Assembly: GCF_004005945.1 (NCBI RefSeq)
Contig: NZ_SACS01000015.1
Coordinates: 1-64,000 of the forward strand
From: Rheinheimera riviphila
GTDB taxonomy: Bacteria > Pseudomonadota > Gammaproteobacteria > Enterobacterales > Alteromonadaceae
Direction of reading: 5' to 3'
DNA: 64,000 bases
Below, one piece after another: positions 1-64,000 of the stretch (position 1 is its first letter; the number at the start of each line of letters is the position of its first letter). The notes under the pieces are model-generated. The model had not been told where the DNA came from, ran no database searches, and saw only the letters and a list, made by a program, of their open reading frames with translations. Made by a program: the position numbers and the translations under genes.

Positions 1-108
1 CAGTGTGCGGTGATGCGAAAATATCTGACGGGTATCTGGGCCTGCATGCAGACCCAGACTGCCTTCGATTCAACATTATTGTTCAGTGAACAACACATAA
101 AAAATTGA
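1..108 (+). CDS. C-terminal tail of a probable IS110-family transposase (partial)
   Basis: Frame 1 is open from the first base to a TGA at 106-108, giving 35 residues. The stretch AVMRKYLTGIWACM followed by a short tail resembles the conserved C-terminal end of IS110/IS116/IS902 transposases, which usually end in a VMRKhL helix. The rest of the gene lies outside the window, so it cannot be said whether the element is intact. The stop overlaps a TTGACA hexamer (105-110) that could serve as a -35 box for the downstream kdp genes. The family call rests on memory of the motif alone. Confidence 0.5.
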   Translation, partial: QCAVMRKYLTGIWACMQTQTAFDSTLLFSEQHIKN

Positions 109-259
109 CAGGGAACAGAGTATCTACCTTATTGTTTGCACCGCCAATTTTACGATCTCTTTACGCCTCCACGGTTTTGGCCGCTGGAGCCTTTACGCCG
201 CCCCGCCTTAACCTTGTCATTGGGATCTATCCACTCAAAACTTGCAAAGAGGACCCATC
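105..259 (+). promoter_or_regulatory. kdp operon upstream region
   Basis: Non-coding stretch between the transposase-like tail and kdpF. It holds a perfect TTGACA at 105-110 but only a weak -10 candidate about 17 bases later. The octamer TTTACGCC occurs at 160-167 and 192-199, a 32-bp period (about three helical turns), which would suit paired binding of the response regulator KdpE. This is an inference; known KdpE boxes are AT-rich and the match is not decisive. Confidence 0.3.
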
Positions 260-340
260 ATGGGCTGGTTGTTATTGTTACTGGTGAGCGCGTTAAGCGT
301 TTTGTTGATGTACGCCATGTTGGCACCGGAAAAATTCTGA
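260..340 (+). CDS. kdpF: KdpF, small membrane subunit of the Kdp potassium ATPase
   Basis: A 26-residue protein, almost entirely one hydrophobic helix (MGWLLLLLVSALSVLLMYAM) with a short polar tail ending PEKF. It starts at ATG 260 behind an AGAGGA ribosome site and ends 10 bases before kdpA. In Escherichia coli KdpF is a 29-residue single-span peptide that stabilises the KdpABC complex in the inner membrane. Size, hydrophobicity and position as first gene of the operon all fit. Confidence 0.88.
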   Translation: MGWLLLLLVSALSVLLMYAMLAPEKF

Positions 341-350
341 GGAGCCGACG

Positions 351-2126
351 ATGGAAATTATGCTGATATTAACTTTGTCGTTGCTGCTGGCCTGGCCGCT
401 CGGCAGCTATATGACCGGAATTTTCTCCGGTCAGGCGCATTGGAGTGACCGGCTGTTTGGCCCGCTGGAGCGGGTATTTTATAAAGTGCTGGGGATCAAC
501 CAACATCAAGGCATGGACTGGAAAAGTTTTGGTATTGCCTTTTTACTCAGTAATTTAGTGCTGGGCCTGATCGCATTTTTACTGCTGCTGTTGCAACACC
601 TGCTGCCATTAAACCCGGATGGCGTTGGCCCACTAAGCTGGGATTTAGCACTGCACACCGCGGTGTCTTTTATTACCAATACCAACCAACAACATTACTC
701 CGGCCAGGCGCAATTAAGCTTCTTAAGCCAGAGTTTTGTGATTGTAACTTTGCAATTTGTGACACCGGCGATGGGCTTAGCGGTCTGTTTGGCTGTGCTG
801 CGTGGTTTGCTTGGTGGCCGCAATCAGGCCACCGCACAAGAAGGTGAAGCGCGTGATCTGGGTAACTACTATCAGGATACCGTTCGTGCCGTATTGCGCT
901 TGATGATCCCACTGGCGGCCATCGTTGCATTGCTGCTAAGCAGTCAGGGCGTGCCCTCGACTTATCAGCCAAGTCCAACCGTCAGCGTGCTGGAACCAGG
1001 GCAAAGCCTGACCGAACAAAAAATCCCATTAGGGCCAGTGGCGGCGATGGTCGCGATTAAACAACTCGGCACCAATGGTGGTGGCTGGTATGGTCCGAAC
1101 AGCGCCAATCCGCTGGAAAACCCAACCCCGCTGAGTAATCTGATTGAAACCATTGCCTTAGTGCTTATTCCAATCGCCGTGGTGTTTATGGCCGGTGGCA
1201 TGTTGCGCCAACGTGGTTTTGCGCTGATGTCACTTGGCGTGATGGGTTTCTTAAGCCTGCTCTGTGTTGCAGCTGCGGTCTACAGCGAACAACAACCAAA
1301 CATCGCTTTTGCTGACCTTGCGCAAAGTAGCGGCAATATGGAAGGCAAAGAAGTGCGCTTTGGCACCGATTTATCGGCGCTGTGGGCGACACTGACCACC
1401 CAAACCTCCAACGGTTCGGTCAATGCGATGCATGATTCGATGAACCCACTGGCTGGTCTGGTCACCCGCTCCGGCATGCTGATCAACGCCATTTGGGGCG
1501 GCATCGGCTGTGGTTTTGTCAATTTTATCGTGTATGTCTGGATCGCGGTCTTTATCGCCGGTCTGATGATTGGCCGCACCCCCGAAATTTTCGGTCGCAA
1601 ACTGGAAAAAGCGGAGCTGAGCGCCTTGGGTGTACTGCTGGTGCTGCCTAGTGCGGTGATCCTGTTATTTACCGCTATTACCCTGAGCTTTCCGGCGTTG
1701 ATCGGCAACAGCAACCCAGGCTTACACGGTATTTCGCAGGTGTTTTATGAATATACCTCGGCTTTTGCCAACAACGGTTCTGGTTTTGAAGGATTGGCTG
1801 ACAACACGCCCTGGTGGAATATCACCTGCGTCATCGTGCTGCTGCTCGGTCGTTATTTGCCACTGCTGATCCCGCTGTATATCACTGGCATGCTGGCGAA
1901 AAAACGCCAGATCCCACCAAGCGCGGCTAGCTTACCGCTGGCGAACGTGACTTTTGGTGTGACTTTGCTGACGGTGATTTTAATCCTGAATTTCCTGTCG
2001 TTTTTACCTTCGATGGTGCTCGGGCCGATTGGTGAAGGATTAGCTGAAACTCAAATCGAAGCAATTTCCCAACAAACATCCACCATCACTACACAGCTGC
2101 AATCCGTTACCGGAGGTGCCCAATGA
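351..2126 (+). CDS. kdpA: KdpA, potassium-channel-like subunit of the Kdp P-type ATPase
   Basis: A 591-residue, about ten-span membrane protein. KdpA binds and conducts K+ through four pseudo-repeated selectivity-filter loops of the SKT type, all visible: TNTNQQHYSG (about residues 107-116), GTNGGGWYG (about 241-249), TSNGSVN (about 352-358) and NNGSGFEGL (about 475-483). Usual length is about 557, so it is slightly long, partly through a longer C-terminal tail. Start ATG 351 follows GGAG at 341-344; an in-frame ATG at 360 is the alternative. The stop overlaps the kdpB start (ATGA), so the two are translationally coupled. Confidence 0.97.
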   Translation: MEIMLILTLSLLLAWPLGSYMTGIFSGQAHWSDRLFGPLERVFYKVLGINQHQGMDWKSFGIAFLLSNLVLGLIAFLLLLLQHLLPLNPDGVGPLSWDLALHTAVSFITNTNQQHYSGQAQLSFLSQSFVIVTLQFVTPAMGLAVCLAVLRGLLGGRNQATAQEGEARDLGNYYQDTVRAVLRLMIPLAAIVALLLSSQGVPSTYQPSPTVSVLEPGQSLTEQKIPLGPVAAMVAIKQLGTNGGGWYGPNSANPLENPTPLSNLIETIALVLIPIAVVFMAGGMLRQRGFALMSLGVMGFLSLLCVAAAVYSEQQPNIAFADLAQSSGNMEGKEVRFGTDLSALWATLTTQTSNGSVNAMHDSMNPLAGLVTRSGMLINAIWGGIGCGFVNFIVYVWIAVFIAGLMIGRTPEIFGRKLEKAELSALGVLLVLPSAVILLFTAITLSFPALIGNSNPGLHGISQVFYEYTSAFANNGSGFEGLADNTPWWNITCVIVLLLGRYLPLLIPLYITGMLAKKRQIPPSAASLPLANVTFGVTLLTVILILNFLSFLPSMVLGPIGEGLAETQIEAISQQTSTITTQLQSVTGGAQ

Positions 2127-4123
2127 ATACGGCCGTGTTAACCCAAGCCAGTCTGGCTGCTTTTCAAAAACTAACCCCAACCCAGGCCGTCAAAAGCCCG
2201 GTGATGTTGGTGGTGTGGGTCGGTACTTTACTGGCGCTGTTGTTAACCGCCGGGCAAATCCAGCAAGGCCAAGCTTATGGCTTTGCGCTGGCCTGTAGTT
2301 TGATTTTGTTTTTCACCTTATGGTTCGCCAATTTCGCTGAAGCCATTGCCGAAGCGCGTGGCCGGGGTCAAGCGCAAAGCCTGAAAGCCAGCCGCCGTGA
2401 TTTAACCGCCCAGTTGCTGAACCGCTCTGGTCAGCTGTCAAAAGTAGCCGCCAGCCAACTGAAAGCCGGTGATCAGGTGCGGGTACAAGCCGGTGAATTT
2501 GTGCCGGCCGATGGTGAAATTATTGCCGGTGTTGCCACCATTAACGAATCAGCTTTAACCGGTGAATCAGCGCCAGTGCTGCGCGAAGCCGGTACTGATC
2601 ACTCAGGCGTGATTGCCGGTACCACAGTACTCAGCGGCACCATCACGGTACAAGTGACAGCAGAAGCCGGGCATAGTTTTCTCGATAAAATGATCCGCCT
2701 GGTCGAAGGTACTAATCGGCAAAAAACACCAAATGAACTGGCGCTCACGGTGCTGTTGGCTGCCTTAACGCTGGTGTTTCTGATTGCCGTGGCGACCTTA
2801 CCGGCGCTGGCCAGTTTTGTTGGGATTGAGCTTGATTTGCTGATGCTGATTGCGCTGGTTGTTTGTTTAATTCCAACCACCATCGCCGGTTTACTGCCAG
2901 CTATTGGTATCGCCGGCATGAACCGGGCGCTTGCTGCCAACGTCATTGCCAAATCCGGTAAAGCGGTAGAAGTGGCCGGTGATATTGACACGCTGCTGCT
3001 GGATAAAACCGGCACCATCACCTTTGGCGACCGCCAGGCCACCAACTTTTTACCACTGCCAGGTATTGCGATGAGCCAACTGGTGCAAGGCGCACAGCTT
3101 TGTTCGCTGCAAGATCCAACGCCTGAAGGTAAATCGGTATTGAAGCTGGCGCAGCAAGAAGGTTTTGCCGAGCAGACCGCACCGGACAATGCTGAATTTA
3201 TTCCGTTTAGCGCGCAAACCCGGCTGTCGGGCCTGACCTGTGATGATGGTGGTCACTGGATCAAAGGCGCCGCCGATGCCGTAAAAAAATGGGCACAAAG
3301 CCGTGGTATTGCAGTGCCTAACGCGCTGGAACCGCTGGTGACCAAAGTGGCACAACAAGGTGCAACGCCTTTAGTGGTCGCCAATCAGCAGCAAATCCTT
3401 GGGGTTATTCAACTGTCCGACGTGATTAAACCGGGCGTGGCTGAGCGTTTTGCCCAGTTGCGGGCGCTGGGTGTGCGCACTGTGATGGTAACCGGCGACA
3501 ACCCAATCACTGCTGGCGCTATCGCGGCTATTGCCGGAGTTGATGATTTTGTTGCTGAAGCTAAGCCGGAAGACAAGCTGGAGCTTATTCGCCGGGAGCA
3601 GGCCAAAGGCCGCTTGGTGGCGATGGTGGGTGACGGTACCAACGATGCTCCGGCACTGGCGCAGGCCGATGTTGGCCTGGCGATGAACTCGGGTACTCAG
3701 GCCGCTAAAGAAGCCGGCAATATGGTGGATTTAGACTCAGATCCAACCAAATTACTGGCAGTGGTGGAAGTGGGCAAACAGCTGCTGATCACCCGCGGCG
3801 CGCTGACCACCTTTTCGCTGGCCAACGACGTTGCCAAGTACTTTGTCATAGTGCCAGCGGTATTTGCGGCAGCCATGCCGGGGATTAGCGCGCTGAATTT
3901 TATGCGGTTACCTGATCCACAAATTGCGGTGTTGTCAGCGCTGATTTTTAATGCACTGATTATTCCGGCGCTCATTCCACTGGCGTTAAAAGGCGTAAAA
4001 ATCCGTGCCATTAGTGCCGAAAAACTGCTTCGAAACAATATGTTGATTTACGGACTTGGCGGTATGTTGCTGCCGTTTGTGGCAATCAAACTGATTGATG
4101 TTGTGCTGAACTGGATGATTTGA
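2123..4123 (+). CDS. kdpB: KdpB, catalytic P-type ATPase subunit
   Basis: A 666-residue P-type ATPase that hydrolyses ATP to drive K+ import with KdpA and KdpC. Hallmarks: the TGES dephosphorylation loop (about residue 142), the phosphorylated aspartate in DKTGT (about residue 294), the KGA nucleotide-binding motif (about 380), and the hinge MVTGDNP followed by VGDGTNDAPALAQAD. Membrane segments flank these at residues about 30-70, 205-265 and the last 110 residues. E. coli KdpB has 682 residues. It overlaps kdpA by four bases and meets kdpC at a TGATG junction. Confidence 0.98.
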   Translation: MNTAVLTQASLAAFQKLTPTQAVKSPVMLVVWVGTLLALLLTAGQIQQGQAYGFALACSLILFFTLWFANFAEAIAEARGRGQAQSLKASRRDLTAQLLNRSGQLSKVAASQLKAGDQVRVQAGEFVPADGEIIAGVATINESALTGESAPVLREAGTDHSGVIAGTTVLSGTITVQVTAEAGHSFLDKMIRLVEGTNRQKTPNELALTVLLAALTLVFLIAVATLPALASFVGIELDLLMLIALVVCLIPTTIAGLLPAIGIAGMNRALAANVIAKSGKAVEVAGDIDTLLLDKTGTITFGDRQATNFLPLPGIAMSQLVQGAQLCSLQDPTPEGKSVLKLAQQEGFAEQTAPDNAEFIPFSAQTRLSGLTCDDGGHWIKGAADAVKKWAQSRGIAVPNALEPLVTKVAQQGATPLVVANQQQILGVIQLSDVIKPGVAERFAQLRALGVRTVMVTGDNPITAGAIAAIAGVDDFVAEAKPEDKLELIRREQAKGRLVAMVGDGTNDAPALAQADVGLAMNSGTQAAKEAGNMVDLDSDPTKLLAVVEVGKQLLITRGALTTFSLANDVAKYFVIVPAVFAAAMPGISALNFMRLPDPQIAVLSALIFNALIIPALIPLALKGVKIRAISAEKLLRNNMLIYGLGGMLLPFVAIKLIDVVLNWMI

Positions 4124-4749
4124 TGATGAACAATACCCTGCTTACTCAACCTGTGTTTAACCCACAACAACAACATGCCCACTGGCGTCCGGCGCTGGGT
4201 TTAGCCGGGACCATGCTGTTTTGCTGTGGCCTGCTGTACAGCGTTTCGGTCACGGCAATCGGCGGCTGGATCTTTCCGGACCAGGCCAATGGTAGTTTGC
4301 TGAGCGCTGCGGATAACAGCCTCACCGGCTCGGCGCTGATAGCCCAGCCCTTTAGCGCTGCGCATTATTTTCATGGCCGGCCATCCAGTGTTGGCACTGA
4401 TCCAATGTCGACCGGCGGCAGCAACCTGGCACCGTCCAATCCAGCATTGCGGGAACGGGTTGCCGCCAGCAGTACTGCATTAACCGCGCTTTATCAGGTC
4501 GCGGCCACTGAGCTACCGGTGGATTTACTGGCCAGTTCCGGCTCGGGTGTTGATCCGCATATTTCACCAGCCGCGGCAGCATTGCAGTTAGCCAGAGTGG
4601 CGACAGCACGTGGCATTTCGCACTCCGCGCTGGAGACTTTGTTGCAACAACAGATTGAAGGCCCACAGTTTGGCTTATTGGGTGAACCGCGGGTCAATGT
4701 GCTGCTGCTAAATTTGGCTTTGGATCAGCAATTTCCGCGCAGCGAATGA
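4123..4749 (+). CDS. kdpC: KdpC, accessory subunit of the Kdp ATPase
   Basis: A 208-residue protein with one N-terminal membrane span (about residues 25-48) and a periplasmic domain. The family signatures are present: FHGRPS near residue 84, the GGSNLAPSNP stretch near 99, and DPHISPAAA near 145. KdpC stabilises the KdpAB complex and helps ATP binding. ATG at 4123 shares one base with the kdpB stop (TGATG); a TTG three bases earlier is in frame but less likely. Family length is about 190, so it is near normal. Confidence 0.95.
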   Translation: MMNNTLLTQPVFNPQQQHAHWRPALGLAGTMLFCCGLLYSVSVTAIGGWIFPDQANGSLLSAADNSLTGSALIAQPFSAAHYFHGRPSSVGTDPMSTGGSNLAPSNPALRERVAASSTALTALYQVAATELPVDLLASSGSGVDPHISPAAAALQLARVATARGISHSALETLLQQQIEGPQFGLLGEPRVNVLLLNLALDQQFPRSE

Positions 4750-4803
4750 CAGCTACTGACGACCAAACATTATTTTCTCTTCCCGTTTAAACAGGATTTT
4801 ACG

Positions 4804-5556
4804 ATGTCTACTTTGTTATCTAAAAATGCATTCTCAGCCGTGAAAAGCACTGTGCTGTTGGCAACTGTAATGTTAATCACCGCCACCCCGTTGCAGGCGG
4901 ATGAGTTTAAAAGCGCCGCCTCAGTCACGCTGATTTCCGATTATCTATACCGTGGTATTTCTCAAACCAACGAAGGCCCGGCGCTGCAAGCCAGCCTGAC
5001 GCTGCAGCATCAAAGCGGCGCTTATCTCAATGCCTGGGGTTCCAATATCAAATTTGGCGACGGCAGCATGGAGCTGGACTTGTCGGCCGGTTATCTGTGG
5101 CAATTAAACCCCGACTGGAAACTCGACCTTGGCCTGATGCAATACCGTTATCCAAAAGGCGATAACGCAAGTACCGAATTTAACTTTGTTGAGGCGTACG
5201 GCAAACTGAGTTACCAGCAACTGACGGTGGGTCTCGCCATCACTGACGATTATTTCGCCGCCGGTGTTGGTAAATTTGTCTATTGGAGCGCCGACTGGAA
5301 CCAGCAGCTGAGCAATCAGCTGCTGCTACAATGGCATCTGGGGTACAATCAATTTGCTAATACACTGGAATATAAAAACTTTATGGCAGCGAGCGACGAG
5401 TCTGATCAGGGTTATGTTGACTGGAGTCTGAAACTGCAAAGCTCCCAATTCGGGTTCGACTGGGGTCTGGCCTACGCCGGTACATCGGTGGATACGGCAG
5501 CCTGCGCCACGCTTTGTGATAACCGCTGGTTAGTCAGCGTCAGCAAAAGCTTCTAA
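4804..5556 (+). CDS. TorF-family putative outer-membrane porin
   Basis: A 250-residue protein with a signal peptide (residues 1-32, cut after the A of LQA) and a beta-barrel-like mature part with alternating aromatic strands, ending in a terminal phenylalanine (KSF). The segment SDYLYRGISQTNEGPALQ is typical of the conserved proteobacterial family TIGR02001/TorF. It lies 54 bases after kdpC and 22 bases before kdpD in the same direction, so it is probably part of the Kdp transcript and may admit K+ or another solute across the outer membrane. That role is an inference; the family is poorly characterised. Confidence 0.82.
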   Translation: MSTLLSKNAFSAVKSTVLLATVMLITATPLQADEFKSAASVTLISDYLYRGISQTNEGPALQASLTLQHQSGAYLNAWGSNIKFGDGSMELDLSAGYLWQLNPDWKLDLGLMQYRYPKGDNASTEFNFVEAYGKLSYQQLTVGLAITDDYFAAGVGKFVYWSADWNQQLSNQLLLQWHLGYNQFANTLEYKNFMAASDESDQGYVDWSLKLQSSQFGFDWGLAYAGTSVDTAACATLCDNRWLVSVSKSF

Positions 5557-5578
5557 TTGATTGCAGAGGAATAACGCC

Positions 5579-8293
5579 ATGGCAACAGACGCCAGAAGCC
5601 AGCAAGCTGATGCGTTGCTGAAAAACCTGCAGCAGCGCCAAGGTGGCCAGCTGAAGATCTTTTTAGGCGGCGCGCCGGGTGTCGGTAAAACCTGCGCCAT
5701 GCTGAATGCGGCGCGCGAGCGTCAGCAACAGGGTTGTCAGGTGATGGTCGGTCTGGTGGAAACCCACGGCCGCGCTGACACTGAAGCTTTGTTGCAGGGT
5801 TTTATGCTGTTGCCACGGCGGGTCATTGATTATCAGGGCCAACAACTCACTGAATTTGATTTAGACGCAGCACTCACCGCCAAACCACAGCTGCTGTTGG
5901 TCGATGAACTGGCGCACAGCAATATGCCAGGCTCGCGTCACAAAAGACGTTATCAGGATATCGCTGAATTATTGGCGGCTGGCATTGACGTCTACACTAC
6001 GGTCAATGTGCAGCATATTGCCAGTCTGAATGATTTGGTGCTGCAGGTCAGTGGCATCCGGGTCAGTGAAACGGTGCCGGATCAATTTATCGACGCCGCG
6101 CAGCAGCTGGTGTTTGTTGATTTAGCGCCCAACCACCTGCTGGAGCGGTTGCAACAAGGCAAAGTTTACCTCGCCGATTACGCCGCCACTGCCGCCCAGC
6201 AATTTTTCCAGCTGGAAACCCTGACTGCACTGCGTGAAATGGCGATGAAACGGGTGATGAGCCATGTCGATGCCGCGCTGAAAACCGAGCAGGACAGCAA
6301 AGCCAAACGCAGTGATTACCGCATTCAGGACAAACTGTTGGTGCTGATTTCCAATCAGCGCGACCATGAATACCTGATCCGCATCGGCCGCCGGGTTGCC
6401 GAAAAACGGCAAATGCCGTGGCTGGTGGTATGGGTTGATACCGGTAAATTGCAGCAGTTAACAGAGCAGCAATCAATGCAACAACGGCTGCAGGCGGCCT
6501 TTGCGCTGGCGCGGGAACTTGGCGCAGAAACTGATATTTTGCGTGGCCCTTCCACCTTACAAATGGTGTTGCCCTATATTGTCGAACACCGGATCAATTC
6601 GGTATTGGTCGGCGCCGGCACCCGCCGCCCGTGGCAGCCGTGGCGTAAGCCGTTGTATCAGCAGCTGATTAACAGCGGCTTACCGTTAGAAGTTTCAGTC
6701 TATCGGGCTGACAGCACGCCAACCCCCGTCACGGCCCCTGCCCCTACGTCCGGCACTTTTGGTCAAACCGCCGGTTATGGTTTTGGCGTGTTGGTCACCG
6801 CACTCGCCAGCCTGTTGGCGGTTGGGCTACATCGATTTTTAGAAAGCGGCAATCTGGTGCTGATTTTTGTGCTGGCAGTGGTGATCTGTGGCCTGAAATA
6901 TGGCGCCAGGCCAGCCATTTTTACCGCACTACTGTCATTTTTCAGTTTTAATTTTTTCCTGACCGAGCCGTATTTTACCTTTAACGTCAATAAAAACGAC
7001 GACGTCGCGACCTTGTTGTTTATGTTGGTGATCGGCATGGTCTGTGGACCGGCAGCATCGCGCATCCGCCGCCAATTGTTATTACTGAAAACCGCCAATC
7101 GCGACTCCGAACTGCAACGCGATTTTGCCCAGCAGCTGACGGTGATCCACCAAACTGATACTTTATGGGAAACCTTAGCCACCCAGCTGAAACAAGCACT
7201 GCGCTGTGAGGTGCATCTGGTGCTTTGGAATGAGCAACAACAGCAACAGATCCCAGCACTGTCACAACCCTTGCTGGCCATTGATCAGGCGATGATTGAT
7301 TGGTGCCGCCGCCATCAGCAAATGGCCGGACGTTTTAGCGATACCTTAAATGCCAGTCACTGGACGGCGTTGCCGCTGCTGGTAAATGCCCAAACAACCA
7401 ATTCTCATCAGGGAAAGGCCCAAACCATCGCGGTGATCATTTTGCAATTGCCCGAGCGTCAACAAGTACTGCGGCCGGATGAACTGGATTTGATCACCAG
7501 TTTAAGCCAGCAAGCAGTCAGCGTCTGGCAGCGGATTGAACTGAATAGCGCGCTGGAAAGCTCCAAACTAAAAGCCGAAATGGAGCAGTTGCGCTCGGCT
7601 TTATTGTCGTCGGTGTCGCACGATTTACGTTCGCCATTAGCGGCAATGATGGGCTCGGCCGAGAGCTTGCAAGTGCTGGACCGGCAATTATCGGATGAGG
7701 ATCGCAAAGAGCTGTTAAGCACCATTATGTTGGAGAGTCAGCGGCTGGATCGCTACATTCAGAATCTGCTGGATATGACACGCCTGGGCCACGGCACCTT
7801 AAAACTGCAGCGCGACTGGGTGTCGGTGGACGATATTATTGGCAGCGCCCGCCAGCGTCTCAAACGGTTTTTCCCGCAGGTGGAACTCGATTACCAAACT
7901 GAACCGGAGATGCCGCTGCTGTACGCCCACGCCGCTTTATTGGAACAGGGTTTGTTTAATATTCTGGAAAATGCCGCCAAATACAGCCCGGAAGGCGAGG
8001 CGATTAAAGTCTGGGTCAGCCGGGTTGTCAGTCATGACCAATCGCTGTGCCGCATCGAAATCGAAGACAGCGGCCCCGGCATCCCGGAGCCGCTACGCGA
8101 AAAAGTGTTTGATATGTTTTATGTGGTAGCCGACGGCGACAGCAAAAGGCACAATACCGGCATGGGCCTCGCCATCTGCCGTGGCATGATTGGCGCGCAC
8201 GGCGGCACCGTTCAGGCGCTCGCCGCCCGCAGTGGCCCCGGTTCCCGTTTTGTCGTGGAACTGCCTTTTCCTAAAACACAAACCGGAGATTAA
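5579..8293 (+). CDS. kdpD: KdpD, potassium/turgor sensor histidine kinase
   Basis: A 904-residue kinase that phosphorylates KdpE. N-terminal KdpD domain with the P-loop GAPGVGKT (about residues 30-37) and the conserved VQHIASL segment, a USP-like domain (about 245-370), four clustered membrane spans (about 400-500), a GAF-like linker, then HisKA with the phospho-acceptor histidine in SHDLRSP (about 680) and HATPase with NAAKYSPEG, DSGPGIP and GMGLAICR. ATG 5579 follows AGAGGA at 5565-5570; a TTG at 5561 is in frame but overlaps that ribosome site. The 5-base gap to kdpE implies one operon. Confidence 0.97.
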   Translation: MATDARSQQADALLKNLQQRQGGQLKIFLGGAPGVGKTCAMLNAARERQQQGCQVMVGLVETHGRADTEALLQGFMLLPRRVIDYQGQQLTEFDLDAALTAKPQLLLVDELAHSNMPGSRHKRRYQDIAELLAAGIDVYTTVNVQHIASLNDLVLQVSGIRVSETVPDQFIDAAQQLVFVDLAPNHLLERLQQGKVYLADYAATAAQQFFQLETLTALREMAMKRVMSHVDAALKTEQDSKAKRSDYRIQDKLLVLISNQRDHEYLIRIGRRVAEKRQMPWLVVWVDTGKLQQLTEQQSMQQRLQAAFALARELGAETDILRGPSTLQMVLPYIVEHRINSVLVGAGTRRPWQPWRKPLYQQLINSGLPLEVSVYRADSTPTPVTAPAPTSGTFGQTAGYGFGVLVTALASLLAVGLHRFLESGNLVLIFVLAVVICGLKYGARPAIFTALLSFFSFNFFLTEPYFTFNVNKNDDVATLLFMLVIGMVCGPAASRIRRQLLLLKTANRDSELQRDFAQQLTVIHQTDTLWETLATQLKQALRCEVHLVLWNEQQQQQIPALSQPLLAIDQAMIDWCRRHQQMAGRFSDTLNASHWTALPLLVNAQTTNSHQGKAQTIAVIILQLPERQQVLRPDELDLITSLSQQAVSVWQRIELNSALESSKLKAEMEQLRSALLSSVSHDLRSPLAAMMGSAESLQVLDRQLSDEDRKELLSTIMLESQRLDRYIQNLLDMTRLGHGTLKLQRDWVSVDDIIGSARQRLKRFFPQVELDYQTEPEMPLLYAHAALLEQGLFNILENAAKYSPEGEAIKVWVSRVVSHDQSLCRIEIEDSGPGIPEPLREKVFDMFYVVADGDSKRHNTGMGLAICRGMIGAHGGTVQALAARSGPGSRFVVELPFPKTQTGD

Positions 8294-8298
8294 CCCTG

Positions 8299-8976
8299 TT
8301 GTCAGCGCGCATTTTAGTGATTGATGATGAAACGCAAATCCGCAAAATGCTGCGGATTGCGCTGAAAAGTGTCGGCTACGATGTCACCGAAGCAGAGTCG
8401 GTGGCGTCCGGCTTAAGCGCGCTGGTGCGCCAGCAACCGGATTTAGTGATTTTAGATTTGGGTTTACCGGACGGCGATGGCCTGGAACTGTTGGCCGAGC
8501 TGCGTAGTTTCTCGAAAGTACCGGTGATTGTATTGTCGGTGCGAAATGGCGATAGCGATAAAATCAAAGCACTGGATTTAGGCGCGCAGGATTATGTCAG
8601 TAAACCTTTTAGCGTGGAAGAACTGCTGGCTCGGGTGCGCGCACAGTTGCGGGATCGCTTGCCCGATAAAACCCCGGCGCTACTCGATGACGGTTATCTG
8701 CAAATTGACCTCGCCCGCCGCTTGGTGCTTTGTAACGGCCAGGCCGTTGAATTTACACCGAAAGAATACGCCGTGCTGGCAACGCTGGCCCAGCACCGGC
8801 AATGCGTGATCACCCAAAAACAGTTGCTGGAACAAATCTGGGGCCCGACCCACGGTCAGGACACCCACTATTTACGCATTGTGGTCAGCCATATCCGGCA
8901 AAAAATCGGCGATGATCCGACCCAGCCGAAATATCTGAAAACTGAAGCGGGGATTGGTTATCGGTTGATGTTGTAG
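8299..8976 (+). CDS. kdpE: KdpE, OmpR-family response regulator of the kdp operon
   Basis: A 225-residue regulator: receiver domain (about residues 1-120) with acidic pocket DDE, phospho-acceptor aspartate in VILDLGLPDGDG (about 52), conserved S/T region LSVR and lysine in SKPF, then an OmpR/PhoB winged helix (about 130-225) ending YLKTEAGIGYRL. It uses a TTG start at 8299, behind GGAG at 8284-8287; no upstream ATG is in frame. It should activate kdpFABC when phosphorylated by KdpD. Confidence 0.96.
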   Translation: MSARILVIDDETQIRKMLRIALKSVGYDVTEAESVASGLSALVRQQPDLVILDLGLPDGDGLELLAELRSFSKVPVIVLSVRNGDSDKIKALDLGAQDYVSKPFSVEELLARVRAQLRDRLPDKTPALLDDGYLQIDLARRLVLCNGQAVEFTPKEYAVLATLAQHRQCVITQKQLLEQIWGPTHGQDTHYLRIVVSHIRQKIGDDPTQPKYLKTEAGIGYRLML

Positions 8977-9118
8977 GTGTTATTCTGTTTTTTGATTTAA
9001 AGTCATCCTCGATACCCCCATCATTCAAAAGCTAGTTGCAATAGGTTGAGCGTCCGCCTGTACTCCGGCCATCAGTGGGAAACATATAACTCCTTTTTAG
9101 GCTCAGGGAATTTAGTAA

Positions 9119-11842
9119 ATGTCTTTTAGTCGCGATGGATTCAGAGATTATTTAGGCAGCTTGAAAAAAGCTGATGGCAAGCCGCATTTTACTAACAATA
9201 CTATTGATAGTTACTGCTCAGGCTTAAACCATATCTATAATGCATTGCAGATCGATGTTTGGTCATTGACTGACCAAAATAAGATACAGCAGATTATCCA
9301 TGACACTGCCCCGACAGGCATTCATGCTGTTGTGGGATTACATAATAGCCGCGTACCGTACAACGCAATCAAAAGATGGGCCGACTATGTAGCCATTGGT
9401 TCCATTGACGTTGAGCCGGCAACATATCTGGTGCATTGGGCACCAGCACGGACATTAAATGCAGATTCAAATCCGGTAACTTTGGCACCTGATAGCGAAT
9501 TAAGCATTTCCTGTGATTCAAAACAACCGGCGATTGGTGACCTGGTTTATTTAATGAGATATGAATCATCACCTCAGGGCATAGTGGCTAAAGCCGTTGT
9601 AACACGTACCTCCTTCGACGCACCTTACTGGAGTGACCCCACGAAAACATGGCGTTACATCGATATTAAGGTGGTGGAAGTGCGACAGACTGTGGCCGAG
9701 GGGTTGTTACCGGAGTTATTACTGGAACGGTTCTGCGACCGCCACCAATCCAGTTTCAAAAAGTCACTCACAAAATCTGGTGTGTTAATTCCTGTTGCTA
9801 TTGCCAATGAGGTGACACGGCTGTGGGCAAACAGTCAGCATGTGCACAGCCTGCGGCAGTTTATTGAGTGGACGCAGCAGGATGAAGTGAATTCAAGGCC
9901 GGACTGGTTGCCTCAGTTTCAAGAGCGATTGGCCGAAGTTGAACAAGTAAAAACGAGTCCAGAGCCTATACCAAACAAGATGTTGGAGTGGCTGTGGACA
10001 CCCGGATATAACGGAATTTGTTCCGTGATGCCGGGTGTCTTGCCGCGAGTCGATTTTGAACTGCAGAAGGCCTTTTTACGTGGCGTCGCCGAATCTATTC
10101 GGACGGAACCATCGGCAGAAACACATCAGCGCATTTTTAAAACCTGGGAGACGGCAGTTCGCCAAGGGAAATTTGAGAAAACTTATCACGTCGTTATAAA
10201 CCGGGTATTCGCTGCATTTGCAGCTGAGCAATATTCCACTATCGTCAGTCCGACAAATTGCAAAAAGGTGCTGCAATGCTTGCAGCAAGAATTCAGGATG
10301 GATTTGCAATTGCCAAACGAATGGCCTGAACAGAACGCTTGGATACTAAGCAGCCTGCAAGATGCGGGTGTAGATATGAGCAAAGTTGCGGAAAACAACG
10401 TGGCGATCTGGCAAATATGTAAAGCATTGGATGCCCGTAAGAAGATAATTCTTAACGAAACTGATATCGCTGAAGACGTGGAAGGAGATATCCAGGTGTC
10501 AAACACAGATTTAGTTCCATTAAACCAAATTTACTACGGCCCACCAGGCACTGGTAAAACCTATATCACCATGCAAGCTGCGGTGCAGGCTGCAGAACCA
10601 GGCTTTAGCTGGCAAACCCGGAACGAATTAAAAACCGAATATCAACGACTAACCGATACCGGCCGGATTGTGTTTGTTACATTCCACCAAAGTTATAGCT
10701 ATGAGGATTTTGTGGAAGGACTTACCGCAGAAGCGCTCGATGGCAAAGTTAGTTATAAAAAGAAGTCTGGTCTTTTCAAAGAGTTAGTTGAGGACGCCAA
10801 AAACTCCAGCGAATGCGGCAACGAAGCATTTGATAGAGCCTGGCAAAAGATGCTCGACATGCTGGACGCGAGTGGAGACGAAACGATCATGGAAACTATC
10901 AGAGGCAAGAAATTCAAGGTGGCCTTTGAAGGGAATAAAACGTTTCGCGTATATCCGCAAAATTCTCAGCAAGAAGATCCATACTACGTAGCAAGTGTAT
11001 CAAATGTAAGAAAATTATATTATGGCGCGACAAAAAAGGGCATGTATAACCCTTCATATGTTGAAGGCATGCTTAGTTTCTTAAAGCAGCATTGTGATCT
11101 TCCAGAAAAACCACCTACAGAATACGCCAAAAAACAGAATTTCGTTCTGGTCATCGACGAAATCAACCGAGGTAATATTTCTCGGATCTTTGGTGAACTG
11201 ATTACGTTAATTGAGCCATCGAGACGATTGGGTGGCAATGAACCACTGGAAGTAATTTTACCACTTACTGGCGATAAGTTTTCTGTGCCGGATAACCTGT
11301 ACATCATCGGCACCATGAACACTGCCGACCGTTCGCTGTCTGGACTTGATTTAGCACTGCGCCGTCGTTTTGATTTTATCGAAATGCCGCCACAACCACA
11401 GTTATTGGCCGATGTCTTTGTTGAAGATGTTGACCTTGAATTAATGCTCAAAACCATCAACGAACGGATTGCCGTGTTATTGGATAAAGACCACTGCATT
11501 GGCCATGCATCATTTATGCATTTACATCCAGAACACCGTCCGGCAAACGCTCCTGAGTTTGCCAGTTTGAAGGAATTGGCACAGGTGTTTCAGCACAAAG
11601 TGTTGCCATTGCTACAAGAGTATTTCTTTGAAGACTGGCAACGCATTACCTGGGTACTGAATGATCAGAATAAAGCGACTGAGATCGCTTTTATCCGCAA
11701 ATCGGCCGGTAAGCCAATTGCAGAGTTATTTAAAAACGTATCGCAAATCAAAGCACGTGATCGGTGGGAGATAAATCAGGATGCGTTTGAAAGCGCGAAA
11801 GCTTACCAGCTGATTTATCAGGACGAGGCCGCTTCGGCATGA
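9119..11842 (+). CDS. mcrB: McrB-type GTPase of an McrBC modified-DNA restriction system, with N-terminal SAM-like and EVE-like modules
   Basis: A 907-residue protein. The C-terminal AAA+ GTPase part (about residues 465-870) has the P-loop GPPGTGKT (about 474), Walker-B VIDEINRGN (about 678) and the McrB-specific NTADRS (about 735), then RRRFDF. McrB translocates on DNA and assembles with McrC for cleavage. The N-terminus differs from E. coli McrB (459 residues): residues 1-95 look like an integrase-type SAM/core-binding helical fold, and about 100-235 resemble an EVE/PUA-like base-reading module (VYLMRYES ... GIVAKAVV ... RYIDIKV). The target modification is therefore probably set by that module; this is an inference. 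It overlaps mcrC by four bases. Confidence 0.9.
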   Translation: MSFSRDGFRDYLGSLKKADGKPHFTNNTIDSYCSGLNHIYNALQIDVWSLTDQNKIQQIIHDTAPTGIHAVVGLHNSRVPYNAIKRWADYVAIGSIDVEPATYLVHWAPARTLNADSNPVTLAPDSELSISCDSKQPAIGDLVYLMRYESSPQGIVAKAVVTRTSFDAPYWSDPTKTWRYIDIKVVEVRQTVAEGLLPELLLERFCDRHQSSFKKSLTKSGVLIPVAIANEVTRLWANSQHVHSLRQFIEWTQQDEVNSRPDWLPQFQERLAEVEQVKTSPEPIPNKMLEWLWTPGYNGICSVMPGVLPRVDFELQKAFLRGVAESIRTEPSAETHQRIFKTWETAVRQGKFEKTYHVVINRVFAAFAAEQYSTIVSPTNCKKVLQCLQQEFRMDLQLPNEWPEQNAWILSSLQDAGVDMSKVAENNVAIWQICKALDARKKIILNETDIAEDVEGDIQVSNTDLVPLNQIYYGPPGTGKTYITMQAAVQAAEPGFSWQTRNELKTEYQRLTDTGRIVFVTFHQSYSYEDFVEGLTAEALDGKVSYKKKSGLFKELVEDAKNSSECGNEAFDRAWQKMLDMLDASGDETIMETIRGKKFKVAFEGNKTFRVYPQNSQQEDPYYVASVSNVRKLYYGATKKGMYNPSYVEGMLSFLKQHCDLPEKPPTEYAKKQNFVLVIDEINRGNISRIFGELITLIEPSRRLGGNEPLEVILPLTGDKFSVPDNLYIIGTMNTADRSLSGLDLALRRRFDFIEMPPQPQLLADVFVEDVDLELMLKTINERIAVLLDKDHCIGHASFMHLHPEHRPANAPEFASLKELAQVFQHKVLPLLQEYFFEDWQRITWVLNDQNKATEIAFIRKSAGKPIAELFKNVSQIKARDRWEINQDAFESAKAYQLIYQDEAASA

Positions 11843-13170
11843 ATAAAGCCGTAATTGTGCGGGAATATGCCAGGCTGACTTTTGCTGAGCTTGCCGAAAA
11901 CACACTGGACCAAGCGCAGATCTCGCCCAGTGCCTTTCGCTGGTTAGTGGAGCTTGGGCAGCAATTTCGTGCAAACGGCTTAGCACTGCTGGAGCTTGAT
12001 AATCAGCAATGGCTTCGTCTCGATAACTATGTTGGAGTGCTTGAGTCACCCTGTGGCCAAGTGATTGAAATACTTCCGAAACATCGCAGTTCAACAAATT
12101 GTATTGAGAGTGCCCGCCAGCTGCTGTGCAAACTGATTTGTAACGCGCTGGACATAAAGAGTAGAAATACTTCGCATACCAGTATCGAGCGATTTGACAC
12201 CTCATTGCCAGAATGGTTGATGCGACAGTTTTTACAAGAGTTGGACACGCTGTTTAAGCGTGGTTTGCGCTTTGATTACCAACGAGTAGAAGAGCAGCAG
12301 CGTTTTTTGCACGGACGCTTGGACGTGAACAAACAACTGCGCCAACCTCCCGGTCGGGAACACTTGTTTAATATCCAGCATGATATCTTTAGTGCCGACC
12401 GCGCGGAAAACCGGTTGCTTAAAACTGCTTTGTCAAAGGTGTGTACTGCCACCCAAGACAGCGAAAATTGGCGGCTGGCTCATGAGCTACAAAGTTTGCT
12501 GCACGAGTTGCCGCAGTCAACTGATATCCAACAGGATTTTCGTCACTGGCAGGAGTCCCGACTGATGGCGCACTATCAGGCGATCAAGCCCTGGTGTGAG
12601 TTTGTGTTAAACCTGCATGTTCCGTTGGCTGTGCAAGGCGACTGGCGCGGCCTTAGTTTGTTATTCCCAATGGAAAAACTGTTCGAAAATTATGTTGCTG
12701 CAGAACTTGGCAAAGCCTTAGCGCAAACTCCTGGGACGGATAAAGAGTTGCGCACTCAGCTGGCTTCCCGCTATCTATGTACACATTTGCAACAGGACAT
12801 GTTCCAGCTGAAACCTGACTTATCGCTAAGTCTGGGCGGTTTAGGGCAACCCACACAACGCTGGATTTTAGATACTAAATGGAAGTTGCTGGATGGTGTT
12901 GCTCGCGATGACAAATATGGCTTAAGCCAACAGGATTTTTATCAAATGTTTGCTTATGGCCACACCTACCTGAAAGGGCATGGCACCTTAGTGCTGATTT
13001 TTCCGGCCTGGGATAAGTTTCCTGTCTACACAAAACCGCTACATTTCAGCTTTGATCCAAACTTGCAGCTATTGGCGTTACCATTTGATTTAGAAGATGA
13101 AAATTCCGCGAAAACCTTGATTTCATTGCTGCAACATGGTTTTAAACAGTCAAGTACTGCAGCGGCGTAA
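11839..13170 (+). CDS. mcrC: McrC, nuclease subunit of the McrBC restriction system
   Basis: A 443-residue McrC-family protein. The N-terminal half (about residues 20-110) contains the stretch PCGQVIEILPKH, typical of the family's finger domain; the C-terminal half carries a PD-(D/E)xK nuclease core, with the aspartate of KPDLSL near 325 and DTKWK near 344. McrC is inactive alone and cuts DNA when bound to the McrB ring. ATG 11839 overlaps the mcrB stop (ATGA), so subunit ratio is likely set by coupling. E. coli McrC is 348 residues, so this belongs to the longer variant common in other proteobacteria. Confidence 0.9.
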   Translation: MNKAVIVREYARLTFAELAENTLDQAQISPSAFRWLVELGQQFRANGLALLELDNQQWLRLDNYVGVLESPCGQVIEILPKHRSSTNCIESARQLLCKLICNALDIKSRNTSHTSIERFDTSLPEWLMRQFLQELDTLFKRGLRFDYQRVEEQQRFLHGRLDVNKQLRQPPGREHLFNIQHDIFSADRAENRLLKTALSKVCTATQDSENWRLAHELQSLLHELPQSTDIQQDFRHWQESRLMAHYQAIKPWCEFVLNLHVPLAVQGDWRGLSLLFPMEKLFENYVAAELGKALAQTPGTDKELRTQLASRYLCTHLQQDMFQLKPDLSLSLGGLGQPTQRWILDTKWKLLDGVARDDKYGLSQQDFYQMFAYGHTYLKGHGTLVLIFPAWDKFPVYTKPLHFSFDPNLQLLALPFDLEDENSAKTLISLLQHGFKQSSTAAA

Positions 13171-13184
13171 AAACAGGGACTCAG

Positions 13185-13229
13185 ATGAACAAAGATCAGT
13201 TAGCACAGGTGATGTCCAAATGGTGGTAA
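13185..13229 (+). pseudogene. 14-codon mini-ORF, likely remnant of a lost gene
   Basis: An ATG preceded by a good CAGGGA ribosome site opens a 14-codon frame (MNKDQLAQVMSKWW) that ends at TAA 13227-13229, just 15 bases after mcrC. It reads like the first codons of a longer gene that was cut off, as the start context is intact but nothing follows. It could instead be a leader peptide for the next gene. It is listed because it fits the decay seen immediately downstream. Confidence 0.3.
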
Positions 13230-13253
13230 ACAAAACCGCGGCGAGGTGTTTTT

Positions 13254-14137
13254 ATGGTTTCTATTGAACAGTTAGAACTCTGGATCAAGCTTCCGAGGGA
13301 AAACGAACATCTCGAATTTAAGACGGCGAGTAATCAGTATGATAGTACCAAACTACTGAAATATTTTGTGGCGCTTGCCAACGAAGGTGGTGGTCATCTG
13401 GTGTTGGGTGTCACTGATAAACTGCCGCGCCAGATTGTCGGATCAAAGGCACTTCCGAATCGTGAAGCGACTACGGCCATGATTTTAGAAAAATTGCGTA
13501 TCCGGGTTGAGATCACAGAACTTAATCACCCGGATGGCCGGATTGTGATTGTTGAAATTCCTTCTCGTCCTCAAGGGCAGCCATTGCATTTGGATGGTGC
13601 ATATTTAATGCGTGCTGATGAAGAACTGCAACCGATGACTGCTGACAGGTTGCAAAATATTTTTAATGAAGGCAAATCCGAATGGCTTTCTATCATTGCT
13701 AAAGCAGATGCCAATCCTGAAGATTGTTATCGCGCTGCTGGATACTCAAACATGGTTTGATCTGTTGAAATTACTGCGAAGAAAAAGGCACTGGCATCGA
13801 CAAAATTGTGGATGCAGCCGAAGTCTATCAATTACCTGCGCCAGACTTTCGGGTAAGTGAAGTTAGGACGACGGCTATTCTGTTTGCATATCAAGAAATT
13901 TAATGTCATGAGTAAGCTTGATCGTATCCGAGCCTGTTATCAGCATTGCTGCTTGATGTATGTTAACAATCAACGCATGTCGAATGAATCTATGCATAAG
14001 CGATTTAATTTATCAGAAAAAAAGCGGCGACAGTTTCTCTGATTATCGGAGCTACCAAAGAGTTGGAACTGATTCAACCAGACGACTCAGAATCGAGTTC
14101 AACCCGTTATGCTCGCTATCTGCCGTATTGGGCGTAA
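13254..14137 (+). pseudogene. Decayed AlbA_2 (Schlafen-type) DNA-binding/ATPase gene
   Basis: The first 168 codons (13254-13760) form a clear AlbA_2 domain: ENEHLEFKTASNQYDS, ALANEGGGHLVLGV and YLMRADEELQPMTADRL. Whole proteins of this family are usually about 400-480 residues and continue into a HATPase_c_4 part. Here, after DTQTWFDLLKL in another frame (to about 13775), the sequence jumps to EKGTGIDKIVDAAEVYQLPAP (13781-), the ATPase-type GTGIDKI motif, so a central block is deleted. One extra base near 13899 and another near 14030 break the frame again; the restored ending reads RYARYLPYWA and stops at 14135-14137. It was probably a companion of mcrBC. Confidence 0.85.
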
Positions 14138-14330
14138 GTGCTTTAAAGCAAATCGCCAGCAGAATAGTTTTAATTCATAAGTGCATGTTTCATAACAATT
14201 AAAGTATTTTAATCCAAACCGCCATGGAGAGAATCACTGTCAGAACAATGCCAGTACCCGTGAATGATGTCGAAGGTTCGTAGAAGCAGACCAATACAAC
14301 CTATAGTGATTGCTTTACTAAACTAAAAAA

Positions 14331-15431
14331 CTACTCCTGCTTCGTCAATGCCAATAAATCTTCCAGCTGCATACTGACATAAGAACAATTGGATCGCAGC
14401 TCGGAGCTTTGTCGTTGCACATTATTGCTGTCGTCTGGGGCTTGTTCGAGTTGGTGCAATGCTTGTTGCATAGTTTGAATGGGCGGCAGCAGGTGTTGTT
14501 GCAATATTCTGGAAATTTGTTGTTTTAAGCGATAATTTTCCTGCAACGTATCAATCTGTTGACGCATTTGTTTCACACTTTGAATCAGCGCAGCATGGGT
14601 TTTTACCCTGGCTTTGACCACCGGCGGATTGACCGGTTTGGTGATGTAATCGAGCGCACCCAGTTCAAACCCGCGCACCATGTCCTGGGTTTGATCCAGC
14701 GCGGTTAGAAAAATCACGCTGATATGCTGGGTCAGCGGATTGGCTTTGAGTTTGCGGCACACCTCAAAACCGTTGATATCGGGCATCATCACGTCCAGCA
14801 ACAACAGGTCGGGTTGCGGCTCGGCGGCACAGATTTTTAAGGCTTTTTCACCGCTGGTGGCGGCGCCGACTTTGTAATCTTTGCGCAGGATGTCGCTGAT
14901 CACCTGAATATTATCAGCCACATCATCCACCACCAGAATACGGAGCTGTTGTGGCTCGTTGCTGGCAGTATCTGTACTGGCACCGCTGGCATCGCTTGGT
15001 TTTTTTGCAGCTGAGTTGGCTTTTTGCGGCCCTTCAATCGCCCGTTGCACCCGTTCAAGCAGGATTTTGGTGGTAAAAGGTTTCACCACATATTCGGAAA
15101 CGCCGGCCTTAATCGCCTGCACCACAGCGGCTTGTTCAATCACCACCGACATCATCATAAAAACCGTGCTGGCGTTTCGTTTATCCGCTCGCACCCGCTG
15201 CAGCAATTCCAGGCCATTCATCTTCGGCATGTCCCATTCGGCAATGATAAAGTCGATTTTCTGCTGCGACAAAATATGGAGTGCATGCTCGCCATTCGAG
15301 GCCTGGAGCACTTTGTCAAACCCAAGATCCAACAGCATATTGGCCACGGTGTCGCGCACAATATCGCTGCTATCGGCCAGCAGCACGGTCATTTGCGGGT
15401 AAGTTTTTTTGGGGTTTGCAGCAGATTCCAT
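14331..15431 (-). CDS. Response regulator with two receiver domains and a coiled C-terminal tail
   Basis: A 366-residue protein. Receiver 1 (about residues 15-135) has a DSSD-type acidic start with the phospho-acceptor position in IIAEWDMPKMNG; receiver 2 (about 165-285) has VVDDVADN and the acceptor aspartate in LLLDVMMPDINGFE, with FLTAL and KPVNP. The last 80 residues are helical with many glutamines. No DNA-binding or enzymatic output is visible, so it may act as a phosphorelay node. ATG 15431 follows AAGGA and beats the longer in-frame start at 15605. It faces away from the hybrid kinase gene across a shared promoter region and probably works with it. Confidence 0.86.
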   Translation of the reverse strand: MESAANPKKTYPQMTVLLADSSDIVRDTVANMLLDLGFDKVLQASNGEHALHILSQQKIDFIIAEWDMPKMNGLELLQRVRADKRNASTVFMMMSVVIEQAAVVQAIKAGVSEYVVKPFTTKILLERVQRAIEGPQKANSAAKKPSDASGASTDTASNEPQQLRILVVDDVADNIQVISDILRKDYKVGAATSGEKALKICAAEPQPDLLLLDVMMPDINGFEVCRKLKANPLTQHISVIFLTALDQTQDMVRGFELGALDYITKPVNPPVVKARVKTHAALIQSVKQMRQQIDTLQENYRLKQQISRILQQHLLPPIQTMQQALHQLEQAPDDSNNVQRQSSELRSNCSYVSMQLEDLLALTKQE

Positions 15432-15715
15432 CGTTCCGTCCTTAGATCTCTGAGTTTGCTCCTGCGGCAACACGGTGGTGCCATGGGTACAGCTGTATCG
15501 TAAAAGGTTAGTAGCTTTTTTCGGAATTGGGAATATTTGATCCATCCGGGGTACTGACTTGACGAACACCCCTTCATGCATGACAGTTGAACTGTGGCTG
15601 TCCACGATTGCATTTGATCACAACAACAGTAACGCAATCCACCGATCCAGCCGAATGTTCCAAACCCACTTTGCAGGATGCTACGGGATGACCCAACGGC
15701 AACCAAAGGATCAAC
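15432..15715. promoter_or_regulatory. Divergent promoter region between response regulator and hybrid kinase
   Basis: 284 bases with no convincing gene on either strand; frames on both strands stay open but lack start signals. It must contain the promoters for both divergent genes. AAAGGA just before 15716 is the kinase ribosome site. No clear palindromic operator was found. Confidence 0.5.
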
Positions 15716-18700
15716 ATGCGTGTTTGCCGTCAGGGATCTGAACCCGGTTCGAAGCGCCGTCTGCAGTTTTGTCAGCTGGCTAGCACGTGGTGGGCGCTGC
15801 TGTTACTGGCTATCGTCAGTTGCCAGATCACGGCCGATACTTCGGCCAACAACGCCGATCACAGCGGCATCACGCAAAAAGTCGAAAAGCTGTCGGTGTA
15901 CAGCATGCAAGCCAATCCACAAATGTTTAGCGTGGCGAAAGACCACGATGGTTTTTTATGGTTTGGCACCGTCGAGGGCGTAAAAAGATACGACGGTTAT
16001 CAGTTCAGCTCTTTTATGCACAACCCGGCGGACAGCACATCGTTAGCCCACGACAATGTCGGGGTGATGCTGAACGATTCCAAAAACCGGCTCTGGGTTG
16101 GCACCTGGGGCGGCGGCCTGAATTTGTACCAAAGAACCAGCCAGTCGTTCCGGCATTTTCGCCATGATGCCGCCATGGCCACGTCACTGGGCGCCGACAA
16201 AGTGCAATCGTTGTTTGAAAGCCGCAGCGGTGAGATTTGGGTCGGCACCAATGGCGGTGGCTTGAATCTGTATCAGGAAAGCAGCGGCAGTTTTATCCGT
16301 TATCAGCACGACCCCAACAACCCGCACAGCATTGGCAACGACCGCATCTGGGGCATGGCTGAAGACAGCCAGGGCAATATCTGGGCTGCCACCACCAATG
16401 GTTTGTACCAGCTCGACCGCAGCACCCAACAATTTCGCAGCTACGGCGTGGCAGCAGGCGCGCTGGATCACCCGGAAGTTCGCTCGATATTTATTGATCA
16501 GCAAGACCGGCTGTGGGTATCAACCCGGCTTAGTTTTGGCCAGTTTGACCCAGCCAGCAACAGCTATCAGCGTCATGCACTACCTGAAGGCGAATTGCCA
16601 AGCGTCAACAGTATGTCGGCACAGGGCAAGCTGCTGGTGCTGGCAACTTTAGCCGGGGTTTATCATTTTGATCTGGAACACAAAAAATTTGTGCCCGCCG
16701 CCCTCAACGGCAACTGGTCGTTATTACCCAGCAATGACGTACGCCAGGTATTGATTGATTCCACCGGCATTTTATGGGCAGCCACCCGCTATTCCGGCGT
16801 GGTGAAAGTGTTTCCGCGGCTGCCGGCGTTTCAGGGCTGGAGCAACTACTTGCAGCAGCAACCGATGGCCGGGTTGTTTTCGCAAGTGTTGTCAGTTGTG
16901 GCGCGACCAGAAGGTGGTTTGTGGCTGGGTACCGGCAAAGGCATGGTGGCCTTTGATGGCAAGCAACGCTTTGAACCACTGCAGTCCAGCCATTTCCCCG
17001 ATCAACTGACCCGGTTTCGGATTAAAAATATGCGTTATGCCAGTGATGGCACTTTGTATATCAATACCGATACCGGGCTTTATGCAATGGACGCCGCCAG
17101 CAGACAAATCCGGCCGCTGCCGCTGGATTGGCTGAGTTTGCAAGGGGATGGCATCGAATCGTTGAGTGTGGATAAACAAGATCAGCTGTGGCTGGTGTTG
17201 GCATCTTCCAACAATGTGGTGAACTGGGATCCGGTGAGCAATCAGCGACGGGAGTTTTTGACAGACGTCGACCCGACTTTTACCTTCGTCGATGACGAAA
17301 ACGAAGTCTGGATTGCGACCGCTGGTCAGGGCACCTTTCGGATCAGCAGTGATCGCAATAAGGTTACCCATCTTGAACACAGCGCTGCGGCGGGTAGCCT
17401 GAGCAGCAATACCGTTACCGCCATTCGGCAAGCTGGCGCGCAAACGCTCTGGTTGGCCAGTAGTCAGGGGGTCGACCGATATGCCAAAGTGAGCGGCAAG
17501 GTGCAGCACTTTAACCATGTGATTGAAGGTGAAGTCATCGCCATTCAGTCAATCAGTACCGACCACTACGGCAAGTTGTGGCTGGCGACCTCCCACGGCG
17601 TGTCGCGCCTTGATCCGGATACTGGTGTCTTTAACTATTTCAGCACCAACGACGGTTTAAGCAGCAATGGGTTTATGCCAAGGGCCGCCACCCAAACTGC
17701 CGATGGCCGGATATTTCTGGGTAGTGTCGGCGGCATCACCGCGATTTCGCCGGCGGAGGTGGTGGTCAATCATGTGCAGCCGCCGGTCGAAATTACTGCG
17801 GTGACCGTGGATGGCAAATTACAACCGTTTCCACTGCCAACGGTGCTGGAACTGCCAAATGATTTTAAAAATCTGACCATCAGCTACGCCGCGCTGGATT
17901 TTCAGGCCACCGAAGACAATCGGTATCAGACCCGCTTGCTCGGTTATGACCACAACTGGAGCAAAAGAACCGGCGAGCATCAGCAAAGTTATGGCCGGCT
18001 GGAACATGGCAGTTATCAGTTTGAACTGCTTGGCAGCAACAATCATGGCGTGTGGAACCCAGAGCCGCAGCGGCTGCAGATCAAAGTGTTACCCGCCTGG
18101 TATCAAACCACGGTGTTTTTAGTGCTGGCACCTTTGACACTGGCGCTGGCCATTTTTTCGTTTTTGCGCATTCGGCTATTGGCGCAACAACAACGCGAGC
18201 GGGAACTGACCGAACTGGTTGAACGCCGTACCCACGACATTTTTGTGCTGGGGGATGTGGGAAAAGAAATCGCCGCCACCTTTGAGCTGGAGCAGATCGC
18301 CCGCAAAATTTATGACCATCTGCAGGCGATAGTGCCAACCGATACCTTTGCTATTGGCTTGTTTAATCAGCCGCAGGATGAAGTGGATTTTATCTTCGCC
18401 ATGCACAAAGGCCAGCGGTTACCAGCGTCCGGTGCCCATCAGCAGACCAACGGCCGCCCCAGCGCCTGGTGTTTACAGCAGCAGCAGGAATTTATCGCCG
18501 CCAGCCCGGAAGACTGGGCAAAGTTTGGCATGCAGGCCGCGGATTGCCTGAATGGCGCCGCCACCCAAACGGTGATTTGTGAGCCGCTGATCGCAGGCAC
18601 TCAGGTGCTGGGTATTTTGACGCTGCAAAGTGATCAACCACACGCCTTTAATAACGACCAGATTAACATCGTGCGGATCATCACCAGCCATGCTGCGGTC

Positions 18701-21484
18701 GCAGTGTCTAACGCTTTGTCTTTTCAACAGTTATCCGAAACCAGGCAAAGGTTTGAAATGGCGATGATTGGCGCCAATGCCGGTTCCTGGGAACTCGATA
18801 ACGAAAGCGGCACTCTGATCACCAATGAAATCTGGGCGACGTTATTAGGCTATAGCCCGCAGCAACTGACTGATTTATATGGCCATGGCATCGAACAGCT
18901 CAGCAAGTTGGTGCATCCGGACGATTTAACGATGGCGAGAACGGCTTTTGTGCAACATCTGAAAGGCTTCATCGACATTTACCGGGTGGAACTGCGGATG
19001 AAAAGCTGCAATGGCAGCTGGAAATGGGTGTTGGTGGTCGGCAAACAAGTCCAGCAAAAAGTGTTTGGCATTTTGCTCGATATCAGCGAGCACAAGGCGA
19101 TGGAATTGGCGCTATTGGAAGCCAAAGAAAAAGCCGAAACCGCCACTCAGACCAAGTCGGATTTTTTATCCAATATGTCGCATGAAATCCGCACGCCGAT
19201 GAACGCCATTATCGGGATGAGTCATCTGGCGCTGCAGACCGAACTGGATCGTAAACAGCGTAATTACATCGACAAAGTGCATCGTAGCGCGATGTCGTTG
19301 CTCGGCATCATTAACGACATTCTGGATTTCAGTAAAATTGAAGCAGGCAAACTGGATATTGAACAGGTGGAGTTTCGCCTCGAAGATGTGCTGGAAAATA
19401 TGACCGATTTAGTGGGCATAAAAGCCGCCGAGAAACAGATTGAACTTCATTTTAACGTCGCCGCCGACTTGCCGCCGGTGTTGTTGGGTGATCCGCTGCG
19501 CCTCGGACAAATTCTGACCAATCTTGGCAACAACGCAGTGAAATTCACCGATAAAGCCGGTGAGATTTTGTTGTCGGTCAGCGGGCAACGACAGCCGCCA
19601 CAGCCAAACCAACATCAACATCAACATCAACATCAACATCAACATCAACATCAACATCAACAGCCCAATCCACAAATCGTGCTGCATTTTTCACTCAAAG
19701 ACAGCGGCATCGGTATGAGCCCGGCGCAACAAGCACGGTTGTTTCAGTCCTTTAGTCAGGCCGATAGTTCCACCACCCGCAAATATGGCGGCACCGGCTT
19801 GGGACTGGCGATCTGTAAAACGCTAACGGAACTGATGCAGGGTAATATTTGGGTGGAAAGTGTTGAAGGTCAGGGCAGTACTTTTCATTTTACCGTCTTG
19901 CTGGGCGAAGGTACGCCGGATGCGCTGCCGGCCCCCTTCTGGAAAACCGCGTCGGAAAGTTTGCGGGATCTGCGGGTGCTGGTGACGGACGACAACGCCA
20001 CGGCGCGCGAAATTATCGGCCAGCTGCTGACCGAACAAGGTTGCCTGGTCACGCAAACCAACACCGGCCAGGAAGCACTGAACATGCTGGCCCATGCTGA
20101 CGCGACTTTAGTGCCTTATCAGCTGTGGTGCCTCGACTGGAAAATGCCGCAACTGGATGGCATCAAAACGCTGGAGCAACTGCCGCCATTGCAGCTGCAG
20201 CAACCGCCTAAAGTGTTGATGGTTACCGCTTACAGCACCGAAGATGCGAGGCTGGCCGCCGCCCATCTCACCATCGATGGATTTTTAAGTAAACCAGTCA
20301 CCCGCAGCGTGTTTTGCCAGGCACTGCTAAACGCCACCGCGACCACACCGGTCGAACTGGCTAAGTTATCGCAGCAGTATGCAGCAACGCCAAGCACTGA
20401 AAATAAGGTCGCTGCGGCCATACGCCAGTTACAGGGCACCCGTATTTTGCTGGCTGAAGATAACGAGTTAAATCAGGAGTTGGCGATTGAGCTGCTGACC
20501 AGCAAAGGCATCCACGTGACTTTGGCCAAAGATGGCCAGCAGGCACTGGATTTGCTGCAACAACATCATCTGCAGCAGCAGGACTTTGATGGTGTGCTGA
20601 TGGACTGTCAGATGCCGGTGCTGGATGGCTACGAAGCCAGCAAAGCGCTGCGGGCGCTGCCGCAATTTCAGCACCTGCCAATTATCGCGATGACCGCCAA
20701 CGTGATGGCCGCCGATGTGCAAAAAGCCCGCGACAGCGGCATGAACGACCACATCAGCAAACCGATCCGGCCGGACGACATGTTTGTAACGATGGCAAAA
20801 TGGATCCAAGCTGCGGCGGGCACGACCGCTGGAAATGCCAGGCGATCAGCCCTTGATATGGCTGACTTTAGCCCAGCAGAAGTTGGCGCACTGCCGCTGC
20901 TGCCCGGCATCGATACCAATGCAGGCCTAATCACCACCGAGCAAAATGTCACGCTGTACTTAAAATTGCTGCGCCGTTTTGCCGACAGCAATCAACAGTT
21001 TGCCACCGACTTTGCACAAGCCTCACAAAGTGCTGATCCGCAGGCCGCGGCTCGCTGCGCCCATAGTTTACGCGGCGCCGCTGGCAATATCGGCGCCCGC
21101 GCGGTGCAGGCCGCTGCCTCTGTTTTGGAACAGGCCTGCAATCAGCAAACCTCCTTCACCGAACCACTGGCCTTGGTGGCAGATGAACTGGCGATCGTAC
21201 TGCAATCTTTATCGCAGCTCAGCGGCGCCACGCCAGCAGTGTCCGCCATAGCGTCAGCACCAGCCGCCGATCCGGAGCAACTACGCAACATGCTGGCGCA
21301 ACTTCAAACCCTGATCGCCGATAACGACACCGCCGCTGTGGATGCGGCCGAACAGCTGGAGCCACTGCTCGCCGGCACCCACTGTCAAAGCACCTTAACC
21401 GAACTTTGTAAGCATATTAACCAATACGATTTTGACGAAGCGGCCGCGGTGTTTATCACCTTGCAACAGCAGTTTGAATCTTAG
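15716..21484 (+). CDS. Very large hybrid sensor histidine kinase (propeller-YYY-GAF-PAS-HisKA-HATPase-REC-REC-Hpt)
   Basis: A 1922-residue protein. Order: signal/membrane helix (about 22-42); periplasmic Reg_prop beta-propeller repeats (about 60-700, recurrent LWVGT/IWAAT blades); Y_Y_Y domain (about 715-790); membrane helix (about 797-820); GAF (about 840-1005); PAS (about 1012-1135); HisKA with the phospho-histidine in [10 protein letters not shown] (about 1155); HATPase with [11 protein letters not shown] (about 1270), DSGIGMS (1327) and GGTGLGLAI; receiver 1 (about 1417, aspartate near 1472 in [10 protein letters not shown]); receiver 2 (about 1575, aspartate near 1630 in [10 protein letters not shown]); Hpt with the histidine in [10 protein letters not shown] (about 1782). 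It resembles Bacteroidetes-style one-protein relays. A (QH)8 tract interrupts the ATPase domain. ATG 15716 follows AAAGGA. The ligand is unknown. Confidence 0.95.
19610..19657 (+). repeat. In-frame hexanucleotide microsatellite (CAACAT)8
   Basis: Eight perfect tandem copies of CAACAT, followed by CAACAG, inside the hybrid kinase gene. They encode (Gln-His)8 at about residues 1299-1314, between the N-box and G1-box of the ATPase domain. Unit length is two codons, so copy-number slippage changes protein length but not frame. Confidence 0.97.
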
Positions 21485-21615
21485 AAAAGTCATTGATTTA
21501 GAAGACTTTCTGACTTATGTGCGCTAGCACACCGAGCCAGAAAAATATAAACAGTACGCTGGAGGGACATCAGCTGTATGCTGCCTGTTAAGCCCACTAA
21601 TTGTTGAGCACAGAT

Positions 21616-22404
21616 ATGTCCCCACGATCACCCGCCAAGCCACAGCCGAATCCTCAGCAGAATCACTTACTGGCCGCGTTATCGCCCGACGTCCAAAGCC
21701 GGTTATTTCCGCATCTGGAGCTGGTGCATTTACCGCTGCGGGCGCTGATGTATGAATCCGGCACCAGCATGAGCCATGTGTATTTTCCAACCGATTCAAT
21801 CGTTTCGCTGCAGTACGTGATGGAAAACGGCGCCTCCACCGCTATTCTGGTGGTCGGGAATGAGGGGTTGCTCGGCATTACGTTATTTATGGGCGGTGAA
21901 AGTACCCCTAGCCGCTCAGTGGTACAAAGCGCCGGTTACGCCTATCGCCTGCCCCGGCCACAGGTCAAAGAAGAATTTAACCGTCACGGCCAGTTATTGC
22001 TGCTGATGCTGCGTTACACCCAAGCGTTAATTACCCAGGTGGCGCAAACCGCCGTCTGCAACCGCCATCATTCCATCGACCAACAACTGTGCCGCTGGTT
22101 GCTGCTGTCGATGGACCGTTTGTCTCACAACCACTTAACCATGACCCAGGAATTTATCGGCCACATGCTCGGCGTCCGCCGCGAAGGCGTCACCCAGGCC
22201 GCATTAAAACTGCAACAACTGGGCGTCATCTCATACTCCCGCGGCCTGATCAAAGTCATCGACCGCGACCAACTGGAACACTTAAGCTGCGAATGCTATG
22301 AAGTGGTGAAAAAGGAAACCGCAATCCTGTTAACTTACCTGCCACAACGCCAGCTGATTAAAAACCCGGAAGATATTCCGGTGGTGGTGTTAAAAACGCA
22401 GTAA
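21616..22404 (+). CDS. Crp/Fnr-family transcriptional regulator
   Basis: A 262-residue regulator with an N-terminal cyclic-nucleotide-binding-like fold (about residues 12-140) and a C-terminal Crp-type winged helix (about 150-225; TMTQEFIGHMLGVRREGVTQAALKLQQLGVI). The effector pocket lacks the canonical cAMP-binding RSE...R motif, so the ligand is unknown; proteins of this subgroup often carry the phrase YFPTDSIVSL, present here. It lies 131 bases after the kinase stop in the same direction. Two in-frame TTG codons at 21601 and 21604 are alternative starts; ATG 21616 has no strong ribosome site, so the start is uncertain. Confidence 0.85.
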   Translation: MSPRSPAKPQPNPQQNHLLAALSPDVQSRLFPHLELVHLPLRALMYESGTSMSHVYFPTDSIVSLQYVMENGASTAILVVGNEGLLGITLFMGGESTPSRSVVQSAGYAYRLPRPQVKEEFNRHGQLLLLMLRYTQALITQVAQTAVCNRHHSIDQQLCRWLLLSMDRLSHNHLTMTQEFIGHMLGVRREGVTQAALKLQQLGVISYSRGLIKVIDRDQLEHLSCECYEVVKKETAILLTYLPQRQLIKNPEDIPVVVLKTQ

Positions 22405-22485
22405 GTTTTGCGGGGTGGCAAATGCAAGGTTGTGCACTGCTGTGGCGGTTCGATAAAAGACGATGCTTGCAAGCGTCAAATAGCT

Positions 22486-22527
22486 ATCCGGCGTACTGCC
22501 GCTGACGCGGCGAGTAGCGCCCTACGA
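22486..22527 (+). repeat. 42-bp interspersed repeat, copy 1
   Basis: Matches 53260-53301 over 42 bases with three mismatches visible (ATCCGGCGTACTNCCGCTGA core, then GTAGCGCCCTACGA). A diverged relative is at about 36065-36097 on the other strand. It resembles short extragenic GC-rich repeats that end in a CGCCCTACG motif. Just downstream, 22583-22615 holds another REP-like hairpin (GGTCGGAT ... ATCCGAC). Confidence 0.75.
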
Positions 22528-22630
22528 TTTATTTTTAGACAATAGATCAATTAAAACAATAGATTAAGACCATTTTGAACCTAGGTCGGATAAACGCGAA
22601 GCGGGCCATCCGACAAAAGACTTTTGAAAC

Positions 22631-22758
22631 TATACCCAAAATCATTGAAGATTCGGGTAGGCGGCAAGTGAGCGAATCCCCAGGAGCATAGTTGTCCTAT
22701 GCGACTGAGGTGAGCGAAGGCGGCCAACAACCCCGAATCTTCAAGGATGACGGGTATA
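22631..22758 (+). repeat. MITE-like palindromic element, copy A
   Basis: 128 bp with imperfect terminal inverted repeats of about 27 bases: left end TATACCCAAAATCATTGAAG, right end CTTCAAGGATGACGGGTATA. The middle holds a smaller hairpin around CATAGTTGTCCTATG. Three further copies are at 40480-40607, 53474-53599 (inverted) and 57683-57826. No coding capacity is seen. It fills most of the 462-base gap between the Crp-type and LysR genes, with the 42-bp repeat and a REP-like hairpin upstream. Confidence 0.88.
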
Positions 22759-22866
22759 TACCTCAGGGTCTATCTCTTTGATCGTACTGCCTCGTTTGAC
22801 CAAAGCTGGCTATATGTACACAATACTGCTTGCGCAACCAATCCTGGTTCCCGGTGGTTAAATCCG

Positions 22867-23811
22867 ATGCAATCTTTGAATACCCTGACGTTACATTACC
22901 TGCAGGCGTTTGTCTTAAGTGCTGAATTAGGCTCCGTTTCTGCGGCAGCACGTGCGCTAGGCAAACGCCAGTCTCAAGTCAGCAGCTGGGTGCAGGAGCT
23001 GGAAGCTGAGCTTGCGATCGAACTCTTTAGCCGCAGTGGCAATAGTTTGCAATTAAGCGCGGCAGGCGCAACTTTGCTGCCTTTGGCCCAGCATACGTTG
23101 GCCCAGTCTGGCCGCTTGCAGGCGGCGGCGAGTGCATTGCAGCAACACCAGATACTGGTACTCAAGGTTGGCGTTGCCCTGCATATTCCGCAGCCCATCT
23201 TAACCGAGGCTATTGTCAGTTTTATCCAGCAACAGCCTCAGGTGCAAATCCACCTTTGTACGAAAAATGAGTCCTTGCTGATGGAAGGCTTGCTGAATAG
23301 AGAGTTTGACATGGTGTTGCTGCACGAAAGCGTCGAACTGCATAACAGTCGTTACGACTATTGCCGGGTCGGCCATTATGATGAAGTGATGGTGGCACGT
23401 GCCGGCCACCCGCTCGCAGCGCAACATAAGGTGAGTCCGGCTGATTTAGCGCCGTTTCGTGAATTGATCTGCGCTACGGATCACCAGCAACAGCTGGAAG
23501 AAAGCGGCTACAGTGGCCATTTCAGCTTGATCGATGATTTTAGTACGCTACGCACCGTATTATTGAACACCGATAGTATCGCTTTGCTGCCCCGCATTCT
23601 GATACAAAACGATCTTCAACAAGGCATGCTCGTACCGTTACCACTGAGTTTTGAATTGTCACCAATCCGCCGCAGATTGGAATTGCGCTGGCCATTGGGC
23701 GGCCAGCACCATCAATTGGTTGGCTGCTGGTTAGCGCTGGTACAACAAACGCTTAGTAATCTGCACTCTGATACACCACTTGGCCGTTCATCATCGTCAA
23801 CAGGAATTTAG
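22867..23811 (+). CDS. LysR-family transcriptional regulator
   Basis: A 314-residue regulator with an N-terminal winged helix (about residues 6-65: LHYLQAFVLSAELGSVSAAARALG) and a LysR substrate-binding domain (about 95-290). A longer frame begins at 22747 inside the palindromic element, but ATG 22867 gives the normal LysR length and N-terminus. Its last 59 bases overlap the end of the convergent amidohydrolase gene, so the two transcripts are antisense at their 3' ends. The target is unknown; the amidohydrolase is a candidate. Confidence 0.88.
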   Translation: MQSLNTLTLHYLQAFVLSAELGSVSAAARALGKRQSQVSSWVQELEAELAIELFSRSGNSLQLSAAGATLLPLAQHTLAQSGRLQAAASALQQHQILVLKVGVALHIPQPILTEAIVSFIQQQPQVQIHLCTKNESLLMEGLLNREFDMVLLHESVELHNSRYDYCRVGHYDEVMVARAGHPLAAQHKVSPADLAPFRELICATDHQQQLEESGYSGHFSLIDDFSTLRTVLLNTDSIALLPRILIQNDLQQGMLVPLPLSFELSPIRRRLELRWPLGGQHHQLVGCWLALVQQTLSNLHSDTPLGRSSSSTGI

Positions 23812-25456
23812 CCTGGCGGATCCGGGCAGGTTTTGCCCGGCTGATATCCTGATCAATCACCACCAAATCAGCGGCTTTTCCGACCGTCAGCGAACCTGTT
23901 TGCCCCTCAAGCCCCAAGGCTTTGGCGGCATTAATCGTATAAGCATCAATAGCACTTTCGGTGTCTGGGAATTGCTGGCCCTTTAATTCCAGCGCGTTAG
24001 CGATACTGATTAACGGATTCAAATCGTTGACATTCCAGTCACTGCTCAATGTCAGATTCGCGCCTGCCGCACGCAAAGCACCGACCGGCATGAGCTGCAC
24101 AGCCCGCTCATGACCTAACCAAGGCTCCGCCCAGCGGTGGTCCGCGTGTAGCACCCCTTCGTTACCGATTTGCACATCAGCATCCACACCCAATGCCTTA
24201 AAACGTGCTAGATCGTCGATCTGTACTAACTCAAGATGAGTTAAACCATAAAGCCGGGTCGAGCCTTCCGCACGGGCATGCGCTACGGCATCCAGTGCCT
24301 GACGGGTACCGCCATCACCGATGGCATGAATATGGGCGCCATAACCAATATCATCCAGCTGCACCAGCCACCATTGCAGCTGATCTGGGCCAATATAATC
24401 CAGGCCTGTTGGCAGGTCCGGATTAATGGTCTGGCGATATGGCTGTAACAGCCGGGCCGTGCCGTTTTGCAGTAAACCGTCGCTATACAGCTTCACTTGA
24501 TGAATCACCAGCAAGCGGCTGGTGTCGGGCTGATAGACTTTGCGGAAAAATTCCAGTTGTGGCGCTGCCGGATCAGCCGGATAAATCCAGGGTCTGATGC
24601 TGACCCGTGCTGTTAATTGTTTTTGCTTCTCCAGCTCTTGCCACGTCTCCAGCCAACCGCGCTTCCAATACAAACGGCCATCACCCACTGTGGTTATGCC
24701 ATTTTCTGCTAACTGGCGCAGACCTTTTTGCAGACCACGTTTGTGTGCATTTTTCAGATCTGGTTGTTGCTTCCAGGCCATTTCAAATAGTCGATCTCCG
24801 GCATTGTCCAGTAAAATTCCACTCAGACTGCCGTCAGTTTCCCGCAGCATGCGGCCCCCCTGCGGATCGGTGGAATGCTGATTGATCCCCGCCTGCTGTA
24901 ATGCTTTGCTGTTGACCCACATTGAATGAGAAGTTTGTTCCATCAGCACCACCGGATTATCCGGAAACAACCGGTCCAGCAATGCGAGTGGGGATTCGTC
25001 TGAAATCTTTAATAATTCGGCTAATTCATGACCATAACCCATCAGCCAGTCGTTTGGTTCCAGCGCTAATTCCCGGCCACATTGCTGCAGCGCTTGCTCA
25101 TAACCACGCACATTGTGGGTATCAGATAAATCGCAATCACCACCAATTTCTGCATCGGCTTCAAACACGTGGTTGTGATTATCGATAAAACCAGGGCCAA
25201 TAAACGCCTTTTCCAAATCCTGCCAGTTGCGCAGGTTGGGATATTTTTTCCGTGCTTCAGCAGCTTTACCAATAAAGGTGATTTGGGTGCCTTGTACTAC
25301 CAATGTGTCGGCGTTGTCGTGCTGATAAATGACTGCATTCGTCAACACTACAGCTGAGTGTCCAGCCACATTTTGATCTTTCTCATTGGCATCAGCTGCT
25401 TTGCAACTGATAAAAAGGCTACTTGCGATCAATAAGGGTAAATAACTTAATTTCAT
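23753..25456 (-). CDS. Lipoprotein amidohydrolase of the YtcJ/Amidohydro_3 type
   Basis: A 567-residue metal-dependent hydrolase of the amidohydrolase superfamily. The N-terminus MKLSYLPLLIASSLFISC is a lipoprotein-type signal with the acceptor cysteine at 18, suggesting a periplasmic membrane-anchored enzyme. Metal-site motifs: GFIDNHNHVFE (HxH, about residue 98), HIHAIGDGG (about 366), and the aspartate of SSDWNVNDLNP (about 462); C-terminal LTVGKAADLVVID is typical. The start at 25456 is preferred over an upstream in-frame start at 25570 because of the signal peptide. Substrate unknown; family members hydrolyse amides, ureas or imides. Its 3' end overlaps the LysR gene. Confidence 0.88.
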   Translation of the reverse strand: MKLSYLPLLIASSLFISCKAADANEKDQNVAGHSAVVLTNAVIYQHDNADTLVVQGTQITFIGKAAEARKKYPNLRNWQDLEKAFIGPGFIDNHNHVFEADAEIGGDCDLSDTHNVRGYEQALQQCGRELALEPNDWLMGYGHELAELLKISDESPLALLDRLFPDNPVVLMEQTSHSMWVNSKALQQAGINQHSTDPQGGRMLRETDGSLSGILLDNAGDRLFEMAWKQQPDLKNAHKRGLQKGLRQLAENGITTVGDGRLYWKRGWLETWQELEKQKQLTARVSIRPWIYPADPAAPQLEFFRKVYQPDTSRLLVIHQVKLYSDGLLQNGTARLLQPYRQTINPDLPTGLDYIGPDQLQWWLVQLDDIGYGAHIHAIGDGGTRQALDAVAHARAEGSTRLYGLTHLELVQIDDLARFKALGVDADVQIGNEGVLHADHRWAEPWLGHERAVQLMPVGALRAAGANLTLSSDWNVNDLNPLISIANALELKGQQFPDTESAIDAYTINAAKALGLEGQTGSLTVGKAADLVVIDQDISRAKPARIRQAKFLLTMMNGQVVYQSADY

Positions 25457-25642
25457 CTGAGTGGTCTCTATCTGCTTCAGGTGACTGCACGATACCAAAA
25501 AAAACTGACGATAAAAGTTAGTCACTATCACATTAAAGAGATAGCAAAACGATGATGTCCACTGCAGCAAACAGGAAGAGAGACCGAGGTAATTGACTCA
25601 ACAGAACTCACTACCTGAAGTCTCAGATCATGCAAATTGAAG
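25457..25642 (-). promoter_or_regulatory. Upstream region of the amidohydrolase gene
   Basis: 186 bases between the MFS stop and the amidohydrolase start, both on the minus strand. It is AT-rich and presumably holds the amidohydrolase promoter. No terminator hairpin with a T-run was recognised, so read-through from the MFS gene is possible. Confidence 0.35.
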
Positions 25643-26896
25643 TCACATGTCAATTGGGGTTGCTATCGGCAGATGCTGTTGGCGTGAGCCAGCAAGTGTG
25701 GTGGGCTCTTGACTCGCACCATCCGCCAGTGGGTAGCCAGCCTGTTGATCCAAACGCCCGGACCAACGGGTCAGCGCCAACGCCCCCAGCACGATCAATC
25801 CGCCAATCCAGGGGGTATCCAGCAAACTCATTTCTTCGACAATCAGCCCACCGACCACAGCGCCGGCGGCAATGCCGACGTTAAAAGCGGCGATATTTAA
25901 ACCCGAAGCCACATCAACCGCATCCGGGGTGTATTTTTCAGCAAGTTTAACCACATACACCTGCAGCCCCGGCACATTGCCAAACGCAAAGGCACCCCAG
26001 ACTAAAACGGTCAGTACGGCGGTGATTGGGTTGCCGGCAGTGAAGGTAAAGATCAACAGCACCAGCGCTAATGCCGCGAAAATATAACTGAGCGCCGTCA
26101 CCGGCCCGGCTTTGTCGGCGAGCTTGCCACCCCAGATATTTCCCACCGCCACCGACACGCCGTACACCAATAAAATCAAACTAATCGCACCGGCTTCAAA
26201 ACCACTGATTTGCTGCAAAATCGGCGCAAGGTAAGTAAAAGCGACAAAAGTTCCGCCATAACCGACGGCCGTCATCGCATACACCAACAATAACCGCGGT
26301 TCAGTCAGCACCTGCAGTTGCTTGCGTAGCGGCGCGGTTGTGGCTTGTTTTAGATTTGATGGCACCAATAAAGCACTGCCAATCAGTGCGACCATGCCGA
26401 GCACCGACACAATCAGGAACGTCGCCCGCCAGCCAAACATCTGACCAATCCAGGTGCCGAGCGGCACCCCGGTCACCAACGCCACGGTCAGCCCGGTGAA
26501 CATCAAGGCGATGGCGCTGGCTTCTTTATCTTTACTAACCAAACCGGTCGCGATGGTCGAACCAATCGAGAAAAACACCCCGTGCGCCAGACCGGTTAAG
26601 ATCCGCGCTGCAATCAGGCTTTGATAACCAGGTGCCAACCAGGCCAGCAGATTGCCGGCGATAAACAGCGCCATCAGTCCCAACAACACGGTTTTTCGTG
26701 GAAAACGGGCGGTGAGTGCAGTCAACACCGGCGCACCAATGGCAACGCCGAGTGCATATAAACTGACCAGTAAACCGGCCGAAGGTAACGACACGCCCAG
26801 ATCCCGGGCTAAGGTGGGCAACAAGCCGACAATCACAAATTCGGTGGTGCCGATGGCGAACGCGCTGAGTGTCAGCGCCCATAAAGCGAGTGGCAT
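25643..26896 (-). CDS. MFS exporter of the DHA1 (AraJ/YdhP-like) group
   Basis: A 417-residue, twelve-span major facilitator. The N-terminal signature ALTLSAFAIGTTEFVIVGLLP and the loop motif ARFPRKTVLL with ARILTGLAHGVFFSIG are characteristic of the AraJ/YdhP subgroup of drug:H+ antiporters. The gene is read away from a LysR gene over a 91-base gap, the usual arrangement of a regulator controlling an efflux pump. ATG 26896 has an AGGAG ribosome site. The last 25 residues form a hydrophilic tail (DGASQEPTTLAGSRQQH). Confidence 0.9.
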   Translation of the reverse strand: MPLALWALTLSAFAIGTTEFVIVGLLPTLARDLGVSLPSAGLLVSLYALGVAIGAPVLTALTARFPRKTVLLGLMALFIAGNLLAWLAPGYQSLIAARILTGLAHGVFFSIGSTIATGLVSKDKEASAIALMFTGLTVALVTGVPLGTWIGQMFGWRATFLIVSVLGMVALIGSALLVPSNLKQATTAPLRKQLQVLTEPRLLLVYAMTAVGYGGTFVAFTYLAPILQQISGFEAGAISLILLVYGVSVAVGNIWGGKLADKAGPVTALSYIFAALALVLLIFTFTAGNPITAVLTVLVWGAFAFGNVPGLQVYVVKLAEKYTPDAVDVASGLNIAAFNVGIAAGAVVGGLIVEEMSLLDTPWIGGLIVLGALALTRWSGRLDQQAGYPLADGASQEPTTLAGSRQQHLPIATPIDM

Positions 26897-26987
26897 AACA
26901 ATCTCCTGACTAGAATGAATTGCCGCGCAGTATGACGCTTGCTACTATTTCAAAAAATAGCGCAATCAACAAAACACTTTTTCACTT
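26897..26987. promoter_or_regulatory. Divergent promoter of MFS and LysR genes
   Basis: 91 bases between two divergent starts, AT-rich, with the dyad GCTACTATTTCAAAAAATAGC-like core at about 26941-26961 (CTATTT/AAATAG arms at 26946-26951 and 26955-26960) that could be the LysR operator. Confidence 0.5.
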
Positions 26988-27878
26988 ATGATAATAATAT
27001 CGCAAACTGCAGATCTCGAAATGTTACTAGCGGTGTTCGACAGTGGCAGCTTTACCGCGGCGGCTGGTCAGCTGAATGTGCCGGTGGCCAAAGTCACCCG
27101 TGCTATTCAACGGTTGGAAACGTCGTTGCAGGTGAGCTTGTTTCACCGCACGACGCGGCGGGTGGAAGCCACCGCCGATGGGCAGCTGTTTATTGAACAA
27201 GTGCGCCCGGCGCTGCAACAACTGGCGTTGGCCGAAGAGCAACTGAACCTGCAGCAAAGTGCGCCATCTGGCTTATTGCGGGTCGATGCCGCCAGCCCTT
27301 TTATCCTGCATCAGTTAGTCCCGCTGATGGCAAAATTCCGCGCCTTGTATCCAAAGATGACGCTGGAACTGATTTCCAGCGAGAACTTTATTGATTTAAT
27401 TGAAAAAAGAACCGATGTTGCGATCCGCATTGGCGCGCTGCAGGACTCGAATTTACATGCAACCTTGCTTGGAAAAAGCAAACTGCGACTGCTGGCAAGT
27501 GCTGGTTATCTGCAAAAATTCGGAACACCACAGCGCCCTGAGCAGCTGGCACAGCATCAGTTATTAGGTTTTGCTGAACACAGCAGACTAAATCATTGGC
27601 CATTATTGCCACCCCAAATCATCACCCCAACACTGGCCGCCAGCAGTGGCGAAACCCTGTTGCAGCTGTGTTTGCAGCATCATGGTATTGCCTTATTGTC
27701 AGATTTTATGACGGCGCCACAGCGTCAATCCGGAGAACTGATTGAAGTGCTACCGGGTCAGCTGCAAAGCCCCCATCCGCGCGAAAACGTGCAGGCGGTG
27801 TATTATCGACATTCCGCGTTATCGGGGCGGATCAGCGCTTTTATCCGCTTTTTGCAACAACAGCTGATCTTTGATTAA
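26988..27878 (+). CDS. LysR-family regulator next to an MFS exporter
   Basis: A 296-residue LysR protein: winged helix (about residues 6-65, MLLAVFDSGSFTAAAGQLNVPVAKVTRAIQRLE split by the turn) and substrate-binding domain (about 92-292). It belongs to the group typified by TAAGQL N-termini and VYYRHSALSGRISAFIRFL C-termini. The last 99 bases of the gene are part of the 181-bp block repeated at 32245-32425. Start ATG 26988 lacks a clear ribosome site. Probable regulator of the divergent exporter. Confidence 0.9.
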   Translation: MIIISQTADLEMLLAVFDSGSFTAAAGQLNVPVAKVTRAIQRLETSLQVSLFHRTTRRVEATADGQLFIEQVRPALQQLALAEEQLNLQQSAPSGLLRVDAASPFILHQLVPLMAKFRALYPKMTLELISSENFIDLIEKRTDVAIRIGALQDSNLHATLLGKSKLRLLASAGYLQKFGTPQRPEQLAQHQLLGFAEHSRLNHWPLLPPQIITPTLAASSGETLLQLCLQHHGIALLSDFMTAPQRQSGELIEVLPGQLQSPHPRENVQAVYYRHSALSGRISAFIRFLQQQLIFD

Positions 27879-27960
27879 ACTAAGTTTTTAGTTTGAGTAC
27901 ATGAAAATCTGCCACCACGGAAGCAACCATGACACCCGCCATCGAACTGCTTAAAAAACG
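27780..27960 (+). repeat. Left copy of a 181-bp direct repeat bounding the cassette
   Basis: Same length as 32245-32425, with about nine mismatches (roughly 95% identity by eye). It spans the last 33 codons of the LysR gene, the intergenic spacer, and the first 11 codons of a ybaK-type gene. The mismatches rule out a fresh target-site duplication and favour either an old duplication or integration of DNA from a related strain. Confidence 0.92.
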
Positions 27961-28060
27961 CAACTGCTGGTTGTTGAAATTTCGTTTTTTTTTGGTAGGT
28001 GGCTTCAATTGTCTCCTCTTCAATTGTACTTTGGCCGCAGCGGGAAAAGCTGGTGGTTAA
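27929..28060 (+). pseudogene. Truncated 5' end of the ybaK-type gene
   Basis: The first 11 codons (MTPAIELLKKR) equal those of the intact gene at 32394, with a similar upstream region; thereafter the frame continues for 32 unrelated codons to TAA 28058-28060. It marks the original LysR-ybaK junction, broken by the cassette. Confidence 0.85.
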
Positions 28061-28085
28061 ATCAAACCACACTATTGCCATTCAG

Positions 28086-28115
28086 GTAAAACGCCGGTGA
28101 TTGCCGACGTTTTAC
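28086..28115 (-). terminator. Inverted repeat downstream of the cassette operon
   Basis: Perfect 8-bp arms GTAAAACG/CGTTTTAC at 28086-28093 and 28108-28115 with a GC-rich loop, 27 bases after the stop of the minus-strand operon. There is no clear T-run, so it is a candidate terminator or mRNA-stabilising hairpin only. Confidence 0.4.
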
Positions 28116-28141
28116 TTAGAGCTGTCGAGTTGATTCTCCTG

Positions 28142-28870
28142 TCACTCACGAACCGTAAAAATCAACGAGGAAAATAGATGCTTATGGGCAATGCCTTTAA
28201 CGCCAGTGGTTCCTGGTGAAAAAACTAGCTCATCGGCCTGAAACAGATATTTCCCGGCGGACGATGGCGTAAACTCGACAATACCGTCTTTATTCACTCG
28301 GTAATCAGTAATAAAAGCATTGTCTGTTGCGCTATAGATGAACAGACTAGATGGGGCCATCGCTTTTCCATCCCGATACACCTGAATTGAGTATTTTTCT
28401 TTTACCTTGGCCAATTTTTTCTTATTCAATATTGGCATCACGTCCAGAAACATGTCTGAAGGTTTTTGATCTTCCGTTGGCGTAACATTGTCCATTACAA
28501 TGCTCAATCTGCTGAATTCAACTCTGCCGGGCAGCTGACGTCCGGAAAGTTTGTCAAACTTGGGCCTTTTAACCACCGGGACAGGCTCCAGCAGAATTGT
28601 TGCCATTCGCGCCTCAGCCTTGAGCACCACTTGGGTCGACGTTTCAGTGTTTTCTTTCTGCAGAATATTTGAAGAAGCATCCTGAATATTGATGCCGTAC
28701 CGCAGTTTGATATCGCCAGACATAAACCGACGCTCCACCAGAAAAGGAACCATTGATTCTGACAGCGTCAACTGGATCATTCCATTTTCTCTCAGTTCAG
28801 CGGTTGCCCATTTTATATGCGCATGGCATACCGTACTAAATAAAAAAAATAATACAATAACCGTTTTCAT
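28142..28870 (-). CDS. Secreted DUF4198-like protein with possible mature N-terminal histidine
   Basis: A 242-residue protein with a signal peptide (MKTVIVLFFLFSTVCHA) that, if cut after CHA, leaves a mature protein starting HIKWATAE. The C-terminal part reads like a DUF4198/Ig-like domain: YSIQVYRDGKAMAPSSL, then DYRVNKDGIVEFTPSSAGKYLF. DUF4198 proteins are periplasmic and often linked to metal uptake. An N-terminal histidine can form a copper histidine brace (as in CopC or LPMO), but no such site is proven here. ATG 28870 with AAAGGCG is chosen over the longer frame at 28912. It is the last gene of the AT-rich minus-strand operon, 25 bases after the cupin gene. Confidence 0.6.
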   Translation of the reverse strand: MKTVIVLFFLFSTVCHAHIKWATAELRENGMIQLTLSESMVPFLVERRFMSGDIKLRYGINIQDASSNILQKENTETSTQVVLKAEARMATILLEPVPVVKRPKFDKLSGRQLPGRVEFSRLSIVMDNVTPTEDQKPSDMFLDVMPILNKKKLAKVKEKYSIQVYRDGKAMAPSSLFIYSATDNAFITDYRVNKDGIVEFTPSSAGKYLFQADELVFSPGTTGVKGIAHKHLFSSLIFTVRE

Positions 28871-28895
28871 AAACATCGCCTTTAAACACCATATA

Positions 28896-29999
28896 CTAAG
28901 AAATAATACCAAAAGAAATGAGATTCTTTATTAGCGTTTTGTCGACTGGTTGTGTAGGATTATGATTCTCAACATTCTCCCGGAAAACCTCCTGAAAATC
29001 GGGCCCCGTTTCAAATGTAACACCATTGACTATATACGCGTCATTGAATTGGCTACGAAACACACCATTAAATTTTAGGTTATTCATCTCTACATCATCT
29101 ACAAAAAATGCCGTTGTATTTATTCTGGTTTTATATCGGATATGCTTCGTGTGCTCTTCGCAGAATTGTCGAAATACTAGCTCTGATGACGATATTTCAG
29201 AAAAAATAGACAACGAATGCAGCAAACTTTTTTGTTCGCTCCCCTCAATGTAGTCTCTGACAGATACATGATCTGCCATTTTGTTTGCCAACACCCAGCT
29301 CAGGAAATCCAACACCGTATTTGGAAATACCCCTATTGCTATGTGAAATGTGTCCTGATTATCCAGCGGAATTGCATCATGCCACCAGCCTCTTGGTATA
29401 TATAGAATATCGCCTGCTTCAAGTATGATATCCAAGCAAGGTTCGGTCGGACGTTCAGGATAGTTCTTACTTTTCTGGTGCGGCAACGGGTCGATGAACG
29501 TTGGCGGATATATTTTCCAACGTTTTTTCCCAATGAGCTGGACGGCATAGACATCGTGGCTATCCCAATGCATATTAAAAGTTCCGCAGCCTCCTCTTGC
29601 TGCATAACTGTTTGCATTGGTCAGGCAGCCAGTATATTTAGAAAACATCTGGCAGATATCGCTGATAATAGAACATTTGTTCTGCATTTTATTTAATACA
29701 ACAGATGCGCCATCCTGAATAAGCTGACTAAGCTTATGAGGTACTATTCTTTTCCTATAAGCACCAAAATTAAAGTAAGTCTCAATGTAGTCACTTTCTG
29801 TCAGTTTTTCTTTGCTGTAAATACTTAAATCTTCAAAACCTGATAGGCAGAACAATGCGTTATCAAATAACTTCCAGTTATAGTCAATTTCATTTAGTAC
29901 ACTTTTATAGAGCAAGGATCGTTTAGATAAATGTGAACTATCGACTACTGCCTTTAAACATTCGTAATTTTTATTTTCTATCTTGCCAGTTAAATTCAT
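28896..29999 (-). CDS. JmjC/cupin-type Fe(II)/2-oxoglutarate oxygenase-like protein
   Basis: A 367-residue protein with the core of a JmjC/Cupin_4 oxygenase: iron ligands H144 and D146 in MHWDSHDV, a following LIGKKRWKIYPP strand-turn, and the distal H207 in GDILYIPRGWWHDA. Relatives include bacterial ribosomal oxygenases (YcfD/RoxA) and the eukaryotic asparagine hydroxylase FIH; these hydroxylate protein side chains. It is not in the usual ribosomal-oxygenase setting. The start lies one base after the stop of the ankyrin-like gene, so the two are translationally coupled. FIH-type enzymes modify ankyrin repeats, making that neighbour, or the small CX10C protein, a plausible substrate (inference). 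Confidence 0.8.
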   Translation of the reverse strand: MNLTGKIENKNYECLKAVVDSSHLSKRSLLYKSVLNEIDYNWKLFDNALFCLSGFEDLSIYSKEKLTESDYIETYFNFGAYRKRIVPHKLSQLIQDGASVVLNKMQNKCSIISDICQMFSKYTGCLTNANSYAARGGCGTFNMHWDSHDVYAVQLIGKKRWKIYPPTFIDPLPHQKSKNYPERPTEPCLDIILEAGDILYIPRGWWHDAIPLDNQDTFHIAIGVFPNTVLDFLSWVLANKMADHVSVRDYIEGSEQKSLLHSLSIFSEISSSELVFRQFCEEHTKHIRYKTRINTTAFFVDDVEMNNLKFNGVFRSQFNDAYIVNGVTFETGPDFQEVFRENVENHNPTQPVDKTLIKNLISFGIIS

Positions 30000-30000
30000 G

Positions 30001-31686
30001 TTACTGCAGCCTTGAAATTAAATCAGCATCGGATTTTCTTTTTATAGCGGCTTCCAACGGAGTCAATCCTTGTACGGATCTTGCGTATTTAATATCATGA
30101 TGTTTTTTGTAAATTTCGATGGCATCCACATTATTATTATTAATGAACATAAATATGGCCTTTTCATGCATATTCGCACCACGAAGCATTAATTGCTGAA
30201 TCACGCCGCCAGATCTCATTTTTATAACGCATTGAGTTAACAAAGAAGAATACACTTTCGACTTATCAGAAGCAGAGCGCCCATCCAAATATTGGTCTAG
30301 TGAAAATAAACCTTTATCCGTGTCTCCCTGAATAATCAAATCAAAAGCTGTTCTAACCGCGGCAACGTCTGCCAGGTCATCATCCGAGATCAACAGCGCT
30401 GCCTTAAACATTTTTTCAGCCTGTGACAAAGATCCATCAAATAAAAAGCTGGCTTTGTTTTGTTCTGTATGATTGATGTTGGCAGAACTGGTACTTTCTT
30501 TCACTTGAGCCTGTTGTTGTGCTGTCGTGGGAATGCACGTGTCAGCTTCGCTTTTAAGCATCCTTAGCTGCTGATAAATAGAGCTGTTTTTTTCAATGAG
30601 GCCTTGCAATTTCGTTAGTCGCTGAGGATCTAACTTACCCGACAGGAGCTCAACATTATCTTTTTTACTTACCAAATATTGTTCAGATAACATTTCAAAA
30701 ATTTCCGGTCGAAAGTTAGTTTTCACATACTCGAGATAAGCCGCTAGTCTGCTGGCTCGGGCTGGAGCAAGTTCATACTGAGCTGCCAATGAGACTAACT
30801 CTTGTGATGACATTGTGTTTTCATTTTCTTCAAAGTTAACAAAATCAAGAACATTATAGCCATCTATCAAGCTTAGACCGACACCATGTACTTGGTAAAA
30901 ATGCAAAGAATAATCATAAAGTTTTTTATAAGCACTATAAGTGACTAAATTATATGAAACACCGTCAATATTAAATTCAACTGAGAGTTCAGATTTAATA
31001 TAACCAGAAATTTCATCGATTAATTGAAAAGATTTTCCAGCATCTATCGCTGTGACCAGATCCATCACTGACGGTTTAAATCCTTGCTTAATCAAAACGT
31101 TAATAGTATTCAGAGTATCTATCTCTTTTTTTACATTTGCGAGTGCAAAAGCCAACATTGTTCTATCATTTATAGTTTTATTTATCAGCTCAGGATTGTC
31201 TGACAAATAGCTGGATAAACCACTCAGATCCTGATCTGAAATCAATCTCGTGAATTTAATCAAATCGACCGGTTCCATAACTTTTCCCGGAAACTCAGCG
31301 ACGCTGCGATTAAACTGAGGTAATACAGAACGAAATTCGCTGATGGACAAAAAACTTCCTGTAGATTCGAGATAATTTTCTTTTACCACCTGACTTACTG
31401 CAGCATGCTCAGCCAGGTGAAATATATTTTTATTGTTAGCAGAAATCTCTTGTTGAAATTTTGTGAGTAAATATTTCATATTGGGGCCACATTGTTTCAT
31501 TTCAGCTAAGTTTGACGTTGCTGACTTAACTTCGATCTCAGTACCGGCCGAAGCCTGTTGCAAAGTATTTTTCGTCTCAATTGGCGCAATATGCTCTGCA
31601 CTGCTGTTGTCACTGGAACGAATAAACATGTACAACGCGCCTGCAATGAGAGCCATACATAAAACGTGTGTAATAGATATCTTCAT
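30001..31686 (-). CDS. Membrane-anchored protein with ankyrin-like repeats
   Basis: A 561-residue protein with one N-terminal span (about residues 5-22, THVLCMALIAGALYMFI) and a long, mostly helical remainder. Ankyrin-like pieces: about residues 155-210 (LSGLSSYLSDNPELINKTI, then NDRTMLAFAL and INVLIKQGFKP) and the C-terminus (NNVDAIEIYKKHHDI, GLTPLEAAIKRK). Most of the protein, about residues 210-480, is not recognised. Orientation is probably periplasmic. The start codon has no Shine-Dalgarno sequence; a 7-bp GC hairpin lies 10-26 bases upstream. Strongly AT-rich compared with flanking genes. Confidence 0.6.
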   Translation of the reverse strand: MKISITHVLCMALIAGALYMFIRSSDNSSAEHIAPIETKNTLQQASAGTEIEVKSATSNLAEMKQCGPNMKYLLTKFQQEISANNKNIFHLAEHAAVSQVVKENYLESTGSFLSISEFRSVLPQFNRSVAEFPGKVMEPVDLIKFTRLISDQDLSGLSSYLSDNPELINKTINDRTMLAFALANVKKEIDTLNTINVLIKQGFKPSVMDLVTAIDAGKSFQLIDEISGYIKSELSVEFNIDGVSYNLVTYSAYKKLYDYSLHFYQVHGVGLSLIDGYNVLDFVNFEENENTMSSQELVSLAAQYELAPARASRLAAYLEYVKTNFRPEIFEMLSEQYLVSKKDNVELLSGKLDPQRLTKLQGLIEKNSSIYQQLRMLKSEADTCIPTTAQQQAQVKESTSSANINHTEQNKASFLFDGSLSQAEKMFKAALLISDDDLADVAAVRTAFDLIIQGDTDKGLFSLDQYLDGRSASDKSKVYSSLLTQCVIKMRSGGVIQQLMLRGANMHEKAIFMFINNNNVDAIEIYKKHHDIKYARSVQGLTPLEAAIKRKSDADLISRLQ

Positions 31687-31695
31687 TGTTTTTTG

Positions 31696-31712
31696 GGGGG
31701 AGAAACTCCCCC
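31696..31712 (-). promoter_or_regulatory. Intercistronic GC hairpin between small-protein and ankyrin-like genes
   Basis: Arms GGGGGAG (31696-31702) and CTCCCCC (31706-31712) with a 3-base loop, lying in an AT-rich operon. On the transcript it is followed by A-rich sequence and the ATG at 31686, not by a U-run. It hides the only purine-rich ribosome-site-like stretch, so it may reduce translation of the second gene or protect the 3' end of the small-protein mRNA. Confidence 0.6.
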
Positions 31713-31728
31713 TATCCTTGTTGTTATT

Positions 31729-32040
31729 TTATAATCTGTCACATTTTCTATAAGCGTCACTGCGTGCACTCGAACATTGGAAATATGATATGACGGTATC
31801 AATAAATCCATTGGCCAAAGCCATACAATCTTGGTAGTCAGTATCTGCCTGATCCATACACTCCAACCTTGCGTCTCCATCCTGACTCGGGTCTGCAAAC
31901 GCCCTAGTCAACCCAAAACCAAACTGATGGTTAATGCTAGCCAGCGAGTCATCTGGATTTAGCTCAATATCAATCCGTTCAATAGTGAAATTGCCCGTTA
32001 AGCAGACTGTCGCCAAAACGCCTTTCGAAATGTTGTTCAT
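31729..32040 (-). CDS. Small protein with twin CX10C motifs, first gene of the cassette
   Basis: A 103-residue acidic protein not recognised as any known family. Cysteines 61, 72, 89 and 100 form two CX10C pairs separated by 16 residues, the pattern of a disulfide-stapled helical hairpin. The N-terminal 60 residues (one more Cys at 13) lack a clear signal peptide and could be a leader; a break could lie near ADPSQDGDAR (49-58). Its ribosome site, AAGGAGGG, is the strongest in the region, suggesting much higher expression than the genes below it. A secreted peptide, a modified peptide precursor or a structural partner are all possible. Confidence 0.65.
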   Translation of the reverse strand: MNNISKGVLATVCLTGNFTIERIDIELNPDDSLASINHQFGFGLTRAFADPSQDGDARLECMDQADTDYQDCMALANGFIDTVISYFQCSSARSDAYRKCDRL

Positions 32041-32244
32041 AAACCCTCCTTTTAATTAACAATAATTAACCTTATCACCCAAATAATGCGAATACAAACA
32101 ACTACCACCAACATTTACAGCCCGTTATTTTCTTATTTAGTTAAATCTGGTAACTTAACTACTGGTTTTTGCATGGTTGTAATCATCCGCATCAGCGGCC
32201 GGGCGCCGGATCGTAGCTTTAAGTATGTGGCTGTCCGCAAATTC
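32041..32244 (-). promoter_or_regulatory. Promoter region of the AT-rich cassette
   Basis: 204 bases upstream of the CX10C gene. The part next to the gene (32041-32170) is very AT-rich and should hold the promoter; no box is convincing. The part from about 32175 to 32244 turns GC-rich, reads in frame with the LysR remnant, and may be left over from the donor or from the junction. Confidence 0.4.
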
Positions 32245-32343
32245 CGCGAAAACGTGCAGGCGGTCTACTATCGACATTCCGCGTTATCGGGGCGGATCAG
32301 CGCTTTTATCCGCTTTTTGCAACAACAGCTGATCTTTGATTAA
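32245..32343 (+). pseudogene. C-terminal remnant of the LysR gene
   Basis: Encodes the last 32 residues of the LysR protein (ENVQAVYYRHSALSGRISAF and onward) identical to the end of the intact gene at 27878. Nothing upstream in the frame matches LysR, although the frame is open back to 32086. Confidence 0.9.
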
Positions 32344-32425
32344 ACTGGGTTTCTAGTTTGAGTACATGAAAATCTGCCACCACGGAAATCAGCATGACAC
32401 CCGCCATCGAACTGCTTAAAAAACG
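32245..32425 (+). repeat. Right copy of the 181-bp direct repeat bounding the cassette
   Basis: Pairs with 27780-27960. Differences cluster in the non-coding spacer and near the ybaK ribosome site. The right copy continues into the intact ybaK-type gene; the left one into the cassette. Confidence 0.92.
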
Positions 32426-32861
32426 AAATTTCCTGTTTCAGGTACTTAGTTATCAACATGATAGCCATAGTTCGTCTTATGGTTTGGAGGCGGCCGAAAA
32501 GCTGCAATTAGACCCAAAGCTGGTGTTTAAAACTTTGGTGCTGCAACTTGAACCCGCAGAGCTGGTCGTGGCAATACTGCCGGTGAGCCATCAATTGGAC
32601 TTAAAACAACTGGCCAAAGCCGCAGGTAGCAAAAAAGCCGCGATGGCCGCGCCCGCAGCCGTTGAGCGCAGTACCGGTTATGTCTTGGGTGGTGTCAGCC
32701 CGCTGGGTCAGAAAAAACGCCTGCGCACTTTTATTGATCAAAGCGCCGAACATTTACCGCTGATTTATGTCAGCGCCGGTCGTCGTGGGCTGGAAATTGC
32801 GATAGCGCCCGAGCAATTGCAACTGTTGCTTGGTGCGAGTTTTGTGGGATTAGCCCAGTAG
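32394..32861 (+). CDS. ybaK: YbaK/EbsC-type Cys-tRNA(Pro) deacylase
   Basis: A 155-residue single-domain editing protein. YbaK hydrolyses Cys-tRNA(Pro) mischarged by prolyl-tRNA synthetase in the cytoplasm. Family features: DPKLVFKTLVLQL (about residues 36-48), conserved lysine of the KTL motif, KKAAMAAPAAVERSTGYVLGGVSPLGQKKRL with the GGVSP loop, and YVSAGRRGLEI. Length and order are normal (E. coli YbaK is 159). Start ATG 32394 follows GGAAA. Its original LysR neighbour was separated from it by the cassette. Confidence 0.93.
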   Translation: MTPAIELLKKRNFLFQVLSYQHDSHSSSYGLEAAEKLQLDPKLVFKTLVLQLEPAELVVAILPVSHQLDLKQLAKAAGSKKAAMAAPAAVERSTGYVLGGVSPLGQKKRLRTFIDQSAEHLPLIYVSAGRRGLEIAIAPEQLQLLLGASFVGLAQ

Positions 32862-32899
32862 CCGCAGCTTGTAGCAAATAATTCTTAACTTCGATGTTT

Positions 32900-33113
32900 T
32901 AAGTACAAATTAATCCATTTCCGCGCTCTGGCGACCAGCCGGATCACCGGCTATCTTTGCCCGGAGCTGCCAGTGTCCCTCTATTGTCAGGGTAGGCCCG
33001 GTAGCCAATCGTGTTTGTCTGCCAGCACTGAGATCAACAATCCTTGAAGCTGTTATTCACCGTTTTGACTCTGCTGCCAGATAAACGCATCCGAGACCGT
33101 CAGCACCAGTCAT
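32900..33113 (+). promoter_or_regulatory. GC-rich structured leader upstream of the subtilase gene
   Basis: Long untranslated stretch with several hairpins: AGCCGG/CCGGCT (about 32937-32953), CCCT/AGGG (about 32976-32991), and GGCCCGGTAGCC nearby, with the strings TATCTTTGCCCGGAGCTGCC. It may be a structured 5' leader or a riboswitch-like element, but it does not match a class I can name, including the c-di-GMP-I consensus. Confidence 0.35.
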
Positions 33114-33126
33114 AAGGAGATTGACC

Positions 33127-34437
33127 ATGGCTAATGACAAAAGACGAGGTAGTAACGTAACGCACAATCAAGTAAGTTCCGCTATATCTTCCAATATCGA
33201 ACAGCTGCTACTCGACGCTCTGGATCGTGGCGATGACAGCCTGGAAACGGGTCGCTACCTGATTAGTTATCGGGAAGGCATGTTAGATGAAGGGATTCAA
33301 TCGCTGAAAACCCAACACTTTCGAATGGCGGATGCCCGTGATTATGCAGATCAGGCCGTGATCCTGGAGGATGCCGGAGATGCTGAAGTCATGGTGTTCC
33401 CAGAGTTAGATGTAGCGCTGGTCAGTGGGGATGCCTTACAAAACCATGGGATCAGTAATTTTAGTACTTTGCAGGAACAAAACTCAGTTCAGGTGGTGGA
33501 ACCTGAATATTTTGCCTTTGCGGATAGTTCTGAATATCTACGTGGTTTTATCAGTGCCGCCACTGCTATTGCCAAAGATCTTGAATCTCAGCCCCAGGCT
33601 CCGGCTCCGGATGAACAACTGGATATTGAAGTGCTGGGGACAACCTGGGGTTTAACCCGTTGCAAAGTACCGCCAAGCACCCGCTCAGGCTCTGGGATCA
33701 AAGTCGCGGTGTTGGATACCGGTATGGATTTGGGACACCCGGATTTTGTTGGGCGAAGTTTCGTCACCCAGACCTTTGTCGGTCAGCCGGTTCAGGATCT
33801 GCATGGTCATGGCACCCATTGTGTCGGCACCGCCTGTGGCCCTAAGGCACCTGCGGGTTCGACACCAAGGTATGGCATAGGGTTTAACAGCAAAATATAT
33901 GTTGGCAAAGTATTATCCAATTCAGGCAGTGGTTCCAGTGCCAGTGTATTGGCTGGCATGAACTGGGCAATTGCCAACAGATGTGAAGTGATTTCAATGT
34001 CATTGGGTAGCCCAAGTCCGGTTCAGGCGGCGTATACCAATGCTGGCGCCGCTGCTTTACGAAATGGTTTACTAATCGTTGCGGCGGCGGGGAATTCGGC
34101 TTCCAATACCGGTGCGCCAGCCAACTCGCCGACTATTATGGCTGTAGCTTCATTGGATCCGAGTCTGATACCATCGAGCTATTCCGATTTCGGCAAGATT
34201 GATATCGCAGGGCCCGGCCGGGATGTGTTTTCATCGTGGCCACGGCCAACCCGCTACAAAACCATTAGTGGTACCAGTATGGCGGCACCTCATGTTGCCG
34301 GTTGTGCGGCTTTGTGGGCACAGACTAATCCGGCTTTTCGTGGCATGAATCTGTGGCGGCAGTTACAATTAACAGCAATGCGATTACCCTATCCTGCGAC
34401 TAAGGTTGGTGCAGGATTAGTTCTGGCTCCAAAATAA
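33127..34437 (+). CDS. Subtilisin-like serine peptidase (S8) without signal peptide
   Basis: A 436-residue S8 peptidase. The triad is visible: Asp in VAVLDTGMDLGHPDF (about residue 197), His in HGHGTHCVGTACG (about 232) and Ser in SGTSMAAPHVAG (about 382), with the oxyanion asparagine in VAAAGNS. Residues about 1-165 form a long prodomain-like region. No signal peptide is seen, so it is either cytoplasmic or exported by another route. ATG 33127 follows AAGGAGA; an in-frame TTG at 33121 overlaps that site. A separate propeptide-like gene follows at 34512, with a hairpin between. Confidence 0.9.
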   Translation: MANDKRRGSNVTHNQVSSAISSNIEQLLLDALDRGDDSLETGRYLISYREGMLDEGIQSLKTQHFRMADARDYADQAVILEDAGDAEVMVFPELDVALVSGDALQNHGISNFSTLQEQNSVQVVEPEYFAFADSSEYLRGFISAATAIAKDLESQPQAPAPDEQLDIEVLGTTWGLTRCKVPPSTRSGSGIKVAVLDTGMDLGHPDFVGRSFVTQTFVGQPVQDLHGHGTHCVGTACGPKAPAGSTPRYGIGFNSKIYVGKVLSNSGSGSSASVLAGMNWAIANRCEVISMSLGSPSPVQAAYTNAGAAALRNGLLIVAAAGNSASNTGAPANSPTIMAVASLDPSLIPSSYSDFGKIDIAGPGRDVFSSWPRPTRYKTISGTSMAAPHVAGCAALWAQTNPAFRGMNLWRQLQLTAMRLPYPATKVGAGLVLAPK

Positions 34438-34469
34438 CCAAGATGTAACGGATCGTTGGAGCTTTTATC

Positions 34470-34493
34470 TGGCCTCCTGCATGCGGGAGGCCA
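34470..34493 (+). promoter_or_regulatory. Hairpin between subtilase and propeptide-like genes
   Basis: Perfect 8-bp arms TGGCCTCC (34470-34477) and GGAGGCCA (34486-34493) with an 8-base loop. No T-run follows, so it is more likely an attenuating or mRNA-processing hairpin than a full terminator. The small gene starts 18 bases later. Confidence 0.6.
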
Positions 34494-34511
34494 CTTTCAG
34501 AGGTGCTACTT

Positions 34512-34751
34512 ATGTCAAACGAACAACTGTGGATTGTCACTATCGATCATGAAAAATCAATTGCACAGGTCGTCCGGCAACTTGAAACAAGAGGCTTGGC
34601 TGTCCATTCGGTGCTCGCCGAAGTGGGCTGTGTCACAGGTTCAGCTGCGGAAAGTCAGTTAAGTGCATTGCGCGCCGTTGATGGTGTTCTGGACATTGCC
34701 GCAGACTTTCCAGTCCAGCTTGATACCGAGGCTGATTCAGGTGTCTGGTAA
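34512..34751 (+). CDS. Stand-alone inhibitor-I9/subtilisin-propeptide-like small protein
   Basis: A 79-residue protein with the beta-alpha-beta-beta-alpha-beta pattern of subtilisin propeptides (LWIVTIDHEKSIAQVVRQLE, VHSVLAEVGCVTGS, LSALRAVDGVLDIAADFPVQL). Such domains fold the protease and inhibit it until cut off. Placed 74 bases after the subtilase on the same strand, it may act in trans as a folding helper or inhibitor of that enzyme (inference). ATG 34512 follows AGAGG; the in-frame GTG at 34503 overlaps the ribosome site. Confidence 0.7.
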   Translation: MSNEQLWIVTIDHEKSIAQVVRQLETRGLAVHSVLAEVGCVTGSAAESQLSALRAVDGVLDIAADFPVQLDTEADSGVW

Positions 34752-34974
34752 TCCCAACATCCACTGCACCTGAAATACTATTGAACAGACTCCTACAGCT
34801 GGCTTGTAGGCAATTCCCGCTCGAACAAATCTTGTTACAAAGCAGTCACAGCCAGAGTCATTACATATCTCCCGGAACCTGTTAGCTTTTGCCACCCGCC
34901 CTCGCATAGGGCAGGCCACTGCATGTTCAAACCCGTGCAATTTTTTAAGCTGTACAGCTAAACCGGAGCCCGCC

Positions 34975-35964
34975 ATGTCGTTTTCTTTTGCTCGAATGTC
35001 CCAAACCACAACTCTATTCAACTGGCTGGCGAAGCCCATCCAGGCGAACAGCGTTCGCCAACACAGCCGCCCGCACCGGATCATTTTGTTGCTGACGGCC
35101 GTGCTGAGCATCATCACGCCCGCCTATGCCGCCGAAGGTATGGCCGATGGCATTTATTACCAAACCTTTGGTGAAGGGAAACCGGTGCTGATTATCAACG
35201 GCGGGCCTGGGCTGGATAGTGAAGGTTTTGCCACAGTCGCCAAAGCGATAGCGGCGGAAGGTTTTCAGACGATTTTGTTTGATCAGCGTGGCACCGGGCG
35301 TTCGCCATTGCCCTCTATTGATAACCGCACGGTCAGCATGGATCTGATGGTGGCTGATATGGAAAAAATCCGGAAAAAACTTAAATTAAAACAATGGACT
35401 ATTTTAGGACATTCTTTTGGTGGCATGTTGGCAGCGCATTACGCCAGCCAACATCCGGCGCAGGTGGAAAAACTGGTATTTTCATCGTCGGGTGGCCTCG
35501 ATCTGGACTTTGTCGCTGATATTCAACCGCGCATCAACCAAAAACTGAGCATCAAACAACAGGCCGAAATGAAGGCTTATCAGCTGAAGCAAGCGGCTGG
35601 CGATAAAAGCGCCGCCACCAATGAAAAGCGGGTGAATATTCTGGCGCAGGCTTATGTGCTGGATCAAAGCAAAGCGCATTTGGTCGCAGCGCGGTTAAAA
35701 GTGGTGAATATGCAGTTGAATCAGTTGGTATTTGCCGATATGGCGCGGATTAAATTTGATCACAAACAAAGTTTTGCCACATTTCAGCAGCCGGTGCTGG
35801 TGTTGCAAGGTGACCAGGACATTATCAGTATCGACACCGCCAAAAAGACCCAAAATAGCTTCCCCAATGCCCAGCTGGAAATTCTCAAAGACTGTGCCCA
35901 CTATGGCTGGCTGGACCAACCTGACCAATACTACCGGGCATTATTTACCTTTCTGAAAGCCTGA
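34975..35964 (+). CDS. Exported alpha/beta hydrolase, prolyl-iminopeptidase-like (S33)
   Basis: A 329-residue alpha/beta hydrolase with a long signal sequence (span about residues 36-52, LLLTAVLSIITPAYA). Mature part: oxyanion motif INGGPG (about 74), DQRGTGRS (about 103), nucleophile elbow GHSFGG (about 143), acid in VLQGDQDII (about 280) and His in DCAHYGWL (about 304). This order is that of proline iminopeptidases, but specificity cannot be told. ATG 34975 follows CGGAG. The gene ends at a strong terminator (36007). Confidence 0.88.
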   Translation: MSFSFARMSQTTTLFNWLAKPIQANSVRQHSRPHRIILLLTAVLSIITPAYAAEGMADGIYYQTFGEGKPVLIINGGPGLDSEGFATVAKAIAAEGFQTILFDQRGTGRSPLPSIDNRTVSMDLMVADMEKIRKKLKLKQWTILGHSFGGMLAAHYASQHPAQVEKLVFSSSGGLDLDFVADIQPRINQKLSIKQQAEMKAYQLKQAAGDKSAATNEKRVNILAQAYVLDQSKAHLVAARLKVVNMQLNQLVFADMARIKFDHKQSFATFQQPVLVLQGDQDIISIDTAKKTQNSFPNAQLEILKDCAHYGWLDQPDQYYRALFTFLKA

Positions 35965-36006
35965 TCAAAGCGACCTGCACGCCGAGTTGAAATGTTGTAA
36001 CCCAAC

Positions 36007-36043
36007 GGCGGACTAGCCTTCGGCCGAGTCCGCCCTACTTTTT
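36007..36043 (+). terminator. Rho-independent terminator after the hydrolase gene
   Basis: GC-rich stem GGCGGACT ... AGTCCGCC (arms 36007-36014 and 36027-36034) with an inner GCC/GGC pair and a TTCG-type loop, followed by CTACTTTTT. It lies 42 bases after the hydrolase stop. Confidence 0.82.
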
Positions 36044-36064
36044 GGTCATAAATTCATAGGCTTG

Positions 36065-36097
36065 CGTAGGGCGACACTCACCGCGTTAGGTGCGCGG
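36065..36097 (-). repeat. Diverged member of the 42-bp interspersed repeat
   Basis: On the minus strand the block matches the CGAGTAGCGCCCTACG end of the 42-bp repeat at 22486 and 53260, less exactly at the other end. It lies in the convergent gap between the hydrolase and PNPOx-like genes. Confidence 0.45.
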
Positions 36098-36162
36098 AAT
36101 ATTAGGTTCAAATTTGTACCTAATGTGTCCGCAAATGCAAATTCAGTAATTTGTGACAGCAA

Positions 36163-36741
36163 TTACGGCTGAAGTAGTTGCTTAGTCCAGCCTTCGCCCT
36201 GGTCCTTAAATAACTCCCGCAGATGCAACCGGCTGTCCCGGAATGTCAGGAATTCAATTGCCACAGGCTTAATACAATAACCACCCCAGTTATCGGGCCG
36301 GGCAATAGCTTGATCAGCAAGCCCGGTTGATGCTTGCTGCAGCTTTGTGACTAAATCGCGTTCCGCCGCTAATGGTGCACTTTGCGCAAAAGCCGTGGTC
36401 ACGAGTTGGGCACTTCTGCTTCGGCTTTGCCAAAAACCATCCGCTTGCGCAGTGGTGATCAGCTGAGCGGTACCAATAACACGGACTTGATAGCCCACAT
36501 GATCCCACCAAATAGTCATAGCAATTTTTGGATTGTGCGCGATTTGCTGGCCTTTTGCCGAATCCAGATAGCTGCAAAACACAAAACCATCGTCACTGAC
36601 CGACTTTAAATCGACAAACCTACCTGCCGGAAAACCATGCTCATCAATGGTTGAAATACACACCGCACTGTGTTGTTGCAGAGGACTTTCGACCAATGCT
36701 TCTTGCCACCAATGTTTAAATTTCGATATTGGATTGTCCAT
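36163..36741 (-). CDS. PdxH-type pyridoxamine-phosphate oxidase family protein
   Basis: A 192-residue FMN-binding split-barrel protein. The PNPOx signatures are visible: CISTIDEHGFPAGRFVDLKSV, GFVFCSYLDSAKGQQI, the WW-containing strand AMTIWWDHVGYQVRVIG and the C-terminal W-GGYCIKPVAIEFLTF and R-LHLRELF dimerisation segment. Typical PdxH has about 210-230 residues, so it is a shorter version and true PNPOx activity is probable, not certain. ATG 36741 is preferred over a frame opening at 36801. It lies downstream of the PaiB-like and GNAT genes, opposite a MocR regulator, which points to B6 metabolism. Confidence 0.78.
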   Translation of the reverse strand: MDNPISKFKHWWQEALVESPLQQHSAVCISTIDEHGFPAGRFVDLKSVSDDGFVFCSYLDSAKGQQIAHNPKIAMTIWWDHVGYQVRVIGTAQLITTAQADGFWQSRSRSAQLVTTAFAQSAPLAAERDLVTKLQQASTGLADQAIARPDNWGGYCIKPVAIEFLTFRDSRLHLRELFKDQGEGWTKQLLQP

Positions 36742-36790
36742 ACATTTCAGTCTCATCCAGGTGACACAAGGTACTGGAAAAATAGACGCT

Positions 36791-37468
36791 TTACACCGCA
36801 ATCAGTCCCTGCGCCAGCATCAGTTGCCAGACGGTTTGCGGCTGCTCGGTTTGTTGTAAAAACTGCAGCACATCCTCGCGCGCAGCCTGCTTTTTATTCT
36901 GCGACAACTTCATTTTCGCGTGCAGCGTTTCGATGTTAATAGCCAAGCCAACAATAGCCGCCGACAGCTGTTTTTCGTAGGAGCGATTGTTCGACCGCTC
37001 CGCTTGAACCGCAACTGGCCGATCCACAAAGCTGTCTTGCACTGCTTGCGGCAAAGCCCGGCTCGCCGCAGCCTGTTGCTTGCGCACCAACGCCAAAGTC
37101 GCACTTTGATCCAGCAACCGCAGGCTGCCGCTGATTTCAACCAGACTGTAATTCCAGGTCGCGACCTGCGGTTGCTCGCGATAACACTCGGCCGCAACAT
37201 AAGCATGCGGGCCCTGCACCACCACTTTGACGCTGTCACCTTGTTGCATCGCCTGTTCCAGCGCCGCCAGCTGCGGGTTTTGCCGCGCCAGATGGCAATA
37301 CAGAGTGCCGGTCAGCGCAGATGGCGAATCCCAGTCAAACCACAACGGCAATGCACTTAACTGCAAATCTGCCGTCAATAACAAGCCAAAATAATGCTGC
37401 TGCAAAAATTGCCTGATAAGCCTGGGATCCGTCAGCGAAAAATGAGCGGGTGTGTAAGTTGGGACCAT
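36791..37468 (-). CDS. PaiB-like FMN-binding protein
   Basis: A 225-residue FMN-binding split-barrel protein of the PaiB family (negative transcriptional regulators of Bacillus). Motifs: MVPTYTPAHFSL, GTLYCHLARQNPQ, GPHAYVAAECY and TWNYSLVEISG, then a C-terminal helical region. In Bacillus subtilis paiB pairs with paiA (an acetyltransferase), and here too a GNAT gene lies 42 bases upstream in the same operon. ATG 37468 has an AGAGG site. Direct DNA binding has not been shown for all members. Confidence 0.85.
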   Translation of the reverse strand: MVPTYTPAHFSLTDPRLIRQFLQQHYFGLLLTADLQLSALPLWFDWDSPSALTGTLYCHLARQNPQLAALEQAMQQGDSVKVVVQGPHAYVAAECYREQPQVATWNYSLVEISGSLRLLDQSATLALVRKQQAAASRALPQAVQDSFVDRPVAVQAERSNNRSYEKQLSAAIVGLAINIETLHAKMKLSQNKKQAAREDVLQFLQQTEQPQTVWQLMLAQGLIAV

Positions 37469-37510
37469 TTCAAACCTCTGGTACGCTCATGACGTTCAGG
37501 AATGCCACAC

Positions 37511-37972
37511 TCATTGCGCACGTTGCACCGAAAAAGCGTTATTGATCGCGCTAAAACCGACTTTTGGATAATACTCCATCGCACTCGGCGCGCTTAACAG
37601 TAACTGCTGCACCTGCGGCCCGGTGGTGTCCGCGACGGCTTGCAACAATAACCGGCCTATGCCCTGCTGCTGCAAATCACCGGCGACCAGTAAATCGGAA
37701 ATGTAACAAACAAAAGCGCCATCGGTTAAACACCGTGCCAGCCCAACCAGCTTACCGTCAATACGGGCGCTCAGTGTCAGGTTGGCACCGGCAAACAGTT
37801 GCGCCATCCGCGCTTTGTCGGCGAGTGGCCGCTTGATCCCGGACGAGTGATACAGCGCCAGATATTCATCGAGCATGGCTGGCTGCCAGCTTTCGGTTTG
37901 GATCAACAGCGTTAAACCGTTGTTGAGGGTAAAAGAATGGCTATTAATCGAGGGCCTGGTAAAACTTTCCAT
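37511..37972 (-). CDS. GNAT-family acetyltransferase
   Basis: A 153-residue acetyltransferase. The acetyl-CoA loop reads DLLVAGDLQQQGIGRLLLQAV (about residues 90-110), preceded by a conserved LVGLARCLTDG strand, and the end has the YYPKVGF motif. The first gene of the GNAT-PaiB-PNPOx set, starting behind AGGAG; substrate unknown. A paiA-like role in polyamine acetylation is conceivable from context only. Confidence 0.88.
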   Translation of the reverse strand: MESFTRPSINSHSFTLNNGLTLLIQTESWQPAMLDEYLALYHSSGIKRPLADKARMAQLFAGANLTLSARIDGKLVGLARCLTDGAFVCYISDLLVAGDLQQQGIGRLLLQAVADTTGPQVQQLLLSAPSAMEYYPKVGFSAINNAFSVQRAQ

Positions 37973-38075
37973 AAAAACTCCTGCAAAGCCAGCTCTTGCG
38001 CTGGCGCTGAATGACTGTTCAAATGCAGCTTAAAAGGCAATTGGCTCTATAAAAAGCACCAGTTTTGTCAAATTG
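37973..38075. promoter_or_regulatory. Divergent promoter between GNAT operon and MocR gene
   Basis: 103 bases between divergent starts. An AT-rich core (GGCTCTATAAAAAGC, about 38043-38057) looks like a -10 region. MocR-type regulators usually bind such gaps and control the divergent genes. Confidence 0.55.
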
Positions 38076-39545
38076 ATGGATCCAGTAATGAAAATAGAAC
38101 CAGACAGCATCATCTTAAACGGCGAAGGCAGTTTACAGCGGCAGTTGTATCAGGCGCTGCGCCAGCCGTTACTCAGTGGACTCTGGCCCAGCGGCGCTTT
38201 GCTACCATCGAGCCGGGTGTTGGCGAGCGAACTGGGGTTAAGCCGCAATACGGTGAATGCAGCATTGGCGCAGCTGGTGGCTGAAGGGTATTTGCAAGGC
38301 CAAGCCGGTCGGGGTTATTGCATCATCACCCAGCTGCCGGACCAATTTTTCCAGGCGCATGCATTTCAGGACAGCCATCAATTATCAATTGGGCCACGCC
38401 AGCCAACGCCCGCCAGTACCTATGTCCCAAGCCAAGCTGCAACACCATACAAAACCGGTTTACTCGAACCCGGCGTGCCGGATCTGGCAGCATTTCCCTA
38501 TCGCATCTGGCAACGCTTGTTACAACGTCATGCCGATCGACCCAAGCTCGGCGTTGGTGGTGATGTGCTGGGTTATTTGCCGCTGCGTCAGGCGCTGTGT
38601 CTGTATTTGCAACAATCGCGGCAAGTGCACTGCAACGAGAACCAAATTCTCATCACCGCCGGTGCGCAGCAAGGGCTTTATGTCGCAGCAATGTTGGTGG
38701 CGGCGCGCGGCGACCAGGTGCTGATGGAATCGCCGGGTTATGGCCGGTTGCGCCAGGCGCTACAGTTGCAGGATTTACAGATTAACTACCTAAACGCGGC
38801 CGGGCCAGAAGGTGTCGCTGCCGAGGAACTGAACCATCACCACGACTGCAAAGCCTTGTTTCTGACGCCGGGCCATCAATACCCGATGGGCGGCATTATG
38901 CCGTTACCGCAGCGGCTAGCGATTTTACAGTGGGCGCGCCAGCAAGGATGCTGGCTGGTGGAAGATGATTACGACAGCGAATTCCAGTTTAAACACCGAC
39001 CTATCGCCAGTTTGCAAGGGCTGGCCCAGGGCGAAGGGGTGATTTTTGTCGGCAGTTTTAGTAAAACCATGCAACCGGCGCTGCGGCTCGGTTACCTGGT
39101 GGCGCCGGCAGCATTGATCCGACGAGCCGCCGATATCGTCCAGGCGATCCACGGTGATGTGCAGCTGTTAACCCAGGCTGCACTGGCCGATTTTATCAGC
39201 GAAGGCCATTTCAGCCGGCACCTGCGCAAAATGCGCAAACTGTATCAGCAGAAACAACAGCTGGCGCAACAATTGGCGGCGCAGTATTTACCCGGCTGGC
39301 AATTACGCGCGATGCATGCAGGATTACATTTGGTGCTGCTGTGTCCAGATGACATGCAGCCGTCGTTTGATGGCCCGCGCTTGCTACAACAACTGGCAGC
39401 GCAAGGTTATGCACCAGCACCTTTGTCGAAATATCAGTTTAATGACGAAAAAACCAAAGGCTTGGTGATCGGCATCGCTAACCTGAGCCACGCCGAATTA
39501 GAGCGTGGCTTGCAGCTGATTGCCACATTCACTCGCCTACCCTAG
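38076..39545 (+). CDS. MocR/PdxR-type regulator (GntR winged helix fused to aminotransferase fold)
   Basis: A 489-residue protein: GntR winged helix at about residues 15-85 (LYQALRQPLLSG, SSRVLASELGLSRNTVNAALAQLVAEGYL), then a fold-type-I aminotransferase domain (about 115-485) with the PLP lysine in SFSKTMQPALRLGY (about 330) and the aspartate of VEDDYDSEF (about 300). MocR proteins sense PLP and often regulate B6 genes. Here the divergent operon holds a PNPOx-like gene, which supports that. Starts at 38073 (TTG), 38076 and 38088 are all in frame. Confidence 0.9.
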   Translation: MDPVMKIEPDSIILNGEGSLQRQLYQALRQPLLSGLWPSGALLPSSRVLASELGLSRNTVNAALAQLVAEGYLQGQAGRGYCIITQLPDQFFQAHAFQDSHQLSIGPRQPTPASTYVPSQAATPYKTGLLEPGVPDLAAFPYRIWQRLLQRHADRPKLGVGGDVLGYLPLRQALCLYLQQSRQVHCNENQILITAGAQQGLYVAAMLVAARGDQVLMESPGYGRLRQALQLQDLQINYLNAAGPEGVAAEELNHHHDCKALFLTPGHQYPMGGIMPLPQRLAILQWARQQGCWLVEDDYDSEFQFKHRPIASLQGLAQGEGVIFVGSFSKTMQPALRLGYLVAPAALIRRAADIVQAIHGDVQLLTQAALADFISEGHFSRHLRKMRKLYQQKQQLAQQLAAQYLPGWQLRAMHAGLHLVLLCPDDMQPSFDGPRLLQQLAAQGYAPAPLSKYQFNDEKTKGLVIGIANLSHAELERGLQLIATFTRLP

Positions 39546-39622
39546 CCAACTGTGGCTATAGTGAACGAACAATAGCGTTAACAAACCCACTTGCTTACAG
39601 ACGCCACCACAAGGAACACACA

Positions 39623-40354
39623 TTGATATCGATTTGCCGGAACTTCACTGCTATCAAGCTATTGCTTGTGCTGTGGTTGTTGCCCTTTGCCTGCCTCGCA
39701 CAACCCAAACTAAAAATTGGCTATTTTGATATTCCGCCGCATATTTTTGCTTCGAAGCAAACCCCTAGCCCGGCCATTGTTTATTTTGATCAAATTGCCA
39801 AACTGATGCAGCGCCAGCCGGAATATCTGCATGTACCGCTACCACGGTTGCTGCAGATGCTGGAGCAACATCAGCTGGATGCCATTTTGCTGCTGGCCAA
39901 AAATTCGGCCCGTCAGCAGATGTTTGTGTATCCGAAATGGCCCATGTTCACCGCCACGCCGGTACTGGTGGTTCGCGCCGACAATCCGTTTAGTATCGCG
40001 ACTTTGCAACAAGATCCAACCTTGCAACTAGGCCTGTGGCCCGGCGGTTACCATTCGGAATTTGTCAAAACCATCAAAGGCCAGCAAGTGCCAATCAGTG
40101 GTGACCAAATCGGCGAGCGTGGTCTGAACATGCTGGTACAGGGCCGGATCAACGCTTTTTTTAGTCCGGATCAACTGTCGGTTCGTTATCTGCTGCAAAA
40201 AAATGGCTGGGAAACACAGCTTAAAATGCTGCCGGTGCCGAATGAAACTATTGAAATTTATACGGTATTTTCGAAAAAAAGCGCGGTAGAGTTATTACCG
40301 CCTTATGAAAAAGCGCTGCAAACTTTGCAAGAAACACGGCCTTATCCTTTATAA
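39623..40354 (+). CDS. Periplasmic solute-binding-like protein (SBP_bac_3 type)
   Basis: A 243-residue protein with a signal peptide (about residues 1-24, LLLVLWLLPFACLA) and an extracellular-binding fold: KIGYFDIPPHIF, WPMFTATPVLVVRADNP, LGLWPGGYHSEFVKTI. No transporter genes adjoin, so it may be a stand-alone sensor. It uses a TTG start, supported by AAGGA seven bases upstream and the signal sequence. Similar in style to the protein at 56092-56904. Confidence 0.75.
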   Translation: MISICRNFTAIKLLLVLWLLPFACLAQPKLKIGYFDIPPHIFASKQTPSPAIVYFDQIAKLMQRQPEYLHVPLPRLLQMLEQHQLDAILLLAKNSARQQMFVYPKWPMFTATPVLVVRADNPFSIATLQQDPTLQLGLWPGGYHSEFVKTIKGQQVPISGDQIGERGLNMLVQGRINAFFSPDQLSVRYLLQKNGWETQLKMLPVPNETIEIYTVFSKKSAVELLPPYEKALQTLQETRPYPL

Positions 40355-40479
40355 CCGCAGCTCGGTTTACAGACTTTCAGCAGTCCAGTTGAAAGATCTT
40401 TATTGGGCTTATCGAAAAAATTCATTTAAATATGGATGGCCAGCCATCCAAACATCTGTATACTTAGCCGTATCAAGTT

Positions 40480-40607
40480 TATACCCAAAATCATTGAAGA
40501 TTCGGGTAGGCGACGAGGGAGAGCGACCCCAGGAGCATAGTTGTCCTATGTGACTGGGGCGATCGAGCGAAGACAACAACCCCGAATCTTCAAGGATGAC
40601 GGGTATA
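40480..40607 (+). repeat. MITE-like palindromic element, copy B
   Basis: 128 bp, same length as copy A and nearly identical at both ends (TATACCCAAAATCATTGAAG and GGATGACGGGTATA). It ends 14 bases before the ATG of the next gene, so that gene's promoter and ribosome site must come from the element or its edge. Confidence 0.9.
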
Positions 40608-40621
40608 CAGGTGTACAGATC

Positions 40622-41578
40622 ATGGCGTTATCGTTACAGCAAAAAATTACCGATCCAAATCAAGGTGTGTATCTGATTGGCACGACGCCGCCTAAAGCGG
40701 ACACGGCTATCGATAAAACCGTGCGGATCGCTAAAAAACTGCTGGCACGGCTAAACGAAGTGGAATACGACGGTCTGGTGGTCTATGACATTCAGGACGA
40801 AAGCAGCCGCGTCAGCGAAGACCGGCCTTTCCCATTTCAAAGCACTTTAGATCCAAGGGTTTACGGTCAGATTTTACGCCAGCAAGCCAAGCGTGACGTC
40901 ATCACATACAAAAGTGTGGCGCAGCGTGACGCCAGCGAATTTAACCAGTGGCTCAGCGAAACCAAAGCAGATTTCCAGCTTGATAATCTGGTATTGGTGG
41001 GAAGCCCTTCTTCCAACGGCACCATTAAACTCAGCCTGCCGGACGCTTATCAGCAACTGGCCGAACACCCGGCCAAGTTTTATTTAGGGGGCGTGGCCAT
41101 TGCCGAACGCCATGCCAGCAAAGGTAACGAACACGAACGGTTGATTGAAAAGTCGCGCCAGGGCTGCCAGTTTTTTATCTCACAAGCCGTGTATAACGCG
41201 CAGGCCACCATCGATTTAATCACCAGTTATGTCCGCAGCTGCAAACAGCAGAATCTGACACCACAACGGATTATTCTGACCTTCACGCCATGTGGCGGCG
41301 AACAAACGTTGGAATTTATGCACTGGCTGGGCATTTCAGTGCCACAAGCCAGCAAATACCGCATTCTGGATGCCGCCAATCCATTAAATGAATCGATTAA
41401 AATCTGCCGCGATAACCTGCAACAAATTCTGCTGCACTGCGCCAATTTAGATATTCCGCTCGGTCTGAACGTCGAAAGCCTGACCAACCGCCGCGAAGAA
41501 ATCGACGCTTCGATCCGCTTATTCCGCTTACTCAAAGCCACCATGGAACTGCACTTGGCTGAGAAACAAGTGGCTTAA
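40622..41578 (+). CDS. Methylenetetrahydrofolate-reductase-like (MetF-fold) protein
   Basis: A 318-residue TIM-barrel protein of the MetF superfamily: YDGLVVYDIQDESSR, RDVITYKSVAQRD, NLVLVGSPSSNGT, GGVAIAERHASKGNEHERLIEKSRQGCQFFISQAVY and the long C-terminal LGLNVESLTNRREEI. The phrase GCQFFISQAVYN parallels GADFFITQ of MetF. Canonical MetF reduces methylene-THF with FAD; here the flavin/folate residues are not all visible, so the exact reaction is open. ATG 40622 is preferred; an upstream frame (40541) lies inside the repeat element. Confidence 0.72.
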   Translation: MALSLQQKITDPNQGVYLIGTTPPKADTAIDKTVRIAKKLLARLNEVEYDGLVVYDIQDESSRVSEDRPFPFQSTLDPRVYGQILRQQAKRDVITYKSVAQRDASEFNQWLSETKADFQLDNLVLVGSPSSNGTIKLSLPDAYQQLAEHPAKFYLGGVAIAERHASKGNEHERLIEKSRQGCQFFISQAVYNAQATIDLITSYVRSCKQQNLTPQRIILTFTPCGGEQTLEFMHWLGISVPQASKYRILDAANPLNESIKICRDNLQQILLHCANLDIPLGLNVESLTNRREEIDASIRLFRLLKATMELHLAEKQVA

Positions 41579-41639
41579 GCGGCATTTATCCCTGATCGGC
41601 ATTGAAAAAATATCGCCGTCGAACACCCCTTCCCAGTTT

Positions 41640-41679
41640 GCGCGAAATCGAGCCTGCCGTTTGAATTCGCGCTTTTTTT
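41640..41679 (+). terminator. Rho-independent terminator after the MetF-like gene
   Basis: Stem GCGCGAAATC (41640-41649) and GAATTCGCGC (41663-41672), 13-base loop, one mismatched pair, then TTTTTTT. Strong and well placed, 61 bases after the stop. Confidence 0.88.
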
Positions 41680-41747
41680 CGCGCCCGCAGCGATAAATAC
41701 CCACACCAAAAAACCCTAACCAATTGAAGTTAAATGCTTTTAATTTA

Positions 41748-41763
41748 TGGCATAGAACTTTCT
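41748..41763 (+). promoter_or_regulatory. Sigma-54-like promoter before the exporter operon
   Basis: TGGCATAGAACTTTCT keeps the -24 TGGCA element and the -12 TT-C spacing of the sigma-54 consensus, with T for G at one key position. A transcript start would fall about 24 bases before ATG 41799. The sigma-54 activator at 46482 supports use of this site. Confidence 0.5.
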
Positions 41764-41798
41764 ATAGCCTGACATCAAACCATCAACATGTTGTGATT

Positions 41799-43037
41799 AT
41801 GGATATTGTGTTGGCCCCGGCATCCCGTTACCGCCGTTTACTGAAATTCTGGCCTTTGCTACTGGTGTTACCGGCTGGCTGGCTGTTGCTGCCATATCAA
41901 CCCACAATGGCCATCACAGACCTGCAATTGACAACAGTGCAACAAGGCCCACTACAGCTGACCAGCATCAGCAGTGGCGAACTGTTCAGCAAACAACAAT
42001 TGCTGTTAACCACTACTGTCCCCGCTACGGTAACCGCAGTTTTGTTACGTCCGGGCAGTCCTGTCGAAGCTGATTCAGTGTTGCTACAACTGGCTAATCC
42101 ACAACTGGATCAACAAGTTCAGGGTGCTGCCAGAGCCTATCAGCAAAAACAGGCGGTGATTGCCGCTTTTACCGCCCAACAACAGCAAGATTTATTACTA
42201 CAACAGGATTTGCGGGCCGAACGTGAAGCCGCGCTTGCTGAAGCAACATTGGAACTGGACGTACATCTGGAGCTGGAAAAACGCGGTGTGGTATCAAAAA
42301 TTGAGTTGCGCCGCACCCGACTGAAAAAGAACCAAACCGAGCAGTCACTACAAAATGCCCAAGCACGTTTTAGTCAATTTAGTCAGATGCAACAAGCACA
42401 ACAAGAACAACAACAACTAGAGTTGAGCCAACTCGACAGTGAATTTCGCTTACTGCAGAGCCAGCAGCAACAACTCACCGTCAAAGCCGGGATCAGCGGT
42501 ATTGTGCAGCAGCTGGATGTCGAAATTGGTCAGAGCCTGACTGTCGGCGCGCCCCTCGCACGCATTGGCAGTCAACACCAGCTCAACGCCAGAATTTATC
42601 TGGCTGAAAAATATGCCGCCGCGGTTAAAGCTGGCAGCGAAGTTGAGTTGGACTTAGCAGGCACCATCGTCCGGGGACAAATCAGCCGCCTCGAAGCGAT
42701 GGTGGTTGAAGGTATGGTGGCGGCAGAGGTGGAAATTCTTGAGCCACTGCCGGCTAGCGCCCGTCCGGCACAAAGGCTACGTACCAAAGTCTCGCTGCAA
42801 CAACTCCCTGAAGCAATTTACCTCGAACAACCCCCGGGCTCACAACAGTTCATGCCTAACCAAAGTCAGCAGCTGTTTGTAAAAACCAGTGTATCCAGTG
42901 CCGAAAAGCGCCTGGTGCAGTTGGGTGATATCAGCGGCGAACAAGTGCTGATCACCGCTGGTCTGCAGCCTGGCGAGCAGGTCATTCTAAATATTCCAGA
43001 GCAATATCAAACATTTGATACTATCAAACTACTATAA
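41799..43037 (+). CDS. HlyD/MacA-type periplasmic adaptor protein
   Basis: A 412-residue adaptor with an N-terminal membrane anchor (about residues 15-33), a split lipoyl domain, a long glutamine-rich alpha-hairpin coiled coil (about 95-225), then a beta-barrel and C-terminal domain. It joins an inner-membrane ABC pump to an outer-membrane channel. Next genes encode the ATPase (12-base gap) and permease, so this is the MacA-like part of a MacAB-type exporter. ATG 41799 is chosen to retain the anchor; no strong ribosome site is seen. Confidence 0.85.
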   Translation: MDIVLAPASRYRRLLKFWPLLLVLPAGWLLLPYQPTMAITDLQLTTVQQGPLQLTSISSGELFSKQQLLLTTTVPATVTAVLLRPGSPVEADSVLLQLANPQLDQQVQGAARAYQQKQAVIAAFTAQQQQDLLLQQDLRAEREAALAEATLELDVHLELEKRGVVSKIELRRTRLKKNQTEQSLQNAQARFSQFSQMQQAQQEQQQLELSQLDSEFRLLQSQQQQLTVKAGISGIVQQLDVEIGQSLTVGAPLARIGSQHQLNARIYLAEKYAAAVKAGSEVELDLAGTIVRGQISRLEAMVVEGMVAAEVEILEPLPASARPAQRLRTKVSLQQLPEAIYLEQPPGSQQFMPNQSQQLFVKTSVSSAEKRLVQLGDISGEQVLITAGLQPGEQVILNIPEQYQTFDTIKLL

Positions 43038-43049
43038 CAAGGACATTTT

Positions 43050-43775
43050 ATGCCACAGCAACAACATCAAACCGCTGCCACAAATCAGCCGGTGGTACAG
43101 GTCAGTGGTTTAGGGAAAGAGTTCCGTCAGGGGCCGATTGCCACACTGGCATTGCAAGACATTAGTTTCAGCGTGATGCCAGGTGAATTTGTCAGCATCA
43201 GCGGGCCTTCTGGTTGTGGTAAATCCAGCCTGCTGCATATTCTGGGGTTGATGGATGGTTATAGCAGTGGCGATTATCTGCTGGCTGGACTGCCAACTAA
43301 AAGTCTTGGCACCGATCAGCGTTCGCAAATCCGCAATCAACATATAGGTTTTGTGTTTCAGGCCTTTAATCTTATCGACAGCATGACGGTGTTTGATAAC
43401 GTTGCCCTGCCGTTACGCCATCGCGGCTTGCCGGAAAAAGTCGTGAACGAGCAAGTCAGCGCTAGTTTGCAGCAAGTGGATATGGCACACCGGCTGAGTT
43501 TTTACCCGGCACAACTCTCCGGCGGTCAACAGCAACGGGTGGCGATAGCGCGGGCTATTGTCGGCAAACCGGATCTGCTGCTGGTCGACGAACCTACAGG
43601 TAACCTCGACAGTAAAAATGGCGATGCGGTGATGGCGTTGCTAACGCAGTTAAACCGCGCTGGCGCCACCATCATTATGGTGACCCACGACAGTCGTTAC
43701 AGCGCCTGTGCGCAGCGCTCGTTACAACTACTGGATGGCAAATTGGTGGCAAGTGTGATGCGGGAGGTGGCGTAA
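43050..43775 (+). CDS. ABC exporter ATPase (MacB/LolD-type)
   Basis: A 241-residue ATPase: Walker A GPSGCGKSS (about residue 53), Q-loop FQAFNL, signature LSGGQQQRVAIARAI (about 153), Walker B LLLVDEPTGNLDS (about 176) and switch histidine VTHD. The LDxxN pattern of the LolD/MacB subfamily is present. It is separated by one base from the permease gene and pairs with it at the inner membrane. Ribosome site AAGGA. Confidence 0.95.
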   Translation: MPQQQHQTAATNQPVVQVSGLGKEFRQGPIATLALQDISFSVMPGEFVSISGPSGCGKSSLLHILGLMDGYSSGDYLLAGLPTKSLGTDQRSQIRNQHIGFVFQAFNLIDSMTVFDNVALPLRHRGLPEKVVNEQVSASLQQVDMAHRLSFYPAQLSGGQQQRVAIARAIVGKPDLLLVDEPTGNLDSKNGDAVMALLTQLNRAGATIIMVTHDSRYSACAQRSLQLLDGKLVASVMREVA

Positions 43776-43776
43776 C

Positions 43777-46311
43777 ATGGACAGCCAGCCAATGACCAGC
43801 AACATACCTGCCCATAGCAACTCCTTGCGCCGCGAACGCCCGGTCTGGTGGCGTTGTTATCCTTTATATTGGCAATCTTTTGCGCAGGGCAGCCGCGATT
43901 TATTGCGTTTGCCGGCGCAAAGCCTGCCCTTTGTGTTATCGCTGGCATTGATGCTGGCACTGTTTTTAACCATTGCATCGCTGAGCCGCTCTCTGCTGGT
44001 ACAACCGATACCAGGCATAGATAAAATCGGACAAATACAGTTGCTTGAAGCAAAAGTCGACATTGGTCCTGCCGTGATGAATATCATGAGCAAGGAAATG
44101 CTGCCTGGTATACAACAAGCATTGGCAGGCCCAGGCGAATTCAGCTTTTTGGGTTTTGGCACAGGAAAACTGAAGCTAGCACAACAACATGACGTCATTA
44201 CTATCGAAGCCAATGCCGGTGCAGTGGCCAACCTTGGGGTGCCGCTTATCCTTGGCCAGCCACCGATCGAAGCCAATAATCGCCATGAAGTCTGGTTGTC
44301 AGAAGCACTATGGCAGCAACTGTTTGCCGGTGATCCCAACATCATTGGCCAAACCCTGCAATTGGACGAAGAAACACTGACCATTCGTGGGGTACTCGCG
44401 CATTTTGTCGGTCACCGACAAGCTAAAAACAATCAACCACTGCAGCTGTGGCGTTTTTATCAGCTGAAGGATCTCGGTCCTTTGAAGATGAAACTGACCA
44501 GCAGTTCAAACAACCTGCTGTTATATCGCCACCCGGACGCGCGGCCTCTTGATACCGCCGCAGTAGGAGAATGGTTGACTAACTCCAAAGACACCACCGC
44601 GTTTAAGGCGATGTTTTCTGGCATGAATATGACACCAGCCATTAGCCAGCAACCCTATCTAACCTGGATCCAGGGCGAAAGTGCCACTTTGGCACTGGTG
44701 TTATTGGCAGTCGCTATTGTGTTGCTGGTGATCACGGTGCTCAACCTGACCAACCTATGTGCCGGTCGATTCACCAGCAGACAAAGAGACATGGCGCTGC
44801 AATTGGTCGCAGGTTGTACCATTGGCCGCTTACGTGGGTTGTTGTATCTGGAGATCTTAGCCTGGACTTTACCTGCCTTGTGCTTATCCGTCTTACTGGC
44901 GTTATGGCTGCAGCGATTATTGCCGGCGCTGACCGGTAACCTGTTCCCGATCGTCCATCATCTGCAAGTTTCCGGTGTTGATCTGATAGTCCTTGTGGTC
45001 GTGGTCGGCATCTTAACCAGCGCCTTAAGTTGGCCGTTAGTGCCAAAATCCTTACAGCATCAGTTGCAACCCGTTTTGGCTGGTAGCGGTAAAGGCATGC
45101 AGCAACATAAAGGTTTGTCCAAAACGGTGTTGTTCAGCCAACTGGGACTGTCGGCGGTATTGGTGCTGACAGCAGCCAGTCTGACCTTAAGCGGATACCA
45201 GAGTATTTACACTAAACTGGGTTACCGGCTCAGCAATGCCGAATATTTTAATCTCGAACAGTCGCTGGATTTGGATGACGTGGTCGCAGCAAGTAAAGCC
45301 GCAGAACTTAACCCCAAAAAAGCAGCTGCCGAGGAGAAAATGCGACATCAGGCCTGGCTGGAGTTGCAGCAACGGCTGCAAAAAAAATTACCGCAACATC
45401 AGGTTTTATTATCGACAGGCTTGCCGATTCACTCGAGATTTTTCGCCGAAAACCTGGTGATCCCACCACAGAATAATGAACGAATGGTGCTCACTTCAGC
45501 AAGCGAACCGTCGTTCCATCAGGCATTTGGCATGACCTTACTCCATGGCCGTTGGTTGACGCCTGCCGATGCTGAGGCAGCAAATAACCTGCAACCTATT
45601 TTAATCAATGAACAACTGGCGAAACAAATTGCCGGTGATGATTTGGCGGCGGCAATCGGCCAGTCTTTGACCAAGGAAGACGTCAGTTTTCAGATTGTGG
45701 GGGTTTTACAGGATGTTAAACAATACTCCAACACAGCAAATATGTATAAGGTTTTGCGAAGCGCAGAAGCATTCGGGGATATCGGCATCGCTATTGTCAG
45801 TGCCGCAGATCTTTCAGTAGACCGCGCTGTGGTTGAACAAACTATACAGGAGCTGCCAAATTTCGGAGCTATCAGCTGGTTTAACTTAAAAGAAGAATGG
45901 GCGGGTTACACCAAACAATCACGACTCAACTTCTATCTCATCAGTTTGTTAACTGCCACGTCCTTGCTGCTGGCGATCTTAGGCATTGCCGGGATTGGCC
46001 GCTTGCACAGCCATCAACGTCGCTTTGAACTGGCGGTGCGTCTGGCAACCGGTGCCCGGCTGAAACAATTGTATTGGTTGGTGCTGGCGCCGTTATTGCC
46101 ATTGCTGGCCGCGGCGGTGCTGCTGTCGGTATGGGCTTCAAATCAGGTGTTGCTAAGGTTGTCAGTCTGGTGGCCACAACTGGAAACCTTACCGCTCAGC
46201 TGGCAAGCCGGTTTAGTTGTCAGTCTGTGGACCATTGCCGCATTGGCCTGCTGGTGGCCGGTGCGTCAGGCATTACGGGCTGACCCGCTGCAAAGTTTGC
46301 GTTCGTTGTAA
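43777..46311 (+). CDS. ABC exporter permease with two FtsX domains
   Basis: An 844-residue permease. One N-terminal span (about residues 42-66), a large periplasmic MacB-like region, a first FtsX block (about 295-425), a second span and periplasmic region (about 445-700), and a terminal FtsX block (about 710-840, three spans). This is the double-FtsX layout of ADOP-type permeases, roughly twice MacB's membrane part. Substrate unknown. GGAGG ribosome site; it overlaps functionally with the ATPase and adaptor genes. Confidence 0.9.
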   Translation: MDSQPMTSNIPAHSNSLRRERPVWWRCYPLYWQSFAQGSRDLLRLPAQSLPFVLSLALMLALFLTIASLSRSLLVQPIPGIDKIGQIQLLEAKVDIGPAVMNIMSKEMLPGIQQALAGPGEFSFLGFGTGKLKLAQQHDVITIEANAGAVANLGVPLILGQPPIEANNRHEVWLSEALWQQLFAGDPNIIGQTLQLDEETLTIRGVLAHFVGHRQAKNNQPLQLWRFYQLKDLGPLKMKLTSSSNNLLLYRHPDARPLDTAAVGEWLTNSKDTTAFKAMFSGMNMTPAISQQPYLTWIQGESATLALVLLAVAIVLLVITVLNLTNLCAGRFTSRQRDMALQLVAGCTIGRLRGLLYLEILAWTLPALCLSVLLALWLQRLLPALTGNLFPIVHHLQVSGVDLIVLVVVVGILTSALSWPLVPKSLQHQLQPVLAGSGKGMQQHKGLSKTVLFSQLGLSAVLVLTAASLTLSGYQSIYTKLGYRLSNAEYFNLEQSLDLDDVVAASKAAELNPKKAAAEEKMRHQAWLELQQRLQKKLPQHQVLLSTGLPIHSRFFAENLVIPPQNNERMVLTSASEPSFHQAFGMTLLHGRWLTPADAEAANNLQPILINEQLAKQIAGDDLAAAIGQSLTKEDVSFQIVGVLQDVKQYSNTANMYKVLRSAEAFGDIGIAIVSAADLSVDRAVVEQTIQELPNFGAISWFNLKEEWAGYTKQSRLNFYLISLLTATSLLLAILGIAGIGRLHSHQRRFELAVRLATGARLKQLYWLVLAPLLPLLAAAVLLSVWASNQVLLRLSVWWPQLETLPLSWQAGLVVSLWTIAALACWWPVRQALRADPLQSLRSL

Positions 46312-46365
46312 CGCAACATGTGGTGAACTGCACAGGTCGATTCAAGGTAAACAGATTGTGACTTT

Positions 46366-46440
46366 GCCACCGTTTTGCGTAGAATCGGTGGCGCTTCCCC
46401 TTTTTGCAAACATACCGCAACTGTTTAAAGAGGGGGAAGC
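46366..46440 (+). promoter_or_regulatory. Nested inverted repeats before the sigma-54 regulator
   Basis: Two perfect stems: GCCACCG/CGGTGGC (46366-46372, 46386-46392) and GCTTCCCC/GGGGAAGC (46393-46400, 46433-46440), back to back, ending 41 bases before the regulator start. They could form a transcript structure or an operator that separates exporter from regulator expression. Confidence 0.55.
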
Positions 46441-46481
46441 CTTCAAATGAGCAACCATTTTTTGGTTCACAGGGAGCCCTG

Positions 46482-47852
46482 ATGTCGCGTTTTGATATTT
46501 TACTGGCCGATGACGATGCGGATATCCGGCTGGCGTTGGAGCTATTACTGCAGGATGCCGGTTTCAGCACCCGCAATGCGGCCAGCCCAGCCGCAGTACA
46601 GCAGGCAGTTGCCGCAAAACAACCGGATCTGATTTTGCTTGACCTCAATTTCAGCCGCGATACCACGTCAGGCGGGGAAGGTCTGGCATTGTTGCCGGAG
46701 CTGGTGAGGGCACAAATTCCGGTGATGGTGCTGACCGCCTGGGGTAGTATCGAACTCGCGGTGCAGGCAATGCATCTGGGCGCCTGGCAATTTCTGACCA
46801 AACCCTGGGATAACCAGCAATTGTTAGCGTTGGTGCGTCAACAACAACAATTAACACAGCTGACCAAACAACACCGCCAGCTAACCGCATTACAACAAAC
46901 CCCGGCTGCAGACTGGATAGCACAAAGCCGGCCAATGCAACAGCTGGAACTGTTGGTGCAACAAGTCGCTGCCACCAATGCCAATATTCTGATCCTGGGC
47001 GAAAACGGCACCGGTAAGTCGGTATTGGCCAGACGGATCCATCAATTATCCAACCGCAGCCAGGCGCCATTGGTAGCGGTGAATATGGCGGCGATCCCAG
47101 AAACGCTGTTTGAAGCAGAACTGTTTGGGCATCAAAAAGGCGCCTTTACCGATGCCAGGCAAGCGCGGATTGGCCGTTTTGCCATGGCCGAGGGCGGTAG
47201 TTTGTTCCTCGATGAAATTGGCTGTTTACCACTGGTGCTGCAACCGAAGTTATTGCGGGTGCTGGAAAACGGGGAATATGAAGTGCTTGGTTCCAGCCGC
47301 ACCGAGCTGGCCGATGTCCGACTGATCAGCGCCACCAATGCTGATTTAACCACACTCATCCAACAAGGACAGTTCCGCCAGGATTTATTGTACCGGCTCA
47401 ATACCTTTGTGCTGGAGCTGCCGCCGCTGAGGCAACGACCCGACGATATCGCGCCTTTGGCTCAGCACTTTGTCCAGCTGTTCAGCCGCAAATACCGTAA
47501 AACGGCGGCTCGCCTGACCGACCAGGCACGCCGGCAATTACAGGCTTATCACTGGCCAGGCAATGTGCGGGAACTCAGTCATTTGTTGGAACGGGCAGTA
47601 CTACTCTGTCAGCACGACCGGATTGATGATGTTGGCCTGCCAAGCCAGGCGCAGCTGAAGCAACAACCGGCAGGACTGCACAGCGATGCTCCCTTGGATC
47701 TCAATTTGCAACAGATGGAACAGCGACTGATTATGCAGGCGTTGCAACAAAGCGAGCAGCAACTGGGCCGTGCTGCCGAACTGCTGGGACTCAGCCGCCA
47801 TGCTCTGGCGCGACGGCTGGAAAAGCTGCAAATCAACCTGGAGCAGATTTGA
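46482..47852 (+). CDS. NtrC-type sigma-54 response regulator with GAFTDA variant
   Basis: A 456-residue activator: receiver (about 1-120, acidic DDD and acceptor aspartate in LILLDLNFSRD), AAA+ domain (about 145-385) with Walker A GENGTGKS, GAFTDA instead of the usual GAFTGA, Walker B LFLDEIG, and arginine finger; then a FIS-type helix-turn-helix (about 415-455, QALQQSEQQLGRAAELLGLSRHALARRLEKL). It should activate sigma-54 promoters, most likely the exporter's at 41748. ATG 46482 follows AGGGAG. Confidence 0.93.
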   Translation: MSRFDILLADDDADIRLALELLLQDAGFSTRNAASPAAVQQAVAAKQPDLILLDLNFSRDTTSGGEGLALLPELVRAQIPVMVLTAWGSIELAVQAMHLGAWQFLTKPWDNQQLLALVRQQQQLTQLTKQHRQLTALQQTPAADWIAQSRPMQQLELLVQQVAATNANILILGENGTGKSVLARRIHQLSNRSQAPLVAVNMAAIPETLFEAELFGHQKGAFTDARQARIGRFAMAEGGSLFLDEIGCLPLVLQPKLLRVLENGEYEVLGSSRTELADVRLISATNADLTTLIQQGQFRQDLLYRLNTFVLELPPLRQRPDDIAPLAQHFVQLFSRKYRKTAARLTDQARRQLQAYHWPGNVRELSHLLERAVLLCQHDRIDDVGLPSQAQLKQQPAGLHSDAPLDLNLQQMEQRLIMQALQQSEQQLGRAAELLGLSRHALARRLEKLQINLEQI

Positions 47853-47901
47853 TGCGACTCGAGAATTCACAATTTGCGTCTGCGCAACCGCAGCAATATC
47901 C

Positions 47902-49182
47902 ATGGTAAAGCTCAGCGAAGTGCGCACTGATCTCGTGCTACTGGCGGCCCCGGTTTTATTGATGTCAGGGCTACTCAGCTTTGGATTGTGGCACCTTGGC
48001 TGGGATTGGCTGCAACTGACGACACTCTGGTGTGGGTTGGCGCTTTGTATCACCGGCTATCTGCGACTGCTGCTCAAACGTTATCTGGCACCCTGGCGAT
48101 ATGTCGCCATTTGTTGTGATGCGATCAAAAGCCATGAACATAATCTGCGGTTGAATCATACCGCGCTGCCGAAATTAACCATCGAAGCCCTGCATGAACT
48201 AACCGCGTTGCAACAACGACTGGCATTACAGCAACAGGATGAGCAGCACCAATGGTTGTTGTTTCGGGAACTCTGGCAGTTATTGCCTTACCCGGTGCTG
48301 TTACTCGATGCCAGCGGCAAGCTGACGTTTGCCAATAAAGCCGCCGCTGATTTTCTGGCCAGACCTTTACTGCAGCAACAAGATGCCGCCCTTTGTGGCT
48401 TAACAGCAACAGCCGGAGGTTATGTACTGGCGCAATGTCCGGCCGGCTGGCGCGAACAATGTAGCCAACTGCAACTGGCGCAACAGCAATTTACTTTGTG
48501 GTACGCCCTGGATTTACGGCAGCCGCTACATGCCGAACAACGGCGCAGTCACAGTGAATTGGTGCGGGTGCTGTCACATGAATTGCGGAATTCACTGACA
48601 CCGATGGCTTCAATGACGCAAACTTTATTGTCACAGCAACAATGGCAGGAGCCGCAAGTCCGCCAGGTGTTGCAACGGATTTCCGAGCGGGCGTCACGCT
48701 TGCTGAATTTTATTGCCGCTTATCGTGAAGTGAATCAGTTGCCTGCGCCCCAGCCTCGCTGGTTCCGCCTGGATGAGCTGGCACAGAACTGCGCCGACTT
48801 GCTCAGCTGTCCGGTGCAATTTCAGGGGTTAGACTGGTGTTATGCCGACCCATTGTTGTTTGAGCAGTTATTGTTGAACCTATTAAAAAATGCCGTTGAA
48901 GCGCAGCAGCAGTTGCCCAGCGAACAACCAATCAACCTGAGCTTTTATCGTGAAGGCACGCAGCAAATCTTGCAAATCGAAGATCAAGGACCGGGTTTTG
49001 CCAATCCAGCCAATTTATTCACCCCTTTTTACACCACCAAGGCGCAAGGGCTTGGCGTTGGCCTGACGCTGTGCCGCGATATTCTGCATTTGCATCAGGG
49101 CGAACTGCAGGCCCGAAATTTAAGCGCAGCGGGTGCTTGTCTAACGGCCAGTTGGCCAGCCGCGGATGTCAGCCAGTTTTAA
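47902..49182 (+). CDS. Membrane histidine kinase paired with the sigma-54 regulator
   Basis: A 426-residue kinase: two N-terminal spans (about residues 10-30 and 36-55), a PAS-like region (about 115-200, YPVLLLDASGKLTFANKAAADF), HisKA with the phospho-histidine in LSHELRNSLTPM (about 230) and HATPase with LLKNAVEA, EDQGPGF and LGVGLTLCRDIL. It probably phosphorylates the preceding regulator. ATG 47902 has no clear ribosome site; it may depend on coupled translation from the regulator, 49 bases upstream. Confidence 0.9.
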   Translation: MVKLSEVRTDLVLLAAPVLLMSGLLSFGLWHLGWDWLQLTTLWCGLALCITGYLRLLLKRYLAPWRYVAICCDAIKSHEHNLRLNHTALPKLTIEALHELTALQQRLALQQQDEQHQWLLFRELWQLLPYPVLLLDASGKLTFANKAAADFLARPLLQQQDAALCGLTATAGGYVLAQCPAGWREQCSQLQLAQQQFTLWYALDLRQPLHAEQRRSHSELVRVLSHELRNSLTPMASMTQTLLSQQQWQEPQVRQVLQRISERASRLLNFIAAYREVNQLPAPQPRWFRLDELAQNCADLLSCPVQFQGLDWCYADPLLFEQLLLNLLKNAVEAQQQLPSEQPINLSFYREGTQQILQIEDQGPGFANPANLFTPFYTTKAQGLGVGLTLCRDILHLHQGELQARNLSAAGACLTASWPAADVSQF

Positions 49183-49223
49183 CTTCCCGATAAAAGTCTC
49201 TGGCTTCCCAACGGCAACAGCCG

Positions 49224-49242
49224 TATAATGCGAATCATTATC
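49224..49242 (+). promoter_or_regulatory. Fur box upstream of tonB
   Basis: TATAATGCGAATCATTATC matches the 19-bp Fur consensus at 16 of 19 positions, with a perfect ATCATTATC half. It lies 62 bases before the tonB start, so iron limitation should induce tonB-exbBD. Confidence 0.85.
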
Positions 49243-49304
49243 AATTGTGTTTTGTGGGTACAGCCGGGCTGTAGCACAGTGCGAATTTTGTCGATGGGTC
49301 GAAC

Positions 49305-49952
49305 ATGCGAAGCGGGTTGCGTCAACAAGCTGGAATATTGTGTTTGGTGTTGGGTTGTCATCTGGCGGCGTTCGCACTGACGGTGGCGCACAGCAACGAG
49401 CCGACGCCAGAACCAGAGCCGGAAACCATCACGCCACCGACTATTGTCGGCATCATGCTGCCGCCGCCGGTAGCACCACCGCAGCCGAAACCCAAGCCGC
49501 TGCCCGAACCGAAACCACAGCCAAAGCCAAAGCCGAAACCGAAGCCGTTGCCAAAAGCGCCGCCATCGGAGAAAGCCGTCAGTGCGCCACCGGTTGAACC
49601 ACCACCACCGCCGGCCAAAACAGCAAAAGCAGCTCCGCCCAAAGCCGCGCCTGCTGCTCCTACCATTCAACCGCCATCGGCCGAGGCGCAAGGGTTAAGC
49701 AATAAAGCACCACTGTACCCGCAGCTGTCGCGCAAGAAAAAGGAACAAGGCACGGTATTACTGCTGATTTTGGTCAAAGCCGACGGCACTGTTGGCGAGA
49801 TTAAACTGAAAACCAGTAGCGGTTTTACCCGGCTGGATCAAGCTGCCAAACAGGCGGTGAAACGCTGGCAATTTCAGCCGGCACTCAAAGATGGCAAAGC
49901 CATCGATTTTTGGTACGAATTACCGCTGAAATTCCGGTTAAATCAAGGTTGA
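49305..49952 (+). CDS. tonB: TonB energy-transducing protein
   Basis: A 215-residue protein: N-terminal membrane anchor (about residues 10-28), a proline/lysine-rich periplasmic spacer (about 40-120, repeated Pro-Lys with EP and KP pairs), and the C-terminal TonB domain (about 135-215, YPQLSRKKKEQGTVLL, VGEIKLKTSSG, LDQAAKQAVKRWQFQPAL). It links proton motive force from ExbBD to outer-membrane receptors. A Fur box precedes it, and exbB and exbD follow. The start has only a weak ribosome site. Confidence 0.93.
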   Translation: MRSGLRQQAGILCLVLGCHLAAFALTVAHSNEPTPEPEPETITPPTIVGIMLPPPVAPPQPKPKPLPEPKPQPKPKPKPKPLPKAPPSEKAVSAPPVEPPPPPAKTAKAAPPKAAPAAPTIQPPSAEAQGLSNKAPLYPQLSRKKKEQGTVLLLILVKADGTVGEIKLKTSSGFTRLDQAAKQAVKRWQFQPALKDGKAIDFWYELPLKFRLNQG

Positions 49953-50030
49953 TGAACCCGGCATGTTGCTATTTTAATCAGGTTGTTACTCGCCGTTAAT
50001 TTGAAGTCAAACCGGCGACAGGAGAAAAAA

Positions 50031-50759
50031 ATGCAAGACAATCCATATGGTATCGCGTCGCTTTGGGCACAAAGTGATGGTGTGATTAAAGGCGTGGCGC
50101 TGATTTTATTGATCATGTCGGTCGCATCCTGGTGCGTGATCCTGATCCGCGCTCTACACCTGTGGCAATTGCAAAAAGTCGCGCACGCCAGCCGCGATTT
50201 CTGGCACGCCCAGAGTTTCGCCCAGGGTTTACAAATTCTGTCAGCCGCCAATCAACAGTATGACAGCCGGGGCAATCCGTTCCGGTTTCTGGCCGATGAA
50301 GGTCAGGCGGCGCTCGATCATCACAGCAGTCATCAGGATGATTTGCACGGCCGTTTGCCGCTGTCCGACTGGCTGACCTCAACGTTAAAAGGCGCCATCG
50401 AACAAAGCTCGGAGCAGATGCAAAAAGGGCTGGCGATTTTAGCCTCGGTCGGATCCACGGCACCTTTTGTTGGGTTATTCGGCACGGTTTGGGGCATTTA
50501 TCATGCGCTGGTTGGCATTGGCGCCAGCGGTCAGGCCAGTATCGATAAAGTGGCAGGCCCGGTCGGTGAAGCCTTGATTATGACCGCCTTTGGTCTGGCG
50601 GTGGCCATTCCGGCAGTGCTGGCGTATAACGCACTCAGCCGCGGCAACAAAGGCATTATCAGCAAACTAAATCGGTTTGCCTTCCAGCTGCATGCGTATT
50701 TTCTGACCGGCGCCGCGCCTAAATCGGCGCAGGTGAAAACCTTAAGAACCGGAGGCTAA
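50031..50759 (+). CDS. exbB: ExbB proton-channel subunit
   Basis: A 242-residue, three-span protein of the MotA/TolQ/ExbB family. Conserved: KGAIEQSSEQMQKGLAILASVGSTAPFVGLFGTVWG and the third-span region PVGEALIMTAFGLAVAIPAVLAYN. It forms the proton channel energising TonB. Start ATG 50031 has AGGAG; an in-frame start at 49983 is less likely. It is one base from exbD. Confidence 0.95.
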   Translation: MQDNPYGIASLWAQSDGVIKGVALILLIMSVASWCVILIRALHLWQLQKVAHASRDFWHAQSFAQGLQILSAANQQYDSRGNPFRFLADEGQAALDHHSSHQDDLHGRLPLSDWLTSTLKGAIEQSSEQMQKGLAILASVGSTAPFVGLFGTVWGIYHALVGIGASGQASIDKVAGPVGEALIMTAFGLAVAIPAVLAYNALSRGNKGIISKLNRFAFQLHAYFLTGAAPKSAQVKTLRTGG

Positions 50760-50760
50760 C

Positions 50761-51174
50761 ATGGCATTTGGGGGGGATTTTGACAACAACGACGAAGTGA
50801 TGAGCGAAATTAACATGACGCCGCTGGTCGACGTGATGTTAGTGCTGCTAATTATTTTTATCATCACAGTGCCGGTGCTGACTCATTCGGTGGAAATTGA
50901 ATTACCCCGCGCCAGCAATGTGCCCAATGAGTTAAAACCGACCACAGTACAGCTGGCGGTGGACGCTGCAGGCGAGGTGTTCTGGAACGAAACCAAAGTG
51001 ACGCCGGCTGAACTTGCGGCAAAACTTAGCGCCGCCGCTGCCGCCAGTCCGCAGCCGGAAATTCATCTGCGCGGCGATCGCACAGTGCCTTATGAACATG
51101 TGGTAAAAACCATGGCGGCAGTGCAAAGCGCCGGTATTTTGAAATTGGGCTTTGTTACCGAGCCAGCGTCTTAG
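50761..51174 (+). CDS. exbD: ExbD proton-channel subunit
   Basis: A 137-residue single-span protein of the ExbD/TolR family. The span begins NMTPLVDVMLVLLIIFI with the essential proton-relay aspartate at 24; the periplasmic part ends with the DRTVPYEHVVKTMAAVQSAGI motif. Ribosome site CCGGAGG. Completes the Fur-controlled tonB-exbBD operon. Confidence 0.95.
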   Translation: MAFGGDFDNNDEVMSEINMTPLVDVMLVLLIIFIITVPVLTHSVEIELPRASNVPNELKPTTVQLAVDAAGEVFWNETKVTPAELAAKLSAAAAASPQPEIHLRGDRTVPYEHVVKTMAAVQSAGILKLGFVTEPAS

Positions 51175-51207
51175 CTGACGTCAGTTGCGGCGTTATTCAG
51201 CGGGCAA

Positions 51208-51864
51208 TTACTGCTCAGGTTCCGCCAGCTGCGGATAATGGCGGTCGATGGCCTTAATCAACGCCGTGGCATGCTGCACCGAAATTTCGGCAAAGTTTTG
51301 CAGATTATTGCTATAGGTTTGCAGCGGCAAGTAGGCTGGGCTTAACCGGTGATCCGGCGCTAAAAAATAGGGCTGTGGCACTTGTGCTAAATGGGGGTAA
51401 ATCACGTCCAGTTGATAGCGGTTAAAGTCAGCAATCATCTGGATAAAGTTTTGATGCAAGGTGTTAAAGCGTGCCAGATCACGATACAAATCCAGCTGAA
51501 TATCATTTAATTTGCCAGAAGTGATCATCGGATGGAGCGCCTCAAGGTACCAATAATCGCCGATGATAATACCCGGGATTTGAGTTAATTCGCCTTTGGC
51601 AATCTGATGTTGCATCCCGGTATTGATGTTGCTGAAAAAATCGATAAAACCGGAATTCGCTGCCGTACCGTTGTCGATGTAAGCAGTTAAATCAGCACGG
51701 ACGGCTTTGACGATTTCAATTTGTTGCAGCGTTTTGGTTTGTTGTTGCTGATAATCCGACAGTAAAAATGCTGCAAAAACGCCGATAAACACCACGGCTA
51801 GCTCGGCCAACAAACTACGAAAGCGCTGTGGCAAAATCAGGTATTTACGCAAAAAACTGAACAT
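51208..51864 (-). CDS. Single-span membrane protein, DUF6090-like
   Basis: A 218-residue protein with one N-terminal span (about residues 18-36, LLAELAVVFIGVFAAFLLSDYQ) followed by a helical periplasmic or cytoplasmic domain rich in Q, L and Y. The motif LAELxxVxxGVxxAF is shared with DUF6090-type hypothetical proteins; function unknown. Several starts are in frame; the one at 51864 has GGAG at the right spacing. Confidence 0.7.
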   Translation of the reverse strand: MFSFLRKYLILPQRFRSLLAELAVVFIGVFAAFLLSDYQQQQTKTLQQIEIVKAVRADLTAYIDNGTAANSGFIDFFSNINTGMQHQIAKGELTQIPGIIIGDYWYLEALHPMITSGKLNDIQLDLYRDLARFNTLHQNFIQMIADFNRYQLDVIYPHLAQVPQPYFLAPDHRLSPAYLPLQTYSNNLQNFAEISVQHATALIKAIDRHYPQLAEPEQ

Positions 51865-52009
51865 CCGAAACTCCATTAACAAATTTAACCGGATTATCAT
51901 GCCGTTAGCGCTGTGGTGTTGTACATAGCCTGTTACAGAATTATGCTGCCCTTCGCTAAAAATTACGATAATCTCCCATTATCAAGAGCCAAATTCATAG
52001 GAGACTGCC

Positions 52010-52237
52010 ATGGCAGAACAAGGTTCAGGCGGGAATGTCATCGCCGCTTTATGCAGCTTTTTTATCCCGGGCCTCGGGCAATTAGTACAGGGACGGTTAT
52101 TACCGGCGATCCTGTTTTTTGTGATGTGTGGCGTGGGTTATTTTTTATGGTGGTTGATTGTGCCAGGCATTATTGCCGCGCTGGTGCACCTGTGGGGTAT
52201 TATCGACGCTGCCACTTTTAACAATCGTCGTTATTAA
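52010..52237 (+). CDS. Small two-helix membrane protein (TM2-like)
   Basis: A 75-residue protein with a glycine-rich start (GSGGNVIAALCSFFIPGLGQLVQGR) and two hydrophobic helices. The PGLGQ-xxxGR motif is typical of TM2-type small membrane proteins of unknown role. Ribosome site AGGAG; followed by a terminator. Confidence 0.8.
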   Translation: MAEQGSGGNVIAALCSFFIPGLGQLVQGRLLPAILFFVMCGVGYFLWWLIVPGIIAALVHLWGIIDAATFNNRRY

Positions 52238-52244
52238 AGTGAAC

Positions 52245-52274
52245 AAGGGGGCTGGCTGCAGCACCCTTTTTTTT
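52245..52274 (+). terminator. Rho-independent terminator after the TM2-like gene
   Basis: Stem AAGGG-CTG/CAG-CCCTT with a small internal bulge, then TTTTTTTT (to 52274). Eight bases after the stop codon. Confidence 0.78.
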
Positions 52275-52343
52275 CGACCGCATGCGGTATCGGCTTGATG
52301 AAACATGACCATGTGTTCGCAGCAACTCAAGCCGCAAAGGTGA

Positions 52344-52685
52344 TCAAACCTTTTTCACAAACTCTGATTTGAGCTTCATCGCACCAAAACCATCAATTTT
52401 ACAGTCGATATCATGGTCACCATCAACCAGTCGAATCCCTTTGACTTTGGTACCAATTTTCACCACCAGCGACGAACCTTTGACTTTTAAGTCCTTGATC
52501 ACTGTCACGGTATCGCCATCCTGTAATTGATTACCTGCGGCATCGCGGATCACTTTATCCCCTTCGCCAGCTTCAACTGTAGCGCCAGGCTGCCATTCGT
52601 GGCCGCACTCCGGGCACACCAACTGGCTGCCATCTTCATACGCGTAAGCGGAATTACATTGTGGACATGGAGGTAACTGCGACAT
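52344..52685 (-). CDS. yjdM: YjdM-type zinc-ribbon protein (PhnA-like)
   Basis: A 113-residue protein: N-terminal zinc ribbon with CPQC and CPEC (about residues 7-10 and 24-27) and a C-terminal SH3-like PhnA domain ([49 protein letters not shown]). Historically called alkylphosphonate uptake protein PhnA, but a role in phosphonate use is doubtful. Start follows AAGGAT. Confidence 0.92.
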
Positions 52686-52824
52686 CGGCGGATCCTTTGG
52701 GTGATACCCCTAAAAAAAGTGTGGCATTATACATTTTATCGCGAAAATTACCCGCAGTTTCAGGGGATAAGTCCTGTTACACTGCGCTTTATCTACATAA
52801 CACCGGCTTAAAGTTGACTCAATC

Positions 52825-53244
52825 ATGATCCAAATCACCGCTTCAATCAGCATTGACGATGCCGAACTGGACTGGCAAGCCATTCGCGCCAGTGGCCCCG
52901 GCGGCCAGCATGTCAATAAAACTTCGACGGCGATGCAGCTGATGTTTGATATCAACCAATCGTCATTGCCGGAACATTACAAAACTGCGTTGTTGCAAAA
53001 ATCCGATCATCGCATTACCGCTTCCGGCAAAATTGTGATTAAAAGCCAACAAAGCCGCAGCCAGGAAATGAACCGCGAAACCGCGTTGCAGCAGCTGATT
53101 GAGCTGATTAAATCCGCCGGCATTATTCCGAAAAAACGCCACGCCACTAAACCAACTTATGGCAGCCAACAACGGCGACTGGAAAGTAAAAAGCTGCGCA
53201 GTGGTACCAAAAGCCTGCGCCAGCAAAAACCGGGGCATGATTAA
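52825..53244 (+). CDS. arfB: ArfB (YaeJ) ribosome-rescue peptidyl-tRNA hydrolase
   Basis: A 139-residue release-factor-like protein with the GGQ motif in RASGPGGQHVNKTSTA (about residues 24-39) and a lysine/arginine-rich tail (about 100-139) that enters the empty mRNA channel of stalled ribosomes. It frees nonstop ribosomes. Length matches E. coli ArfB (140). Confidence 0.94.
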   Translation: MIQITASISIDDAELDWQAIRASGPGGQHVNKTSTAMQLMFDINQSSLPEHYKTALLQKSDHRITASGKIVIKSQQSRSQEMNRETALQQLIELIKSAGIIPKKRHATKPTYGSQQRRLESKKLRSGTKSLRQQKPGHD

Positions 53245-53259
53245 AGCTGCTGGCAAACC

Positions 53260-53301
53260 ATCCGGCGTACTACCGCTGACGCGGTGAGTAGCGCCCTACG
53301 A
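53260..53301 (+). repeat. 42-bp interspersed repeat, copy 2
   Basis: Matches 22486-22527 with about three mismatches, 16 bases after the arfB stop. With the palindromic element it fills the 371-base gap before the 46-residue ORF; the rest (about 53305-53470) is AT-rich with a GC hairpin (GGCGGGCTCACCGGGTCCGCC-like) and no gene seen. Confidence 0.75.
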
Positions 53302-53473
53302 TAATTTTCTAAATTTAAATAAAAATGCCGGGCGGGCTCACCGGGTCCGCCGTTGAGTGGTCTTTTTCATTTCCCCGCCCCACCTAATCACTTTCAGTTA
53401 TAACCTTGCTACTAAAAAGTATTTTAAGTTATTAATAGCCTCTGTTGTAATGCACGTCAGGCATATAGATGTC

Positions 53474-53599
53474 TAAACCCCTCCTCTTTGAAGATACAGG
53501 GTTGTTGGCCGCGTTTTCTCACCCCAATCGCATAGTACACTATGCTCATGGGGATTCGTTCACTCGCCGCCTACCTGTATCGTCAAAGACTTTGGGTTT
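53474..53599 (-). repeat. MITE-like palindromic element, copy D (inverted, diverged)
   Basis: The reverse complement matches copies A-C in layout: TACAGGTAGGCGGCGAGTGA, then CCCCATGAGCATAGT, a central hairpin, and GGCCAACAACCCTGTATCTTC. It is the most diverged copy. It ends 17 bases before the 46-residue ORF. Confidence 0.82.
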
Positions 53600-53615
53600 C
53601 AATGGAGACGACAGC

Positions 53616-53756
53616 ATGGCAACCACTACAACGCAAAGCTTGCTTGAGCAATTACTGGATAAGTTTGAAAGCTGGATGATTCAAGCCGAATTCGGTTCCG
53701 CTATTGCGCCACAGCCCGCTTCATCGCCAACATCTTTGCAAGCATTGGATAAGTAA
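53616..53756 (+). CDS. 46-residue ORF upstream of cysA
   Basis: MATTTTQSLLEQLLDKFES then a hydrophilic proline/serine-rich tail. It has GGAG at 53604-53607, properly spaced, and ends 47 bases before cysA on the same strand. A longer frame from 53469 only runs through the repeat. No family recognised; it could be a small protein translated with cysA, or a leader. Confidence 0.5.
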   Translation: MATTTTQSLLEQLLDKFESWMIQAEFGSAIAPQPASSPTSLQALDK

Positions 53757-53803
53757 TGTTGACGGGATGTCGCTGTGAACAGTGACACCGCCACGAGGTA
53801 AGT

Positions 53804-54868
53804 ATGAGTATTCAGGTCGAACAGGTTCGGAAAAACTTTGGTGATTTTGTCGCCGTCGATAACGTCAATTTATCGATAAACAGCGGCGAACTGACCGCCT
53901 TGCTTGGCCCGTCCGGTTCAGGCAAAACCACCCTGTTGCGGCTGATCGCTGGCCTGGAACAAACCGATTCCGGCCGGATTATTTTTCACGGTGAAGACAT
54001 CAGCCACCAGCACGTCAGCGAACGTGGTGTTGGTTTTGTGTTCCAGCATTACGCCTTATTTAAAAATATGACGGTGTTTGAAAACGTCGCATTTGGCCTG
54101 ACCGTCAAACCACGTAAATTCCGCCCCAATGCTGCCGAAATTAAAAAACGGGTGGATCGCTTGCTGCAATTAGTGCAACTGGACTGGACGGCCGACCGTT
54201 ATCCATCACAGCTTTCCGGTGGTCAGCGCCAGCGGATTGCTTTGGCGCGCGCGCTGGCGGTTGAACCCAAAGTACTGTTATTGGACGAGCCGTTTGGCGC
54301 TTTGGATGCCAAGGTCCGGGCCGAACTGCGCCGTTGGTTGCGCCGCTTGCACGACGAAATTCATGTTACCAGCGTGTTTGTGACCCATGATCAGGAAGAA
54401 GCCTTAGAAGTGGCGGATCGCATCGTGGTGATGAACAAAGGCCGGATTGAACAAGACGGCACGCCGGAAGAAGTCTATGACAACCCGGCCAACCCTTTTG
54501 TGTACGAATTTTTAGGCACGGTGAACCTGTTTCACGCCCGCGTCCGCCACGGCGATACGCTGATCAATGCCGACACCCAAGACAAACCGGCCAGTGCCGA
54601 AGAAGTGGCTTTACCAGGTTTTGCTTATGTGCGGCCGCATGAAATTGATGTGCTGCATCAGGCTGAAGAAGACGCCATCGCCGCCACGCTGGAACTGATC
54701 ACCGTGGTTGGTCCAACGGTGCGACTGGAACTGCAAACTGCCATTTCGGACCGGGTGGTGCATGTGGAATTAAATAAAGAACAGTTTAAAAAACTTGGCC
54801 TCGCCGCCGCGCAACAGGTGTTTTTAAAACCACGCTATAGCCGGGTGTTTTTGGGCGAAGGTATCTAA
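53804..54868 (+). CDS. cysA: CysA, sulfate/thiosulfate ABC importer ATPase
   Basis: A 354-residue ATPase: Walker A GPSGSGKT (about residue 36), Q-loop FQHYALF, signature [15 protein letters not shown] (about 134), Walker [12 protein letters not shown] (about 157), switch VTHDQEEA, and a C-terminal TOBE-like regulatory domain (about 245-354). The [13 protein letters not shown] start and the C-terminal VGPTVRLEL pattern fit CysA. No cysP/T/W permease or binding protein gene adjoins, which is unusual. Confidence 0.9.
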
Positions 54869-54895
54869 CCTACGCTTTCATTGAGCCAACAGCAC

Positions 54896-54920
54896 AACTG
54901 CCCAAAACCTGGGCAGTTTT
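54896..54920 (+). terminator. Rho-independent terminator after cysA
   Basis: Stem AACTGCCC (54896-54903) with GGGCAGTT (54911-54918), loop AAAACCT, T-run short (TTTT). 27 bases after the stop. Confidence 0.78.
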
Positions 54921-55026
54921 GCCAGCGCCGTTCTTCACAAGTACTCACTCAGACAAGTTGTCGCATAGACAAGCGCAATCCTGCACGGCATGATGAACGC
55001 ATCTTCTTCCAAAATTGCTGATCTTG

Positions 55027-55905
55027 ATGACAACTTCTGAAAAAATCGCCTTGGTGACCGGCGCTTCCAGCGGTATTGGCCGTGCTCTTGCGTTCGAATT
55101 ACGCCAACAAGGTTTTCTGGTGTACGCCACGGCGCGTAAAACCGCCGATGTAACAGCGTTAACCGCCGCCGGTTTTCAGGCGCTGCAGCTGGATGTGAAC
55201 GACCAAACCGCCATCGATCAGACGGTTCAAACCATCACTAAGCAACATAACCGACTGGATTTACTGATTAACAACGCCGGTTTTGGCGCGATGGGACCGG
55301 TGCTGGATTGCGCCCCTACTCAACTACAGCTGCAATTTCAAACCAATGTGTTTAGCCCAATCCATCTCACCCGCAGCCTGTTGCCATTATTGCTGCAAAG
55401 CCGCGGCATGGTGGTGAATATCGGCAGCGTCTCCGCCGATTTTGTCACGCCTTATGCAGGAATTTATTGCGCGTCCAAAGCCGCAGTGCATGCCATCAAT
55501 ACTGCATTGCGACTGGAACTGGCACCTTTTGGCGTTAAAGTGGTACTGGTGCAACCCGGCGCTATCGCTTCAGAATTTGGCGCCACCGCCAGTCAGCAAG
55601 CCGAACAAAATCTTAGCGAACAATCGATCTGGTGGCCGCTGCGTGAAGGTATTCGCCGCCGCGCCAAAGCTTCCCAAAATAAGCCCACGCCAACGCAGGT
55701 ATTTGCCAAACAAGTGGTGACCCAACTGCTTCAAACCAACACACCACGGCTGATCTGCGCCGGTTATGGTAGTTTTGCGTTGCCGTTCCTGGCACGCTGG
55801 TTACCAGCGCCAGTGCTCGATTGGTTGCTGCGCCGGCAGTTTTTACTGCCTGCAGCTGGCAGTATGACGTCAGTTCTAAGCCCGCAAAAAAGCAGCAACA
55901 GCTGA
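55027..55905 (+). CDS. Short-chain dehydrogenase/reductase
   Basis: A 292-residue SDR of the classical type: cofactor motif TGASSGIGRA (about residues 11-20), NNAG in LLINNAGFG (about 87), catalytic serine in IGSVSADF and YCASK (Tyr and Lys about 154-158). The extra C-terminal 50 residues look membrane-associated (PFLARWLPAPVLDWLLRRQ). Substrate unknown. Start ATG 55027 lacks a strong ribosome site; a TTG at 55015 is in frame. Confidence 0.9.
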   Translation: MTTSEKIALVTGASSGIGRALAFELRQQGFLVYATARKTADVTALTAAGFQALQLDVNDQTAIDQTVQTITKQHNRLDLLINNAGFGAMGPVLDCAPTQLQLQFQTNVFSPIHLTRSLLPLLLQSRGMVVNIGSVSADFVTPYAGIYCASKAAVHAINTALRLELAPFGVKVVLVQPGAIASEFGATASQQAEQNLSEQSIWWPLREGIRRRAKASQNKPTPTQVFAKQVVTQLLQTNTPRLICAGYGSFALPFLARWLPAPVLDWLLRRQFLLPAAGSMTSVLSPQKSSNS

Positions 55906-56091
55906 CTATCAATTTGGTCTGGCCGCGGCCATTTCGGAGCAGTTCGCACTGGCGGCCGCCCACAACGACGGGCCTGAAATCAGCATCAGCGAAATTCCGG
56001 CCCGACGCTGCGTACCTCGCACAAACCGATATTTTGTTGTTGCTGCGATAACGGCAAGCCGCCACGTCCGAGCTTTGGTCTGGCGCAGCGT

Positions 56092-56904
56092 TTACTGCGC
56101 CAACATCCCCGCCTGAAACTCGTCCATCAAACGCTGGTAGATACCGGATTGCTGGAGCTGCAGTAGCCCCTGATCCAGCGCATCGGCTTTTTGTTGACTG
56201 AGTTCGTTGTTTTTATCAAAGGCGATAAAAAGCTCACTGACAAAGTTTTCCTCACCGCGAATAATCAACGGGTCGCTCAACTGCCACTGTTTCAGATAAA
56301 AACTCAGCACAGCATCAAAAAACAACGCCACCTCAAGTTTATCCGCTTGTAACAACTTGACGAGCTGTTCATGCGTACTGACTTCCACCAGGTTAAACCG
56401 CTGTTTGTGTTTTTCAAAAGCATCGCCGTATTCATAACCGAGAATCACGCCGACCACGGTGCGGTCCGGGATCGTGGCAACTGAGGTGAAGGTTTTAGCT
56501 TTTTTGTAGTAGTAAAAGGACGAACTGGCACGAAATAGCGGCACTTGATGCAGTAAAAACCGGCTGCTGGTGCTTTGTTGTTTGGTGACGTTCCAGCACC
56601 CATCAACCATATTGTGCTCGGTGTAATATAAAGCTCTGGCATAAGGCACCACCACGGTTTTTAGCTGGTAGCCCGATTGTCGCAATGCCGCTTGTACTAA
56701 GGTGTAAGACAAACCCCGGCCCTTTTCATCAGAAAAAGGTGGCCAGTTATCTTCCGCAGCAATGGTGATGATTTTTTCTTGCGCGGCAGGTGTCGCGGGG
56801 ACTGCATTCGCGGCCTGCATCCACCATAACAGCAGCCAAACCACCCCTAGATAACCCTTGTACTGCTGCAATAGAACGCACCTTAGCTCAGCGCTAAACT
56901 TCAA
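56092..56904 (-). CDS. Periplasmic solute-binding-like protein (SBP_bac_3 type)
   Basis: A 270-residue protein with a signal sequence (about residues 13-34, ending NAVPATPA) and the binding-domain motifs ITIAAEDNWPPFSDEKGRGLSYTLVQAALRQSGY and VVGVILGYEYGDAF. No transporter gene adjoins. The start codon is TTG (no in-frame ATG precedes the signal peptide); the ribosome site is weak, so the exact start is uncertain. Confidence 0.75.
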   Translation of the reverse strand: MKFSAELRCVLLQQYKGYLGVVWLLLWWMQAANAVPATPAAQEKIITIAAEDNWPPFSDEKGRGLSYTLVQAALRQSGYQLKTVVVPYARALYYTEHNMVDGCWNVTKQQSTSSRFLLHQVPLFRASSSFYYYKKAKTFTSVATIPDRTVVGVILGYEYGDAFEKHKQRFNLVEVSTHEQLVKLLQADKLEVALFFDAVLSFYLKQWQLSDPLIIRGEENFVSELFIAFDKNNELSQQKADALDQGLLQLQQSGIYQRLMDEFQAGMLAQ

Positions 56905-56995
56905 CCACTCAATTCAATATATGTGACATTTACCGATACTGCCAACGGTGGCAAAGGGTATTACTTAAAACCGAAGTTTTCATTGATCTGAGTCA

Positions 56996-57643
56996 TTAAT
57001 TCGCTGCCGCTGCCAGCGCCGCTTCGGCACTCGCCGGCCTTGCCAGCTGAAAATTATCCTGCTGCTGGCTATGACCATACCATTGGCCGCCAAGTCGGTA
57101 TAGCCAATCAATTTGATCATGTTTTAAGCGGTGATCCGGGCCAAGCAGCGCGTCATCAATATGCAGACACAGCACTTTGGCCAGAATGATATCGCAACTT
57201 GGCTGGTCGGCCGGGTAAGGCGTCAAACTCACTAATTCACATTCAAAACTGACGACACTGTCGGCTAATCGAGGTGGCTTGACCATGGTCGCAGCCACAG
57301 TTGGAATTTGCAGCGCGTCGATTTCACTGGCGCCGGTGGCAAAATTGGCAGCGCTGGCATTCATCAACGCCAGCTGCGACGGGCTTACCAGATGCACAAT
57401 CAGTTGCTGCGTGGCCTGAACATTCACGCTGGTGTCTTTCGCCTGACCATCGGCTTTACGGTTCACCGAAATCATCAGTGTTGGTGGCGCGTCGCTCACC
57501 AGCTGGAAAAAACTAAAGGGTGCCAGATTGCTGCGTCCGGTTGCGTCTACCGTGCTGACCCAGGCGATGGGCCTTGGCACCACGGTGCCGGCCAGCAATG
57601 GATAAAGCGTTGAAGCACTTAAGGTACTGCAATCAAAAATCAT
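56996..57643 (-). CDS. Flavin-reductase-like domain protein
   Basis: A 215-residue FMN-binding split-barrel protein of the flavin_Reduct family: VVPRPIAWVSTVDATGRSNLAPFSFFQ, PPTLMISVNRK, KDTSVNVQATQQLIVHLVS and the C-terminal DWLYRLGGQWY. Such proteins reduce flavin for partner oxygenases or act as nitroreductase-like enzymes. ATG 57643 with CGGAGA is used; a TTG one codon upstream is in frame. Confidence 0.88.
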   Translation of the reverse strand: MIFDCSTLSASTLYPLLAGTVVPRPIAWVSTVDATGRSNLAPFSFFQLVSDAPPTLMISVNRKADGQAKDTSVNVQATQQLIVHLVSPSQLALMNASAANFATGASEIDALQIPTVAATMVKPPRLADSVVSFECELVSLTPYPADQPSCDIILAKVLCLHIDDALLGPDHRLKHDQIDWLYRLGGQWYGHSQQQDNFQLARPASAEAALAAAAN

Positions 57644-57682
57644 CAATTTCTCCGCTTAAGGTAGGCTGGCTGGCGTGCTGTT

Positions 57683-57826
57683 TATACCCCAAATCATTGA
57701 AGATTCGGGTAGGTGACGAAGGAGCGAGACCCCAGGAGCATAGTAGTCCTATGTGACTGGGTCGGACTGACGCTTCAGCGAGCGACTGAAGACAACAACC
57801 CCGAATATTCAAGGATGAAGGGTTTA
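57683..57826 (+). repeat. MITE-like palindromic element, copy C
   Basis: About 144 bp; left end TATACCCCAAATCATTGAAG, right end CCCGAATATTCAAGGATGAA. It is longer than copies A and B because of extra bases around the right half (GACTGACGCTTCAGCG). Its right end supplies the stop codon region of the DoxX gene. Confidence 0.88.
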
Positions 57827-58228
57827 ATCCAGATAATTGGCTTTTTTGGTGCTGTGCTGCAATCCAACACACAACAAAGCCACAATCAGCAGCACGCTAT
57901 ATTCAGCGCCATTACGCCCGGCGCCGACCACAAACCAGCCTTCAGCGGCATGCAGCATCAGGATGCCCATCGCATACAGCGCCGCGAATAAACCACAGAG
58001 CGGTCGCACCATGCGCCGAAAAGCCAGCAGTGCCGAGCCGAGAATTTCCACCCCGGTAATAGCAGCGGCCACCCAATAACCAAGGGGAATGCCCTGCCCG
58101 TTCAGCCAAACGCCGAAGGGTTCAACACCACCATTTAACAGCCGGAACCAGCCGTGCGCTGCGATGAGGACGGCTAAGGTCAAACGCAGGATCAGCCATG
58201 CCAGTTTATTGCGAGATTGTTCGGTCAT
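57824..58228 (-). CDS. DoxX-family membrane protein
   Basis: A 134-residue four-span protein of the DoxX type: LILRLTLAVLIAAHGWFRL, AITGVEILGSALLAFRR, LCGLFAALYAMGILMLHA and LLIVALLCVGLQ. DoxX-like proteins are small quinone-linked or redox-related membrane proteins of varied role. It overlaps the DUF3703 gene by four bases (ATGA) and is probably translated with it. The palindromic element ends within the stop codon. Confidence 0.83.
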   Translation of the reverse strand: MTEQSRNKLAWLILRLTLAVLIAAHGWFRLLNGGVEPFGVWLNGQGIPLGYWVAAAITGVEILGSALLAFRRMVRPLCGLFAALYAMGILMLHAAEGWFVVGAGRNGAEYSVLLIVALLCVGLQHSTKKANYLD

Positions 58229-58638
58229 GATGGGTTGTCCTTGTGTGGCCCTGAAGTTGAAGTATCGTTAGCGCTGCTATGAGTACTATCCGCCATATTG
58301 CCATCAATAATCTGCTGCAGCTCAGGTGCAATCGGCAACGACTGAAACATACTGATGTCGCTGTCGCCAGTATTGCCGGTCGGCACTTTACCCAGCGCCG
58401 ACCCAATAGCGCCTAACAGCATGCGAATAAACTGCCCAACCACAGCGCCAAATCGATGGCGACGCCATTCCACCACCAGCATTAGCCAATGGGTGTAGAC
58501 ATGCGGCCGCACCGCCAACTGCCCTAGCACATGCGCCCATTTTAACTGTTCCATTGCCGACTGCCATTGCTGTTGCGCCATCGCCTGCTGCGCTTGAAGC
58601 ATGGCCTGATCGTAGGCGTGTTGTTGGATCTGGTGCAT
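58225..58638 (-). CDS. DUF3703 family protein
   Basis: A 137-residue protein with the DUF3703 core: AMLQAQQAMAQQQWQSAMEQLKWAHVLGQ and HVYTHWLMLVVEWRRHRFGAVVGQFIRMLLGAIGSALGKVPTGNTG. The last 40 residues are hydrophilic. Function unknown. Coupled to the DoxX gene. Confidence 0.85.
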   Translation of the reverse strand: MHQIQQHAYDQAMLQAQQAMAQQQWQSAMEQLKWAHVLGQLAVRPHVYTHWLMLVVEWRRHRFGAVVGQFIRMLLGAIGSALGKVPTGNTGDSDISMFQSLPIAPELQQIIDGNMADSTHSSANDTSTSGPHKDNPS

Positions 58639-58727
58639 AAATCCTGCTCGAAATTACGCTGTAAAAAAACCTAACACCCAGCTTACAATGGTGCAACCCG
58701 CAAACACAACCTTTGAGACCAAAGCTG

Positions 58728-59264
58728 ATGACAACAGCGCTGCTGATAATTGATGTACAACAAGGCTTATTTGCCACTGAGCCGCCACCAGCGCAGGCGG
58801 CGACGGTGATCAACAATATCAACCAGCTCAGCAGCTGGGCGCGGTCGCAACAACTGCCGGTAATTTTTGTGATGCACGAAAAAGCCGACTCAGTGCTCGC
58901 TTACCAAAGCGCCGGCTGGCAATTACCCGCAGCTATAGAGCAGCAACCGAGCGACCTAATCAGTAGAAAAACCACCCCAGACGCCTTTTTACACACTGAA
59001 CTGCAACCCTTATTGCAAAGTCTGGCGGTCGATCAGCTCATTATCTGCGGTTACGCCAGCGAATTTTGCGTCGACACCACAGTCCGCAAAGCCGCCGCCC
59101 TTGGCTACCCCGTGACGCTGGTCGCCGACGCCCACACCACCCACGACAAAACCCACGCCAGCGCTGCCACGATCAGCACCCACCACAACGCCACCTTGCC
59201 TGCGATTAGTAGTTTTGGGGTGAGGATTCAAGCGGTTTCGACGGCGGAGTTGTTGGCGTCATAA
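58728..59264 (+). CDS. Isochorismatase-like cysteine hydrolase
   Basis: A 178-residue hydrolase. Catalytic triad pattern: Asp in LLIIDVQQG (about residue 9), Lys in SRKTTPDAF (about 82) and Cys in GYASEFCVDTTVR (about 117). The family acts on isochorismate, nicotinamide, ureides or similar amides; the substrate cannot be told. ATG 58728 preferred over a TTG at 58713. Confidence 0.92.
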   Translation: MTTALLIIDVQQGLFATEPPPAQAATVINNINQLSSWARSQQLPVIFVMHEKADSVLAYQSAGWQLPAAIEQQPSDLISRKTTPDAFLHTELQPLLQSLAVDQLIICGYASEFCVDTTVRKAAALGYPVTLVADAHTTHDKTHASAATISTHHNATLPAISSFGVRIQAVSTAELLAS

Positions 59265-59441
59265 AATTTTTCCAAATGGCCGATACAACGGCGGCACGTC
59301 AACAGCTTGTTATTAAAACTAAAACTGAATAACGCGATCAAAGCGCGACTCAAATTTGTGAAATTAATGTGATTTTTAGTGGATTAATTAAATAAACATG
59401 TGTACCATTTTCCTGTTTTTTGTCACTTATACAGGGATTGT
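59265..59441 (+). promoter_or_regulatory. AT-rich promoter region of the type I secretion operon
   Basis: 177 bases, AT-rich, no gene. It contains repeats of TGTGA/AATTAA and AT tracts around 59360-59395. The ribosome site CAGGGA lies just before ATG 59442. Confidence 0.5.
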
Positions 59442-61640
59442 ATGTCACATTCTTCGCCGTTTGCTGTTGGCGTAAAATGTTTAGCTGTTGTCGCAAGGAT
59501 GCATCAAATACCGGTTTCACCGAATGCTCTAATCCGAGAATTCGCCCCGCAAAATGATGACCTCACAGATATTTATCTGATTAAAGCCGCCAAAAGTCTT
59601 GGCTTTAAAGCGAAGTTTATTCATGCCGAACCGGCAAAACTTGATCCGCTCTTGTTACCGGCTGTCGGTAAATCCAAAGACGGCAGCTATTTTGTGCTGG
59701 CCAGAATCAAAGGCGAGCGTGCGCTGATTCAGGATCTGGAAACCGGGCAGACGCAGAGTATTTCATTAACATTTTTGGCATCAATGTGGACCGGTGAATT
59801 ACTTCATCTGGCCAAGCGCACCAGCATCGTGGCCAGCAACACCAGTTTTGGTTTTCGCTGGTTTATTCCGGCGTTGCTGAAATACCGTCATCTGTTTGCT
59901 GATGTACTCCTGGCATCGTTTTTTATTCAACTCGTTGGTCTGGCCACGCCGATTTTCTTTCAGGTCACTATCGATAAAGTATTGGTACACAAAGGTTTAA
60001 CTACTTTAGATGTACTGGCCGTTGGCTTTTTTGCCGTGATTACCTTTGAAGTCTTATTAACCGCTTTACGCACCTATGTGTTTAGCCACACCACCAACAG
60101 AGTTGATGTGGAATTGGGTGGTTTGTTGTACCGCCATATGTTGGCCTTGCCGATTTCGTACTTTGCCATGCGCCGGATTGGCGATACGGTCGCCCGTATT
60201 AAAGAATTGGATAAAGTCCGCGAATTTATCACCGGCTCATCGTTAACCGTGGTATTGGACGTGTTGTTCAGTGTGGTGTTTTTTGCGGTGATGTTTTATT
60301 ACGCACCGCTACTGAGCTGGATCGTCGTCGGGTCAATTCCTTGTTACATCCTGCTGTCGATTCTGATCACGCCAACACTGCGGGACAAGCTGGAACAAAA
60401 ATTCCAGAAAAGCGCCGAAAACCATTCGTTTTTGGTGGAATCGGTCTCCGGCATTGAAACGGTAAAATCGCTGGCTGTTGAACCGCAAATGCGTAATAAA
60501 TGGGAAGAAAAGTTAGCGGATTATGTTTCCAGCTCGTTCGACGCTTCACATATCAATAACATCTATTCAAGTATTGCCAGTTACATCAACAAAGTGGTGT
60601 CCCTGCTGACGTTGTATTTTGGCGCTTTAACCGTGGTGGAAGGCTCGCTCACTGTCGGGCAGTTTATTGCGTTTAATATGCTGGCGCAGCGGGTGTCTGG
60701 CCCAATCATGCGCTTGGTCAACTTGTGGCAGGATTTTCAGCAAGCCAAGGTGTCAATTGAGCGTTTGGGCGATGTACTCAATGCTCCGACTGAACCTGGT
60801 TACAACCCAAACCGCACCGTCCTGCCCAATGTGACGGGTTGTGTCACGCTGGAACAAGTAAACTTCCGTTACCGCCCTGATTCAGCGGCCATCCTCAATA
60901 TGGTGTCGTTACAGGTCAATGCTGGTGAACGAATTGGCATCGTTGGTCGTTCGGGCTCGGGGAAAAGTACTTTAACCAAATTGATTCAGCGCTTGTACGT
61001 GCCACAGGGTGGACGCGTGTTAATCGACGGTATTGACCTTTCGTTGGTGGAACCGGCCTGGTTGCGTCGGCAAGTTGGCGTGGTGCTGCAGGAGAGCTTT
61101 TTATTTAACGCCAGCATCCGCGACAATATTGCCCTGAGCGACCCCGCCAGCGATATTGAAGCGGTGATCCGGGCGGCAAAATTAGCCGGTGCTCATGAAT
61201 TTATTTGTGAATTACCCGAGGGCTACGACACGATTGTCGGCGAGCATGGTTCCAGTTTATCGGGTGGCCAGCGCCAGCGTATGGCGATTGCCCGCGCCTT
61301 GATTGCGAACCCAAAAATCCTGATTTTTGACGAAGCAACCAGCGCGCTGGACTATGAATCTGAACGCATTATTCAAAGCAATATGGCCGAAATCTGCGCC
61401 GGACGTACGGTATTTATCATTGCCCACCGCTTGTCTGCAGTACGCGATTGTCATCGTATTGTAGTGATGGATAAAGGCCAAATCGCCGAACAAGGTAGCC
61501 ATTCCGAACTACTGCACTTGCAGGGCATTTACCATCATCTGGTGCAAATTCAGCATGGCGGTCCGGTTGTCGTCAATGCTCAACCGGTCAACCTTGCCAG
61601 AAAAGACCACAACCCTACTGATCCGGTGGAGGTTGTATGA
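59442..61640 (+). CDS. Type I secretion ABC transporter (HlyB-like)
   Basis: A 732-residue exporter: N-terminal C39-like domain (about 1-130), transmembrane domain (about 150-430), and nucleotide-binding domain (about 455-710) with Walker A GRSGSGKST (about 503), Q-loop, signature [15 protein letters not shown] and Walker B LIFDEATSALD. The C39 domain lacks the catalytic residues: Tyr for His in DGSYFVLARI, and no Q-x-x-C pocket, so it is a C39-like chaperone module as in HlyB, pointing to RTX-type or similar unprocessed substrates. Four-base overlap with the next gene. Confidence 0.93.
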   Translation: MSHSSPFAVGVKCLAVVARMHQIPVSPNALIREFAPQNDDLTDIYLIKAAKSLGFKAKFIHAEPAKLDPLLLPAVGKSKDGSYFVLARIKGERALIQDLETGQTQSISLTFLASMWTGELLHLAKRTSIVASNTSFGFRWFIPALLKYRHLFADVLLASFFIQLVGLATPIFFQVTIDKVLVHKGLTTLDVLAVGFFAVITFEVLLTALRTYVFSHTTNRVDVELGGLLYRHMLALPISYFAMRRIGDTVARIKELDKVREFITGSSLTVVLDVLFSVVFFAVMFYYAPLLSWIVVGSIPCYILLSILITPTLRDKLEQKFQKSAENHSFLVESVSGIETVKSLAVEPQMRNKWEEKLADYVSSSFDASHINNIYSSIASYINKVVSLLTLYFGALTVVEGSLTVGQFIAFNMLAQRVSGPIMRLVNLWQDFQQAKVSIERLGDVLNAPTEPGYNPNRTVLPNVTGCVTLEQVNFRYRPDSAAILNMVSLQVNAGERIGIVGRSGSGKSTLTKLIQRLYVPQGGRVLIDGIDLSLVEPAWLRRQVGVVLQESFLFNASIRDNIALSDPASDIEAVIRAAKLAGAHEFICELPEGYDTIVGEHGSSLSGGQRQRMAIARALIANPKILIFDEATSALDYESERIIQSNMAEICAGRTVFIIAHRLSAVRDCHRIVVMDKGQIAEQGSHSELLHLQGIYHHLVQIQHGGPVVVNAQPVNLARKDHNPTDPVEVV

Positions 61641-63070
61641 ACCAGCCGCAACAAAATTCAGTGCCTCAAGACGCGGCTGCAACATCGAATACTATCGTAT
61701 CGAATACTACCGCATCGAATGTCGTGCAACTGCCGCTGGCGAAAAAACTTAGCCGCGAGCAGCTGAGCTTTCTGCCAGCAGCATTGGAAATTGAGGCCGC
61801 CCCACCTGCCCCATATAGTCGGATAATTTTGTGGGCCATTATGTTACTGCTGGTCGTCGCTATTGCCTGGGCATGCTGGGGGCAAATTGAGATCACCGCC
61901 AGTGCCCAGGGTAAGTTGGTACCCGGTTCGCAGGTGAAGGTGATCCAGCCATTAAACGCTGGGGTGGTGACGGCAATCCATGTGCGTGAAGGGCAAAAGG
62001 TCGCTGCCGGTGATGTGCTGTTAACGCTGGATAGCACCATCACCGAAGCCGAGCTGGAACGTCTGCGTGTGCAGCTTGAAGGTGTGCAGCAAGATATTCA
62101 GCGAACGGAATTGTTGCAACAACGGTTACATGCCCCGCAACGGCCTGCTTCAGCGCTGGCATCAGCACAGCTGCAGCCATTGTCCTTGCCACAACAACAA
62201 GCATTAGACAGCAGCTGGCTGGAATATCAGGCCAGGCAACTCAGCGTACAACGCCAAAGCGATAAACTGCTGGCGGAAGTGGACACCACCAAGCTCAATA
62301 TCAGCCGGATTGAAAAAACCATGCCGCTGATCACCGAACAAGCAGACAGTGTGCAGAAGCTACTGGAGAAGTCGCTGGCATCGCGCAGCCAATATCTGGA
62401 ACTGGAACTCAACCGCATTAATCAGGCGGAAAGCCTGACCATCGAAAAAGCCAAACTGCAACAGCTGGCTGCCGCCATTCGTGAATCAGCACAGCAACAA
62501 CAAGTGTTACAAGCCGAATTTCAGCGCCAGCTCAGTGAAGCGCAAAACCAGTATCACCGTGATGCCAGTGCGTTAACTCAGGAACTGATTAAAGCGCAAA
62601 ACACCAATTCACAACAACAGCTTTTGTCGCCGGTCAGCGGCACCATCGAACAACTGGCATTAACCACCATTGGCGGCGTAGTGACGCCTGCGCAGGAGTT
62701 AATGCGTGTAGTGCCACAAGACCAACAACTGATCGCCGAAGCCTGGTTATTAAACAAAGACATTGGTTTTGTCGAAGTAGGTCAAACAGCTGAAATTAAA
62801 CTGGAAAGTTTTGAATTTACCAAATACGGCGTAATAGACGGTGAAATTATTGATGTCTCAACCGATGCGGTAGAAAAAGAAGGGCTGGGCTTGGTCTTTC
62901 CTTTAAAAGTGAGCTTAAAGCAGCATAATATTCGGGCAGGTAATAAAACGGTGCCTTTAGGGGCTGGCATGACAGTCACTGTTGAAGTGAAGACCGGTGA
63001 ACGACGTGTGATTGAATTTTTATTGTCCCCGGTGATAAAGGCTGTGGATGAAGGGGTTAGAGAACGATGA
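61637..63070 (+). CDS. Type I secretion HlyD-like adaptor
   Basis: A 477-residue adaptor: short N-terminal cytoplasmic part, one span (about residues 63-82), lipoyl half (VHVREGQKVAAGDVLLTLD), a long Q-rich coiled coil (about 140-325), then SPVSGTIEQLALTTIGGVVTPAQ and a C-terminal domain ending VIEFLLSPVIKAVDEGVRER. Together with the preceding ATPase it makes the inner-membrane part of a type I secretion system; an outer-membrane TolC is not in the window. Confidence 0.95.
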   Translation: MNQPQQNSVPQDAAATSNTIVSNTTASNVVQLPLAKKLSREQLSFLPAALEIEAAPPAPYSRIILWAIMLLLVVAIAWACWGQIEITASAQGKLVPGSQVKVIQPLNAGVVTAIHVREGQKVAAGDVLLTLDSTITEAELERLRVQLEGVQQDIQRTELLQQRLHAPQRPASALASAQLQPLSLPQQQALDSSWLEYQARQLSVQRQSDKLLAEVDTTKLNISRIEKTMPLITEQADSVQKLLEKSLASRSQYLELELNRINQAESLTIEKAKLQQLAAAIRESAQQQQVLQAEFQRQLSEAQNQYHRDASALTQELIKAQNTNSQQQLLSPVSGTIEQLALTTIGGVVTPAQELMRVVPQDQQLIAEAWLLNKDIGFVEVGQTAEIKLESFEFTKYGVIDGEIIDVSTDAVEKEGLGLVFPLKVSLKQHNIRAGNKTVPLGAGMTVTVEVKTGERRVIEFLLSPVIKAVDEGVRER

Positions 63071-63678
63071 TTTTTATAAAAAATGTACCTTGGAAAGAAA
63101 AAATAACAAGACTTTTTCTTTATCTGTTTGTTTCTTTTTTACTGCTGATTTTTTTTGGTGCCATACCATCAAAGCTATACTTTTCAATGATGCTGGTTGC
63201 ATTTATCTCAAGCAGGTTATCTAAACCTATAATGTATGCATACGTAGCGATCACGATATATATAATATTGTCATATTCTGCCCTGAGCTTTATCTATCCT
63301 AAGACGTACAACTATGGTAGCGACATAGTTACTGTCGGATTAAACCCACAAATCACCCAAATTTACAAGATCACTCACGATTCTGAATGTATTAAAAATA
63401 AATGCAATATTCAGTTTAGAAAAATTTTTTCACCATTTAGTTTCTCTAAATGCTCTGTTTCCGCTTCACCTGAACGTTTTGAAATTATTGTAAGAAATAA
63501 TTTTTCTATTTGCAATGTCAATTATGGCGAAACCAGTGTGGATCATTCCAGAAAAAAATTTACTTTTGATTTGAATAACGAAATGTCCACGACTATATTT
63601 TTCAATATTTATTCTATATTTTTGATGTTGGCTTGTATTTTTGTGTTAAGGAACATTTTCAATAAGGAGGTAAAATGA
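63067..63678 (+). CDS. Unknown membrane protein coupled to the type I secretion genes
   Basis: A 203-residue protein, very AT-rich, not recognised. N-terminal spans (about residues 15-35, 40-52 and 56-75), a cysteine-bearing middle (C107, C112, C128, C148, periplasmic if so oriented), and a C-terminal span (about 180-195). ATG overlaps the HlyD stop (ATGA) and its stop overlaps the next ATG, so the four genes form one translation unit. Could be an immunity, accessory or anchor protein. Confidence 0.7.
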   Translation: MIFIKNVPWKEKITRLFLYLFVSFLLLIFFGAIPSKLYFSMMLVAFISSRLSKPIMYAYVAITIYIILSYSALSFIYPKTYNYGSDIVTVGLNPQITQIYKITHDSECIKNKCNIQFRKIFSPFSFSKCSVSASPERFEIIVRNNFSICNVNYGETSVDHSRKKFTFDLNNEMSTTIFFNIYSIFLMLACIFVLRNIFNKEVK

Positions 63679-64000
63679 GCGATTATAAAGCAGTTATACA
63701 TGTTGACAGCGGTTCTCATGAAAACAAGGCCGGCTATCATGTCTGGATCGTATTATTTGATGCTAATGGCCGTAAACATCAATACAGCTATGGACCAGCT
63801 GAAAACCCATTCAATGGACCAGGCGCTTTTAGAGATTTACCAGAGGCGGAAGGGAGGAGCGACTACAAAATTAACATTGACATCACAAAAGACATGTTCG
63901 ATTCAATGAAGTCAAAAGCCGACGCTTTGAAAGCAAGTCCACCACCATATTTTTTGGTAGATGCACCAAACTTAGCACATTCTATTTTAGGCAGTAACTG
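63675..64000 (+). CDS. Unknown soluble protein, possible secretion cargo (partial)
   Basis: At least 108 codons, running off the window. The start has a strong AAGGAGG site. The N-terminus (MSDYKAVIHVDSG, then AGYHVWIVLFDANGRKHQYSYGP) has no signal peptide and suggests a compact mixed alpha/beta fold; the HxWIxL arrangement is reminiscent of cysteine-peptidase-like toxins or effectors, but this is guesswork. Placement after the secretion genes makes it a possible cargo or effector. Confidence 0.6.
   Translation, partial: MSDYKAVIHVDSGSHENKAGYHVWIVLFDANGRKHQYSYGPAENPFNGPGAFRDLPEAEGRSDYKINIDITKDMFDSMKSKADALKASPPPYFLVDAPNLAHSILGSN

Follow-up and report, generated by a model that had tools for sequence, protein, structure and literature searches.

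A four-gene cassette, inserted between a LysR gene and a ybaK-like gene, was identified in the 64,000 nucleotides of Rheinheimera riviphila DNA analyzed here (the window). With slightly better than even confidence, the cassette is read as a horizontally acquired antagonism module, in which a twin-CX10C protein would be a bacteriocin-like protein or toxin, an ankyrin-like protein would confer immunity and a JmjC oxygenase would act as a modifier or in self-protection. Four co-directional ORFs encoding the twin-CX10C protein, the ankyrin-like protein, the JmjC oxygenase and a DUF4198-like secreted protein were found on the minus strand at 28142-32040, all four as described in an earlier note on this DNA. 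The features of the region are as follows:

27780..27972, plus strand: direct repeat, left copy (3' end of LysR, intact here, then the intergenic region and a partial start of ybaK-like)
27973..32244, strand not applicable: AT-rich cargo of the insertion (GC content 39% in its gene part, against 50-51% in the flanks)
28870-28142, minus strand: secreted DUF4198-like protein (242 aa; signal peptide and His at the mature start, both assigned by eye)
29999-28896, minus strand: JmjC_2 Fe(II)/2OG oxygenase (367 aa; PF08007 JmjC_2, E = 1.6e-28)
31686-30001, minus strand: membrane-anchored ankyrin-like protein, candidate immunity protein (561 aa; N-terminal hydrophobic segment, Cys pair)
31696..31712, minus strand: intercistronic GC stem-loop between the CX10C stop and the ankyrin-like start (RNA fold -13.3 kcal/mol, z = -2.41)
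32040-31729, minus strand: twin-CX10C secreted-type protein, candidate toxin or bacteriocin (103 aa ORF)
32245..32437, plus strand: direct repeat, right copy (partial 3' end of LysR, then the intergenic region and the beginning of the ybaK-like gene, intact here)

The cargo is bounded by a 193-bp direct repeat with copies that are 93% alike, and the corresponding site in a congener (G137/L022) is empty and contains the repeat as a single copy. The insertion, its repeat and the empty site were absent from the earlier note. The four genes are separated by 42, 1, and 25 bases (in the order from CX10C to DUF4198-like) and, given these gaps and the shared strand, their arrangement is operon-like. 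The stem-loop in the first gap has no T tail on the minus strand, and stems at z below -2.5 were found in 4 out of 12 CX10C-to-ankyrin-like stretches compared (window, L076, L091, and L040). Of 19 such cassettes, 18 have a GC content below that of both flanks. Neither a GG leader nor an exporter was found within the cassette; the PF03412 domain occurs in the same genome on contig C26 and at window position 59466, approximately 27 kb from the cassette. The ABC transporter at window positions 59400-61640 is, by eye, RTX-type in look. Membership in a defense system was rejected (the best PADLOC matches, E = 0.0038 and 0.0061, were taken as noise), as was a phage or virus origin (no phage match of the ankyrin-like protein, and no confirmed relative in viral scans with the ankyrin-like protein and the oxygenase alignment).

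The small protein has the two CX10C pairs (C61-x10-C72 and C89-x10-C100) and the strong ribosome site (AAGGAGG) that had been ascribed to it. Its extended leader ends, by eye from the translation, in FGFGLTRAFA and is of the AxA type, not the GG/GA type of the class II microcins. The four cysteines align in a 21-member alignment (A4), although their invariance is partly a selection artefact because most of the rows were chosen by the twin-CX10C cysteine pattern. A C-domain HMM built without the window protein (L075a, L077, and L091 trimmed at the wrong cysteine, L100 excluded) ranked it first of 1258 window ORFs (E = 0.0042, next 0.57), and a full-length profile likewise ranked it first of 1258 (E = 0.0087 to 0.017). 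The full-length A4 profile, which includes the protein as a row, failed to recover it from its genome at E <= 0.01. Compared with the other A4 members, the window protein has no central hydrophobic stretch and only four of the six common cysteines; it is short and divergent, and its sequence alone points weakly to family membership. The family was defined here by twin CX10C, a leader and an adjacent membrane-anchored partner, and the window protein agrees with this by a pattern that was set post hoc. Further CX10C profile matches within the genus (G521 and G511) both lie in long reading frames, nine CX10C proteins scanned against Pfam all stayed below the cut-offs, and plasmid searches with three CX10C proteins gave no match. 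A single-sequence model of the window protein consists of two helices at low confidence (pLDDT 51.2). Two cysteine pairs on two helices characterize the twin CX9C/CHCH proteins, a likeness for which no homology is claimed; the window protein differs in being bacterial and leader-bearing and in its spacing of ten.

The profile of the ankyrin-like protein (A3) matches 34 out of 335 family genomes, in 20 of the 52 genera sampled. A homologue on a Pseudoalteromonas plasmid covers 88% of the length at 25% identity (E = 3e-27); a plasmid search with the ankyrin-like protein of L032 gave no match. Pfam ankyrin repeats were above the cut-off in three of nine ankyrin-like proteins scanned (L032, 4.5e-11; L074, 1.7e-13; L040, 2e-10) and were not detected in the window protein. 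In all 33 ankyrin-like proteins of at least 500 aa the first 60 residues contain the most hydrophobic 17-residue segment of the protein (mean 1.66 to 3.15). Two cysteines recur among the same 33 proteins, the second by position, with Cys in its aligned column in 17 out of 33. Judged by such features the ankyrin-like protein looks periplasmic; its single-sequence model was unusable (pLDDT 35.6).

The ankyrin-like and CX10C genes are paired beyond chance. A twin-CX10C gene lies no more than 700 bp upstream on the same strand of 19 out of 47 ankyrin-like genes (46 loci), compared with 0 out of 161 other ORFs of at least 250 aa in the same loci, with a twin-CX10C pattern that was fixed only after the locus survey that also gave the JmjC count. 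The earlier suggestion that the small protein is a product, probably an exported one, encoded next to a gene of immunity type is supported. The A3 search yielded 57 match rows, for which 40 loci were taken; four rows fall in the window or in loci already included, the rows G124:C1:578253, G043:C14, G125:C24, G892:C84:551262, and G116:C4 were left out of the locus set and the remaining rows share the loci already taken. L011 and L031 were added from other searches, L099 contains no ankyrin-like ORF at E <= 1e-4, and the ankyrin-like ORF of L101 was entered by hand from the A3 matches before the pairing count. Fragments (L031 in two, L093, L095, and L096) and genes truncated by contig ends are among the 47 genes, and both L100 (a Cys-rich neighbor with an incomplete pattern) and L073 (a neighbor on the opposite strand) were counted as partnerless. 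By the pattern test 28 of the 47 genes have no CX10C partner, among them L030, L025, L065, L066, L067, and L069 from the genus of the window itself, indicating that the family is not solely an immunity family or that many members are orphans. In G111 a CX10C gene is present and an A3 match is absent. Among the matches listed in a search of the open-licence literature, no title or abstract concerned the CX10C/ankyrin-like pair.

The two remaining genes do not belong to the recurrent unit. All four genes together were encountered only in the window. Searches of the other 45 loci (3.6 to 17.5 kb each) for a JmjC ORF and for a DUF4198-like relative gave no match. The conserved four-gene system that the earlier note had proposed is therefore rejected by the note's own refutation criterion, and a two-gene CX10C/ankyrin-like core is left in its place. 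Relatives of the DUF4198-like protein were also absent from the other 146 of 147 family genomes and from the plasmid collection, and its match to DUF4198 is below the Pfam cut-off (28.6 vs. 34 bits, E = 1.9e-6).

A constant N-terminus combined with an exchangeable C-domain was observed in two pairs of CX10C genes; the window carries a single copy. The two CX10C genes of L080 have N-termini that are 98% identical (55 aa aligned) and C-domains without a BLAST match to each other at E <= 0.01. Similarly, L090 and L098, which belong to one genome, share 93.5% identity over 108 aa of the N-region and have unmatched C-domains. The first L080 C-domain matches those of L085 (83%) and L090 (33%), both of which are followed by long ankyrin-like genes. 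The second matches L109 from another genus (34.5% over 84 aa, E = 1e-13); downstream of each of these two genes lies a member of a second partner family that is not ankyrin-like (E of about 4e-40). The first CX10C protein of L109 also aligned over short stretches of 18-20 residues (E = 0.001-0.006) with the ankyrin-paired proteins of L080, L085, and L090. Extra copies of the second partner without a CX10C gene of their own are present in L080 (765-1796) and L085 (2806-3837). C-domain distance and ankyrin-like distance are weakly correlated (permutation test, n = 18, Spearman 0.21, p = 0.017), whereas N-region distance, the only control for relatedness, shows no such correlation (-0.006, p = 0.51, n = 17); with the last 150 ankyrin-like residues the C-domain correlation is absent (0.08, p = 0.23). 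In these few cases the type of C-domain appears to track the type of partner, as in polymorphic toxin-immunity systems. Polymorphic toxins with Imm-ank have ankyrin-repeat immunity proteins, comparable to the candidate ones of the present family, and likewise swap C-domains behind a constant N-terminus, and the available part of the account of them describes no CX10C domain (PMC3482391). An RHS, VgrG or similar delivery domain, as found in polymorphic toxins, was not noticed here.

The oxygenase has its Fe/2OG residues in place: the iron ligands H144, D146, and H207, which had already been read from the sequence, and the 2OG-type K159 are invariant in a five-member alignment (A1). It matches JmjC_2 and the NO66/MINA/RoxA structures best (top phmmer match NO66, E = 2e-14) and shares with these ribosomal oxygenases the HxD..H triad and a 2OG Lys or Arg, whereas its gene neighborhood is unlike theirs. 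Identity to the RoxA-like protein of the same genome is 18.5%. In a tree of 13 hand-picked sequences, three of which span stop to stop (the genome's own RoxA-like protein, G193, and G342), the oxygenase clusters with four enzymes of GG/GA-leader microcin loci (bootstrap 97). The genes beside these four encode GG/GA-leader peptides (by eye), HlyD-type proteins, and peptidase-ABC proteins, and no ankyrin-like gene was noticed in the neighboring stretches. When genome contigs were searched with the oxygenase, the sole match was an Anaerolineae locus (L016, 31% identity over a short stretch).

Several known systems resemble the cassette in part. In the class II microcin cluster mcaABCD of A. baumannii a small exported product also adjoins a cupin-like gene, mcaB, which alone suffices for protection against Mcc17978 (PMC10333792). 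The plasmid locus L012 has the mcaABCD gene order (PMC10333792) and a JmjC enzyme of the window's group; McaB was likened to the oxygenase by gene order, not by sequence. According to the available text on mcaABCD, the cluster has a GA-type leader, an HlyD and peptidase-ABC exporter and no ankyrin-like gene (PMC10333792), whereas the window product has an extended AxA-type leader and twin CX10C. The cassette contains no peptidase-C39 ABC exporter and no HlyD, and it does contain the optional class II feature of a JmjC/cupin gene of that group (split 97, hand-picked 13). Mcc1229 of E. coli (mctABC) also combines a Cys-rich product with a cupin gene, mctC, reported to be necessary for activity, and differs in its product and transporter (PMC8853679). 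The enzyme of the E. coli plasmid pEC6868-2, MctC-like by gene order only, is 24% identical to the window oxygenase and falls outside its group. The mcbABCI locus on pLQ510 of Moraxella catarrhalis resembles the cassette in having a JmjC gene beside a GG bacteriocin and differs in that its immunity gene is mcbI (PMC2761928). The JmjC gene of the locus used for this comparison (L013) is split over two reading frames, and the main text of PMC2761928 mentions neither "cupin" nor "jumonji".

In the preferred reading of an antagonism module, the CX10C protein would be exported via its extended, AxA-ending leader and would fold outside the cytosol into a helical hairpin with two disulfides (C61-C100 and C72-C89) to act, once secreted, as the bacteriocin-like or toxic component. 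Cognate immunity would come from the ankyrin-like protein, held by an N-terminal anchor and with a periplasmic domain closed by a disulfide. The oxygenase would most likely hydroxylate the CX10C precursor in the cytosol before export and the DUF4198-like secreted protein may be an accessory, perhaps metal-binding, component. Alternatively, the oxygenase may protect the producer as a second safeguard, by analogy with the self-protection reported for McaB (PMC10333792).

A stronger form of that alternative, in which the oxygenase is mainly a McaB-like immunity factor that targets toxin in the cytosol or entering the cell and the ankyrin-like gene is a second immunity gene, was considered unlikely. 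The sufficiency of mcaB for protection (PMC10333792) and the gene order that L012 shares with mcaABCD speak for it, and the reported need for the mctC cupin gene in Mcc1229 activity (PMC8853679) speaks against it, an argument that runs through a presumed relative (pEC6868-2, by gene order) of 24% identity outside the group of the window enzyme. A fortuitous assembly, in which a CX10C/ankyrin-like cassette, at its insertion or earlier, gained genes for an oxygenase and a periplasmic protein that have nothing to do with it, would explain why these two genes were not found in the other 45 loci and is also rather improbable, given the tight spacing on one strand and the clustering of the oxygenase with bacteriocin-cluster enzymes. 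FIH hydroxylates ankyrin repeats, and this precedent and the 1-base gap between the oxygenase and ankyrin-like genes favor an FIH-like hydroxylation of the ankyrin-like protein, one of the substrates suggested in the earlier note. Such an activity is very unlikely, and less likely than action on the precursor, because the ankyrin-like protein looks periplasmic, whereas 2OG chemistry is cytosolic, and because the closest oxygenases adjoin microcin genes, with no ankyrin-like neighbor noticed in the adjacent stretches. A JmjC ORF moreover occurs in 1 out of 46 ankyrin-like loci, that of the window, the best matches of the oxygenase are JmjC_2 and NO66/MINA/RoxA, and the window ankyrin-like protein has no Pfam ankyrin repeat.

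The CX10C proteins might instead be variable surface or envelope proteins for kin recognition, adhesion or signaling. The ankyrin-like protein would then serve as their chaperone or receptor in the periplasm, and the diversity would reflect recognition polymorphism instead of toxicity. The constant N-terminus, variable C-domain and matched partner also fit this reading, and the 28 ankyrin-like genes without a CX10C partner favor it. It is nevertheless judged improbable: the lone copies of the second partner in L080 and L085 look like orphan immunity genes, the cassettes are low in GC and the window oxygenase clusters with microcin-cluster enzymes.

Extended beyond the window, the antagonism reading would mean that the Alteromonadaceae carry an undescribed family of polymorphic twin-CX10C toxins that are stapled by disulfides and exchange their C-domains, with membrane-anchored immunity proteins to match (ankyrin-like or of the second family), the window member being hydroxylated by a microcin-type JmjC enzyme. 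This wider proposal is tentative and, taken as a whole, doubtful. If true, it would mean that these bacteria use a so far unrecognized class of secreted proteins, variable and stapled by disulfides, with cognate partners anchored in the membrane, and would assign a function to CX10C proteins, none of which reached the Pfam cut-off among the nine scanned. It would also make the role of the JmjC "cupin" genes in bacteriocin clusters testable, as product modification or as protection of the producer.

The stretch at 28142-32040 is filled by four minus-strand genes (read as open reading frames), separated by 42, 1 and 25 bases in gene order. The gene part of this cassette has a GC content of 39% compared with 50-51% in the flanks, and a direct repeat flanks it:

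26988-27878, LysR gene (Pfam), flank of the cassette
27780-27972 and 32245-32437, 193-bp direct repeat, 93% identical, flanking the cassette
28142-32040, minus strand, genes for a twin-CX10C protein (103 aa), an ankyrin-like protein (561 aa), a JmjC oxygenase (367 aa) and a DUF4198-like secreted protein (242 aa), in this order
32394-32861, tRNA_edit gene (Pfam), which we take to be ybaK-like, other flank

Both repeat copies contain the LysR end, an intergenic stretch and the ybaK-like start. Among 22 genomes from the genus, counting that of the window, five match the LysR-ybaK stretch; one of these, congener G137, has the two genes next to each other and the repeat stretch only once. The intergenic stretch common to both copies is distinct from the one in G137, so the duplication was probably formed within this lineage or acquired from a close relative; one conceivable route is additive integration of a homologous circle. 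No gene in the cassette was noticed to encode a recombinase. A subtilase-like gene (by eye) and then a short ORF (34503-34751) adjoin the ybaK-like gene at 33121-34751, and the short ORF could be an inhibitor or partner of the former. At 59400-63070, an ABC transporter whose N-terminal domain is C39-like and an HlyD-like adaptor (by eye) resemble a type I secretion set of the RTX type.

A total of 46 ankyrin-like loci were read for a pairing survey. Many ankyrin-like genes have a leader-bearing, cysteine-rich protein with the same twin CX10C encoded upstream: such a gene lies at most 700 bp upstream, in the same orientation, for 19 of 47 ankyrin-like genes, and for none of 161 control ORFs (non-ankyrin-like, at least 250 aa, same loci). 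The pattern occurs in 20 of the 355 non-ankyrin ORFs that do not overlap and reach 75 aa: 19 are the partners already counted, and the twentieth (locus L073) is on the opposite strand to an ankyrin-like gene, 379 bases away. Since the loci had been inspected before the pattern was defined, the control count outweighs any p-value. In the window, the spacer between the two genes folds into a GC-rich stem-loop that has no T tail (RNA folding, z = -2.41); with mononucleotide shuffles, z was below -2.5 in four of 12 CX10C-to-partner stretches folded (window, L076, L091 and L040). Such stems in bacteriocin operons can hold expression of the product gene above that of the genes behind it. Some loci carry a small membrane gene (77-89 aa), a possible additional immunity protein, between the pair:

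L074, 6182-6421, small membrane gene
L075, 4136-4405 and 9384-9644, small membrane genes
L077, 4158-4391, small membrane gene
L098, 4974-5216, small membrane gene

Four cysteines (C61, C72, C89 and C100 in window numbering) are invariant across 21 aligned CX10C members, which is partly selection because most rows were picked by the CX10C pattern. Most members have an extra cysteine pair as well as a hydrophobic stretch, rich in Gly and Ala, between the two CX10C units; the window protein has neither. At the N-terminus, some members have a classical signal peptide and others, at the far end of the range, an extended leader that ends in a motif such as GWGWSLGFNKANA; by eye, FGFGLTRAFA in the window is of this second type. 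With profiles built without it, the window protein ranked first among 1258 window ORFs (C-domain HMM, E = 0.0042, next 0.57; full-length HMMs, E = 0.0087 to 0.017). Speaking against membership, the full-length profile that includes it did not recover it from its own genome at E ≤ 0.01. Position, cysteines and rank make family membership likely, not certain. A single-sequence structure model places helices at 54-74 and 79-101 with low confidence. None of nine CX10C proteins, including the window's, reached a Pfam cut-off, and none of eight of these an NCBIfam cut-off. In two congeners (L110 and L111; G521:C23 and G511:C2), the N-terminal part of the CX10C profile matches (E about 1e-7) segments of two long reading frames (1461 and 960 aa).

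In two pairs of relatives the C-domain varies behind a near-constant N-terminus. The two CX10C genes of L080 have N-termini that are 98% identical (55 aa aligned) and C-domains without a BLAST match to each other at E ≤ 0.01. The first C-domain resembles those of L085 (83%) and L090 (33%), and in all three loci an ankyrin-like gene of 641-645 aa follows. The second is similar (34.5% over 84 aa, E = 1e-13) to that of L109, a locus in a congener of the window. Downstream of both lies a gene of another membrane-anchored family, roughly 350 aa long (E about 4e-40), with no Pfam family at cut-off. The L109 protein also matches the first C-domain type over short stretches (18-20 residues, E 0.001-0.006). 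This second partner family was seen with one C-domain subtype:

L080, 765-3167, second partner family
L085, 2806-3837, second partner family
L109, 2250-3320, second partner family

Likewise, L090 and L098 of one genome share 93.5% identity over 108 N-terminal residues, with no detectable similarity between their C-domains. There is a weak correlation of C-domain distance with ankyrin-like distance (0.21, p = 0.017, 18 pairs; p = 0.038 after dropping three rows) and none of N-region distance (n = 17). By region, the C-domain correlation is seen for the middle of the ankyrin-like protein (p = 0.025) and not for its last 150 residues (p = 0.23). Direct repeats around or between CX10C modules (L074 3994-4143 and 8163-8308, 88%; L080 3852-4157 and 6787-7092, 97%) hint at module duplication or exchange.

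The window ankyrin-like protein, which has a hydrophobic segment at its N-terminus, has a Pseudoalteromonas plasmid homologue (88% of length, 25% identity, E = 3e-27) and a distant one in a congener. A three-row profile matched four of 394 genomes of the order, one (G237) from another family; a six-row profile matched only the window's own genome among 369 spread over the class, and 34 of 335 genomes (20 of 52 genera) in the same family. Judging by the relatives, we take this family to be Alteromonadaceae and the genus to be Rheinheimera. In all 33 members of at least 500 aa the most hydrophobic stretch lies inside the first 60 residues and a cysteine near residue 58-103 is aligned; a second cysteine, judged by position since the aligned column is cysteine in 17 of 33, lies 301-348 residues further on in 32 members and 255 further on in L102. 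This combination suggests a domain that is periplasmic and closed by a disulfide. Pfam ankyrin repeats exceeded the cut-off in three of nine proteins scanned (L032, L074 and L040), and none did in the window protein. Relatives without a CX10C partner (L030 7525-9177 in the window's own genome, L025, L065 and L066) perhaps represent orphan immunity or another role; L030 and L004/L025 adjoin periplasmic solute-binding-like genes (by eye).

The conserved four-gene system proposed in an earlier note is not supported, as none of the other 45 ankyrin-like loci has a relative of the oxygenase or of the DUF4198-like protein. The oxygenase matches PF08007 JmjC_2 (1.6e-28) and has the catalytic triad and a lysine equivalent to K355 of NO66. 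Matches at E ≤ 1e-15 occur in three of 394 genomes of the order beyond the window's own. In an unrooted tree of 13 sequences it clusters (split 97) with enzymes of G319, an Acinetobacter plasmid, Moraxella pLQ510 and Neisseria (26-33% identity), all four of which adjoin HlyD-type and peptidase-ABC genes and genes for small peptides whose leaders are, by eye, of GG or GA type. By description, not by sequence, it is likened to two microcin cupin-like products: Acinetobacter mcaB on its own gave protection against Mcc17978 (PMC10333792), and mctC is among the genes named as required for Escherichia coli Mcc1229 (PMC8853679), the available text of both reporting these effects without enzyme activity. 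Elsewhere, JmjC genes occur in a possible peptide-modifying cluster with radical SAM/SPASM and short genes (L108 1302-5802, Rhizobium plasmid) and in a possible small biosynthetic set with O-methyltransferase and MFS genes (L105 290-3524, 8-kb Acinetobacter lwoffii plasmid).

The product-immunity idea of the same note gains support from the genetics of the CX10C/ankyrin-like pair. No account of this pair was found in open-licence literature; ankyrin immunity proteins and polymorphic toxins are already known (PMC3482391). Overall, the best-supported account of the cassette is a polymorphic antagonism module, to which we give slightly better than even weight, confidence being slightly reduced because the invariant cysteines partly result from selection. 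The CX10C product would be exported and disulfide-stapled, and the ankyrin-like protein would be its periplasmic immunity protein. In the window's strain, the DUF4198-like protein may be a periplasmic accessory and the microcin-type oxygenase would act on the precursor or protect the producer.
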